Below are positions 1-64,000 of a stretch of DNA of 64,000 nucleotides, in pieces. How positions within the stretch are numbered: the first letter of the stretch is position 1; every line of letters starts with the position of its first letter. The position numbers were made by a program, and so were the translations under genes. The notes beneath the pieces were generated by a model that saw only the letters and a program-made list of their open reading frames with translations, did not search any database and was not told where the DNA came from. This DNA comes from Branchiostoma floridae. Its lineage: Eukaryota > Chordata > Leptocardii > Amphioxiformes > Branchiostomatidae. The stretch is taken from NCBI RefSeq assembly GCF_000003815.2, contig NC_049980.1, positions 27,820,273-27,884,272 on the forward strand, written 5' to 3'.

Positions 1-228
1 CGACTCTGTGCCCTTAGGAAAGGTAATTTTCACGACCTACCTTACACGCCCAGGTGTAAAATGGGTACCTGGCTTCGGTTGGGGTCGGGGAGGTAAAAGA
101 AAAAAACTACCCTTAGATTATCGTTCAAAATTTAAAGGTTCTTGCCTTTCGCCTTTTTCAGTTTTTTTTATCAGATTGGTAGTTCTTCTATAGGGTAGAC
201 AGAGTTATAATATAGACGATGGCCCAAC

Positions 229-2067
229 CTTGCTCCTTAGAGCCTCCGTCTCGCCGGTGATGGACTGTAGAGTCACCTTCAGGTTGGTCAGCTCGGACCG
301 GAGGGCGAGCAGAGACTCGTTATCCGCCTCCCGCTGCCGGGACAGCTCGCTGAACTGGGTGTTGAAGCAATATCGACATTAACTTGTTTTGGTTGCATGT
401 TTGTTTCTTTGTATATCTGTTAGTTCTGACTTCATGCTACATCCAACTTATAAGCTGGTGTGTTACGCCGAAGGGTGGTTGTACAGGCAATATAGATACA
501 TAAGTGGCTACAGATATCGGTGTCAAGCCTAGTTTCTGAACTTGAAATTCAATTAGATGAGGAATATGAAACATAGCAACATTCCAGCAACTGGAATACT
601 TAATGCACTTTAGTGTGGGGAAACAGATTTCTACTTGGGAAAAATGCCAAAGAAAAACAACAATAAACGAGCGATTCTTTTTCAATGTTTGAATGTAAGC
701 GTCACAATATTGTACATTTCCTATATCCGTACTCTGATTAATAAGGTTTTCTTTTACAAGGCCTTTGCTATTGACATCACACAAAACTCAACATATTTAA
801 GCAGTGACAGTGAGTTAAAACGTTTAATCCCTTCTCACCTTGACCTTGTACTTGGCCTCGGCCTCATCCCTGTTGGCCTGGCCCATGATCTCGTACTGCA
901 GGCGGATCTCACGCAGCGTCTCGCTCAGGTCCGGGCCTGCAAAGAATGGCGTCTCCGTCTCAGCTATGGCCACGGCCTCGTTCAGCTGGCTCTGCACCCA
1001 CCTTGTCTCCTGTACGGGAAACACATCATAGATAATCACCCACTGTATACTTTCTCCGTCAAATAAAACTTTAAGTAGGAAATCTTCAATGATTTGTGGT
1101 TTCTTGCAACTGAAAAAAAAACTATTAACAGTGTAACGAGTGAGTTCAAAGGGTACAATAATCATTTCATTTCTTGTTAATAGCATACATGTACCAAGAA
1201 TAAGAGCTCAATAATTCACGTGGTATCAATCTAACACTACAAAGACATATTCACCTCATCATAGACCCTCTTTAAGAACTCAATCTCCTCCTGTGCTGTG
1301 GTCAGCCTGTTTTCCACTCCAACACGCTCCACAGTCGCCGCATCCACCTCCTGAAACATATCGGGAATTCAAACATCATGTATAAACAATACTCCAAAAT
1401 AAGGTTCAGAATTGGATATGTTGATGGCATATCAGCACAATGAAGATCTGATGGAACGACAAACACACCTTCTTGACCGCTGCAAGCTCAGCCCTCCTTG
1501 CTGCATTTGCAGCAGTCTCGGCCTCGCATCTGCCCGGAATCAAAGTGAATAGAACATACATTTAAATCATTTGTTCATTCAAACGTCTACTCTGATAATG
1601 CGTTTCATTGAACGCGTATACTATGAAGAACTATTAAGCGCAATCAATTTTCAGTGGCTTGATTTCTTTTTCTTTTGTTTTAAAGTATTATGTGTGACTT
1701 ACTTCGCCTGCCACTCCTCGGCCTGTGCCTGCCAGCTGGCCCTCTCGGCCTCCTGCTGAGTCGTCTCCTGGGTGAGCTGGTCCACCAGCGCGCGCAGCTC
1801 CGTCAGCTCCGTCTCGTACACCTCCGTGATGTTTCTCTCCTCAATCCGACTTGCCTCCTGGATTCGGATCTGGGTCGTCAGCCTAGTGCTGCGCTCCTGC
1901 AGGGACCGCACCTTCTCGATGTAGCTGGCGAAGCGGTCGTTCAAGGCCACCAGCTCCCTCTTCTCGCCGCTGCGGGTCACCCTGGCGTCAGCGAGGGTCT
2001 GCAGCGCCCCATCGGTGGCGATGTAATACTTTCCGCCGCCGACTCCAGCTCGTGATTTGGTGGCCAT
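229..2067 (-). CDS. IF-a: cytoplasmic intermediate filament protein, keratin-like (partial, continues left of the window)
   Basis: Structural protein of the cytoskeleton; the alpha-helical rods form coiled-coil dimers that assemble into 10-nm filaments. Exons read on the minus strand: 2067-1703, 1529-1469, 1350-1255, 1009-839 and 354-229 (365, 61, 96, 171 and 126 nt), all with GT-AG junctions; 273 codons are visible. The head of about 35 residues is Gly/Ala rich. Coil 1A starts with [16 protein letters not shown], the diagnostic IF start motif, followed by heptad-rich coil 1B and coil 2. The 61/96/126 exon lengths match the vimentin-type intron pattern of vertebrate IF genes. The rod-end exon and the tail are not visible and should lie beyond position 1; bases 1-228 read as intron and match the corresponding intron of IF-c around 16700-16880. 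The ATG at 2067 is the first in frame and is shared with IF-c. Family is sure; the subtype is not. Confidence 0.9.
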
Positions 2068-2620
2068 GACCTCGTGTCCTCAGAGTTTCGAGCGTGTCTT
2101 TGGTTTGAAACTATCTTTCGTAGCAAGACCCTCTAGGTGGTATGCTAGAGCAACTGCCCGGTACACTAGTTCTTTACAGTTTTATCACGGTCACTTAACA
2201 TGCCGTCACCTCCTGTCAATAATCTGCTTGGCTTACGAAGCTCGCTATTGGTGAACCGCATCGTTTCAGATTATAGAAACCCATTGGTTCCTGGTTTCTG
2301 TAAGTTTACCAAGGACATAGCTGACCTCAATGTGTCAGCCCATCAAAGGTTCATGACCTGCCTTTTCCACCAAATGGCTTCAAATAGAAAGCAATTTGTG
2401 TACTTACAAACTTCGTAGTATGTAGGGCAATCAAATATTTGAGGAAAAACAAATCTTGAAGCTTGTCAAGGGTAATATCTAATATGCTTCAGACGAGTTC
2501 TGAATTTATTTTGTCTGTCTATAACAAATATCATCAATATCAACATTTATTCACCCGTAATGTGCTCGTAATCATTTCTTGATTTCACACTATGGCTATA
2601 TCCTTAAACTTTAAAAACAG
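2068..2620 (-). promoter_or_regulatory. 5' flank of IF-a, conserved with IF-c
   Basis: This flank aligns with 19526-20035 upstream of IF-c, with many short differences. Shared landmarks are the GCAAGAC block near 2130, the AAACCCATTGG/AAACTCATTGG block near 2280 and the GTATGTAGGGCAATCAAAT block near 2420. No obvious TATA box was seen. Conservation alone does not prove promoter function, because the whole block is a duplication. The homology is cut at 2621 by a LINE insertion and resumes near 3830. Confidence 0.55.
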
Positions 2621-3828
2621 GGTGAATTATTTTATACTGTTCGCCGATGACACAAACATATTTCTTTCCCACAAAAATTTTGACTCTCTGATACAACTGG
2701 CTAACCAAGAACTGCGCAAAGTAGCTACATGGTTTGAAGCCAATAAATTATCAATAAATACTAAAAAAACAAATTTTCTCATTTTCTGTAGCAAGAATAA
2801 AAGTTATGATACTAATAAGGCCAAAATTTTCCTACAGAATGTTACTATAAAGCAGGAGAAACAAACTAAATTTTTAGGAGTAATTATAGATGAAAAACTA
2901 AATTGGAAAGCCCATGTCTCCGCCGTAAGTAAAAAAGTTGCTAAGACAATTGGTGTTATAGGGAAAATCAAACACAATATTCCTCTAAAGACCCTTTTAA
3001 CTATTTACAACAGCCTTATATACCCGTATTTGACTTATTGCAATATAGTTTGGGGATGTGCGTGCCATACTACACTTCACCCACTTACAACTCTACAGAA
3101 AAAATTCACACGAATGGCTACTGCCTCTGATATTCTTTCACATACAGCCCCTTTATTTCTAAAATTGAAAATATTGAATGTGTATGATATAAATAAGTTG
3201 CAAATTAGTATCTTCACATTGAACTGTCTTTCTAACACTCTCCCCGATATGTTTAAAGATTTCTTAAATCCTAATTCACATGTACACAATTATCATACTA
3301 GGCAAAGAAATCTACTCCATATCCCTCTCTTTCGAACAACATTAGCGCAGTCCTCCGTTAAATATAGATGTGCTACAATCTGGAACAGTCTTCCTACAAA
3401 TATAAAAAACACTACTTCCTTCCTTACATTTAAAAGTGCCCTTAAAACACACCTCATAAACCACCCTAGCCCCTTATAGAAATATTTATCCTATCTCAAT
3501 TCATATTGCTATAATTATTTGATTTCGTTGATCACTCATCTTTTTTTGTATTATTATAACATATGATTGTATAAGTTTCTTATGTTTATTACTTATTGAT
3601 TTCACTGATCGTATATCTTTTGTATTATTATAACATATGTGCTAGTTTTTTTTCTTCTTTGTTGATTATGATTCATTGATCACAATTTTGTGTAAACATA
3701 TAGGAGGAGGGCACAGCATAAACTGTTAAGGTTTTTCCCTCCTCCTGCACCTGTTTTATATTTTATTCTCTTCTGTATTATTATTTTGTACGTGCAAACA
3801 ATAAAACAAACAAACAAACAAACAAAAA
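2621..3828 (+). mobile_element. 5'-truncated LINE (non-LTR retrotransposon) with reverse transcriptase C-terminal half
   Basis: An open frame runs to the stop at 3477-3479. It enters the reverse transcriptase just before the catalytic FADD motif (codons at about 2640-2651) and continues through FLGVIID and the LIYPYLTYCNIVWG region typical of the CR1/L2/Jockey group C-terminus. The fingers and most of the palm upstream of FADD are missing, as is any endonuclease, so this is a 5'-truncated, non-autonomous copy. The 3' end is a short A-rich, (AAAC)n-type tail at 3800-3828. The in-frame ATG at 2592 lies in host flanking DNA and is fortuitous. Comparison with the IF-c flank (20030-20070), which lacks the insert, gives the boundaries. 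The clade is tentative. Confidence 0.85.
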
Positions 3829-4189
3829 CTAGGTTGGAATGCGATGCTTGGAAATGGCAGGTTGTTAGTATTTAGGGCAACAAAATGTTTGATTTCAACC
3901 ACGTTGACACTCTCTTTGGCAAAGTGGGCGCGCTAATAAGACGAAAAATCATTTGTGACAGCTTTTCATAATTATGTCAACAAAGGTTTAAGAACCCAGA
4001 CTGTAAAAGAAGAGCAACTACAGCATTAAGAATTTCCCACATTTAAGACTTTGGGGCTCAGAATGTAAATATGGGTCAAACATTTCTATAACTATATCCT
4101 TGTGTTACATAGTTTCAGAAATCATTGAAAACTGAAGTTACTCGAACATCTACTGGTTTTCTTATGCCACACAAGTCATATTTTGTGGC

Positions 4190-5540
4190 CCGAGTCTGTA
4201 TTCCTTTGTTCCTATCTATAGGAAAACATCATGCACAGTGTTAAAAGACGAAAAAATAACAATAGCCAAAACGTGCCGAAGATATGTATAAGCCGCCTGA
4301 GGTCAAACATACACAGTCTCGGGTGGTGTGACCTGGTTATGATTGTTTAAAGGCACATTGCGAAGGGTAATCTCAGACCACAGAAACCTCAGGCCAGTTC
4401 GATATTAGTAGTCCTTGTTCAAAAGACAGAAAAGTGTCATATAGACATAACTAATGATTTATGCATGTTTTATTTAAATATGTATCGATTTACCAAGAAC
4501 ATTTTGGTCGCAAGGCCTATGCATGCATTTGCATCGTCATTTTCCGTCGTCTGTTTAGTTGAAGAATTTGTAAGGAAGTCTTTTATATTAGGCTTACGGT
4601 GCAAAAGAATTATGGCACGGTGATCTAGCAACACAGGACACTTCTATTCTTGATAGATATGTAAATATACGTGAATATGACTCATAAAATTCCTACCCAT
4701 TATGTTAAATTCAAAGACTGTGAAAAGACTGTGTCAACAATTTACATTCAACCTTTGCATAGCCTAGATACTAAGTTACTTCAAAGAGCCCGCATTTTCC
4801 AATGTCACAAGTTTCATCCGTTAAGGCGTTGTCCAAAATTCTACAGATAGCTGTATAGCCATACGACAAATAGATCAGAGTTTAAAATGCACTGCGGTAA
4901 ATTTATTTACGAATATGGACCGTTCCAGTGTGGGACTTCTGCGCAGAATTCCTGAAGTGGCCGGAAACTACTTTAAACATTTGATCAACCCAAATAACGG
5001 CAACCTAAAAAGTCAATGTACGAGTAAATGAATTTTTTGATACCCTATTTGTAACTAATTACGCCCTAAAATAACGACAAGTTTTCAAAATATCTCATCA
5101 TCACGCGTGTACAATAAAAGACTAGTTTTAGCTGTCAGCCAAATATCTGTATGGCTCTACATAAAATATTGCAACGTAATCATTTGTTCCGTAAAGCAAT
5201 AAACACATCCTCCATTCGACATAACTTGTTATGTCAAGATCCTAGTTAAGGACAGGACCTTATGGCAGTCTTGGTGTTACCTCTCTAAGTATGAACTGAA
5301 CTGAACTTAACTACATAGGCAGCAATGATGAAGATTGGGATCAAAAGGCCTGCAAGATGCATATGATAGATTGTACAGTTTGTGGATTACACAGTTTAAA
5401 CAATGAAGTACGATATAGATCTGTGATATGCCTAATTTCACTTTTCTTTATTTGATTTCCCATAGTTTTAAGATTGTCGGCAAACTACTGGCTGTATATT
5501 ATAAAGAATCACTATGTCAGACAGTAAAAATAAAAGATAG
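4190..5540. repeat. Intergenic repeat unit A (upstream-of-IF family)
   Basis: First of at least four diverged copies of a unit of about 1.0-1.3 kb found upstream of IF-b and IF-e. Ordered landmarks recur in every copy: GTGACCTGGTTATGAT, then TAGTAGTCCTTGTTC, GGTCGCAAGGCC, GGCTTACGGTGCAAA, TAGCCTAGATACTA, a CATCCGTTAAGGCGTTGTC block and AAGGACAGGACCTTATGGCA. No coding potential is supported. The ordered landmarks show local duplication of ordinary intergenic DNA rather than independent transposon insertions, although an ancient mobile origin is not excluded. Confidence 0.7.
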
Positions 5541-5599
5541 TTTCGTTACAGTGATATATTTTTTTGGATAAAGGAAAAAGACAAAATTGTCCACAAATG

Positions 5600-6600
5600 T
5601 AGAAAAAAAGAAAAATAGCAGGAACGTGCCAAACAGACGTTTTATCAGCCGCCTAAAAGTCAAGCTTACTCAGTTTTAGTAGCTGTGACCTGGTTATGAT
5701 TGTCAAAAGGCACATTGCGAACGGGCAATTTATGAGCGCGGAAACATCAAGTTAATTGAGATAATAGTAGTCCTTGTTCGTAAGGCAGGCTACTTTCACA
5801 TGACTGATAATGAGCATCTTTAAATGTTTGTTGATTTACATTTTGGTCGCAAGGCCTATGCACTGACATTGCCATATTGCGTCCCCCACTTACAAATTTG
5901 TCAAAAAGTTTTTGTCTATAAGGCTTACGGTGCAAAGCAAAAGATTTGTTCCACGATGACCTAGCAACACATGGTATTTTCATCTATTTTTGAAAGATTA
6001 CGTAAATGTGATTCGTAAAATTCCTAATCATCATGACAAAATTCAAAGACTGTGAAAAGACTGTGTCTACAATTTACATTTACCTAGCCTAGATACTAAC
6101 ATACTTCAAAGAGCGTACATTTCCCCATGTCAGACGTTCTCATCTGTTAAGGCGTTGTCCAGGATTTTGCAGAAAGTTGTATAACCGTACGACACATATA
6201 TCAGAATTACAAATAAAAAGTACTGCGGTACATATATGTGCGAATATGAACTGTTTCAGGGTAGGGTGTCTACAAAGAATTACTGCAGGGGCCCAGAAAC
6301 TGCTTCAAAATTTTGATCACCCCAAATAACGGGAACCTTAAATATCAATGTTCGAGTGAACTCTTTGATACCATATGTACAAATAATTGCGTCCTAAAGT
6401 AACGATATTAGTCAATTTTTCAAAACACCTATTTGGCACGTGTACAATAAAAGACTGTAGAATTGTAGTTGTCGGTCAAGTATTTGCATGGCTCTTCATT
6501 AATATTGCAATGTAATCATTTGTCTCGTATGGACACATCCTCTACCCGACATAACTTGTTATGTAATGATCCTAAGTAATAAATAAGGTGACTAAATAGG
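5600..6600. repeat. Intergenic repeat unit B
   Basis: Second copy of the unit described at 4190-5540, directly following it and leading into the upstream region of IF-b. It keeps the GTGACCTGGTTATGATTGT, GGTCGCAAGGCCTATGCA and TAGCCTAGATACTA landmarks in the same order. Short open frames here are unconserved between copies. Confidence 0.7.
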
Positions 6601-6659
6601 CATCAATGCTGAAGATGATTGCGAAATACTGGTCGACATGAACATGAACTATCCAAGTT

Positions 6660-7112
6660 TACAAAGCCTTAAGCGGGAATTTGCGGTTCACCGAGGGGTC
6701 ACTTAATTCTAATTGTATACGTAAAAACATATTTCAAATATATTCATAGGTTTATGAATGTTCCGGGCTGTCAAACTGATCCACGTGTGATATTTGATTG
6801 CCCCACATACCCGAGCTGTGGTATGCTCTGTAAATCGTCCTAGTCAGCGCCTGACCGAATCTGTTATATAGGTCATTTTTGGTGGCTTCCAAGACACTTA
6901 TGTGTACAGAGACCCTCCCCTATTCCTGTACGGAGCACCAACCAATGATACGCCTATCTGACTAAGAGATTGATAGGACGTGGTTACACTGATACACTTA
7001 AACAAACTTCGAAGGCATAGAAAAGCTTTAGCTGCGTGTCGGTATAGCTCAGAATCCACCGCTTACGACTCTGTGGAAAGACTGCCCCGTTCGAAGCCTA
7101 CACGAGCACAGC
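6660..7112 (+). promoter_or_regulatory. Upstream region and 5' leader of IF-b (promoter copy P1)
   Basis: About 450 bp immediately before the IF-b ATG that is strongly conserved upstream of IF-e (27720-28208) and also as an orphan at 25770-26228. Shared blocks include CTTAAGC..GAATTTGCGGTTC, the GTGATATTTGATTGCCCCAC block with CATACCCGAGCTG, CCAATGATACGCC and GGTATAGCTCAGAATC just before the ATG. No clear TATA box. Promoter activity is inferred from position and conservation. Confidence 0.6.
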
Positions 7113-10100
7113 ATGGCGACCCAGTTGGCCAAGATGACCCGGACAGCTGAGAAGAAACAGCTCTCGGCCCTGAACGGCCAGTTCGCCTCCTACATCGAGA
7201 AGGTGCAGGCTCTGAACCAGAGCAATGCCGCCCTGGAGAGTCAGCTGCAGGCCGTCCAGGCCAAAGCCGCCCCCGTAGAAAAGGGGAAGTACGAGGGGAT
7301 GCTGAGTGCGCTGCGCGCTCAGGTGGACGGGCTGTCTCAGCAGAAGGCTCAGTTGGAGGTTGAGAGAAACAGCTGGCAGTCTCAGGCGGAGGAATGGCAG
7401 GGAAAGTACGTTAATCATCATGATATTGCTTTCAAATATAAAGACAGCTTTTAACTACGTCCAGGCCCCTTTGTACTAGACGGCGATCACGCTGCGCTTT
7501 TACTGCGACCTAACTCACCTCACCTCACCTATCCCTTGACCTTCTAGTGGGTCGTTGGGGCACCATGGCGACCTAAATAGGCTATGCTTAACATTCGATT
7601 ATATCGATTTTACCTAGCATGTATGGTTCTCTTGTTTGATAGGTGCGAAGAGCAGTACTCGGTGCGCTCCGGACTGAAGGCCGAAATTCAGCAGAACAAG
7701 ATGGTAAGTTCATTCTTTCTATCCATACAATGTCATAAGCAGAAATTTGAAAGTCCGTCTTCGATCAGATCAACCGGTTCTCATTCAAACAAGGACAGTT
7801 GCACTTGAAGTTGTCTTCTGTTTAGATAAGGAGGATCTGTCTAGGTAAGCTTATTAGTACAAGTCGAAATATGTGTACAGTTGGATTGAGTACAACATTG
7901 TTAAAAACGTACTGTGGACAGCATTTTCCTGCTACTAAAAAGTGTTGCGGGTTGACTTACGAAATGTTTGCATATAATAAGATACTTTCGTATTACCACC
8001 ATAACAGTCTTTAATGTTTTAGGAACTGGAAATCATCAACGCTGCGCGTTCGGGCTTCGAGAGCAGGCTGGTGGCCGCGCAGGGAGAGATCGAGGCCGTG
8101 AATAAGAATAACTCTGCGGTAAGCACGTCTGCCTGTCTGTCTGTCTGTCTGTGACACCAATCATTCAGTTGCAATAGAAAACAAGCGTAAGTCGTTACTT
8201 TAAAAAAAAAAACGTACATCAAATCCTTTCTTTGTCAAACGTTCAAACTATGCATCGACGGATGACCTCATTCATTATTATAATCAGACTGTAACCGATA
8301 TTCCTTTCCAATCACATAGTACAACATCATAGCCAATTTTTCGTAATAAATTTTACAGGGGATAGCAGCTCTGCGGGAAGAGTTGGCCCGGACTGTGACT
8401 GCGATAGAGGCGAAGCAGGCGGCTGTGACAGGACCGGACCTCAGCAACACCCTGAGGGAGATCCGTGAGCAGTACGAGGTGGTCGGCCAGGCGAACAGGC
8501 AGGACGCTGAGGCAAAGTACAGGGAGAAGGTGAGAACAGATGACAGCTATCCTGAATTGTTGTGTTTGAAATATATTTGTTTTGTAAGGCCACGCCAAGG
8601 TAATTCATGGATGACATCCGCTCGCTAATTTTCGCTTGATGTCAGCAAAAAACACAGCAGAATCTTTAAGAGATGGTCAACATGACAAAAAATTGCGAAA
8701 ATAGGCAAATTGTGCCTCACGGTACATCACTTCCTGGGAAACCAGGTGCAGCTAGTGTTGCAGACCAACCTGGATTTTAACCAAATACGTCATGACATTA
8801 GCATAATTTATGAATATCTAATTATAAATGTCACACTTAGATATGCTACATATCAAAGATATAAGAAACAAGTTTAGTTTAGGAAGAAATCTTAAAATCC
8901 CATGGTTTAAACCAAAAGTAGTGATTTTTGTAAAATATGGCTTTCGGAAACCCGGTGCCATGGCAACACGAAAAATAATAAACTTAATTTTTTTTTGGAA
9001 ATTGATGCCAACAATATTCTAGGAAAATTCATTAAGTTTGGCTGTTGTAGCACACGCTGTTTGGGAGCTATACGACGTCAAAGTTGGCGCAGGCACTTTT
9101 AGCCCCATGAATACAGCAATTGAGAGACCATGTTTTGTTCCTTTAATTCTTGTTTATATACAGCCTTCATGATATCTTATTTGGAAATGAAGCCATCTCT
9201 TTTTGTAGCCATCTAGTTTTTTCACACTATCTCATTGTTTTTTTCAGTCTGTAGAGGGTGTCGTCCATGAAATTTACTTACTGTGGCCAAATGTTATTAT
9301 CATGGTAGAAATATTTAAAAAAAGACCGAGAAATTTAAACATTCAACCAAGGAAACGAGCTAGACATGTAGAGGTTATGGGAATTTTGTATGGTTAGGTG
9401 TGACCGGCCATGCAACCATGCCAGTTTATGCAAGGTAGATTATGCTAATGTACATGTATGTAGATGGCTATTAGAATAATGGCGTCCTTAATACTTGTTA
9501 AATCAAAAATGGCTAACGGCCCGTACTATTTTGAATGATTCATTACCATAACAAGTTACATGATTAGCTTTGCCGATGGGACGTATAGTGTGTTATTACG
9601 TGCCGTTCCTGCTATGTGACAGTTTGTTTGTATAACCTAAGTTTGCGGAGATAGCCCTGCAACGGCAGAAAGACAGCGACGCTCTGGCAGCCGCCAGGGC
9701 AGAAGTGGCTGAGTTCCAAAAGAAGATCGACACCCTGAGGGCCGAGGCCGAGTCTATCAGGAGCAAGGTGAGTGGGTTGCCAGTATAGGTAGGAGCTTGC
9801 TGTTGGGGGTAAAATGGGTCTGTGAATTACATCTAACTTTGGCAAGCAAAGGAGGACGAATGGTAACAATCATTGAGAATTCTTGAAGACTTCAATGAAA
9901 ACAGCTTGGTTTTATCGTAGCAAATTTAGGTGCGTGGTTGTGCATTTACAACTGAAATCTTTTGAGATTGTTTAAAGTATCGAATTTGCATAAACTTACG
10001 CTGGTCTATTTGTTTCTATTTCATCTTGGCAATTCCCTTCTGCTGTCATCGTAAGGCAATCTCATACATAATCTCCAAAATGCACCTGTTCTCTTGTATC

Positions 10101-10593
10101 CATAACAGAACATCGCCATGGAAGACGGCATGAAGCAAACGGAGACCCGCATACAGAAGGAGATGGAATCGTACAGGCAGGCCATCGCCAAACGCGAGGC
10201 GCAGATCGAGCAGATGAAGCTGGAGACGGCACAAAATCTCACCAACTACCAGGAGCTGATGAACGTCAAGATGGCGCTCGACCTCGAGATAGCCGCTTAC
10301 AGGAAGCTGTTGGAGGGAGAGGAGATCAGGTACAGGCACAGTTTTGTCACATCTATGTTATTTGTTTGTAATTTGTCTAGCGATTTGTTAATCGTAGCTG
10401 ACAACATTATCGGGGTTTAACCAATGCTTTCCACCTTTTTAAGTGTCGTCGCAAAACACACGTAATTATTATCTGATTGGGACAAATCTGCACGTGTTTC
10501 CGCAATGTATTTCGTTTTGTTTAAAAATTAGTATACGTCTAATCACCGTCTTTATTTCTTAATTTGCTCCATAGGCTGCTCGGTCAGGCTTAG
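7113..10593 (+). CDS. IF-b: cytoplasmic intermediate filament protein, tail truncated by a stop codon
   Basis: Exons 7113-7405, 7643-7703, 8023-8118, 8359-8529, 9642-9767, 10109-10329 and 10575-10593; total 987 nt, 328 residues, all GT-AG. The head is about a dozen residues. Coil 1A starts [20 protein letters not shown]; coil 2 ends with the diagnostic rod-end [18 protein letters not shown]. Only LLGQA follows before TAG at 10591-10593. The paralogue IF-e has CAG at this codon and a further 39-residue P/V/E/Q-rich tail. In IF-b an open frame continues 19 codons past the TAG to TGA at 10651, still tail-like. AATAAA at 11182 is the likely polyA signal. Exons 2-6 are nearly identical to IF-e, so the pair is recent. 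The product could be a functional tailless IF or an early stage of decay. Confidence 0.9.
8640..9130. repeat. Dispersed TGACGTCA/GACGTCAAAGTTGGCGC repeat in IF-b intron 4
   Basis: The stretch 8720-9110 is the reverse complement, with mismatches, of 12395-12720: shared blocks include GCATAATTTATGAATAT, CATGGCAAC, GGAAAATTCAT/ATGACTTTTCC and GACGTCAAAGTTGGCGCAGG. It is therefore a dispersed, non-coding element inserted in the long fourth intron, which IF-e lacks at the corresponding place. No transposase frame is visible. Confidence 0.7.
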
Positions 10594-11334
10594 ATGCCCC
10601 ATCCAGTTCAGACGGCCCAGATCCCCGAGCCAACGGCAGCAACACCTAAGTGAAGCATTTGTCCACGCCATCGTGGAACGTTAGGACGTACAATATTATC
10701 TAATAGCAAATAGATTTGATATATGTCACATTCATCGGAACAAGCCAAAACTATTAACCAAGGTACCGTACAAGGAGGACGAAAGAAGGAATGGCAAGAT
10801 GGGAGGATGCAGGAAACCAGGAAGGGTGGAGAAAACTGTTTGCCAGATCTTCCGTGGTGACACAACCTTCAAATAGTTCGACTAAGGGATATATGACACC
10901 AAAAGCGTAGATTTTCAAGATGCCATGGATGGGTGTTTCCATGAATTGATTTCCTCACAATGCATACTATCCGTGAACACCGTTGCTTTTCTGGTATGGA
11001 AATTACGAAATGGCTTTAAAAATGTTCACGCCATATATATATACTAGGTTGGCGAACAGCTACGTACAGAATAATGATAGATGTGAAGGCACTGAGCACC
11101 ACATGTACGTCACGTTATTAGTGCACCTTAATCGGAAACTACTGTGGCATTATTATCAAACGTAGAAGCAACGTAGTACGTAATAAAAAAAGAAGATCAA
11201 ACTTAAAGAATTATTTCCTAAATGATTCATTGCTCGTGTTTTCTTCTTCAAAGCGTAGATTCCTTTTCTTTTCCATTTGTTCTTTACTTCATTATTAGAA
11301 GCTGGTAACCTCAGATAGCTAGAATCTGTAGCCG

Positions 11335-11500
11335 TTAGCCAACAATGATGCCATTCGGCATGTCCATATCCAGGACCATCGTCCCGTCTCTAGGTGACAG
11401 GTAGTGGGACTTGACGGCAATCGACTGGCCTTCATCTTTGTTGGTTGATACGCCAGTCGAGGAAGACAAGCTGATGCCAGCGGTGACATGCCTCGTTGGC
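11335..11500 (-). pseudogene. Relic of the last GH10 exon (C-terminal domain)
   Basis: Read on the minus strand this starts with GCCAACGAGGCA after an AG acceptor and ends with codons for MPNGIIVG and a TAA at 11337-11335. That matches the last exon of GH10-a (33407-33162, ending MPNDIIVG), but it is 166 nt against 246 nt: about 80 nt are deleted in the middle, removing the FHGNY region, and the frame is shifted with a stop after the DWRINQQR-like stretch. Homology continues into the 3' flank, which ends 3' of IF-b just as GH10-a ends 3' of IF-e. It also continues upstream to about 11745, where repeat DNA begins. No other GH10 exon was seen nearby. This is a dead remnant of a duplicated GH10 gene. 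Confidence 0.85.
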
Positions 11501-11759
11501 CTATTACATGAAGGAATATGAAATAACGAGGACGTAAAGTTGCATTACTATTGGTATCCTTTCGCTCAGCATACTGCAGTGAAACAATGGCAATTTCCGA
11601 ACATACTACAAGATAATAGAAATGTATTAGAACTAAATAAATAAATAGATACAACGCATGCAGTCCTTTAACAGTGAATATCGCTGATTACGTATCTACG
11701 CGGTAGATCAACAAAAGCCAAATGACGTATAAAGACAAAGCTGAAGTAAAAATAATAAA

Positions 11760-11935
11760 TAATAATGTTTCTACGACTTATGTTGCCAATAGCAAAATCA
11801 ATGACGTCAAAATGACGTCATAAAATGACGTCTTCATATCTAAGTTACCAGTTGGGCACGGCCATCATCTAGCCACCACCTGGAATTAAAAAAAATACAT
11901 TTTTTTAGAAAATAATAGCAAAAAAAAACTGAAAT
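11760..11935. other. Stretch with clustered TGACGTCA-like palindromes
   Basis: Three GACGTC cores occur within about 35 bases at 11800-11835 (AATGACGTCAAAATGACGTC type). The consensus equals the cAMP-response element palindrome, but the same words occur in the dispersed repeats around 13340-13380 and 15770-15800. I therefore read them as part of a repeat family rather than as an enhancer. Confidence 0.4.
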
Positions 11936-11939
11936 AGAC

Positions 11940-12720
11940 TAAATCTGTTTATTGAAATTTCTTTATAGACAAATACCTGGTAGTTACAAGTTTAACGGGA
12001 TGATAAGCTAGATATTGTTGACCAGGTCATATGGTCCGCTTTCTTGGATTTAGGCCGATTACTTCACCAAATAAGCATAATTCATTCATATTTGATAATG
12101 AAAAATAATGTAAATAACATAAAATTTCATTTATGTAATGAAATAGCAGTAATGTAGCAAATGAAAATTGTATACAATGTTAGAATCAAAATTAGCCATT
12201 TTTGTCAAAATGCCTATAAACAAAAGATTTTCAGTCTCTATAAAATTGTTGCCAACTAAATGTTAGGAAAATGGATTCAACTTAAGCTGTTCTGGCGTTA
12301 TACGACATACGACATGAAAGTAGGCACAGGCCCTAACCCTATCCACACTGGGGGTGGGGTGGGGGTGGAAGGGGGGGGCGGGGTTGTTTAGCTAAAAGTG
12401 CCTGCGCCAACTTTGACGTCGTATAGCTCCTAAACGGATTGTGCTAAAACAGCCAAAATTGATGACTTTTCCTAGTGTATTGTTGGCAACGTTTTACAAA
12501 AACTTGTTTCCATGGTAACTGGTTTCTTAAAAGCATTTGCAAAAATCAATAATTTTGGTTTACAGAATGGTTAAGATTTTTTGCTGAAATATACGTATTT
12601 TCATATATCTTTAATATCTAACAAATCTAAGTGTGATATTTATAATTAAATATTCATAAATTATGCTAATGTATGACGTACTTGGTCACAATCTAAGATG
12701 GCTGACAATATCTTGATAAA
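11940..12720. repeat. Large imperfect palindrome with G-rich centre
   Basis: Left arm 11940-12330 and right arm 12395-12720 are diverged inverted copies of the same repeat family. Shared blocks are a TTGTTGCCAAC / GTTGGCAAC pair, TACGACATGAAAGT / ACTTTGACGTCGTA and the AT-rich distal parts. The centre, 12340-12390, is a G-rich run (GGGGGTGGGGTGGGGG type) on the plus strand that could fold as a G-quadruplex. No coding potential. Confidence 0.65.
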
Positions 12721-13179
12721 AAGTATATCCAGCTTATTTTCACTCGGATTTCATCACTACTCGGTATTTTCTTAAAGAAAACATTCATGTTAACGTTTTC
12801 AATTCATTTTGATGGGATTTTAGCGTTATATGTTGAACAAAATGTGCATGAGAAAACCAGGCTAAACCAGGCAGAGGTCGGAAGATAGGGGTCAGTCAAA
12901 TGCACTCATATTTTGTTTGTGGGATAGGTGGGTGGAACCTTCACCAACCATACAATTAAAACTTCTCAAGTATCTTTAATTATGGAGTTCTGGGATCTCC
13001 CTTAGTGACTCAATCAAGGCATTTTGAGCTGAAATTTGTCAAAATTCTGCTCCCTGCCCTGGTCATATTAGAAACAGTATTTACGTACGATTTAGATCTC
13101 CTGATCACAGCAGTTTCTTACTACAAAGTCTGGGACCTTGGCATTGTTTTATAGATATAAGAATAACGAGATTTAACCC

Positions 13180-13490
13180 TATCCAGACCGGGCTTTTTTG
13201 GGATACCTGGGACCGGGGGGAGGGCTCTTTTGACCCCCCCCCTTCGTAATTTCAAAACGGCTTGTGTTACGATCACCAAATTTGCAGGAGATGATGTACT
13301 AGTAAAGTTTTATATTTTCTGTAATTTTGGTATCGTAATAACGTAATATGACGTAATTATGACGTCATAATGTCATATTTTGGGCTAAAATCGTCTAAAA
13401 AGTTTCGTAGTCCTAACACACGTCGTTCGGAAGTTATAGGACGTCAAAGTTGGCGCGGGCACTTTTAGCACATCGTGCGCTGCTCATCAA
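13180..13490 (+). repeat. Dispersed repeat starting TTAACCCTATCCAGACCGGG
   Basis: Starts with AACCCTATCCAGACCGGGC and carries GGGACC(G)n, a (C)n run, TGACGTCATAATGTCAT and GACGTCAAAGTTGGCGCGGG. The reverse complement of the same opening ends the repeat at 16470-16505. Non-coding; a family present at least three times in the window. Confidence 0.65.
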
Positions 13491-14690
13491 ACTTTAAATG
13501 ATCGAAAACCTTTAATGAAACCCGGAGATATGAATGTGTGAAGAATTACGCATCTCTCAGCTTGTAGTGACAAAATCGTTGCTTAGGCTGTTGCTAAGGA
13601 GGTTTCACATCGCACTCCACAACAAAATTAACACAGTATTTTCCTCTAATGACCTCAGTAGAAGTGTAAGGAAAAGTGCTATTATGTTTAAAGTTTAGCA
13701 GACGCGGAAACAAGATGTTTAATTTCATTTCTGTCAGAATCTTCAGCAAAACTGTTGCTAAGGCCGTTGCTACGGGGATATTCAGTCATGTTTCAAGCAA
13801 ACTAAAGCAGAGAGTCAATGTTTCTGATGATTTTACTGTTAAGATAATAATTGATTGGAAATACTAATTTCTACATGGGGGATATACTCGTAAGAACACC
13901 CGAAAATGAATTGATTTTACACATTTTTATTTTTGCTCTTTAACGCCATTCAGTAGATACCTACTACATCACTGCGTATATGTAGTATGACGTACACAAT
14001 AAAAATACTCGTAAAAAAGGACTGTATCACGCATATTGAAAAGTCATCTAGAAACAAGGCGATATAATAAAGATCAAGAACAAGGCTATTCTGGGATGAA
14101 CACAAGTGCATTGTACTTATTCACCGATACAGTATGACATCATATGGCTTCGTTATATAGCGCGAACTGCAGACTAAGCTGTTCCCTCTAGAGCTGAAGG
14201 ACTTAATTTCCATCGTGAGCGCACGCCTGACCTCACGGCTGCATGGTGATCTCAGGACTGCTGACCTCAGGACTGGTTTAGAACTGAAGAGCCTGTCATA
14301 GGGGTAGAGTTAAGAAAACATTATAATAAGAAGCTAAAACATATAATGACGAAGCTTTCATTTGTTCCGAGTTTTGAAGATTTCTCAGATTCATTTTCAG
14401 ATAGAGATTTCTTTTACTGATGTGAAACGCAGAAGAAAAGCGGATCCGCAGAAAATAACTTCTAGTCAGCTTACAGATGTGACGCATTTGACAGAAACCG
14501 CAATTTTTGTACATTTAGGACTATTTTGTCATATTTTGTATAAGTTTATATAAAGCTGCAATTTTCCATAGTCAATATTGCCACACACGTTATCTGAGCA
14601 ATTTGTCCTGAAGAAAAATACTGGGAAGGTGGAGAATCAACCTTTGTTCAAACTAATCCGTATCATAAACATGCTATGAAGCATCCTCAC
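13491..14690. other. Region 3' of IF-c: no gene recognised
   Basis: About 1.2 kb without a supported gene. A short open frame at 13676-13867 has no recognisable domain. The tail exon of IF-c, if it exists, should lie here on the minus strand, but I could not identify a convincing acceptor followed by tail-like codons. Confidence 0.4.
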
Positions 14691-15426
14691 CCCAGTTCCG
14701 CCCTCCAGTAGCTTCCTGTAGGCCGCTATCTCCACGTCCAGGGACATCTTGATGCTCATCAGCTCCTGGTACTCCACGCTGTGCTGGGACATCTCCCCCC
14801 TCATCCTCTCCATCTGCCGCTCCAGTTCGGCAATAGCGACCTTGTACTCAGCAATCTCCCTCAGTCGGCGGGCCTCTGTTTCCGCCATGGTCGACTCCAG
14901 TGAACCGGACTGTTATAAAAACAGGTAAGAAAATGCAGTAAATACTAGTAACATCTACTAACATAGTTCAGTCAGAACGAACATATACTCTACTTTGTAT
15001 AAATGTGTCTAAAGAGATTGCCAAAGTAACATCCCCCACCTGCATACCTAAGTTGTGCAGTAGGGGGCAGGTGACTTCACTGTAGACCACTCACAGTTAT
15101 TCAATATAACCAGGTGGATAAATAACCCGGTCAATAGAGGTCCCGAGTTCGATACCCGCCAGAACGCCTTACGCTAAAGCCACCAAATATGGTGAGTTTT
15201 CCTAAAATATTGTTGGCAAAAATTTCACGAAGTTTAAAAAATTTTTCATTTTTTCGTGTTGCCATGTCAACCGTTTGTTGACAGGCAGTTTTGCCAAAAA
15301 TCACTATTTTTGGTTCTAACAATATATTTTTCACATTTATTTGCTATATTACTGCTATTTTGTTACATAAATAAAAGCTTATATTATTTAGCATATCTTT
15401 TATAATTATATATGCATAAATTATGC

Positions 15427-15962
15427 TAATTTGATGACGTCATCAGCTCAAAATGCAAGATGGCGGACCGTATGGCCAGATCAAGAATAACAAGCTAATT
15501 ATCCCTTAAAATTTGTAACTACCTGGTATTTTTTTCATCAGAAACCATCTAAATGAATGAATTTAGTCTATTTCCATTGCCCTTCGTGATTATTTGTTGC
15601 AAAAAAAGTACTTAAAAAAATTCAAGGTGGTGGATATAATATGGCGGAGCCTAACTCGTATCTTAGATGTGCATGACGTCATTTTATATAGTATAACTTG
15701 AAGTTTTCTGAGAATACCCTTTTTTCATGGGTCCGGCCAATATGATCAAATTGATGACGTCATAATTACGTCATCTTACGTCAACGTAACGTCAAACGTC
15801 AAACGTCAAATACATGTCAGATATTATGTCGATACCATGTCCTGAAAATTTGGTGGCCTTACGGCACGTTGTTCAAGAGTTAGAGGACTTAGAAGTGGAG
15901 GGCCTCAAAAGCCCCCCCCCCCCCCCCCCCCCGTCCAGGGATGAACAAAAAAACCCGGGCTG
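15427..15962. repeat. Dispersed repeat copy 1 in IF-c intron 5
   Basis: A TGACGTCATCAGCTC-type start is followed by an AAGATGGCGGACCGTATGG block, an AACAAGCTAATTATCCC block, repeated ACGTCAAACGTCAAACGTCAA near 15790 and a run of about 20 C at 15913-15932. Its AT-rich left neighbour (15170-15430) belongs to the same family as 12395-12720. Non-coding. Confidence 0.7.
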
Positions 15963-16505
15963 GTAATTTGAAGACGTCATCAGCTCAAAATGCAAGATGG
16001 GGGGCCGTATGGCCAGATCAAGAATAACAAGCTAATTTTCCCTTAAAATTTGTAACTACCGGGTATTTTTTTCTTCAGAAACCCTTTAAAGGAATGAATT
16101 TTGTTTTTTTCCATTGCCCTTTGGGATTTTTTGTTGCAAAAAAAGTTCTTAAAAAAATTCAAGGGGGGGGATATAATATGGGGGGGCCTAACTTGTTTTT
16201 TAGATGGGCAAGACGTCATTTTATATAGTATAACTTGAAGTTTTTTGGGAATACCCTTTTTTCATGGGTCCGGCCAATATGATCAAATTGAGGGCGTCAT
16301 AATTACGTCTTTTTAGGTCAAAGGAACGTCAAACGTCAAACGTCAAAAACATTTCAGATTTTATGTCGATACCATGTCCTGAAAATTTGGGGGCCTTTCG
16401 GCCCGTTTTTCAAGAGTTAGAGGATTTAGAAGGGGGGGGCCTTAAAAGCCCCCCCCCCCCCCCCCCCCCGTCCAGGGATGACCAAAAAAGCCCGGTCTGA
16501 ATAGA
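15963..16505. repeat. Direct copy of 15427-15962 with error-like differences
   Basis: Near-complete direct repeat of the preceding 536 bp, joined head to tail. Many differences change a base into its neighbour and so lengthen homopolymers: GGTGGTGG becomes GGGGGGGG, TTACGGCAC becomes TTCGGCCC, ATCTTAC becomes TTTTTAG. It ends with a second C run (16449-16470) and the CCCGGTCTGAATAGAGTTAA terminus. I suspect an assembly artefact (see findings). Confidence 0.6.
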
Positions 16506-17286
16506 GTTAAGTATAAGTTACAAACTATATATAATGCCGTGCCGCATTGCTCACGTCTATATAAAACAAATAGAGAAAATATCGTTACATCGTTACATCG
16601 TTTTTTTTTTTCTTTCGCAGTTTCATACTTACCTCACATTGGTTTCCAATGAGGAATTCAAGCATTTGTGTCGATAAAAAAAATATTAATGGACAAGATT
16701 ATCGTTTAATTAAAATTTGAAGGTTCTTGCCTATCCCCTTTTTCAGTTTTTTATCAGGTTTTCAGATGTTTAGGACTGCGCACTATATCTTACATGTATG
16801 TATATCACTGATTATCACCATTAACGCGTTGGTGGTAGTTCGTCTATATGGTAGACTGAGTTATAATATAGACGATGACCCAACCTTGCTCCTTAGAGCC
16901 TCCGTCTCGCCGGTGATGGACTGTAGAGTCACCTTCAGGTTGGTCAGCTCGGACCGGAGGGCGAGCAGAGCCTCGTTATCCGCTTCACGCTGCCGGGACA
17001 GCTCGCTGAACTGTGTGTAAAAGCAATAGCAAGTTGAACTGTGATTTACGAGACAAAAATTGGAAAGATCAGTATTTTTCAAGAAATGAACAATTCACTG
17101 ATTGACGTCACGTTATGTAAATGAACACTGTGACTTCATGAGCAGTGGATCATAAGTTGCCGGAAGCCTATGGGGCCCTGTACCGTATTTGTTTAGGTAT
17201 GGTTGTAAATTTCTGATGTTTAGGGCTTTTTCCCCTCTAGAAACAAAGTCTGTCAACATGTTTTGTTTTTGTGTATGTTTCGTTAT

Positions 17287-17302
17287 TGGGGGGGGGGGGG
17301 GG
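17287..17302 (+). repeat. Poly-G run in IF-c intron 4
   Basis: Homopolymer of about 16 G on the plus strand within the intron between exons 4 and 5 of IF-c. The paralogous intron of IF-a lacks it. Confidence 0.8.
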
Positions 17303-18707
17303 GCGTTACTTCGTGCTACATCATATATGAGCTGATGGTGTTACACCGAAGGGCAGTTGCACCGGCTATGTACCAGCGTTAAGCCTGTTTTCCTGACAAT
17401 TCAAACGAAGGAGAAAATACAAACACTCCGTTCTATGTACTAAGCAACATTTTAACTGTGATATTGCATACAATATTTTCGTTGCTACGTAGTGAAGCGG
17501 ACTTCTTATTGATAGTGCCAAATAAAAACACTAATAAATGACACTTTTCGTTTTCAATGTCCACGACAAAATTTTCATACTTTTCGTTTATCAGTACTCT
17601 GATCAATAATTATATCCACCGTGTATTATTACCGCGGGTACACACCCGATTCAGTTATGAGGCCGAGGTCCCATTATCGTCAACTTTTGAAAGAAAGCAA
17701 AGCTCCAACCACGATGCCCTACCGTGGATCCAAAACTAGGCCTCCCGTTTAAGAACTAATTGGAACAGGGAGCTCAATTGTGAAGCCGCTACCCATTGTT
17801 GCAATACAGATAAGGCTGTCTCATGTCAGGAGTGTGTTATTGACAACAACAAAAACACAACATTGATCTGCCCTGAGTTAAAACGTTTTATTCATTCTTA
17901 CCTTGACCTTGTACTTGGCCTCGGCCTCCTCCCTGTTGGCCTGGCCCATGATCTCGTACTGCAGGCGGATCTCACGCAGCGTCTCGCTCAGGTCGGGGCC
18001 TGCAAAGAATGGCGTCTCCGTCTCAGCTATGGCCACGGCCTCGTTCAGCTGGCTCTACACCCTCCTAGTCTCCTGTATGGGAAACACATCAATTGCATCT
18101 TGAGAAACTAGATGATCACCTACAGTTTACCTACTGCGTGAAATCAAAGTTAAAGTTCTGAAATCTTCTATGACTTGGTAGGTTCTTGCAACGGAAAACT
18201 ATTTCAAAAGGTACATTCCATTTTTCGTTAGCATACATGTACCAAGGGAAAAAAAACAATAGATTAACGAGGTCTCTAACACTAAACGGACATAATATTC
18301 ACCTCATCATAGACCCTCTTCAGGAACTCAATCTCCTCCTGTGCTGTGGTCAGCCTGTTTTCCACTCCAACACGCTCCACAGTTGCCGCATCCACCTCCT
18401 GAAACATATCGAGAAAAATCTTCAAACATCTGGCATATCGATAGCAATACTCCAAAATATACTTAAGAATTGGATATGTTAATTGTATATGAACACCATA
18501 AGGATCTAATGGAACGACAAACACACCTTCTTGACCGCTGCAAGCTCAGCCCTCCTTGCTGCATTTGCGGCAGTCTCGGCCTCGCATCTGCCGGGAATCA
18601 ATTTGAAAGTGAATAGAACATTTGGACCATGTGTTTATTTAAACGTCGACGCTACTCTGATAATGCGCTTTATTCAAAGTTTAACTATAAATTAATGACT
18701 TTTTACT

Positions 18708-19082
18708 GGGGTGCCTAAGCATTTGCAGGAACCCTATGAGATTCGTACAAATATTTTGTAATACGCACGAATCTCTATGCGAAAATGCATGAACCTTATG
18801 AAAATCACACGAATCACGTACGAACGATATGTGATTCGCACGAATCACTATGTGACACATACGAACCTTATGCTATTTGCGCGAAGCTTATGCGAATGAC
18901 GTGATATCACGTGACCCGGCAGTGGTCAGCCTGTTACGCATCTGGTTCGTGCAAATCGCATAAGGTTCGTGTGTGATTCTTGCGAATCACATAATGTTCG
19001 TGCGTTTTCATATAGTGATTCGTGCGTATGTCATATTGTTCGTACGAATATAGGAGGGCTCGTGCAAATACTTAGGCACCCC
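18708..19082. mobile_element. Foldback element (375 bp) in IF-c intron 1
   Basis: Begins GGGGTGCCTAAGCATTTGCA and ends as its inverted counterpart (TGCAAATACTTAGGCACCCC). The inside is a long imperfect palindrome built from repeated CGAATCAC / GTGATTCG and TTCGTGCG words. The equivalent intron in IF-a (1530-1702, about 170 bp) does not contain it, so it is an insertion. No coding capacity; non-autonomous DNA transposon or foldback. Target-site duplication was not resolved. Confidence 0.8.
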
Positions 19083-19525
19083 TGATTTAGAGATATCAAT
19101 ATCAGGGTGCTTTATTTCTTTTTCTTTTGTTTTATAACGTTAGTATCATGTGTGACTTACTTTGCCTGCCACTCCTCGGCCTGTGCCTGCCAGCTGGCCC
19201 TCTCGGCCTCCTGCTGAGTCGTCTCCTGGGTGAGCTGGTCCACCAGCGCGCGCAGCTCCGTCAGCTCCGTCTCGTACACCTCCGTGATGTTTCTCTCCTC
19301 GCTCCGACTCGCCTCCTGGATCCGGATCTGGGTCGTCAGCTTGGTATTGCGCTCCTGCAGGGACCGCACCTTCTCGATGTAGCTGGCGAAGCGGTCATTC
19401 AGGACGACCAGCTCCCTCTTCTCGCCGCTGCGGGTCACCCTGGCGTCAGCGAGGGTTTGCAGCGCCCCATCGGTGGCGATGTAATACTTTCCGCCGCCGA
19501 CTCCAGCTCGTCCTTTGGTGGCCAT

Positions 19526-20467
19526 GGCGTGTCCTCTGATCTTCGAGCGTGTCTTTAAGTTGAAACTAGCTTTCGTAGCAAGACTGTCTAGGCGGTATGT
19601 TCTGGTGCTTTACAGTTTTATCATGGTCACACACCGTCACCTCCTGCCAATAATCTGCTCGACCCACGAAGCTCGCTATTGGTGAACTGCACCGTTTCAG
19701 ATTATAGAAACTCATTGGTTTCTGGTTTCAGGGAGGTTTACCAAGGACATAGCCGACCTCAATGTGTCAGCACATTACAGGTTCATGACCTGTCTATTTA
19801 ACCAAATACCTTTATATAGAAAGTGATTCGTGTACTTACAAGCTCCGTAGTATGTAGGGCAATCAAATGTTTGAGGAAAAATAAATCTTGAAGCTAAAGG
19901 GGAGTATGCGGCAGAAGTGTTCTAAACCTTTTTTTCTGATTATAGCAAATATAATTTATCAAAAATTTATTTACACGACTGTGTTCGTAATCATTTCATG
20001 ATTTCATAGTAAGTCTATATTCTTAAACTTTTAATACAGACTTATCTGCCTATTGCATGGTGGGAATGCGATGCTTGGAAATAACCTGTCGCAAGTATTT
20101 AGGGCAAACAAATGTTTGATATAAACCACGAACACACCCTCTTCGGCAAAGTGTGCACGCTTATATATGCGTCGCTTTTCGTTAGCTACGTATTCTGTTG
20201 TCGGAATTTGGCAATTATAAAGATGTACTTATAAGGCATTGTTTGGTAACGTTCCTTGCCTGCGTGTTTACCGTCACATATGTACCAGTTGATGTGTCTG
20301 GTTGGACATGGACAAAGTAGCTGACCAGCACTTACGTAGATGATCCTAAAATAGCAAAGCAGTGCGCAGAAGTCTATTCTTTTGCAGCCCTATACAAGCT
20401 ACAAAACACAGGATACCACTCTCGCTAAGGCTGACTAGAATCAAAGCATATCAAACTGAGTGTCGAA
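19526..20467. promoter_or_regulatory. Divergent intergenic region between IF-c (minus) and IF-d (plus)
   Basis: The left 650 bp are homologous to the IF-a upstream flank and include the LINE-free counterpart of the LINE insertion site (20030-20070). The rest, up to the IF-d ATG, has no recognised feature. Both genes would be driven from this 0.94-kb interval; no TATA box was identified. Confidence 0.5.
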
Positions 20468-23176
20468 ATGATTCAACCGAAAACAAGCGAGGCAGTTCGA
20501 AGCTCTGTAAGGCCTTCGTTGATCACCAGGGGTGAAGACTTCAGTAGATCCGGACCCGAATCTCTCAAGGCAAGAACACGCGCCATCCGAGCCGGCAATG
20601 TGATCACATCCCTGCGAGGGTCTGGCGGCGCGCAGCAGACCATGGCCGGCGCACGCAAGGCTCGAGCCCAAGAGAGGGAGGAACTATCCGCCCTGAACAA
20701 CCGCTTCGCCTCTTACATCGAGAAGATGCGCTCCCTCCAGCAGCGTAACTGCACGCTGGAGGCACAGGTGCTGAAGCTCCAGGCGACGGAGACGACCGCA
20801 CACACGAAGGCGCTTTACGAGAAGGAGACCAGAGACCTGCGCACGCTGGTGGACGAGCTGTCCGAGGAAAAGGCCAAAATGGTTCTGGAGAGAAACCAAT
20901 GGCGGGAACAGGCAGAGGATTACAAAAGAAAGTAAGTTGCTGTTTTGTTTTTCGGCTTCTCATGAGCTCCGTTGTATTTGTATTTCAACAAACGCCTATC
21001 TGTAAGTGTTACACTTCTTCTGGAGAAAGAAAAAAAAAACAATGTGACTGTGTAAGAAAACGGAAACACCTGCACAATTGTCAAGAAGACCCACGTAGAT
21101 TTTTTCACACATATTTGCATGAATTCGCTGAAGACAAAGATACTACAGTCAATAGACAGAGACTAAGATTACCTTTGCAGAAACAACGGTCGAATAGTTC
21201 TCATGGGCGGTGCAGTGTATTATTATGACATGTTTATTGATGTCTAAAAATGAGACGTTGTGACTTAGTTGGGCTGTTATTCTGTCATTAGCTGTGCTGA
21301 ATGTTGATTCGAAACTTTCCCTGATAGGTGGGAGGATGAGGCGGCCTGGCATGCGGAGCTGAATACTGAGGTTTCAAAGCTCAATAAAGTAAGTGCCATT
21401 GCCTTCGGATATTTCGGTACTGTTAGCTATATGCAACCGGATGACGAATCTTTGTGTCATGAACAGATTCAAGCGTTCACAATTTTTGCCATGCCTTTTT
21501 GTACGATATCCACCTCTTTTAGCTGTTCATAAAAGATTTGCGCACTCTACGCCTTTTCTCCAGGACTTGTATGCTGTAACACTAGTACGTTTGGACCTGC
21601 AGAATAAGATTTCTACGAAGCAGGAAGAGATCGATTTCATGATGATGGTGCACAAGCATGTAAGGTTCATGTTACATTCCTGACCAAACATCTTATCATT
21701 ACAATGGTAAATTGTGGAAGACCAACACGAGCTACTGACAATTTTTATACTTACTAGTTGAATTGTACAGGAGACGTTAGTCAAGGTTTGCAAAATGGCA
21801 TTTTGACTTTCCATTGTTATGTTACGATTCTCAATAATGAATTAAGAAAGAATGGAGCTGTAACGAATATTGATAGATGGGCATGAAAAAAGTATTAATC
21901 TTGGGCCCTATGGATGACGTCATCAGCCATGAGAAAATACAGCACTTCGGTACTTCAATGAAGCTATGTTTTATGTGCATATATAATGATGAAGGCTACA
22001 AACTAACGTTAATAACTACACATCATTAGCAGAAACAAAGTGTCGCAAACGCGAGTTTATAGCTTTGTGTGTGTGTTTATGTGTGTGTGTGTGTGTGCGC
22101 GTGTGTGTGTGCGCGTGTGTTTGTGTTTGTGTCTGCGTGTGTGCGTGTTAAAGATCTGAATATCTTTTTGTTTGCAGGAAGTGAAGAAACTTCAGGACCA
22201 GTTGAACGAGAGCCTGTCCATTGTGCCTGTTGATTGGACTCAGGAGGCCGGACCTGACGTCATTGCTGAGCTGTACGACCTGCGCCAGCTGTATGGAGAC
22301 TTCTGCCGGAGCATTCAGGAGGAAGCAGAGGCCAAGTACAAAGAGAAGGTAAGTTATAGGTAATGACATTTGTAAGATGCTGTGTTCACGTATACAACTA
22401 TATAATTGGAATGGGAAGGTGTTGAGTAGGCAAGAGAATTTGTTGAGTAACCAAGAAACTTGATGGCTGTGGTCTAAAGAAGCCACAAGAAATTCTGTTC
22501 AGGGGCAAAGACAGCGCATTTAATGTGGCATTTCTTTACAATTGATGTATGCAAATGGACGTACGGTAGTAGACCATCATAGGTAAAATACTTTTCTGTA
22601 ACATAACATGTAATGGTAATATAGTAAAAAAAAACATATTGTCTGTGTTTCCCCAGTTCACTGAGCTTGAGCTCGAGCGGGAGAGGGAAAACAGGACAAT
22701 GCTGGCCGCCAGGTGTGAGCTCCTCGCCTCCCGAAAGGAGGTGTCCGATCTTCGACGACAGCTCAACACTTTGATGACCAGCACTGAGACCGTGAAACAC
22801 GAGGAGGTGTCCAATCTTCGAGGACAGCTCAGCACCTTGATGACCAGCGCTGAGACACTGACACACGAGGTGAATTTACAAATCATTCAACACACCAATA
22901 GAGGGTAGATATATAATACTCCGTGAAACAGGCCTAGGAAAATAACACAACATATATACTGACGTGGATAACGCAACCACTCATTGTTGTTTCTTTGAAC
23001 TGAGGCCGTACCAAAGCCGTCAATTAAAAGAGAAACAAATATACGTCTGATTACAAACATAGTTGATAAGTGTATTAATCCAATTTGGTAACGACTTCTT
23101 TTTGCAGAGCTCGTCTTCTTCATCTACCACCGTCCAACAAGTAACAATCACTTCTCAGAGAGACATAGCCATGTAA
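20468..23176 (+). CDS. IF-d: divergent intermediate filament protein lacking the rod-end exon
   Basis: Exons 20468-20931, 21328-21388, 21564-21659, 22178-22348, 22657-22869 and 23108-23176; total 1074 nt, 357 residues, all GT-AG. The head is about 65 residues, Arg/Ser rich; a second possible start at 20642 would shorten it to about 12. Coil 1A begins LSALNNRFASYIEKMRSLQQ. Exon lengths 61/96/171 match the other IFs, but exon 5 is 213 nt instead of 126 and contains a 22-residue tandem duplication (EVSDLRRQLNTLM.. / EVSNLRGQLSTLM..). The usual 221-nt exon with the [16 protein letters not shown] rod terminus is absent: exon 5 joins in phase to a last exon coding a Ser-rich SSSSSSTTVQQ tail. An IF without this motif would not be expected to assemble normally. 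AATAAA lies at 23702; a spliced 3' UTR is possible (AG at about 23459). Confidence 0.8.
22062..22150 (+). repeat. (GT)n microsatellite upstream of IF-d exon 4
   Basis: Imperfect GT/GC-GT run of about 85 bp ending about 28 bp before the exon 4 acceptor at 22177. Confidence 0.85.
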
Positions 23177-23740
23177 CCCGGTAAATACTGCAAACCAACG
23201 CCACTCCCAAACACCAGGTAGGCCAGTTAAATGTACCAATGATGACTGTATGTTTCTGTTTGAGTGTTAAAGAGTGAATAGGGAATGCATTCCCACTTAT
23301 AACATTGACGATACCAGCATTACTGCAATATATTGTACGCCAAATTATCTATACAAGAACGTCACTCTGCAATCATACAAGAAAAGTCACATATATCTCT
23401 ATCGAATTTCAGTGTTTAAACTGTATCATCCATAAACTGTACATTCTATTAACTTGCAGGCCATCCTGATCCTTGCAACATTGGACATCGCCGCAGAAGT
23501 AAGGATGTACCAAAGACGTCACGACATACTCCTGACGGCGCTCTCGTGGTGGACGTTGTGTTGCAGTTTTACTGGAAGGATAAATATAGGATTGTAATTC
23601 TGTCACGCTACACTTGCATTAGTTCCGTAATGTAATAATCATATGCTGCTGATCCTGTCATTTTGCGATTACTTTTCCGATTTGCTGTGGAAGAAAAAAC
23701 CAATAAAACATTGAAATGGTTATAGCTCCGTCTCATTTGA
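23177..23740 (+). other. 3' region of IF-d
   Basis: Probable 3' UTR. No coding exon is visible; a polyA signal AATAAA lies at 23702-23707. No sequence resembling the missing IF rod-end exon was found here or further right up to the next gene. Confidence 0.5.
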
Positions 23741-23744
23741 TTTT

Positions 23745-25540
23745 ATATTATATGATTTCCCATAGTTGTAAAATTGTCGGCAAACTTATACATGTAGCTG
23801 CATATTGTAAATAACCACTGTGTCAGACAATATAGTAAAAATAGAAAGGTAGTTTCCTAATATCATTTTTAAGATATAATTTTTACTTGAATGAAAACAT
23901 AGTTTTCGTCCCCAAATGTATCATGAATTCATCACACATTGATTAATAAAATCACAGCCATATTTACAGAACTGAACAATCATTTGTGACCGATTTTCAT
24001 AATCAAGTAAACAAATATAAAGGTTTAAGATCCCAAACGGTAAAACACCCGCAACGACAGCATTCAAAATCTCACATTTGGGACTTGGGGGCTCCAAATG
24101 AACACTTACTGGTCAGAAATTTCTATTACAGTATAAACTATAGTTTCAGAATTCTTAGCAAACTAAAGATACTCAAACATCTACTTATTGTTTGATGCCA
24201 CAGAGATCATATTTTGTAGTCTAATTCTGGATCTCTAGAAAAAAAACATCACGCACACCGGCAGAATACAATATCCATGGAAAATGTACCAAATAGACAT
24301 GTTATAAGCTTCCTGAGGTCAAACTTACTCAGGTGCTGTGACCTGGTTATGATGGTTTAAAGGTCATCATCATCATCATCATCATCATCGGTCGACGTGA
24401 TCGCACATGTTCGCACATGTTTACACACGACGGGGTTATACTCCCCTTGCGGGGTGACATACCCTTTCGCTGGCTAATTACAAGACGGGGATGCGCCAGG
24501 TCTCCTGTCCGGGTGAATGAAGTAAATCACAGTGTGGCTGATACGAGACAGAGGTTCGCCAGGCCTCCATCCGGGTGATTTGAAGTGAATCACCAACTCC
24601 AGACAGAAGGATTTGCTCCATCTCACCGCACCATCGCACGTGTGTTTTTTTTTTAAAGCACCTGGGGTATGGCTCTCCCCAGACACAGTAAAGGTACATT
24701 GGTACTCTTTGAGCACGGAAACCTCAAGCCAGTTGAGATATTAGTAGTCCTTGTTCATAAGGCAGGCAATTGTTACAAACAAAGAAAGACAAAGATAACA
24801 TGGAATGGGTACAGAACCAAGCTGCCAGATTTTGTACAAACAACTACAACAGGGATGCTAGTGTTACCAAAATGAACATAGAATTGCAGTGGATGTCACT
24901 CGAAGACATCAGGAAAATGTCCAGTCGAATTTGTCAAGAAGTTTTCTACTATAAAGCTTACGGTGCAACGATGACCTGGCAACACGGGATATTTTTATCT
25001 ATTTTTTAAAGATTACGTAAATGTAATTCGTAAAATTCCGAATCATCATGCCAAATCCAAACACTGAAAATACGGTGTCCTAAATTGACTTTCAACATTT
25101 ACCTAGCCTAGATACTATCATACTCCGATAAGAGCGCACATTTTCCCATGTCACAAGTTTCATTCGTTAAGGCGTTGTCAGGGATTTTGCAGACAGCTGT
25201 ATAACCTTGCGACACATAGATAAGAGTTTCTATGCACAGCGGTAAAGGCATGTACGAATGTGGATTCGTAAAGTATTTGCATGGCTCTACGTAAAATATT
25301 GCAATGGCACCGTTTGTCTCGAACAGCAATGAATACTTGTTGTGTCGTGATCCTAGTAAAGGACAGGACTTTATGGCAGTCATTGTGTCACCTCTCTGAG
25401 GATGAACTGAACTGAACTAGTGACTAAATAGGATCAGGATGGCCTGCAAAATGCAAATGATAGCTTGTACGGTTTGTGGATTACACAGTATAAACAATGA
25501 AATAGGATAGAGATATGTGATATCATTTTATTTTTCTATA
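23745..25540. repeat. Intergenic repeat unit C, with (CAT)n and LINE relic
   Basis: Third diverged copy of the units at 4190 and 5600, with the same landmark order (CTGTGACCTGGTTATGATGG near 24336, TAGCCTAGATACTA near 25102, AGGACAGGACTTTATGGCAG near 25360). A (CAT)n run at 24365-24391 and two short direct repeats of a GCCAGGYCTCCxTCCGGGTGA motif (24491, 24558) are inserted in it. Confidence 0.65.
24795..24960 (+). mobile_element. LINE relic: reverse transcriptase C-terminal fragment
   Basis: The plus-strand frame codes MEWVQNQAARFCTNNYNR followed by an SVTKM..LQWMSLEDIRKMS stretch. This is the C-terminal VQ..AARF....Y...SVT.....L.W.SLE.RR signature that follows the reverse transcriptase in many CR1/RTE-type LINEs. 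Only about 50 codons remain, so it is a fossil embedded in repeat unit C. Confidence 0.65.
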
Positions 25541-25769
25541 TGATTTCCCATAGTTTTAAAAATGTCGAAAAACTTCTGGCTGCATATTGCAATGAACCGT
25601 TGAGTCCGTCAATACAATAAAAATAAAAATAGGTTCATAGCACAGGTATAATTTTGAGATAAAGCACAAAAAGATATGTCAAGATCCTAGTTAAGGACAG
25701 GACCTTATGGCAGTCATGGTGTCACCTCTCTGAGAATGAACTGAATAGGCAGCAATGCCGATTACATGA

Positions 25770-26228
25770 CCTTTTCAACTTCCCAGAGCCTTAAGCCGGA
25801 TTTTGCGGTTCACCAAGGGGTCACTTTCATAAACTTAATTCTAATTGTAGACGTAAAGTCATATTTTGAATATCTTTATATCTTCATATCGTCATGAATG
25901 GAATGTTCTTGGCTGCCACACTGATCCACGTGTGATATTTGATTGCCCCACATACCCGAGCTGCGGTATGCTCTATGAATCGTCCTAGTCAGCGCCTGAC
26001 CGGACCACATCAGTCAATGAACTGTGTTTGCAATTTCTGGTGGCTTCCTAGGCACTTATGTGCACAGGGCCCCTCCTCTGTCCCTGTACACAGCACCCAA
26101 CCAATGATACGCCTTCCTGACTAAGAGATTGATAGGACGTGGTCACCCTAATGAACTTAAAACAGACTTCGAAGGGTACAAAGCTTTTAACCGCATATCG
26201 GTATAGCTCAGAATCAACCACTTACGAC
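25770..26228 (+). promoter_or_regulatory. Orphan copy of the IF-b/IF-e upstream region (P2)
   Basis: Matches the sequence immediately upstream of IF-b (6660-7080) and IF-e (27720-28160): the CACGTGTGATATTTGATTGC block, CATACCCGAGCTGCGGTATG, CCAATGATACGCC and GGTATAGCTCAGAATC. The match stops at the CTTACGACTC words, about 35 bases before where the ATG would be, and runs directly into repeat unit D. No IF exon 1 follows. Confidence 0.7.
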
Positions 26229-27580
26229 TCATTATGGTCCATGTCTGGATTCCTTTATGGTCAACTCTAAGATGCACACTGTCAAAAGACTCAAAAGAAC
26301 AATAATGACAAAAGCCAAAACGTGCCGAACAGACATGTTATAAGCCGCCTTACTCAGTCTCAGGTGCTGTGACCTGGTTATGATTGTTTAAAGGCAAATT
26401 GCGAAAGCGAACTATATGAGCACGGAAACATCAAGTCAGTAGTCCTTGTTCATAAGACAGGCAAGTGTCACATAGCTGTAACTAATAGTATAAGTATATT
26501 TTCTTTAAACCTTTATTGATTTACAACGACCGTTTTGGTTGCAAGGCCAATGCACTGACATCGTCATCTCCCCGTCCTCTGTGCAGATGACAAATTTGTC
26601 AAGAAGTTTATTTCTATAAGGCTTTTGGTGCAAAAGATTTATGGCACGTTGACCAGGCAAAGCACGGGATATTTTCATCTATTTTTAAAGATTACGTAAC
26701 TGTGATTCATTAGATTCCTAATCATCGTGCCAAATTCAATGATTGTAAAAGGACTGTGTCCACATTTGACATTAAACATTGATCTAGCCTAGATACTACC
26801 ATACTTAAAAGAGCGCACAATTTTTTGCCGTGTCAAAAGTTTCATCCGTTAAGTCGTTGTCAAGGATTTTGCAGACTGTTGCATAACCGTGCGACACATA
26901 AATCAGAGCTTCAAACGCACTGCGGTAAGATGTGTGCGAATGTGGAAAGTTCCAGGATAGGACTTCTGCGCAGAATCACAGACGTGGCCCAGAAACTACT
27001 TCAAACATTTGATCACCCAAAAAAACGGCAACCTAAAAAGTCAATGTTCGCGTGAACTCTTTGATACCCTATACACATCTAATTACACCTTAAAGTAACG
27101 ACGTTAGACAAGTTTTCAAAACATATATTCGGCTCGTGTACAAAAAAAAACTAGGTATAACTGTATGTACTTGTATGGCGCTTCATGAAATGTTACAATG
27201 TAATAATTTGTTCCGTACAGCAATAAACACATCCTGCACCCGACATAACGTGTAATGTAAAGATCCTATTTTAGGACAGGACCTTATGGCAGTCATGGTG
27301 TCACCTCTCTGAGGATGAACTGAAATGAACTACACTTAATTAGTTAAGGTGACTAGATAGGTGGCAATGCTGAAGAGGGTAATAAGGATGACCTGCAAGA
27401 TGCACATGAAAGCTTGTGAATTACACAGTTTAAACAATAAAATACGATAGAGATATGTGTCTTATTTGATTATTTAAATGATTTCCCATAGTTTTGACAT
27501 TGTCAGCAAAATTGTGGCTTCATATTGCAAAGACTCGCTGTGTCAGACAATACAGTAGAAATAACACAGATATAATTTTA
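26229..27580. repeat. Intergenic repeat unit D
   Basis: Fourth copy of the unit, with GCTGTGACCTGGTTATGATT near 26368, TAGCCTAGATACTACCATAC near 26786 and AGGACAGGACCTTATGGCAG near 27273. It is followed by the IF-e upstream region. Non-coding. Confidence 0.7.
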
Positions 27581-27719
27581 AGATGATGGGAAAATATTAT
27601 GTCAAGATCCTAGTTAAGGACAAGACCTTATGACAGTCATGGTGTCACCACTCTGAGGATGAACTGAATTGAACTAGTTAAGATTGCTGAAAAAGGCAGC
27701 AGCGCTCAAGACGATTACA

Positions 27720-28208
27720 TGACCTATTTAACTTCACAGAGCCTTAAGCCAGAATTTGCGGTTCGCCGTGGGGTCACTTTCATAAACTCAATTCTAATTG
27801 TAGACGTAAAGACATAGTTTGAATATGTTCATGATTGGAATGGTCTTGGCTGTCACACTGATCCACATGTGATATTTGATTGCCCCACATACCCGAGCTG
27901 CGGTATGCTTTGTAAATCGTCCTAGTCGGCGTCTGACTGGACCACATCAGCCAATGATCTGTGTCTGCGATTTAGGTCATTTCTGGTGGCTTCTTAGGCA
28001 CTTATGTGCACAGGAACCCCTTCTGTCCCTGTACACATCACCCAACCAATGATACGCCTTCATGAGTAAGAGATTGATAGGACGTGATTACACTGATGAA
28101 CTTAAACGCACTTCGAAGGCTACAAGGCTTTAACCGCATGTCCGTATAGCTCAGAATCCACCGTCTCTGTGGTAAGACTGCCCCGTTCGAATCCAACACG
28201 AGCACAGC
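27720..28208 (+). promoter_or_regulatory. Upstream region and 5' leader of IF-e (promoter copy P3)
   Basis: Conserved with 6660-7112 upstream of IF-b, including the last bases before the ATG (CTGCCCCGTTCGAA.CC.ACACGAGCACAGC). Conservation up to the start codon supports the 28209 start. Promoter role is inferred. Confidence 0.6.
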
Positions 28209-31200
28209 ATGGCGGCCCTGTTGGCGACTCGCGCAGCTGAGAAGAAACAGCTCTCCATCCTGAACGGCCGCTTCGCCTCCTACATCGAGAATGTGCAAGC
28301 CCTGAACCAGAGCAATGCTGCCCTGGAGAGTCAGCTGCAGGCCGTCCAGGCCAAAGCCTCCCCCGTAGACAAGGGGAAGTACGAGGGGATGCTGAGGGCG
28401 CTGCGCGCTCAGGTGGACGGGCTGTCGCAGCAGAAGGCTCAGGTGGAAGCTGAAAGGAACAGCTGGCAGGCACAGGCAGAGGAATGGCAGGGGAAGTACG
28501 TTGATAAATATGATATTGCTTTCAAATATGAAGACAGCTTTTGACTATGTTCAGGCCCCTTTCTACCAGAAGGCTAACTATCCTTTCATGTAATGTCAGC
28601 TTCAACAAAACTGCTTTGTTTGCTTGTTCGTTTGATCGATTGGCTGTTTAGTTGCTTGTTTGTTTGTTTGTTTGCTTAGTTGGTTGGTTGGTTGGTTGGT
28701 TGGTTGGTTGGTTGGTTGGTTGGTTGGTTGGTTGGTTGGTTGGTTGGTTGGTTGGTTGGTTGGTTGGTTGGTTGGTTGGTTGGTTGGTTGGTTGGTTGGT
28801 TGGTTGGTTGGATGGTTGGTTGGTTGGTTGATTGATTGGTTGGTTGGTTGGTTGGTTGGTTGGTTGGTTGGTTGGTTGGTTGGTTGGTTGGTTGGTTGGT
28901 TGGTTGTTGGTCGGTCTGTCGCTCGGTTGGTCGCTCGGTCGGTCGCTCGGTTAGTTGGTTGGTTAGTTGGTAGTTCGGTCGGTCGGTTGGTTGTTTGGTT
29001 AATTGGTCGTTCGATCGGCTGGTTGGTTGGTTGGTTGGTTGGTTGGTTGGTTGGTTGGTTGGTTGGTTGGTTGGTTGCTCGATTGAATGAAAGTAAACAA
29101 ATCTGGTATATCAAATTTACCTAGCATGCATGGTTCTCCTGTTTGACAGGTGCGAAGAGCAGTATTCGGTGCGATCCCAGCTGAAGGCCGAAATCGAGAA
29201 GAACAAAACGGCAAGTCTTTATCATTTGCTTCTTTTCATGCAATGTCATCAACAGAAAATGTTAAGTGTGTTTACTCAGATCAACCTGTTCTAATTCAAA
29301 CAGGGACAGTTGCACTTGAAGTCGACTTATGCTTCGTCTGTTTAGATAAGGAGAATCTGTTTAGGTAAGATTATTAGGACAAGTCAAGATATTTGCACCG
29401 TTGAATTGAGTGTAACATTGTAACAACAAAAATACTCACAGTGGATAGTATGTTCCTTCAATTAAAAGTGGAGTGACCCTCTAAGAAATGTTTGCTTATG
29501 ATAAGATCATTTCGCTTTACCATAAAACAGCTTGCAATGTTTTAGGCACTGGAAATCATCAACGCTGCGCGTTCGGGCTTCGAGAGCAGGCTGGTGGCCG
29601 CGCAGGGAGAGATCGAGGCCGTGAATAAGAATAACTCTGCGGTAAGTACGTCTGCCTGTCTGTCCGTCTGTGATGACGATCATTTAGTTGCAAAAATAGA
29701 AAACAATCGTAAGCCTTTGCTTATCAATAAACCGTACATCAAATCCATTCCTCGTCAGATGATCAAGCTACGCATCGACGGCTTCTTTCATTAGTAATTA
29801 GACTGTACCCAAAAGACCTTACCAAGCACACAATACAGTTACTCATAGCCAATTTTAGTAATAAAACACAATATAAGTCTACTCCGTAAATGATACATTA
29901 TCTTACGTATATAATAGATATGAATGGAAATGTACTCTTCCTATGAATTTACACATTTGTACAAACCTGCTACCTGTTGTTGCATTTTACAGGGGATAGC
30001 AGCTCTGCGGGAAGAGTTGGCCCGGACTGTGACTGCGATAGAGGCAAAGCAGGCGGTGATGACAGGACCGGACCTCAGCAACACCCTGAGGGAGATCCGT
30101 GAGCAGTACGAGGTGGTCGGCCAGGCGAACAGGCAGGACGCTGAGGCAAAGTACAGGGAGAAGGTGAGAACAGATAATATTTATTCTGAAAGTTTGTACG
30201 GTTAATGTAGCAACCGTAGCAGAAATACAAAAAACGAACGAGAAAACATTGTTTATTTTTTGGGTGCCGTGTGTGCTGGTAACGCAGAGCCCTGGAAATC
30301 GGGCAAATTTCGACAACACAAAATGCCGTATATTTTTCTTTTGAAAGGGTATTATGCCCGCCATGTACTTTAGATTAAATGTGAATGTTCCACCGATGAT
30401 AAATCTTTTCAATATAGCCCTCTACATGACGACAATTCGCAGAAAATGACGATGTTTGAAGGGCCATTTCCTACCAATCGCTCGCTCCGCTGGCTGGTCG
30501 CCGAAGGCGACCTTCTAGTGCTGGTCGCCTTCGGCGACCTTCGGGTGCCTTCGCTCGGAACTCGCCGACGTTCGGCACCCGCTCGGGTGATCCCGAGTAC
30601 ATGTACTTCATTTAGAGCCACACTCGTAACATCATCCAGGAAGTATAAAAGCATGGGAGATCCGACAACAATTCCTTGGCCTACCGCCTATGGTGTAGAC
30701 GTCCTGAGATTTAACTAGTGTTGCTAGTGCGCTTGCCATTTTGAATATTACTTTGCCCAGATGTTGATCCCAGGTTAACTGCTGGTCCATCAACATCCCT
30801 AGTAGCTTAGTCTGCTCAACATGTTCTATCATTTTGCTGCGCATCGAAAGCTGCAAGGCTGGCTTATGTCGATCGGCTGGTTTACGTACTACTAGGCTTC
30901 TAATGACTTTAGATTTGGTTGTCAACCAGGTATGGCCATTTAATATACGTGTAGCTATAAATGTCTTTTGGTGTAGCTATATAGCTATATATGTATGTTG
31001 AGTTAAATCAAAATGGCAGACTGCTTATGCTAGTTTCATCATCAGCATCTCGAGCACTGCTTTAGTGCTTAGCCCACAACAATGTGGATTACTAGCAGCT
31101 GTGCATTACGTAAGTGCATGTGAAAAACAAAGGGGAAAGGACAAGGGCATGGGCAAACAGGACAAGTGATATTACAACACACATATTTACACTATGTACA

Positions 31201-32436
31201 ATGGACGGGGGGCAGCTCAGTGCAGCGAAGCCCGTCCCAGCTCAGTTTTGAACTGGGAGAGGGACTCCGCCTCCACCACACTAGGCTTAAACTAGTTTGA
31301 ATGATCTAATTAATACTTTTCATTATTATAACATATTACACGATTGGTTTCACCGATGGAAAGAATAGCTTGTGATTACTTGTTATTGCTGCTAAGTGAC
31401 AGTTTGTATTTGTAACCTAAGTTTGCGGAGATAGCCCTGCAACGGCAGAAGGACAGCGAGGCTCTGGCAGCCGCCAGGGCAGAAGTGGCTGAGTTCCAAA
31501 AGAAGATCGACACCCTGAGGGCCGAGGCCGAGTCTATCAGGAGCAAGGTGAGTGAGTGTCCATTACAAGTAGAGGCATGTCTGCACCAATTGAATTTTGC
31601 CTGGCGTTTGTCCGTATCTCATGACCCTGTCATCGTGGTGATTAACCGCAATAGTGATCATAAAGCAAACTCATGCGTAATCCTCGGAATGCACTTGTAT
31701 ACCAAGCAGAATATCGCTATGGAAAACGGCATGCAGCAAACGGAGACCCGCATACAGAAGGAGATGGAATCGTACAGGCAGGCCATCGGCAAACGCGAGG
31801 CGCAGATCGAGCAGATGAATGTAGAGATGGCACAACATCTCACCAACTACCAGGAGCTGATGAACGTCAAGATGGCGCTCGACATCGAGATAGCCGCTTA
31901 CAGGAAGCTGTTAGACGGCGAGGAAATCAGGTACAGGCACAGTTTTGCCATGTTTCATGTTGTTATGCAAAAGCCAACATCATATTGATAATTACTAGCC
32001 TGTCCAAACGTTTATAAGACTCCCGATTGGTTGGCACAAAGTTGTACATTTACCATGATTCCATTCTAATTTTCTTGTTTCTTTTTCTTTATCTCTTCAT
32101 AGTTAGTATCTATATAATGTTTCGAGCAATTCAAAGTTAAGGGCAAAATGAAGATTGCCACCTTTTCAGGTTGACATAGCGAAAAACGAAAACGCATTCA
32201 TGACCTGACTGAAACATGTCTGCACTTGTTTATCCAGTGTATTGTGTTTTTTTTTAGTCAGACCACATTCTAACCACTATTCATTTCTTGATTTGTCCGA
32301 TAGGCTGTTGGGTCAGGCCCAGACGCCCCAGCCGGTTCAAAAGCCCATAGCGCCCGAGCCGGTTCAGGCGCCCGAGCCGGTTGAGACGGCCCAGGAGCCC
32401 GAGCCAGTGGAAGCACCAGTGGAGGAAGACGAGTAG
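28209..32436 (+). CDS. IF-e: cytoplasmic intermediate filament protein with P/E-rich tail
   Basis: Exons 28209-28495, 29150-29210, 29546-29641, 29993-30163, 31422-31547, 31710-31930 and 32304-32436; total 1095 nt, 364 residues. Head about 10 residues. Coil 1A reads [20 protein letters not shown] and the rod ends [18 protein letters not shown]. The tail is a low-complexity run of PQPVQKP / EPVQAPEP / [13 protein letters not shown] type, acidic at the end. Intron 2 has a GC donor (GCAAGT after 29210), confirmed by the invariant 61-nt exon length; the others are GT-AG. Intron 1 contains a 400-bp TTGG array and intron 4 contains LINE debris. AATAAA at 32871. The gene is the intact counterpart of IF-b and ends about 0.7 kb from the end of GH10-a, tail to tail. 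Confidence 0.92.
28679..29080 (+). repeat. (TTGG)n microsatellite array in IF-e intron 1
   Basis: About 400 bp of TTGG tetranucleotides, nearly perfect for 240 bp, with a degenerate middle at 28910-29010 (GGTCGCTCGGTT types). Because four is prime to three, every frame is open on both strands; the apparent WLVG and PTNQ repeat proteins are artefacts. The IF-b intron 1 (237 bp) has no such array. Confidence 0.95.
30460..30600. repeat. GC-rich palindromic stretch in IF-e intron 4
   Basis: Contains the palindrome GGTCGCCGAAGGCGACC at 30496-30512, followed closely by related GGTCGCCTTCGGCGACC at 30524-30540 and GCACCC/GGGTGC pairs. Together they can form a strong hairpin. Probably part of a transposed repeat; no gene. 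Confidence 0.6.
30640..30930 (-). mobile_element. LINE relic in IF-e intron 4 (minus strand)
   Basis: A minus-strand frame codes [20 protein letters not shown] followed by [13 protein letters not shown]. This is the K.LG...D..LTW..H....... region that follows the FADD motif in CR1-group reverse transcriptases. About 95 codons remain. A second possible fragment of a LINE C-terminus ([20 protein letters not shown] on the minus strand) lies at 31215-31290. Confidence 0.6.
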
Positions 32437-33161
32437 GCCACGCCATGCGAGGGAGTTAAGACATGAGATATTATAGTTAAGACATGGGCTACTATTTCAT
32501 ATCGAATACTAGTATCTAAAAACTTAACATATGGTATAAAAATCATGTGTCACAGTCGTTTGGACTAGTCAAAACTGTCACGCAAGAACCATCCTGTGAA
32601 GAAAAAGAGGAGCTAAGTCAACGGAAAGGATGGTGATAATATCAAAGGCATGGAACTAAGTTGCCAGATCTTCTGTAGTGTCTCAACAGTCGAATATTTG
32701 GGGGTTAGTGAGATAAATAGGGTATGTATACTTTTGTTTTAAGATGCCATGGGTAGGTGGATGGATATCCACACAGCGCATGTTACATGGCTACACCGGT
32801 GAAGGAACTGTAAATGCACCTTGATCGGAAGGTTTTGTAGTATTTTAATCAAAATAGAAGGATTGAACGTAATAAAAGAAAAAAGAAATCAAACTAAATT
32901 GTTTCTGAATGGTTCATTGCTCGTGTTTTCTTCTTCAAAACGTAGACTCAATGTCTTCTTTAGCGAAATGCAAAAGTACAGTTTCATGTCACTAGTGAAA
33001 AAAGGACTAGTTGATACTATGGTGTTGATACCTTGGTTGCTATACAATGGCAGGAAAGATTGATTTGATACCTTAGACGCGAAATGTTTCTTTGGCTCAA
33101 AGTTTATTCCACATTTCATTATCAGAATCTGGTAAACCCAGATCGCCGAAATATGTATCGG
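32437..33161. other. Convergent 3' ends of IF-e and GH10-a
   Basis: Holds the 3' UTR of IF-e with AATAAA at 32871-32876 and the 3' UTR of GH10-a with the minus-strand AATAAA at 33108-33103. The two signals are only about 230 bp apart, so the transcripts end almost back to back. The block around TCATTGCTCGTGTTTTCTTC (32913) is duplicated at 11227 between IF-b and the GH10 relic. Confidence 0.65.
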
Positions 33162-36100
33162 TTAGCCGACAATGATGTCATTCGGCATGTCTATATCCAC
33201 GACCATCGTCCCGTCTCCAGGTGACAGGTAGAAGGTCTTGGTGGCCGCCACCTGGCCGTGTAACTTCACCTTGACCTCGTAGTTTCCATGGAAACCACGG
33301 AACTTGAACTCCTGCCCAGCTGACGTGATGGTGCCCTGATGCAGGGACAGGTTGGTACGCCAGTCGGTGAAGACAAGCTGCCTCCAGCGCCGACCTGCCT
33401 CGTTGGCCTGTTGCATGAGGAGACATACAATTACGATGAATTAAAACTGTATTTTCGGCATACCGTCGATTAGCATATGCTGCAGTCAAAAATGGTTATT
33501 TTCCAAAACATCCAAAGACGATGCAACTATATTTACGCAACTTGACAGGGCTTATCCTTTTGCCTGTATCACCCCTAGTTCTTCTTGCCTGCGCATGCGA
33601 GATAGATCAACACAATATAAACGGCGTATTCAAGACAAAGTTTTGGTACAGCAAAGACTTGGACATATATAATCAGCTAGTGAACTAGGTTTTAGTCATT
33701 CTATTTGTGTCATTTAGTATCCCACCTGCACGTTATCGCCATTGGCCAGAGCACACTGCGGGTTGTAGTGCGCCCCGTCCCAGTACCCCCACAGGAGGAC
33801 TCCCTCCACGGCAGGGTGGCTGAAGGCGACCCGCATGGCGTCTTCGTAACCCCCCGCCCTCTCCAGCTCGTCTGGTTCCTCTACTGTCAGCTCTGTCACC
33901 CAGATGGGCAGGCTCGGAGTGGCCAAGAGGTCCAGACGACTCTACAAAGGGAAATGAAACCTTCAGTTTATTCAAGCAATCGGCCTGCATTAGCAACCAG
34001 CAATAATATGTGACTCCATATGTAAAACTAGTTTTTTCTCTTTACTCGGTATACATGGCTAGTCCTATGGTCTCCTATCGACATATTTCAAAATCTACTA
34101 GTCTTTGATGCTAATCATCGTTGACATAATTTTCTTTTTTGACAAATTGGCTGCCCTCTATAATATCAAAAGATATGTGAATCGTAACATCATCTCGACG
34201 CTCTTACATGAGAAAGTATACAGTTGGCTTAGTCAAGAACAGAGTTTTTATATATATGCTATGTGATTATGCATATGGTGTTTTTTTTTCAAACCTTAAG
34301 AAGAGCCGGGTCCGGACGCCCTGTGAAGTGTCCTTGGACCCCCATCCCGTCGACTGGAGCTCCGTTAGCGAGGAACTCCTCAGCCTGGTGTACGTACGCC
34401 TGTAGGAAGACATATCAATATTTACCTCCTTCATGTACCACTGCTTCAGCTAATCAACGTTGATTAAAGAGTAAATAATAAATGTATTCTTGGCAATCCA
34501 TTCCTCTAAATATGCATTAGACTAGATTCAATTTAAACATTTGCCATGTGACTGTCGTTGTCATATAAGCCTGTCTAGCAATAGCCAAAGCTGTATGGAT
34601 AATATTAACTGGGATTATAGCATTGTATTTACTGAAGGAGGCCATATAATGTAAAGGTTCTATAGAGTTCTTATGTGAACAACGAGAATGTGTAACGCCG
34701 TGACTTAAAATGACTACAAAATGCTTTTAGTTAAAAATAAAAGCTCAGACCAAAGGTTCCAATGACGAGAACATGTTCTACAATGTTATAGACCAGCTCC
34801 ACCGACCTGTGTCATTGTCCCACTGTTGATGACGCCATAGTCGTTCAGGAAGAGTTTGGCGCCAGGATCCTTCTCCTTCACCTTCTGGAACATGTCGTAC
34901 CGGATCTGCGGGTTTCCGGTTCTCTCCACGAAGTAGTTTCCGTGCAGCATCTCGTTGTTCACGTCCCAATGCTGCAGTCTGGCCCGGTAAGAAGAAAGAA
35001 AAGGTCGCTTACTAATCGGGTAATGCAACATTCTGATAATATAATGTAGCAGACACGATTCGACCCAGGACCCGGACCTCTGGGATCTTGGCCAAACACC
35101 CTGCAGTTACGCCGTACGACCACACTTGATAGAAATCACAGATAGATAAAGAGATAAACGAAGCTTCATGCTCCTTCAATATGCAGTGCTTCTAAGATCA
35201 TCACGATCTGATAATTACTTTCATCTCTTTAAGAAAATCAATAACACACTAAATTTGTGTTAATTCCATTAAATATCATAAATATTGTTGAAACGTTGAA
35301 ATTACAAAGATTACCTGCCAGCATATCGACCGACGACGTCATCCACCCTTTTCCAACACTTCTGCTCCAGCTCTGACCCGGAGTACGCGTGCAGCCAGGT
35401 GGGAACATGGGAGACCCCGGCTCCCCAGAACACGCAGTGGCCACGCATTGGTATCCTGCAAATGCATTATATGTTTAGGATATGGTTGCAATAAACATGA
35501 AATTATGACTGATTCGTTTTTTTTAAAACTATTTCTCATCTAATAACCCATAGCGTCATCGGCGGATGGCATACAGCTTGTACATACATCCCTCACTCCA
35601 AATGGCAAGTTACAAACTATCAGTCGACTAACAATGGTACACAATTACCATGTACAGGTCATCATAATTGTTCGCTCCTGGTAAATAGATAAGACAAAAC
35701 ATGAAAAATCTTATATCATGACTTTGATATTTATAACACACCCTTGACTTTCAAGTAGTTGGATCGCTGCATCTGCCAGGTCGAATCTCAGCTGACCCTG
35801 TGATAGAATGTGTTCATTTTCAAAATGGCTAGAGACAGTGCAGCACACACAGAGGTTGTGGAATGTGTTTTTCTACAAAATTTAGAGCCGCAGAAAGATG
35901 GATATGATTCATTGATCAAGCAATTGAATGTTAGTTTAACTCTGGGATTGGGTCATTGCAGTCTACTGGATATGAAATGGACAAGTATACTTAGCACCTT
36001 CTTCCAAACTCAACCCTTTACTTGCCTCATTCCTTTCGTTCTGCCTCCATTTGAGGTCGTTCTCCAAAACGGCCCACTCGAAGTTGTCGAAGAAGAAGTC

Positions 36101-39100
36101 TGTGTAGAGGCTGTTGCTGGGCATCTCCGAGGCACGGACGGCCGTGCCGAAGGCAAAGTGGGATCGGGTCTGAGCTATCTACAGCAGAACAAAGCGACAT
36201 CAGAGGTTATTTCAAGGAACGTGCCATGTATTAAGATTGCAAAGTTCACGAGCATGGCCAAACATTGAAAGGGTTCTATATGCAACAATGATGATGTAGC
36301 GGACACTCTGCTGAAAGTATCTCTTCGATAACCCCATGATGCTATGTTTGGCAAAAACTATTCAACCCCTACTGGAGATTCCAATACTCTAAGTACACAT
36401 CCTACCTCTACTGTGATGCCATGAGGGTTTGGTGTGTTGATCCTGTAAAGAAAAACACAATATGTTTATTAGGGGTGTGTGAATTTCACTTCAGATAACC
36501 TTTGACTAATTCTCAACTGACGCATCACGTACGTGTTTAGAGTCCCGTGTCCATGGCAGTTGGGTCAAATAGATAAGGAGGAGCATTATTCGTTTTAGTA
36601 TATTTTAGTCTGTGTACAATTTAACTTCTCCATGAACGTGCATGTATATACGTATAACTAGGAATGTCAAAGCTTTTACAACTACAGAGAGAATAAATAG
36701 TACCGTTTCATACACAAACGTACCTCAGTTTGACGTCCCTTTTACGGATCTGCTCTATCCGTGCGTCTGCCTCGGCCCTCCACTCGGTGGGGGACGCGAA
36801 CTCCTTAAAGGAAGCGTCGTCCACAAGGAAGCGGATCTCACCCGGAGGTCCCTCCAGGAACAACCGGATGTTACTCACGGTGGTCCCATAGTCTAAAATA
36901 GATTCAATCAGTTTTTCTTTAGTAAAAAGACCGAGACAATGTTTCCTAGAAACATATACACTTCCTTTTGAATACTTAAAAACACACATATTTCAAATGT
37001 AACATTGGCTGATTCCGTACATAAAATAAATAACGCTTACAAAATTAATTAATATAGAATTCACTTCTCTGACCTTTTTCAAATTGATATAACCATAAGC
37101 ATATATCATATAACCTGAACGGAAGTGTTATGCCGTCAAAAGTGACGGGCAGTCGGAAATGGACCTAGCAACGATACTGTCGATATTGCTTAGTTATGAT
37201 GCTGTCCAGCTATATTTTCCTGACAATGAAGCCGATCTCTAGTCAGATGCATTTGGCTTGGGCACGTCAAATGTTTATTAGTACCGCTCACCCGGTATAG
37301 TGTAGTCCCCACTAAGCTTCTTCCAGCCATCTTGAGCAGATACCCAGCTTCCAGCAACATGTAGCCAAACGTCAGAAGTTCCATCTAGGAAAAAGGGCGA
37401 TTGTAAGATTATTAGAACAGCATCTTCTTAATAGACTAGTTCTACACTTCACCTATGTGAACATTCAAGCGTTTCAAACGGTGAAACGCCGTTTTAGACG
37501 CGCGTCCCTAGCCCGTCCGGAGGCGTCTCAGATTGCAGACGGTTTGAAACGGGCTTAAACGCTCTCAGACGCCTTTGGACGCCCATGGACGGCGTCCGAA
37601 GAGTTTTAGACGCTTGCATTTATCAATCTCAATTCGATTATGTCTACACAAAAACTCAAAATCTTCGCTAGTAAGCTAGTTAAAATTGATTACGTTGAAA
37701 GTTTAAGTAAGAAGTCAATAAACTACAGGCCTTCATTCCATTCGACGGCAAAGCTGAACTATTACATATTTTGAAAATGTATATATATGTGACTGAAAGA
37801 AAGCACTTGATACGTTTAAAGACTTGCTTTGCATCTAATATGAAATTCGTTGAGCCATCTGTCAAATCTTAAGTCGCAGCGTAGTTGCAGCGAGCTCGTA
37901 GCTCTAGCAGAATGGGATTATAGGAGAAACTCAAGAACGACAAAGACGAGGCCAATCGCCTTCTCACCAGAAAACGTCACGTGCAGTTTCGCCATCAGCT
38001 GGTAGGGGGTGCTGCCGCCATCCAGAAACTTGACCTGGATGCTGAACTGGTAGCTATGTCCGCCCTTGACCTTTGACCCCCAGGCCAAGTTTTGGGATGG
38101 ACCGGCCCACGATGCACTCCTGTTGAACATAAGCAAGTTAATTCGAGGAAGGTGCCCTCTTACTGCAAGAATCTATCTTGTGTCCTTAGTACATGTTTAA
38201 ATGTTATGTACATCAAAACTTTCGTCACCATAAAGATTCACTGTTCTACATTAAATGAAGAGTATAGTACTATAATAAAATTCCATCTGCTTTCACATAA
38301 ATCTGGTAAATTACGTTATGGAGAAATTAAAGCGTTCGTCAGCAAAAAAAAAAAAATGACTCCCATGAATTTTTGCCTGAATCGCTCAGTCTGGACAACC
38401 TATGGTCCATTTCTGACATCACGGGTCCACTAAGTCCCGTATCCGGAGCAACTGGGTCATGTAGCTCAAGATGTCTTAGCGATTCAGTAAAACACTCGTC
38501 AATTGCGACCATTTTATCCATGTTGACAAACAGTTCTCCATTTTAACAGCTATAGCCTTCCAGACCCACAGTACCTATCCTGTGCCAGCATACAGGAGGA
38601 TCCGCTGTAGCTGTCCGCAGTAAAGTAGACCCCGGTACACCCGGAGCACTGCCAGAAGTCCAGCAACGACTCGAACCCTGGGTTAGACAGCAGCTCTGAG
38701 CCTGTCTGTTAATTAATTAAAAACAAATTCACATGTGTACATAACACATGGATATCAATACTAGTTATAAAGTGAACCACACAACAAACCGCCCATTAGC
38801 TATATGCACATGATATAGTATGTAGGATGCAGTTTCATATATTTATTTATTTATTTATTTATTTCTATTTTCTTACTACTACTCCTCTACAAAATGCAAG
38901 TTCAAATCTTTATAAATGAAATAAAACCTACCGCTAAGGTATCGACGGTGCCCACACCCGCCTCAGTCAGAGAAGACCTGTCCACCAGCAGGTCGATCTC
39001 GTGCGGAGGTCCCTCCACATACAGGCGCATGGACGTCACCGACCTGTCGTAAACTTGGGGGGGGGGGGGGGGGCGGGGGGGAAGCATGTAAGACGAAGAT

Positions 39101-41381
39101 CGTTTGTAGAAAAATATGTAAGTACTGTTTTACTCAATTGTCAAAAAGAGATCCGAAGGTTACTGCAGGGTTATGAGTAACATTGTAACTGTAATACCAT
39201 CACTTCTCAACAGCGGGGTCTAACTGACCCAATGGCACTAGGAGAAGTAGGGGTTATGAAGGCTGCTCGAGGAATACCTAACCCAACAGTCGAAAGAGAA
39301 AAGTCGTGTAAAGTGCCTCTCACAAGAGCACAGGATCGGCGACAGGAGCACCCAAGTCCAAACACCCTGCTCCAAACGACATGGCATTAGCCATTGCTAC
39401 ATTCTATCGGCCAATCCTTGACAGACAGGTCGTTATTTTGGCCGAACTAACCTGGTACAGTCCATGTCGCGGCGATCTGTTTCCAGCCATCTGTCTGACT
39501 CACAGCACTGAGCGTCGCGATCTGTCGGTGGATGGTCTCCCCGTCTGTGGGAATGAGATAAAATACGCTTCATATGTAAATACTGCAGCTACGTTCATTA
39601 CATTTCACCATCTGGAATGGAAAAGCAGAAGGCATGTCATCGGTGGTATCACAAAAGATCTTGTTCTAGTAATCATTAGTTTTTGACATCAATCGATCAC
39701 AAAGATTGGATTTATGCGTATAGGGACAAGGCTCATCATTTGGACACAAACTTCCATGAAGTAAGTTTGGTGTTTGTGGCGAGGGCTGTGGTGTTGGACT
39801 TTTTCACAATGCAACATTGTCTCCAATGTCGATCTCTATAACCTGAAAATATTGCTGTTTCCTTAGGCTAATCAATTAAAAGGATATTAAATTATAGCTG
39901 TGAAAACATAGACAAAATAGTACCCCAGAAGATAATGAGGGCAATGCTAATATGATAGAAAAATGGCAGTAAAGCGTCTATTGCGTCGATTTTGAAGTAT
40001 TCTATTCTAATTTGTCAGGTCGTTCGGACTGAAGCGTCAATATCTATGCTCACCAGAAAATGTTGTTTGCACGGTGACTTTGACCGGATGTTTGACGTCA
40101 CCGCCCGCCATCAGCTGCAGGTAGATCTGGAAGTCGTACGTCCGGTCAGACGTGACGTCACTTCCGTACGCCAGGTCGTACGAAGGCCCAGACCAGGCAC
40201 CCCGTCTTGTAAACAAGCAAGCAAATAATCAAATATCGTATCCGCTACTGTTTGCCTTTGCAACGCGTATCTCCAGCGACCGCTCAGCTACTGCTCAGTG
40301 ACTGTTCAGCGACCAAACATTTGACAGTTTACTAACGAATTGCATATGTAAGAATAATGTGCTTTCCATGGAGCTCATATTTTTTTCTTGTCGTTCAAAT
40401 CATATTTTTATACATACCGTGCACCATATTCTGAAAAATCTAATTTTGGTCGCTCGGTGATAGCTGTCTAGTAGATAGGGGGGGTGTATAATAGGCTGTA
40501 TGACAGGCCTGCATTGTTTATCATCACATAAACATTTAATTTTTCTTCTTATTATAGGGAACTTCGTAACGCGCCGCTGGTGTAGTGGTATCATGCAAGA
40601 TTCCCATTCTTGCGACCCGGGTTCGATTCCCGGGCGGCGCACATCTTTTTGGCTCTTTTCTTCTATAATCTCTTGTGACCATCATTACATGTTTTTAGAC
40701 AGTTGTGAAGTCGAAAATTATGCTTAGTACGAACTAATTCAAGAGTCATCTATCCGACGAACTGCAAGTAATTTCGCAATTTTATGACGATATGGGTTTG
40801 ATATACCTTGCACGTTTGCGTATCTCTGTTATTTTGCTACCTGCAGCTAGGTCTAGAGGTATGGACGTTTCTAAACATTAACAGCAAGAATAAGAAAATG
40901 ATGAAAAAGGTAGCTGCCTGAAAGTTTAACTATATATTATCAGTTATTCTTTAGCTGTCTGTGTACAATATTAAACAATGTTGTGAACGGCCATCTGTTC
41001 AACCTTGCACTGTGTAAATAATATTTGTTACATTTCTGCATCGGGCTAGCCGACTCGAATCTAATGCTGATGTAGAACGTTAAGTAATGTAAAGTAAACT
41101 TGATACTGGCTGATATTGTATAGTATTTGAGAATGTTGCATAATTGCCTTGTTTGCCTGCTGTGTTTTTGTCTTTACTAACCTCTGAGTTGCCCGCATAC
41201 TCACAGCCCCCTCCACCTTGTCATTCCCGTACTGTTCTCCCGTGCAGCTAGAGCAGTACCAGTTGTCAGGGCCAAGCGGAGCCTCAAAACCGGCATTACG
41301 GAATATTTCTCCGGTAACGCCACACAGGCAAAGTGCTGTCAATAGGGCCGTGATGATGAGGACACACAGCGCGCGGGACAT
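33162..41381 (-). CDS. GH10-a: secreted GH10 (xylanase-type) glycoside hydrolase with two CBMs
   Basis: Sixteen minus-strand exons: 41381-41182, 40205-40054, 39544-39452, 39053-38932, 38705-38575, 38119-37968, 37384-37292, 36892-36724, 36442-36406, 36178-36026, 35797-35742, 35455-35315, 34978-34807, 34399-34295, 33941-33726, 33407-33162; 2238 nt, 745 residues. Order: signal peptide (about 25 residues), CBM-1 (EIFRNAGFEAPLGPDNWYC), CBM-2 (ELLSNPGFESLLDFWQC), then the GH10 barrel from SHFAFGTAV. Active-site landmarks: ENDLKW, RGHCVFWG, acid/base Glu in HWDVNNEML, LFLNDY, GVQGHF, nucleophile Glu in VTELT, LLWGYWD. TELT replaces the usual TELD. The last exon codes the FRGFHGNYEVKV domain. Intron 10 uses a GC donor. 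A further ATG at 41465 is in frame but precedes the signal peptide. Probably acts outside the cell on beta-1,4-xylan-like or related glucans; substrate is not shown by sequence. Confidence 0.9.
37465..37617. repeat. Small foldback-like repeat in GH10-a intron 6
   Basis: About 150 bp full of GACGC/GCGTC words. Its ends, TTCAAGCGTTTCAAACG and GTTTTAGACGCTTGCA, are imperfect inverted copies. Looks like a MITE-type insertion; no coding capacity. Confidence 0.5.
39057..39081 (+). repeat. Poly-G tract forming the acceptor tract of GH10-a exon 4
   Basis: Plus strand: 17 G, one C, 7 G, starting two bases beyond the acceptor AG of the exon that begins at 39053. On the coding strand the polypyrimidine tract is thus almost pure C. 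Confidence 0.85.
40571..40641 (+). tRNA. tRNA-Gly (anticodon CCC)
   Basis: A 71-nt cloverleaf inside intron 1 of GH10-a, on the opposite strand. Acceptor stem GCGCCGC pairs with GCGGCGC at 40634-40640, with discriminator A. The A box lies in TGGTGTAGTGGTATCATGCA. The anticodon arm is CAAGA-TTCCCAT-TCTTG, giving CCC at the centre of the loop. The B box is GGGTTCGATTCCC. A T5 run at 40646 is a normal Pol III terminator. No intron. Looks functional. Confidence 0.95.
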
Positions 41382-42771
41382 GCTTGCGGTAATATCGGTT
41401 GAACCCGCGAGTAACGCTACCCGGTTCAAATGGTACTTTGCACAAGATGGTGTCGTCGTTGGCAAAGTGAAATAAGATTGCTGGTCCCCGTAGTCACTCA
41501 GATGACCTTGTCACGTTCGATAACATACGCAAAATCAGCCTGAACAAAATGATCGGGCTGACGTCACACACTGCGCGACACATGCTTTCTCGGACTCTGA
41601 CTAAAACAGTCGACCCCGCAAAACACACGTACCCTTACTTGGTTCAAATGCTACTGTCCACAAAGTGCAGGTATTGGCAAATTAGAATAAAACGGCTGGA
41701 CCCCGTGGTTAATGTTTGCTTGCCTTTATCTGCGGGTAACCTATATTCGTTGTTTAAAAAGAAAAATTAAGTATGATAGTCAAGGAATGGTGGTTTCGAT
41801 GGTTGTAATATTTTTAGGATGATTGGAATATTCTCAATGTTTGTTTAAAACCACCTCCTGAGACTTGATATTCCTAAGTACTTTGTTTCTGAAAACAACG
41901 GATATAGGTTGCCCCGTGGATAAAGGTGAACTCCTGTAAAATAAAGGTTTGCCTCGTGGCTATGCAATAATCAAGTTCTGTTGAGGTTGGAAAATGGCCT
42001 CTCTGCTATTTGTTCTCACAGCACACTTAGTTATATTTCTATGATGATAATTTTTCAACATTTCCTCATTTTTATCATGAATTTTCCACATTCCTTCTCT
42101 TTACAGCTGCAACCACCGTGCAAGGTTATTAGCTCAACTGTCGGAATTGGGAATCAAATGATACATATTTTGGTTCTTGGTAAATTCATTTATCCTGTTA
42201 AGTTGTTCATTCCACCTTCAAAAAATTGTTTAAGTTTCCGGGGCGGGAGGTCAGTGGGTCAAGGGTTGGTATTACATATTTATATGTCCTTACATAAAGT
42301 TTGAATAATTAATGAGTGCCCTAAGACACACAAATTACAAGTTATAACCCAATTAAAACTATCATAATCCTTTTAAAGATATGTCTTTTTTTGTCATAAT
42401 TCTTTTAGAGATATGTCAAAGTCGCAATAAAGTGACAACATAGAGACATATAGTTCATTGATTTTTTGTACACGTCAGCCAGGCCAATTAGAGTATCTAA
42501 CAGGGATGTGCAATGATATATAATGATGCAACGATGATAAACTTATGGTATTGGTTCGGATACCATATACAATGCATCATCGAAATCAGTTTTTCTTTAC
42601 ACGTGTACAGGAAGGTGTACATCATTTATATAGCTCATGATAGTATATATTATCATCATCAGAATTAATCAGGGCAAATCTCAAAGGTCAGAAAAGAGAT
42701 AAAGGTTAACCATTAACTTTCCTGGTGATCTGCTGTACCAGTTGCGTCCTCAGCGGCACAGAACCGGAGCC
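41382..42771. promoter_or_regulatory. Head-to-head intergenic region between GH10-a and GH10-b
   Basis: A 1.39-kb interval from which the two genes diverge; it must hold both promoters. No TATA box or CpG island-like stretch was recognised. Open frames at 41549-41770 and 41981-42304 have no domain and I do not call them genes. A (TATA/CATC)-rich stretch lies near 42640-42665. Confidence 0.5.
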
Positions 42772-45700
42772 ATGCCGTCCGCTACACTCAGCGCATTGCT
42801 CCTGTGGCTAACAGCATGTGTTGTTAGCGCAGAGATCTTCCGTAACGCCGGGTTTGAGTCGCCGCTGGGCCCGGAGAACTGGTCCTGTAGCGGCTGTAAC
42901 GGACTGCGGGATGGAGACGACAAGGTGGAGGGGACGTACAGTATGCTGGTGTCGGAAAGGTGAGTGGAGCTTTACTTGTCCTCACTCGGACAGACATGGG
43001 GTGCCCTTCCCTTTGAGGAACTAGAAGCCGCCAAAGTATGGGCTCCCCAAAAAACAATACATTGAGAATGAGTTAGGGTTAGGGTTAGGGTTAGGATTAG
43101 TGTTAGGGTCATCCATCGGATACGACGTAAGTGGTCAGGCTCCTTGTTTGAGAAGTGCCACACCTCACACCTCGAGCACGTTAAAGAACCCACCGCAACC
43201 GAAAAGAGTAATCTGAAGAAGGGGGCTTAGGCTTGCCCTAAATGTCTCGTATTTGCACCGAGCGCTGAAGGTACAATGCCCAACATGGGTATTAGTCATC
43301 ATTTCGGCTTTCTACCCGGCATATCTGCACTTGGACGATAATCAATACATTAATACATCAAAGAAATGTCTCTTGGATTGATGTAAAGCTTAGGAGGTCT
43401 TGTGTCACTGTTTAGGATCGCTAAAATATTGAATGCTTAAAAGAACCCACGATACTTATCGAAGATAGAAGGTGTTCTCCCCGGTTGGAGTGAATCAAAC
43501 CTTACAGTAGTACGATCTTACACAGCCTTTACCTGCTGCGCAAACTTATGTTTTACGATGTCTGTCAGCAAAGACAGCTTTGAAACTACCAGTCGTCTCT
43601 ACAAAAGTCCAACTGATAATTGTGCCCACTTTACGGTGCGTTGGTCGTTGGATTATGTTACCATTGGCCCATAATGAAGAATCCTATCTGTATTGTCAAT
43701 TGTGACAATTTTTCGTCATGGCCCTTCAATGGTGACGCTGCTATCTGGAGCAAAGTTCTGTAGACCGATTCCCAGCCACGTGATATGACACGTTACCTTC
43801 TTCCAGGGTGGCAGATTGGGCGGGTCCATCTCAGGTCCTGGAGTGGGGGTCAGCTGTGAAGGATGGACGTAGCTACGCTTTCCGCATCTTTGTTAAACTT
43901 CTGGATGGCGGTACTACACCCTACCAGGTTAAAGCTACCATGAACATGAAGATGAAAGGTTAGTCCATGTAAAACGGATTTCTTAAGACTGCTTATCTAA
44001 GGGGTATGTCGCTGGAATACAGTGCGTTGGCGGTGTCGCTGCGTTCTAAATGAAATATGTGTTATACTTGACGTTTTAATGCGAATATCGTGCAAAATGT
44101 ACAAGTGTTACTATAAAAAACAAAGCACACACAGTGTACATTCGTTGAGATTCGTTGTTTTCCAAATTCGTTGAGCGCTGAAATCGCACGGCGGCCGCAG
44201 CGACGCCGCCAACGTGCCGCTAGCTTCAGTAAGATACCCTTGACACGTAGAGGTGAAGGTCAATGATTCGCGGTAGCTTCTACGCCACAAGTCAATCATA
44301 AACTCTCTGTAGTCAACTTTAATTGATTACTAACGTTACATGTAAATCAATGTTGATGACAAACACTCTGGTGACCAAATTCAATTATTAAGTTTTTGAT
44401 TTGACTTTACAAAATATTGGTCTTGTTCCTCTGTAAAACCATTATATTTTGTGTCGTTTTTTGTTTTGTTTGGGACGGTATTGTAGATAGTAGAAGCCTT
44501 CCATTGTTGTTTGGGTAGAAAAAAATCTGCCTGGTCCAGAATAAAACTTCATCTGAGTTCGCAAATTACATCGTAGAGAATCTAAACCTCTTACCCGCTT
44601 AAAATGGGGCACACTGACCTTCTCTTAACCGAGAGGGCCTCGTGTGATATTGATTTTGAAAGAGCATTCGACTTCCTACCGAAGTCACATGTGCATAAAA
44701 TGTCATGTCTAGAGCATGTGGCCCCATTTTTAGCTGGTAAGCAGTTTATCATATTTCTCCATAAAAATCTCCCCTGTTCCTCAGACGGTAGTGAAGTCCA
44801 CCTGATGATGTTCAGTACCAACATGACCGCTCAGGACGGCTGGAGGAGGATGTATGGAGACATCACCGTGCCAGGTGGGTAAGCTTGCTACTTTTGATAG
44901 AATGTTTTATGTCATTAGTTTTTATTTGCTTATTTCTTATAGCCTGTTTTAAGTTTATATTAGCTTATTTAGATAATATATTCTACCTACTTTTGACATA
45001 TCTATGCACTGGTACTGGGACGAGTAAACATTCTGTTTAATTTGCATAAAACGGATGGGGGTTTACCTATTCGTAGAGTAACTCCCATTGTCCGTCTGTT
45101 TATCAACAAACACCCCAGACACCTACGGTGGTTCAGTGAGCAGGGTTTGGATGCACGTGGCGGGGGCACCGGCCGCTGTCCGCTTCCTGGTGGACGGCGC
45201 TTCGCTGGAGGAGCTGTCCATGAGAGAGAGCTGGAGGGCTGAGGCGGACGCACGGATAGAACAGATCCGCAAGAGGGACGTCATTCTCAGGTAAGGCCTA
45301 AGTTATATTTTCAAGCTGGGGCCCTGCCTAATATAAAAAAGAAACTCAAACTACACAATACGTATGAATAGTCGTGGGATTATATTACAGTTAAACTATT
45401 TCAATAATGACTTCTACCAACGCGCAAGGAGTACAAGCTCTACCTTTTTTTCTTTTAGATAACGCACTGAATGGCCAGCGATGTGTGCCCATGATGTGTT
45501 GTTTCTACACCATGACACCAATATACTAATAGTCATTATTGATTATAGAATCTTTCTCATAATGAAATTTGTTGCTTAATGCATTTTGCAGGGTGAACAC
45601 TGACAGTCCAGAAAGTATTGAAGTTGAGGTATGAAAATTATTACTACAATATTTTTTTTATATACTACATTTTTCACCGCAAACTTATGTTTAAGATTCT

Positions 45701-48700
45701 GTTGCTCATCGATTTAATATTTTCAGTCACTGTTCTGTAGAAATTCCGATTTAAGTACAGTAACGCAGCCTGCTTTGCAGGTAGCCCAAACCAAGTCTCA
45801 CTTTGCTTTCGGCTCTGCCGTGAACGCCACAGCGCTGGAGACCAGCGGCCATTACAGGGACTTCTTCTTCAACAACTTCGAGTGGGCCGTCATAGAGAAT
45901 GGTCTGAAATGGCAGCAGACTGATCCGTACCCGTTTGTGGTGAGGTTTGATTATGATATCGTACAACGGACATATGGGTTGTACCACTTAGCACAACGGG
46001 AAGGGCTATGGGACAATAAAGAGTAATTTGTTCCGCTCAAAGAATCTTTTTGCTGTCTATTTTAATCAATTCTTATGCTCTTACACATTGGTTCTTTAGA
46101 GATGAATAATAAAACTCCTCCGGTACTAAGAAGAGAAATAATAATATTCGTATTCCTTGTTTCAGTTTCATAGTTGGCCTGACACTGCCATCAAAATGTT
46201 GGAGAGTCAGGGGTTTGTTGGCACATTATTATATTCATTATGCTCTTTGATAGAAAACATTCAATGATTTCTTTTTTAAATGACATTGAAATTAAGTAGA
46301 ACATTAAGCTGTCTAATTTCAGCCTGTATATTTTTCAGCGTACCTATACGTGGTCACTGTATTTTCTGGGCGAAGCCCGAACACGTGCCAAAGTGGCTAG
46401 GTTGGGTAGACTGGATCTGGGATGGCGTCGTTACACACATGTGCCGGCAAAGGGTTGACGACGTCGTGGGCCGTTATGCTGAAAGGTAAATGGTGTATCT
46501 GCCATTCACATTTGGAACAATCTGATATGTTTTCACTAGAGTTCTTATCATTTTAACTATTTTCTACTAGAAGGTGATCAGTGAGCGCTGTGCAGTGAGC
46601 AAATTGGATTTGTGTGATCCATGAGTTTATGGTTGTAGTATGATCTAAGATCTGTCTCTGTACATTCTGTGTCTATAGCTACTCGCATATAGCCGGTATA
46701 ACCGCCCGTAAGCGCAGCGCACCAGCTTCGCAGGTATGCAGACGGTGCAGCAGCAGCTGGTTATATTGCACTGAACGACCTGTCACAGCTAACTTTAGCA
46801 CATCTATCTAAGAGTGTTCTTTAATATTGTAAAAGATAAAAGCACACAAAGCGTTAAACAGCTCTATCTATGAAATTCAATCATTGAGCAATCTGCCAAC
46901 GAAATCTTTGTTCACTTGGCGGTCTCTCAGCGATCGCAGGCCCTAGAAGTGGAAAACGGTGTTACACCGGGTTCACACGTGGTATATTTTTAAGTCCGTA
47001 TAATATAAGGTCCGCATCACATTATTAGCCTCTAACAGGCTCCACTGGTTTTGAGCGACGTGTGGAGTCTAGCAGAGGCTAAGACTCCCATACGGAACTC
47101 ATACGGGCTTGAAATATATACTCACGTGTGAACCCACCTTTACTTACGGCTACTGCTCCAGTGTATGTCTGTTGGAACTAATGTACAAAACGTTAGCCAT
47201 GTTACGTACGGTTATAAAGACGTCGATTCTTGCGCTTCGGCTCAGGTTGGCGCACTGGGACGTGAACAACGAGATGCTGCATGCCAGCTACTTCATAGAC
47301 AGGACAGGGGGTCTGCAGATCCGGTACGACATGTTCCGGTGGGCGCAGGAGAAGGACCAGAACGTTAAACTGTTCCTTAACGACTACAACGTCATCAGCT
47401 CTAGCCAAGCGACCCAGGTAGTCAGCTAACGCTACCGTCACAATTGTGCCCGTGCAAGTCCGATGTAAAACTAAACATTTGTTCCAGTGGACTGCCGGAT
47501 ATCGCAAAGCTACGTATACCTCTCAGTGCTTTCACGATTATATCAAGGCGTCTATTTATTGCGGGACAAAATATAGCCCGGTAGCCGCATGTTGCTCTAC
47601 GAGGCCAAATAGGGATCTGGCCCGAAAGTAAGACAAAACAGTCCGTGAACTACCCGGCGGGGCCCCTTTTTCCAGCTGTGACCGACCGATACGTGCTACT
47701 TGAGCATGTTAGATGTTGAATTCCAATTGTGCTATTAATAACAATTAAGTCCCATAGTTAGATTATGCATTTAGCACTATTGACATGCTGTAGTCAAGTC
47801 AAAATCTGTTCACAACAGGTAGCTTTGCAGTGGCATAAACATAAAGGCAGTAATAAAGAAATGTCTTTTATTTTACTGTATTGCATTGTATTGTATAATT
47901 TGATAGTTTCCAAATCATAGCTGTTTCTTGTTTACCCTAACACAGGCTTATGTAGACCAGATCTCTGAGTTCCTCGCTAACGGGGCGCCGGTTGGTGGTA
48001 TTGGTGTGCAGGGTCACTTCAAAAGTCGTCCTGACCCTGTTCTGATCAAGGTATGTAACAAAAGGGAGTACCTGCTTTCACAATATGTATTTCAAAATGC
48101 TTGTAACATGTTGTCTCTCATAACACATTAACACATTGCATTCTTGGTGACTCTTCCTCCTGTAGAGTCGCCTAGATCTCCTTGCCTCCTCCGGGCTTCC
48201 TATCTGGGTGACAGAACTGGATTTTACTGAACCCAACGAGTTTGAGAAGGCCGACGGGTACGAGGACGCCATGCGGGCTGCATTCAGCCACCCTGCCGTG
48301 GAGGGACTCCTCATCTGGGGGTTCTGGGACCAGGCGCATTGGAGACCAGACGCTGCGCTTGTGAACGGCGACAACTTTCAAGTAAGGATTTATGCCCATT
48401 CCACTAGACGGCGATCGAGCTGCGACCTCACTGCGACCTGAATTAGATTTGTGTAATCCTTGATTTCATAGTTGGAATATTATACAATATGTCGAAGAGA
48501 GAGAGAGACTGTTAAGACAATAAACACACTAAACGTAAACTATTCTCTCTTTTATTTATCTGTGAAATTTGTGGGGCGTCAAAATTTCGGTCGCAGCGCT
48601 TCTGTGGTGAGGTCTTCACGCTAGGTGGAAATGGCGTGTTAGCGTACGTAGAGTGCATCTTTCTGAACGTGCACTCATAACGTAGAGTGCATGATAAGCT

Positions 48701-49239
48701 CCATGAGCAGCTTTGATGTGTCTATCACCGACATGTTGAGCTCTCATGGACTCTACATGTACATATACATGTGAGTTTGGCGTTCTTGGGCGCAACCTTC
48801 ACGAAACATAAGTTGAGTACTTTTGTCTGTAGTACTTTTTATATGTTTGCTTAATACATAGAATCAAGTGATGAGGTGGCGAATGCAAATGTACAGTACG
48901 TGATTTGTTTTAATTGCATTTTTGTACAGTGTTGATTGCTATATGACATACAAAACAACAACAAACCTGAATAACTTTTAATGTACATCGTCCACTCTGC
49001 AGCTAAACGAGGCAGGCCGCCGTTGGCAGCGGCTTGTGTTCCACGACTGGCGCACCAACCTGTCCCTCACGGACGGCATCGTGACGCCAGAAGGCAAGGA
49101 GTTCATCTTCCGTGGTTTCCATGGTAACTACGAGGTCAAGGTCAAGAACCACGGCCAGGTCGTGGCCACGAAGACGTTCTACCTACGTCCAGAAGAAGGA
49201 AGCCTTGTCATAGATATTGACATAGCCGAAGAAAGCTAG
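42772..49239 (+). CDS. GH10-b: secreted GH10 glycoside hydrolase with a single CBM
   Basis: Twelve exons: 42772-42959, 43807-43958, 44785-44874, 45119-45290, 45592-45628, 45781-45939, 46166-46212, 46339-46485, 47246-47417, 47946-48050, 48166-48381, 49003-49239; 1722 nt, 573 residues, all GT-AG. Signal peptide LLLWLTACVVSA precedes EIFRNAGFESPLGPENW, the CBM-1 type first exon, but the next exons (WAGPSQVLEWGSAV, LDGGTTPYQV) are of CBM-2 type, so four exons present in GH10-a are missing. The GH10 barrel is complete: SHFAFGSAVNA, ENGLKW, RGHCIFWA, HWDVNNEML (acid/base Glu), LFLNDYN, GVQGHF, VTELDF (nucleophile Glu), LIWGFWD. The last exon has the FHGNYEVKV domain but ends DIDIAEES instead of DMPNDIIVG. 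AATAAA at 49294. Likely an active extracellular enzyme; ATG at 42772 is chosen because the signal peptide starts there. Confidence 0.9.
43073..43109 (+). repeat. Interstitial telomere-type (TTAGGG)n repeat
   Basis: Six units of TTAGGG or one-base variants (GTTAGGG, TTAGGATTAGTGTTAGGG) in GH10-b intron 1. Confidence 0.9.
46969..47135. mobile_element. Short inverted-repeat element (167 bp) in GH10-b
   Basis: Ends are inverted copies of about 34 bp: GGGTTCACACGTGGTATAT at the left and the complement of ATATACTCACGTGTGAACCC at the right, with AAGTCCGTA / TACGGGCTT inside. ACC on both sides may be a 3-bp target duplication. MITE-like, no coding capacity, in the intron before the catalytic WDVNNE exon. 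Confidence 0.75.
48395..48640. mobile_element. Foldback/MITE of the GGTCGCAGCG family in GH10-b intron 11
   Basis: Left part has CCACTAGACGGCGATCGAGC and CTGCGACC; right part ends GGTCGCAGCG..AGGTGGAAATGGCG, an imperfect inverted copy. A left-end piece of the same family (CTAGACGGCGATCACGCTGC) lies at 7478 in IF-b intron 1, and a related foldback lies at 62390-62630. Confidence 0.6.
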
Positions 49240-49954
49240 ACTAATGACATATCTCTTTGTGAGTAAAACCTACATGTTTCTTTATGTCAGGACAATAAAC
49301 TTGAACGCTGAAATGACTGCCGCTTTGTGTTGCTTGTTGCTTCCTAGATCACCATCATTAAAGTAAAGATAGTTGTTTTAAATATATAACGATTTACATT
49401 TATTGTCTTTCAGTCATGATCATATTTTGCTAAATGAACAGGGTTGTATACCTGGACACCAAGAATAAGCGAAAAAAGAATCTAACTTTCGCTGAAGATC
49501 CAGGAAAATAAGCACATAAAATCTAACATTTAATGCATGTACACGTGGTTTTATCAGATAGTTGGGTAGCGACCATTGGAGGTGGAATAAAGCTAAAATG
49601 GCCTACAGGTTAATAGGAAAGGACCAACAGGTTGATAGAAAATGACTACATGTTGATAGGAAAGAGCTACAGGTGGATATGAAGGGACTACAGGATGTTA
49701 GGTAATATATTTGCTAAGAAAAGGACTACAGGTTGCTAGGAAAAGGTCTAAAGGTTGATAATAAATGTCTACATATTAATCGGAAAGGTCTAGAGGAAAT
49801 TAATATTTGCTAAGCTGACAAATATTGACCTTTTTAGCTGCTATTGTTCCAATCGATCCATCTAAATTTTAGATTAAAAATACCTAGATACGGCACCGCA
49901 ACGATCTGAATAACCCTGTAACTACTGAAATCTCTGTCAGCCACAGCTCAGACC
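49240..49954 (+). other. Intergenic region between GH10-b and GH10-c with a degenerate minisatellite
   Basis: Contains the polyA signal of GH10-b (49294). At about 49595-49800 lies a degenerate tandem array of 20-22 bp built on AGGACTACAGGTTGATAGGA variants. The remaining 150 bp before the GH10-c ATG must include its promoter, in which I recognise no motif. Confidence 0.6.
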
Positions 49955-52900
49955 ATGCTCCGTGCGGTCGCTTGTGTAGCTTTGTTCCTTTGCTGCTGGC
50001 TTCACGACGTAGGGGCAGCACCAGAAATATTCCGCAATGCCGGGTTCGAGGGAGCTTTCGGCGCCGATAACTGGTACTGTTCTGGGTGTACTGGAGAGCG
50101 TCACACGGACGACAAGGTGGAGGGGGCCGCCAGCATGATGGCGAGGGGGAGGTGGGTGAACTGTCTTAGAATCTATGTGTGTGTGTTTTTTTTTTTTGTA
50201 GTGGTGGTCTTAGGGGTGTGGGTGTGTGCGGGGGGAGGACCTTGTTAGATCACATGGTCTGCAATGCAAAAATAAGGGAGACAAAGCAAATAACACCTTT
50301 CTACATAAAGATAATGTCTGATCCAGAAAAAATGCATAAAGATAATGAATAATGATGAATAATTATAGTAATGGTGCAAAGGTGAATGTACAAAGTGAAA
50401 ATTATTTAGATTGTCGGGTTGTCTTATACTGATGTTTGATATTCAGATATTCATAAGAAACATTGCTGCTACTTAGGTCATTGACGGATCTTTTCATTAG
50501 ATCTGTAACGTTATAAAACTTTAAACATACTAAACATTTTTAGACAGCAGCATTTGTCACTTTTGCCTACATATGTGACGGAAAAGATGCACAAGCACGT
50601 CCGTCCTGTGCCAACAAGAAATTTGTAAACACAGCAGCTTTGTTTCCCATGGGCACATGCCTAGGATAAATACAATACATTACACAAAGCTGGACATTAC
50701 AACTATACTAGCAAAATACATAGAAAAGATTGAACGAACAACAAAGACCAACTTTCATGATGAATTAGTGGTCAACACACTATTTCCACTGTGCCGCTAG
50801 AGGCTAGCTAAGCAACACAACATTAATATTTACAGCAATTTATAAACAAAGAACAACTTGTACGTTTTTTGTCATAATTCTACTTCTTGTTGATTATAAA
50901 ATCACGTATATGAGCAATTACCATCTAGAGGAAAGGGGACCGGGGCCTAGTGTCATTGAAAGCAAGGACATTATATACGTTCGAGATCTAAATTTCTATA
51001 TCATTTTTACAACACAGGACCGCTATATGGGCCGGCCCGTCGTACGTGCTCCCCTACCGCCGTGGCGTCCTTCCCGGTCAGACGTACGAGTTCCAGATCT
51101 TCGTCAAACTGCTGGCGGGAGGGGCGGCTCATGTCGAGGTCAAGGTTAATCTGGCAACTACGTTCGCTGGTGAGTCAAATCATTACGAAGTTGAAATTTT
51201 TCAACAGCCCCCTCCCAAAAACAATAAACGTACGTATTGTGGAAATATCAGATTATCAGATTCGAGATCACAAGATTTTCGTCTGATTTATTCAGTCTTA
51301 TGCGGCTATCAGGCCCATTTATTCTTGACACGTGACGTTTTGCACGTGTGACGTCAGAAATGGGTCAAAGATTTTTGGAAGTCCAAATTGCCCCCGTACC
51401 ACTTAAGAGAAGGTTGGCGCAGTCCGATAATCGAAAGAAACTGAAAACTTCCCTTGTCAATCTTAGAAATCATAGAGGAATATTTCATAGTGAGTAAAAC
51501 TTTTGATTTTAGACGGAGATGTGAACTACCGGCAGATGAAGCAGACTGACCACATCAGTCAGAGTCACGGATGGCAGAGAATCGCCACGACCTGGACTGT
51601 GCCATGTGAGTTAAAGAATTGAAAGGAAAATTATTGTCTCTGCCACTACGATTAAATTACTCACGGACAGATTGCAACGCATTTAATGAATGTTATAACC
51701 AATGTTGGGAAATTTAACAGCTACTCAAGCTGCAATTACTGGATAGATTTTTCAACATATATCAAGTTGCATGTCAGGAATATATCAAACTGCGTGTCTT
51801 GAATATATCAAGTTGCATGTCATGAGTAACACTTCTGAATATTTACAGTACCTGGATGTCTAGCCAACATCGACGCATCAGTAATGAGGGTCAGTATTGT
51901 CCTCCCGCGATTTCAAATTTGATCGACAAAAACACCATAATAATATTCTGTACTCCAACAAACCTAGCATTTGACAAGGAAGTGACATCTATGCGGCTGT
52001 ACCTTGAGGGTCCTCCTGTCGATACCGACATCCTCACACTGGCTTCCGAACTGAGCTTGGTAGAAAACCTGCAGGTACGACAGTCGGCGTTTTCAAAACA
52101 GTTTTGATCTTATAACTAAGTACACACTATATTGCATTTTTCAAGCAAGCTAACTTTTAGTTTTTGTTACTTTCAAGGAAAGTGCATACGTTTATACGTT
52201 CTCTAAAACGTTTTCGGTTAGTTTGTTGATGTAGGTGTGTGCCTTCGGTGATTTGAATGAATGTTAGTGTGTATCAAGACAACTCCAAAGGACAGACATG
52301 CAGGAAGTAGAGGTCAAAAGGTAATAGAGATAGTCATTAAGCAGTCATGACGGTACCTGATATGAAAGATGCTACTAATTTATGGGGAGGTATAGCTTTT
52401 GGTCCATCTGTTTGTCTTTGGTTCCATATGCTACTTTTCGATTGAACATTAAAATGATATTCTGAACAGACAGTCTCCGGTTCTGAGATGGTGACCAATC
52501 CCGGCCTTGAGGGTGACCTGAGCGGCTGGTACTGCATGTCGTGTACAGGTGTGCATTACACACAGTACACACATGATGGAGGCGGGGCTATGCTGGCTCA
52601 GGACAGGTATAGCACATTGTACACAAAACTCAATTCAACAATGATTACTATGGCAATAATTGATATTACAAAACATTTAGAAACTAATACCGTCCCAAAC
52701 ATACATCATTAACCGACAAGCTGGCTTTGAGTCCCTTGACCCTTCTCAAGAAACCACCAACGTCTGCGTATACGTCACATGCCCTGAAAAAAGAGCTACA
52801 TCCACAAAAGATATTTTAAACGTTAACTTTATGTCCTGGTAAACTCATCTGCAGAAACTTTGGAAAGGCAGATATACAGAACAAATTTAACAACAGCAAC

Positions 52901-55900
52901 AATAAAAATGTATCCCATGACCCTTTCTGTTCTGTATCATATAGGACTGCAGAATGGGCGGGTCCATCTCAGGACCTAGCCTGGGGGTCCGCCATTAAGA
53001 GCGGATATACCTATATGTTCACCATGTGGGTCAAGGTGCTGGATGGTGGAAGCACGACCTATAATGTCATGGCCAAGCTGAATATTGGATTTAAAGGTAT
53101 ACAATCACTCACTGTTTTCATGAAATGCATTGCATATGCGATTGCATGCGTTTTCTTGAAGTACATTTGTTTGTTTGTTTGTTTGTTTGCTTGTTCAATT
53201 TTTTCATGGGTGTTTGCTTGTCATTGGGCCTCGAGCAGAGTTTCATCTTGAAGCTTGGCTACTCACACTGATAACATTGACCGCAAATAGAAGACTTGGT
53301 AAATTATTTGAAGCTTGACAACTCCCCTTGAAGGCAGTCCTAAAATGACATTACAGGTGTGTATCAAACACTCTAAATGATGTTGATCAATTTCTGTTCT
53401 CAGACGGAACACAGAGTTGGTTGAACATAGTTTCCTCAGCAGTTTCGGCTGCGGACGGCTGGACCAGACTTTCCGCTGGGTACACCGTGGATGGTAGGTA
53501 TATCAATATTCTAAGTTGTAGTGCGACTGGTTATATCACTTAGAGATATGGAGTTCTTCCTATTCTATCTCGTGACAGAATAGTACGGGCCATGACCTAA
53601 TGATCATCATCCATGCTTATTTGCAACCTTTTCGGTCCCATTATTTCAGGCATTCACGTACGCGCAATAGGGACAAAACGGGACAACGAGAAAGAGAAGT
53701 AACGAGAGACGGAAGAGAGTGAAAAGACAGAGACACACACAGAAAATCTAAAACAACACACCACTTACCCTAATATGTGGAGTATATACATACGGAATTT
53801 TATGGCAGCAAAGGGTGGTCTATGACAACAATTACTTTATCATTTTTTCCAGATTACGGAGACACCGTGAGTAGTGTGCGGCTGTACGCGGAAGGCCCTC
53901 CGGCTGACGTACGCTTCCTCATCGATGACGTGTCCCTCCTGTCGTTCATGGACGTGTCGCAAGGCGACTGGAAGTCCGAGGCGAACACAAGGATCGAGCA
54001 ATTACGCAAACGATACGTCACGCTCAGGTCAGTACATTGTAACTGCGATACGGCATGAAGCTCCTGAAATATCCATTACATGTTTTATTTAGCCAGAGTG
54101 GTCCGTCTTCATGACATGGCACTGTTTGTCAGCTGTTGTACGGATTGACTTAAAGTTGCTGCAGCTAAACAGACTGACTTAAACTCGAGTGGGGAGATCT
54201 ACGTATAGAATTGTGATGAATGACACTATTGTAAGGTTCAGATTGTATTGTAATTGTATTTCTAGTGTTAGAGGCTTTGATTCAGGCGGATTTTAAATGA
54301 AATACAGCAACATGTGCAAAATCAAGCATTCTTTTTCGTGTAAAATTGCAGGGTGCAGACTCCAAACGCACAAGGCATAAGTGTGGAGGTATGTGTTTAG
54401 AAACGGTATTCTTTTCAAATGCTCGATAATACGATCTCTCTTGTTTAGTTTTTGTCCTACATCTGATTTAAAAGAGCAGATTTTCTGCGAAATAGTCGAC
54501 TACTAGTACTATTGGGTGCTCGACTATCCAAATAAAAGAATATATTATGATGTCACAGATCGTAACCTTTTGATAATTGAAGAAACAGATATATGTTTCA
54601 CCTCACAGATCTCCCAAACGAAGTCTCACTTCGCCTTTGGCTCGGCTGTCAATGCCTGGAGAATGCCTTCCGACAGTCGGTACGCAAACTTCTTCTTCGA
54701 CAACTTCGAGTGGGCCGTTCTGGAGAGCAACCTCAAATGGAAGCAAAACGAGCCTCAAGAAGTAAGTTAGTCTCCAATCACCTTCTGTTCACAGCTGCAT
54801 TATGTTACAGATCGCGCAAACCAAATCCCACTTCGCCTTTGGCTCGGCGGTAAACGCCTGGCAAATGCCGTCCAACGGCGGGTACGCGGACTTCTTCTTC
54901 GACAACTTCGAGTGGGCCGTGCTTAAAGCTAACCACAAATGGCAGCAGAATGAGCCTCAGGAAGTAAGTTGGTGCTTAAAATAGATGTAAAAGTTTGATA
55001 AAGATAATTGGTGATCTAAATGCCGGGAGTCATACATGTGTGATTGTTGTTTTTCAGGGTCAGCTGGAATGGACACGTGCTGACCGGACAATGCAGATGC
55101 TGGAGAGTCGTGGGTAAGAAGTAAATCAAAATGTAGATTTTGTTTGCTTGATCATCAAGATTTGTTAATTCACGAAAAGGTCACAGGCCGTTCTTCAATG
55201 ATGTCAGCAGAGAGGAGATTAGTGTGAAACAAAACTGACAAAGATATGTCAAAAAATGATATGTCCCTAGTACTTACACATGCTTGGTACCACACAGACA
55301 CACACCAGAGTGAAAATTAGCGTATGGTGCTTGACCGTTCGTTCTGTTTATATTTGTGATACTGTGTGGGTCCCTTAAGAGGTCGTGCGTCTGTCTCATT
55401 GTAGACTGTTGTAAAATTTGTGAACACGGTATACAGTAGCTTATAGATCTTTTCTCGCATTTCAGAGTCTCCATCCGCGGCCACTGCGTGTTCTGGGCGG
55501 TGCCGGATTACGTGCCGGACTGGCTGAAAGGCTACTCCGCGGCTGAGGTAGAGCAGAAGTGCTGGAAGAGAGTGGACGACGTCGTGGGGCGATATGCCGG
55601 AAGGTACACGTCTTTACCACTCCTTGATGTATTCATTTTAGCAGTGCATCACATTGTAGCTTTAAAAATCAGACTTAACGCTTTACATGTCCAACTCCTA
55701 TACAGTATTGAACTACGAAAACACAAACACAAAATGTAAACCTTTTTCTGCCGTGACATCAATCGTGTAGCACTTTATTACACTTAAGTCAAATCACTAT
55801 CAAGCCCAGTTAACGATAGGAAATCATCCATTTGTTCTTAAGTTAAGTAACACTTTTGTTATCAAATATATGTTTTAGTTATTTTTAACCCTGGAGGATT

Positions 55901-58099
55901 ATTCTTGGCTTAAGAGAATCTCAATAAACACAACAATCACAAACATGGCAACATAGCCTTGTTAGACATTGAACTGTTCAATCGATCAAGGGTATTGGAA
56001 ATAATTTGCTACTAGTATCTATCATTTTCGTTCCCTTCGTGTACAATTTTCTTGATTTTCAAACTTCGTTTTACAAGCTACGATGCTGCCATGAACTGTT
56101 AAGGTACAAACACTTGGTACCTTTGCCGTTTCTGTCCATCTGTCAGGTTGGCTCACTGGGACGTCAACAACGAGATGCTGCACGGAAGTTTCTTCAGGGA
56201 CAAGACTGGCAGCTCCCAGATCCGGTACGAGATGTTCCGGAAAGTGAAGGAGAAGGACCCAAGCGCTAAACTCTTCCTCAACGACTACAACGTCGTCACT
56301 GGTTATTGGTCAACTCGGGTAAGTTTTACTGCTGTTACAAGAGGATATTGTGTTGTTTCCCATCATTTCTTTGCGTAGAATATATACTTATATCTTATTA
56401 TAGTTTGGGTTAAATACCTGGCTGTTCAGTCCAGTTGTTCAGTCCATGTTGAAAGGTAGTGGATGCCATCCTGAATAGCTTCAAAACTTTATACAGTTTT
56501 ACTGCTAATTCTTACCTCACGTATCTTATTAGCTGGATGTCTAACCTAGCCTGGGTACCATCCGATTTCTACCGGGGCACCTTACACTCGCTTCCCTAAA
56601 GAACTAGGGTAGCGAGTGTAAGGAGCCCCGGGAGAAATCGGATGGCACCCAGGCTAACCTTCATCAAAGCCTTACATGTAAATCTTTCAACTCTTTTTAC
56701 ATATCATTGATATGTCGTTTATCTTCCATCTCGGGTGATAGGATTATGCCAACCAGATTACAGAGTTTATCAACAATGGAGCGCCGGTGGAGGGAGTCGG
56801 TGCCCAAGGACACTTCGGCGGCCGCCCTAACCCCACTAACGTTCTGGTAGGTCTAATTCCGGTCAAAATAATGACACTCATGTTTCCTTATTCACAATGT
56901 CAAAGCTATCCCGTTTCGTTTTCGTTCCTACCTCAGGCATCATAAAACATTACATTTCACCCTCTGCAGTCTAAGCTGTTGCATCCCGGTTTTGAAATAA
57001 ATTTATCCTTATTTTCCTCCCTGAGATATAACTTGACTTTCATCCAATTACTTCAATTGAATCTAGGTTTGAAAAGGATTGGGAAAGAGAACTACTTTTG
57101 AATGAAATGTGACGTTTTGTCTAGCACTGCCTCAACACGCTGTCCTCCCGTGGCCTCCCCGTCTGGATAACCGAGCTGGATATAAACGAGCCTGACGAGT
57201 ACGTTAGAGCGGACGGGTACGAGGACAGTCTGACGGCCTTCTTCAGTCACCCGGGGGTGGAGGGGGTTCTGCTGTGGGGGTTCTGGGACCAGTCCCACTG
57301 GAAACCTGACGCTGCACTGGTGAATGGAGACAGTTTTCAGGTACTTGTTTTTTTTTTCACTGGCATCGGAATTACTTTCACAAATGTTTAACCTCTAAGC
57401 AGATCTTCTGATGGCAGAAACGCGATATAGCAAAGCTGGTATCCATAATGCCACCGATGGCAGTATGGACACTGTTTGTGTCTATACAGTGTCTCTACCA
57501 TAAGAAGATCTGCTTCGAGATTAATCAATGTGTTCTTAAAGTATCGTTAGCTATAATAAGAAAAGTATAAGAACTAAAAACCGCTAAAAGTAAAGAAAAT
57601 GACTGTAACATTTTTGTTGAGCCCCAAAGGTTTTTTGGACTGAGAAAAAGATTAAATGAGATGAAATAAGATGAAGGGCCGTCATTTCGTAATAATTCTT
57701 TGTAACTGCACATTGTCTAACTTCGCCAGTCCATGCTTCATGCTCAACTCTTGTTAATTACTGCATCTGTACAGAGGCAACTAAGGTAGAATACTAAGGT
57801 AAAAGCCAAACAATATACCAGAATAATCATAAACCCGTGTACGTACCTTGCAGATCAACGAGGCCGGTCGCCGTTGGCAGCGGCTCGTCTTCCACGACTG
57901 GCGCACCAACCTGTCCCTCACGGACGGCATCGTGACGCCAGAAGGCAAGGAGTTCATCTTCCGTGGTTTCCATGGCAACTACGAGGTCACAGTCAAGAAC
58001 CATGGCCAGGTCGTGGCCACGAAGACGTTCTACTTGTCCCCAGGAGCCGGCTCCTTGACTGTGGATGTGGACATGCCGAATGACATCATTGTTGGCTGA
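49955..58099 (+). CDS. GH10-c: secreted GH10 glycoside hydrolase with two CBMs and a duplicated exon
   Basis: Exons: 49955-50151, 51018-51169, 51513-51605, 51968-52074, 52470-52606, 52945-53096, 53404-53493, 53853-54027, 54352-54388, 54609-54761 (10a), 54811-54963 (10b), 55058-55113, 55466-55603, 56147-56318, 56742-56846, 57125-57340, 57854-58099. With one copy of exon 10 the product has 741 residues, with both 792; both keep the frame. Signal peptide VALFLCCWLHDVGA, CBM-1 (EIFRNAGFEGAFGADNWYC), CBM-2 (EMVTNPGLEGDLSGWYC, LDGGSTTYNVMAKL), then GH10 with SHFAFGSAVNA, RGHCVFWAV, HWDVNNEML (acid/base Glu), LFLNDYN, GAQGHF, ITELDI (nucleophile Glu), LLWGFWD, and a FHGNYEVTV C-terminal domain ending MPNDIIVG. 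AATAAA at 58178. Expected to be secreted; substrate specificity not determinable. Confidence 0.9.
54609..54761 (+). other. GH10-c exon 10a (first of a tandem exon pair)
   Basis: 153 nt, 51 codons, phase 0 at both ends, acceptor CACAG and donor GTAAGT. Codes ISQTKSHFAFGSAVNAWRMP through WAVLESNLKWKQNEPQE, the first strand and helix of the GH10 barrel. Keeps the Glu and Lys of the E-N-x-x-K-W substrate-binding motif, with Ser in place of Asn. Confidence 0.9.
54811..54963 (+). other. GH10-c exon 10b (second of a tandem exon pair)
   Basis: 153 nt, phase 0 at both ends, acceptor TACAG and donor GTAAGT, only 49 nt after exon 10a. Codes IAQTKSHFAFGSAVNAWQMP through WAVLKANHKWQQNEPQE. The Glu of the E-N-x-x-K-W motif is Lys and the Asn is Ala. 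Flanking junctions are intact, so it is not simply a decayed copy. Confidence 0.9.
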
Positions 58100-58970
58100 A
58101 GAAGGACAGTCAACGCATCATAGTGTTGTTTGCTTTGTTATTGTTGCCATACATTGTACCATGTGCAACTATTGAGCAATAAAGTTCATTCATTAGTCTT
58201 GATTATTTATCACATTTATTTATCTCTAGCCCTGAATAGTGTTTTAGGACAGAAAACGTGATAGTTGAAAAAGTTGCGATAACTTATTTCGAGCAGTTAT
58301 TACAATAATTGTCTATATAGATATAGTATACTAGTGAATTAATGTGATGGATTGGTGCTATCACATTTTTCCCTATTGGACACAAATTTAGACATTACAT
58401 AAGAGTTAGTGAATAAAAAAGACGCAATTTTTCTTGTAATTAATGTTTGTTTCCACTGTTGAAACTTTGAAAAATGATTTTGACCATTACAAAACTATAA
58501 TACAAAATGTAATACTCATTAGTACTGGCACTCGTGGATTGTATGGGAAGTGTTAGATCAGGAATTGTGTTTCATTGAACTTTTGACCACGAGTCGAATT
58601 ACATTTGTACGGCCCTTTGAAACAAGTAACCCCGCAATGAACAAGGCAGTCAGGGATATCGGACGCTACCTGGCGGAACCTACAGGAACTGCAAAGCTCC
58701 GAACAGTGGTCACAGTTCTCTTGACTTTTGAATAAATAAAAAAAAATGCAATACCGGAGACGTGTGTTTGCCAGCACGTGTGTTTTATAGGCGCAGTAGG
58801 AAGCGTCTGTTTTTGAAAGGAATCAATATTGTCGATAACTCTATTGACCAATTTGCACTCAGCCTACATGAAAGGGCATTCGGATATCCTCTGCACCGTC
58901 CTCGGTGTTGTTTATAACTGTAAGTAGAGCCAGGCCCCCGGTAACAAAGCCACGGACGGTCCTAACCAAG
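58100..58970 (+). other. Intergenic region between GH10-c and GH10-d
   Basis: Starts with the GH10-c 3' UTR and AATAAA (58178). A 61-codon open frame at 58550-58735, followed directly by AATAAATAAA and an A run, has no recognisable domain; it may be a short retroposed sequence. The GH10-d promoter should lie near 58800-58970; no motif recognised. Confidence 0.45.
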
Positions 58971-61900
58971 ATGTACCGTTTGCTTGTCTGGGGAGCTTTG
59001 CTCCTTTGCTGTAATCTGTGCGATGTGAGAGCACAGACGGAGATATTCCGTAATGCCGGTTTCGAGGCTCCGCTCGGCCCTGACAACTGGTACTGCTCTG
59101 GCTGCACGGGGGAACAGTACGGGGGCGACAAGGTGGAGGGGGCTGTGAGCATGCGGGCAACTCAGAGGTGAGGGTGGAACATATATCATTCAAACAGGTT
59201 AGTTATTGTAAAACTAGTTCCACTATGGAATAGCAGTTTAACTGGCGTTATGGAAGCGTTAGATTTAGACCTTTCCCTTTTGTATATCCCGTGTGGACCA
59301 CTGAGCGACCGAGACTTAGAAGATCGCTTAACGAATCCCATGTGTTTTTTTTTTGTAAGTTAAATCATACTATAACATCTTCTCATTATGAAATCAATGG
59401 TCACAAAGAAATTTTGGTCGCTGTACGCTCGGTTAGCGATGGCCAATTGTCATGATATATAGGACTAGGCTGGTGATCAAACTCACGAGCTACCGGATAC
59501 ATGGCACTCTAGACCATAGAACCAGTCTTCCTATTGTGCTAAAAAAAGCACATGTGCTGGTTATCTTGCGTCTCCGTAATGACTGCTTAGGTGTTTGCAT
59601 TGTAGAAGAGTCGAGAGGACGATGACATTGTTCCCTAAAATATAGGTTAAACATATTGCGGTTTCCTAAAATATAGGTTAAACATATTGCGGTTCACTTC
59701 GTGGCTTAACAACCCTAAGGTGAGTGCATCGTGTATTGTAAAGCGATCTGTCCTTTTTTTCTCCTTTTTTTTCTCATTGAACGAAAGACCCTCCAAAGTG
59801 TTGACGTTGCTGTTGCTATTGCTGTTATTTGTGTTTGTCGTCGGCGGTGCTGTTGCTTTTACCATTTACATTGTTCTTATCATTTTTGACTTTTTTTGTA
59901 ATTGATTTTTTTTTGCCGTTGTTCGTGAACCAGACGGGCCACCTGGGCCGGCCCCGCCTACGATCTTGCGTACGGAAGTGACGTCATCTCTGACCGGACG
60001 TACGACTTCCAGATCTACGTACAGCTGGCATCGGGCGGTGACGTCAAACATCCGGTCAAAGTCACAGTTAGGATAGAGTTTTCAGGTGAGTTGTCAACTC
60101 AAAAAGGTTGATGCCTGAAGAATTATAACTTTGCAACACGCTGTAATGCATTGCCAAGTTTTTCAACGGTTTATTATAGACTTCGATTTACAATAAGGCT
60201 ATGTTGATTTCATAACATGGATGACATCGTCTGTGAATCCCAGAACTGGTGCGAACGTGCGAACAAAGAACGTTTGACAAAATACAAAAGGTTTGACAAA
60301 GATATACCTTCAATATCTTCATATCAAAGTGGTCAGGAAGGTTGAACAAATGGCCGATCACACAGACAACGGTATACCGAATGATAGATCGTTTATTTTT
60401 GTTCTTCCACATTATCTTCTTTGTTTTTGGCATTCTACAACACCAGTATCCGTTTTTCGATATCATCTATACAATGTATGATATGAAATTGACTGACTGA
60501 CTGCTTATTTTTCATTTTGATTTGGGACATGCCGAAAATCGATGCGCCCGTGGATGTCATCCATATAATCAGACTGAACATATTTCAGCCTATATACCTA
60601 TCACCCTGCTGAAGATGCCAGTATGGCCCACGGGCTATATAGAAACATGGGAGAGATGGGTACTGTGGGAAGGAACTAATGTATATGGGAAATATCGTGC
60701 ACTGATGCCATAAAAGGATTTTTAAAAAAACAAAGGTCTACCGAAAATAGTTTCATCAGGTTGGTAGAATATAGGATATGGGAGAATTTTTTTACTTCTA
60801 AGCTTCTAACTGGAGTTCTGCTTCTCAGCGCTATATGTAGCCAGTAAGAAGGTCTGTGACGAAGGTGTCTGAGAGACATCGAAACTTAAGCAATGTAAGT
60901 ACCTACTGGTTGAATGTGTAAAAAGGATTCTCCTATATCCATTTTCATTTTCATCCAACAAAGGTCTAGTTTGAAAAAAAATGCCTCTTTCCATGTTTGC
61001 AGACGGAGAAACCTTCCACCGGCAGCTCGCGCTGCTGAGCGACGTGAGTCAGACAGACGGCTGGCAGCAGATTGCCGCGACATTGACCGTGCCGGGTACG
61101 TACCCTCAGCACAGCATAATGTCAGGGATGATATGTACATAGGTGTTAAATATCTGCTTTTCTCTAATGTTTAATACTACCGACATTCAAATAGAATGTC
61201 TGCAAGGTTGATTGCTCTCCAAGCAGACGCATGGCCCAGCTGTTTCATGTATGGCGTATGTTATGCGTTTTTATCAGGCATTCTATTCAAAATACAAAGT
61301 CCGATAAAAATGGATAGAAACAAATAAAGAAAAGTCGGAACCTTTTCTTAGATAACAAAGTTGATCAGATATAAAGAATTGAACTGAATCAAATTGAATT
61401 GGAAAACAAAGAGGCACCTCATCATGTACGTTTTAGAAGGACATTTGAAAATTCTAAAACCCAGCAAATTTTTAACATCAAAATCTTCAAGGGTACAACA
61501 CACCACGATGCTGTATATTTTAGCAGAAATGAGGTTACTGTCGAAATGATACAGGTACATATGCTATAGATAGTTGATAGACATTTTCGTTATCAGATTG
61601 GGTACCTACTGGCTGCAAAAATAAATCAAGGTCATAATGAAATATAACTGTGGCTTTCTATAAAAAGCACCTGAATATCAACGATTTTGTCGATGTCTCA
61701 GTTTTCGACAAGCCGGTGACGTCCTTGCACCTGTATGTGTCGGGACCTCCGAGTTGGATCGACCTACTCGTGGACAGATCGTCTCTGACAGAGTCGGGCC
61801 CGGGTATTGTCGATACCTTTGCGGTATGTTCATTACGGTTAGGGCACATAACAAAGATTTGTAAATTTTTTTATAAGACTAACGTTATATTTTCGATGTC

Positions 61901-62349
61901 AGATCAAGAAATCAGATCTGTGCTTTATCTCTCTCTTTCTCCCTATTTCTCTCTCTTTCTCTCGTTCTCGTTCTCGTTCTCTTTCTCTCTCTCTCCCTCT
62001 CTATCTCTCTCTTTCTCTCTCTCTGTCTGCCCGTCTGTTTCTCTCCCTCTATCTGTCTCACACACATTTATGCGATATTGCTTAGTTTACCTAGTAGATG
62101 GACATTCGAAAACACACAGATAACAGATAAAGAGGAAGTCCCTTTATGCGTACCATGCCAGATGTCGTTAAGATATTATTTACTACAAATAACCGTATCC
62201 TGTTCCATGAATTTCCAGGCTGACACCGAACTGCTCTCTAACCCGGGGTTTGAGTCCTCCCTGGACCCCTGGGAGTGCCGTGGATGTACCGGTGTGCAGT
62301 ACACCACGGACTGCTATGGTGGCGCTTCATGCATGCTGGCTCAGGAGAG
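58971..62349 (+). CDS. GH10-d: secreted GH10-family protein, N-terminal part (continues right of the window)
   Basis: Visible exons: 58971-59167, 59934-60085, 61003-61095, 61702-61823 and 62219-62349 (197, 152, 93, 122 and 131 nt). They code a signal peptide (LLVWGALLLCCNLCDVRA), all of CBM-1 (EIFRNAGFEAPLGPDNWYC, DRTYDFQIYVQL, LHLYVSGPPSWIDLLVDRSS) and the start of CBM-2 (ELLSNPGFESSLDPWEC). It is the closest relative of GH10-a: CBM-1 first exons are almost identical and exon lengths are the same. The CBM-2 continuation and catalytic domain are not found before 64000, so they must lie to the right or be lost; the following intron holds a foldback and a mariner-type element. No frame damage in the visible part. 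Confidence 0.85.
61921..62060 (+). repeat. (CT)n-rich microsatellite in GH10-d intron 4
   Basis: About 135 bp of TCTC/TTCTCT/CGTTCT repeats ending in CACACACA. It keeps a minor reading frame open but is not coding. Confidence 0.9.
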
Positions 62350-62389
62350 GTACTGTGGATCTGTTTCTTGGCCATAGCTAATGTCCCAG

Positions 62390-62630
62390 CGAGACCACTA
62401 TTCCAGTAGGACGGTTACCTCGCTGCGACCGACCTGCGGCAGACCGAATTTCATTGATAAAAAGGAACATTTTCACGTTTTGTGTATGTTTTTTGTTTAT
62501 GTATTTTCAGTAATGCTTTACATTTTGCAGCATATTGCAATTATGAGGTCAGGGCTTACACAGCTTGATTAAGGTCGCAGCGAGGTCGGAGCACGCAGCG
62601 GAGCGGCATTGAATGTAATGTGGAAGGTAT
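62390..62630. mobile_element. Foldback of the GGTCGCAGCG family
   Basis: Left arm CACTATTCCAGTAGGACGGT and CTCGCTGCGACC; right arm GGTCGCAGCGAGGTCGG and GGCATTGAATGTAATGTGG are imperfect inverted counterparts. Related to 48395-48640. Confidence 0.5.
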
Positions 62631-62739
62631 CAAATCATATTGAATTGGTTCCATCAAGACAGCACTGATCATGACTAGAAACAGAGCGAGAACAAAGCGT
62701 TTTCGTTGGCTAGTAGCACGATGCTGCTTTGCTATTATA

Positions 62740-63662
62740 CGAGGGTGAGTCAGAAAGTAATGCAAGTGGTTTCATAACAGACTCGTTTTTTGATCGAATG
62801 AGTTGAAATTTGGCACAAAGGTAGAAACATATCTCTTCTTGAGATTGAAATATCTAAAGTTGTTGCTCATTATTTTATAAGTTACTGAGCTGCTTTCAAG
62901 TCGACCACACCCTTGGAGTCCCGTCAGAAGAAAAGTGATGTCCAGTTAACGTACAATTAAGGATTTCCCTAAACTAATTTTTACCATTGTAGAAGACGGA
63001 ACCTGCACATGTAATGAGCTACATTTCCCTATAGGCCACATGCTTAATTTAAACTCTAAAATCCGACCAGTTTTTCTTTTTTCGTTGCTGGTGTAGAGTG
63101 AGGTATACGGGGTCGTCAAGGTCATGAGATTTGCGGTGTTATGATTAAAGTTTCTGTAGCCTTCTTTCCCGTTAACAAAGACAAATAAAACTTAGCATTC
63201 TTTTTGGCCTTCAAACAGTTAATAACTGTGTAAAGTTTAGTTTCTTTTGGCTAATGGAAAAGTAGTCTTTCAACCAACAACTCACGAATTCGTGTATACA
63301 TCCAACAGCTTTATAACACAACTTACTCCATCCTAGCAGCTGTAAATAAAGAACCATTTAGAGTTCAGAGATGAAAATTGGCACGCAACCTATATAGACA
63401 TTTGGTATCATATATGTGCAATTTCAATCTCCTAAAATGATTTTTAATGGGTCAGATCTAGAGGAATTCATAGTCTGACAAGCTACCAAGGGTGTGTTCG
63501 TCTTTAAATCAACTCTGTTGCTCATAAAATGAGAAAGACCAAATTTAAAACATTCAATCTCAAGAGGACATGTGCTTCTACCTTTGTGCCAAATTTCAAC
63601 TCATTCGATCGAAAAACGAGTCTGTTATGAAACCACTTGCATTACTTTCTGACTCACCCTCG
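62740..63662. mobile_element. Non-autonomous mariner-type element (923 bp)
   Basis: Terminal inverted repeats of about 140 bp, starting CGAGGGTGAGTCAGAAAGTA, almost perfect for the outer 105 bp. The element is flanked on both sides by TA (62738-62739 and 63663-63664), the target duplication of Tc1/mariner transposons, and the CGAGGGTG..TCA.AAAGTAATGC ends are typical of mariner. The inner 630 bp contain no transposase frame. It sits in the intron after the fifth exon of GH10-d. Confidence 0.88.
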
Positions 63663-63664
63663 TA

Positions 63665-64000
63665 TGCTCGCACTAATTAATAGGTAGCATATACGTATAA
63701 GTAGGCATACGAGATCACCCCTATTCTTTTAGACAAGTGTAACGTTACTGGGTCCTTTGTCGTTTGTCTCTTGAAACCCGCGCCTAAAGCTCACTTGCAT
63801 CTCGGACTGTAGGATGGACGTCACCGTTTGAGGCCGTATATCTTTGATATCAGGTCAAAGGCGACCAGAGTATACATTTTGGGCATAAGATAGTCAACAA
63901 GAAAACTCTACAGTTAAACGTAGAGGTGCACTAGAGTTTATTCTGCTATTCTGGTCTCATTGATACAAACCGTTACTAAATTACATTAATTTTGGGCGGA
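63665..64000. other. Right end of the window: nothing recognised
   Basis: About 335 bp, presumably GH10-d intron. No CBM or GH10 exon motif (WAGPS, LDGG or others) was seen on the plus strand. Confidence 0.4.

Follow-up and report, generated by a model that had tools for sequence, protein, structure and literature searches.

On the basis of genomic sequence alone, we suggest that a tandem exon duplication in GH10-c, a glycoside hydrolase family 10 (GH10) gene of Branchiostoma floridae, is probably spliced as a mutually exclusive pair. Such use is favoured by the combination of the exon architecture, the constraint that acts on both copies and the single structural slot that the encoded unit would fill. 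The window (that is, the whole stretch of 64,000 nucleotides analysed here) corresponds to NC_049980.1 (C2) 27820273-27884272, and the genome searched comprises 513,431,437 bases in 431 contigs. GH10-c lies on the + strand, and its catalytic part was read from ten exons that include the two copies (A and B), the last of them with the stop codon. The features concerned, in window positions unless C2 is given, are as follows.

53853..54027, + strand, coding exon of GH10-c for the linker that leads into the catalytic domain
54352..54388, + strand, 37-nt GH10-c exon before the duplicated pair, ending in phase 0 and followed by GTATGT
54609..54761, + strand, exon copy A, 153 nt, with ESNLKW at 54723-54740
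54762..54810, + strand, 49-nt intron between A and B
54811..54963, + strand, exon copy B, 153 nt, with KANHKW at 54925-54942
55058..55113, + strand, GH10-c common exon 3' of the pair
55466..55603, + strand, GH10-c common exon with RGHCVFW
56147..56318, + strand, GH10-c common exon with HWDVNNEM
56742..56846, + strand, GH10-c common exon with GAQGHF
57125..57340, + strand, GH10-c common exon with ITELDI
57854..58099, + strand, last exon of GH10-c with the stop codon
36026..36178, - strand, single homologous exon of the paralog GH10-a
45781..45927, + strand, single homologous exon of the paralog GH10-b, matched part
C2 27896563, outside the window, single homologous exon of GH10-d
C2 27676981-27677136, outside the window, single homologous exon of the distant gene z

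A tandemly duplicated exon in one GH10 gene

GH10-c is assigned to family 10 by a Pfam GH10 match over the barrel together with the motifs HWDVNNEM and ITELDI, which we take to carry the acid/base and the nucleophile glutamate, respectively. The match scores 176.2 bits with A and 170.7 bits with B (cut-off, 22.1), and the domain thus reads intact with either copy; with A and B together it reaches 178.7 bits, slightly above either alone, through one stretch only. Weak CBM_4_9 matches in reading frames upstream of GH10-c (19.9 and 18.8 bits) stay below the cut-off of 25.9.

The original prediction, which described two 153-nt phase-0 exons with intact AG and GTAAGT sites around a 49-nt intron, is borne out at 54609-54761 and 54811-54963. 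A and B are neighbouring, homologous internal exons, each preceded by AG (tcacag and ttacag, respectively) and directly followed by GTAAGT. Their nucleotide identity is 81%, with 29 of 153 positions differing (9 at first, 3 at second and 17 at third codon positions), and 41 of the 51 encoded residues are identical, leaving 10 that differ. When the 513-Mb genome is searched at the protein level, exon A retrieves B at E = 2.5e-23, a likeness far beyond chance. The similarity is confined to the exon and a few flanking bases (54605-54771 versus 54807-54973), extending four bases beyond the 5' end and about ten beyond the 3' end. As 153 is divisible by three, all four combinations (A, B, A+B and neither) are in frame; the frame therefore removes no messages with both copies or with neither, and enforcement of exclusivity by frame shift and nonsense-mediated decay is ruled out. 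The possibility of a single long exon in which the 49-nt insert is coding was likewise rejected, since the read-through soon meets a stop and its length is 1 mod 3.

The same search across the whole genome (E <= 1) places exon A in at least six locations, all on C2, which are A and B themselves and a single place in each of GH10-d, GH10-a, GH10-b and gene z. Two copies are thus found in GH10-c only and a single copy in the four other GH10 genes seen, which upholds what had been proposed for GH10-a and GH10-b and extends it to GH10-d and z. Taken with spliced alignments of the GH10-c protein, the search indicates that, of the genes seen, GH10-c alone carries the duplication. These alignments placed eight introns in each of the five GH10 genes at matching places, except that GH10-a and GH10-b have the intron that follows this exon aligned four codons further on; the last exon of GH10-a is misaligned, and its last intron is not to be trusted. 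A search of the flanking introns of GH10-d for a relic of a second copy gave only 8-9-nt matches. As a separate observation, the GH10-a exon copy (~36025, - strand) ends before gcaagt, and a GC-AG intron is possible there.

Constraint on both copies

Between A and B, dS is 1.24 and dN is 0.10 (ratio, 0.08; Nei-Gojobori), corresponding to 17.5 synonymous and 11.5 amino-acid changes, and the ratio ranges from 0.08 to 0.24 over the ten pairs among A, B, GH10-a, GH10-b and GH10-d. About 0.6 (0.61) of synonymous sites differ between the copies, and the reading frame, AG and GTAAGT of B are intact. In simulations, two copies of A were allowed to diverge, one at a ratio of 0.08 and the other more freely, and runs with 15-20 synonymous changes were kept. 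When the freer copy evolved neutrally, none of 552 runs had so few amino-acid changes and 80% contained a stop; purifying selection thus acts on both copies. As few amino-acid changes arose in ~1% of 509 runs when the freer copy evolved at a ratio of 0.5, in 14% of 531 at 0.3, in 34% of 508 at 0.2 and in 66% of 520 at 0.1. Judging from these comparisons, neither copy has been free of constraint for long, and mild relaxation is compatible with the data.

Among 26 residues that are invariant in GH10-a, GH10-b and GH10-d, 24 are kept in A, which departs at residues 27 and 40, and 23 in B, which departs at residues 39, 40 and 42. Such retention of the barrel core would be expected if each copy builds the barrel in its own product. 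A tree with A and B as sisters has the best likelihood under all three models, and none of the three topologies is rejected (with 5,000 replicates, which the program reports as too few for the AU test). The synonymous divergence between GH10-c and GH10-d in exons 3-7 (pS 0.46-0.68) overlaps that between A and B (0.61).

The exon encodes a barrel unit that covers the ENxxKW region

To place the exon in a structure, we used a model of a bacterial relative (L026; alignment of 25 sequences from the 45 loci; mean pLDDT 91.3) and the invariant residues Q49, F54, G57, N85, K88 and W89, from which we infer that the exon corresponds to about residues 47-96. In the model this segment starts inside strand 44-48; the elements that follow are a strand (56-60), two helices (63-66 and 68-77), another strand (80-83) and a helical turn (89-92), and the segment finishes in the loop that precedes helix 102-113. 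In this bacterial relative, the exon boundary is thus embedded in a strand on the 5' side and lies in a loop on the 3' side. As modelled, the unit is the end of the preceding strand followed by beta1, alpha1 and beta2 (that is, the first beta-alpha-beta of the barrel), and the original prediction of a first strand and helix was correct as far as it went, having omitted the end of the preceding strand and beta2. The accompanying proposal, that inclusion of both exons would add an extra unit, is partly supported, in that the model suggests one barrel slot for the unit.

The 45 bacterial loci were found with the patterns HWDVNNE and QTK[SA]HF[AP][FW], the latter being exon positions 3-10, and 44 of them cover the exon (L070 falls short). 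These relatives (L026-L070; 35-46% identity) come from Paenibacillus, Bacillus, Acetivibrio, Acidobacteria, Planctomycetes and others; among viral contigs, 153 pattern matches included no relative. Of these 44 bacterial sequences, 37 have Glu at exon position 39 (6 have Gly and 1 has Thr), 43 have Asn at position 40, 43 have Lys at position 43 and all have Trp at position 44. The paralogs read ENDLKW (GH10-a), ENGLKW (GH10-b), ENNLKW (GH10-d) and GNKMKW (z). Neither copy in GH10-c has the full ENxxKW, A (ESNLKW) lacking the Asn and B (KANHKW) both the Glu and the Asn. ENxxKW is typical of GH10 and no requirement for membership. The E-N-x-x-K positions presumably bind the sugar at subsite -2 (glycone) in GH10 xylanases. 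The GH10-c motif aligns to these positions in 1e0w/1e0v, and the closest solved structure by sequence, a bacterial GH10 xylanase (7d88/7d89/9rhv; E = 1e-88), aligns over the N-terminal strand region and the barrel and reads ENEAKW at the motif (ESNLKW in A, KANHKW in B).

Four of the ten differences between A and B fall within or adjoining this motif (residues 39-45; p = 0.02 for that stretch), a clustering that is statistically weak, some 7-residue window holding four differences in 38% of random draws. Nine of the ten lie in residues 18-27 and 39-45 (0.00015, for regions picked post hoc). The expectation that the two copies would differ where the active site begins to bind substrate holds for the ENxxKW region. 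Both copies depart from the family motif, B further than A, and both keep the barrel core; the departure more likely reflects a change in glycone binding than decay, with weak activity as an alternative.

Splicing signals around the pair

Splice sites were scored with a matrix built from 35 paralog introns, 5 of 40 having been left out (doubtful ones of GH10-a and GH10-b, and the two flanking the pair in GH10-c). A and B share the same donor sequence (GAA|GTAAGT; 7.6 bits), the upstream donor scores 11.0 bits, and the acceptors score 8.6 bits (A) and 7.2 bits (B). An internal AG (54793-54794), 16 nt upstream of the acceptor of B, scores 4.3 bits, and its use would shift the frame. The scores of all three acceptor sites fall between the extremes of the reference set of 35 (0.1-12.4 bits), and the internal AG is thus not dismissable by score alone. 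The best branch-point match within the 49-nt intron, on weights made by hand from a consensus, is TTCAC; its A, at 54791, is separated from the donor by 30 nt and from the acceptor of B by 19 nt. The branch point of B could also sit in exon A. This candidate lies 3 nt from the internal AG, a proximity that could explain why that AG would be passed over.

None of the scored paralog introns is as short as the 49-nt intron: the 35 range from 115 to 1157 nt (z = -3.6 for the log length of 49 nt), and the intron after B measures 94 nt. In P450 genes, 24 intron estimates are all at least 102 nt and the raw gaps at least 93, for pairs hand-picked from 118 matches after leaving out neighbours whose profile positions do not join. 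According to a survey of human mutually exclusive exons, the steric limit between donor and branch point is ~50 nt and 57 potential steric cases (9%) occur among 629 clusters (PMC5740500). Any branch point of B within the 49-nt intron would necessarily fall short of that limit, as the match at 30 nt does. The survey also gives an exon end inside secondary structure as a structural sign of such exons (PMC5740500), and the model places the 5' end of the GH10-c exon within a strand. As for very short introns, another human study describes a 56-nt intron with a donor-branch site distance of 27 nt that is spliced with SPF45, and the analysis of 43-nt and 49-nt introns (PMC8363638). The proposal that the short intron bars the joining of A to B thus keeps its basis, in that 49 nt is the shortest length measured, and loses its force as proof, the splicing of the human 56-nt intron making the length suggestive only; we regard exclusivity arising from the 49-nt length as likely, not certain. 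Pairing of the docking-site/selector type gave no signal in seven duplex comparisons of the introns (32-87% of shuffles were as strong), and this RNA mechanism was set aside, none of the comparisons going beyond shuffles.

Proposed model and competing explanations

In the model that we favour, 49 nt would leave too little room for simultaneous use of A's donor and B's branch point, and this crowding would make the mRNA take A or B, with a catalytic domain that is complete in either case. A would probably be the default, lying nearer to the upstream donor and having a slightly better acceptor, and B would be included where A is skipped. The two isoforms would have common catalytic residues and a common barrel core and would differ in the beta1-alpha1 loop and in ENxxKW after beta2. 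Counting against this reading are the in-frame state of all combinations, the weaker acceptor of B and the slightly higher Pfam score with both copies.

It is rather unlikely, in our assessment, that A and B are always included together, with the extra 51-residue unit packing outside the barrel or replacing the normal one. Such double inclusion would accord with constraint on both copies and with a preserved frame, and very short human introns can be spliced (PMC8363638). However, a surplus copy should relax, whereas 24 (A) and 23 (B) of the 26 paralog-invariant residues persist; four other GH10 genes manage with one copy; and 49 nt is less than half the smallest comparison intron, the 94-nt intron of the same gene excepted. 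Moreover, in 42 of the 45 bacterial loci the match spans the domain (from query position 8 or before up to 314-316) within 921-984 nt, which leaves no room for a doubled unit inside.

Use of one copy only, with B rarely spliced or dying (or the reverse), is also unlikely: although the acceptor of B is weaker than that of A (7.2 versus 8.6 bits) with a competing AG upstream, and the most conserved motif of the family is altered in B (E to K and N to A), a neutral B is rejected by the simulations (0 of 552 runs). B has also kept its frame and its AG and GTAAGT while ~0.6 of synonymous sites came to differ, a state that a recent end of constraint would still be compatible with. Lancelets are highly polymorphic, and two alleles placed in tandem, through an assembly error or a recent haplotype artefact, might be suspected; we consider this very improbable and effectively refuted by the 19% nucleotide difference, with synonymous divergence near saturation, and by the lack of any additional copy of either exon in a protein search of the assembly. 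The spacer of 49 nt is also unique, and the similarity is limited to the exon and a few flanking bases.

If A and B are indeed alternatives, their difference at the motif of the -2 glycone subsite should give the products a different substrate preference or strength. We tentatively raise the possibility, which we hold to be less than even, that one gene here makes two glycosidases with different -2 subsites, as a substrate switch that needs no second gene. In that scenario, A (Glu-Ser) might be near the ancestral state and B might have changed by charge reversal and loss of Asn (Lys-Ala) and by Leu to His. The substrates could conceivably be, for example, neutral versus acidic or sulphated algal polysaccharides, a suggestion that we likewise put forward with some doubt.

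Relation to known systems

In the muscle structural proteins alpha-tropomyosin and alpha-actinin, exclusivity has been shown experimentally, and among enzymes PKM has mutually exclusive or tandem alternative exons. In CYP4F3, the choice between the homologous exons 3 and 4 reportedly alters substrate preference, on RNA and enzyme assays; its P450 fold differs from that of GH10-c. The nearest parallel is OGDH, an enzyme with neighbouring alternative exons (4a/4b), a short intron and a branch point less than ~50 nt away, in which branch points 25-41 nt from the donor enforce exclusivity (PMC7969005). OGDH differs in having RNA and lariat mapping and a ~65-nt pyrimidine tract (PMC7969005), whereas the branch point of GH10-c is a prediction only and its intron is shorter. 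The OGDH study also cites alpha-tropomyosin and alpha-actinin as cases in which donor and branch point are too close (cited within PMC7969005), as proposed here. PGM1/PGM5 is similar in being an enzyme family in which the tandem pair persists in one paralog while one of its exons has been lost from the other, and differs in protein family and in having annotated isoforms (PMC9741552). The original prediction thus went too far in presenting the pair as a novel route to the diversification of a digestive enzyme, in view of OGDH (PMC7969005) and PGM1 (PMC9741552). Mutually exclusive tandem exons in enzymes are already known; what is new is the instance in a GH10 glycosidase and the swap at a substrate-binding motif.

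Among the papers searched, we found none joining amphioxus, GH10 and glycoside hydrolase, no lancelet intron-size survey, no usable account of the -2 subsite residues and, in passages of one paper on mutually exclusive exons and glycoside hydrolases, no such enzyme case. If the model is correct, GH10-c would be a barrel enzyme with a splice-swappable glycone subsite, and A and B would form a natural pair for asking how a handful of residues determines GH10 specificity. The pair would also provide a compact test of steric exon exclusion beyond vertebrates.

Other GH10 sequences on C2

Several further observations concern GH10-c and its surroundings. One of its introns contains an inverted repeat (56547-56656) that is MITE-like, with 52-nt arms that are 92% complementary and a 6-nt spacer. 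The protein of the last exon is 96% identical between GH10-c (57854-58099) and GH10-d (C2 27899126 onward), with a dS of 0.20, compared with 0.7-1.8 in the middle exons and 0.33 and 0.49 in the two first exons compared; given the contrast with the middle exons, the last exon looks like a case of gene conversion. Fragments resembling the last GH10 exon are present in the window at ~11338-11497 (- strand) and near C2 27696648, 27717599, 27774502, 27793312 and 27804950, the one at 27717599 with a stop, and these are probably relics of a larger GH10 cluster. Just past the window, a partial GH10 gene (C2 27889844-27891627) matches only from the acid/base exon onward.
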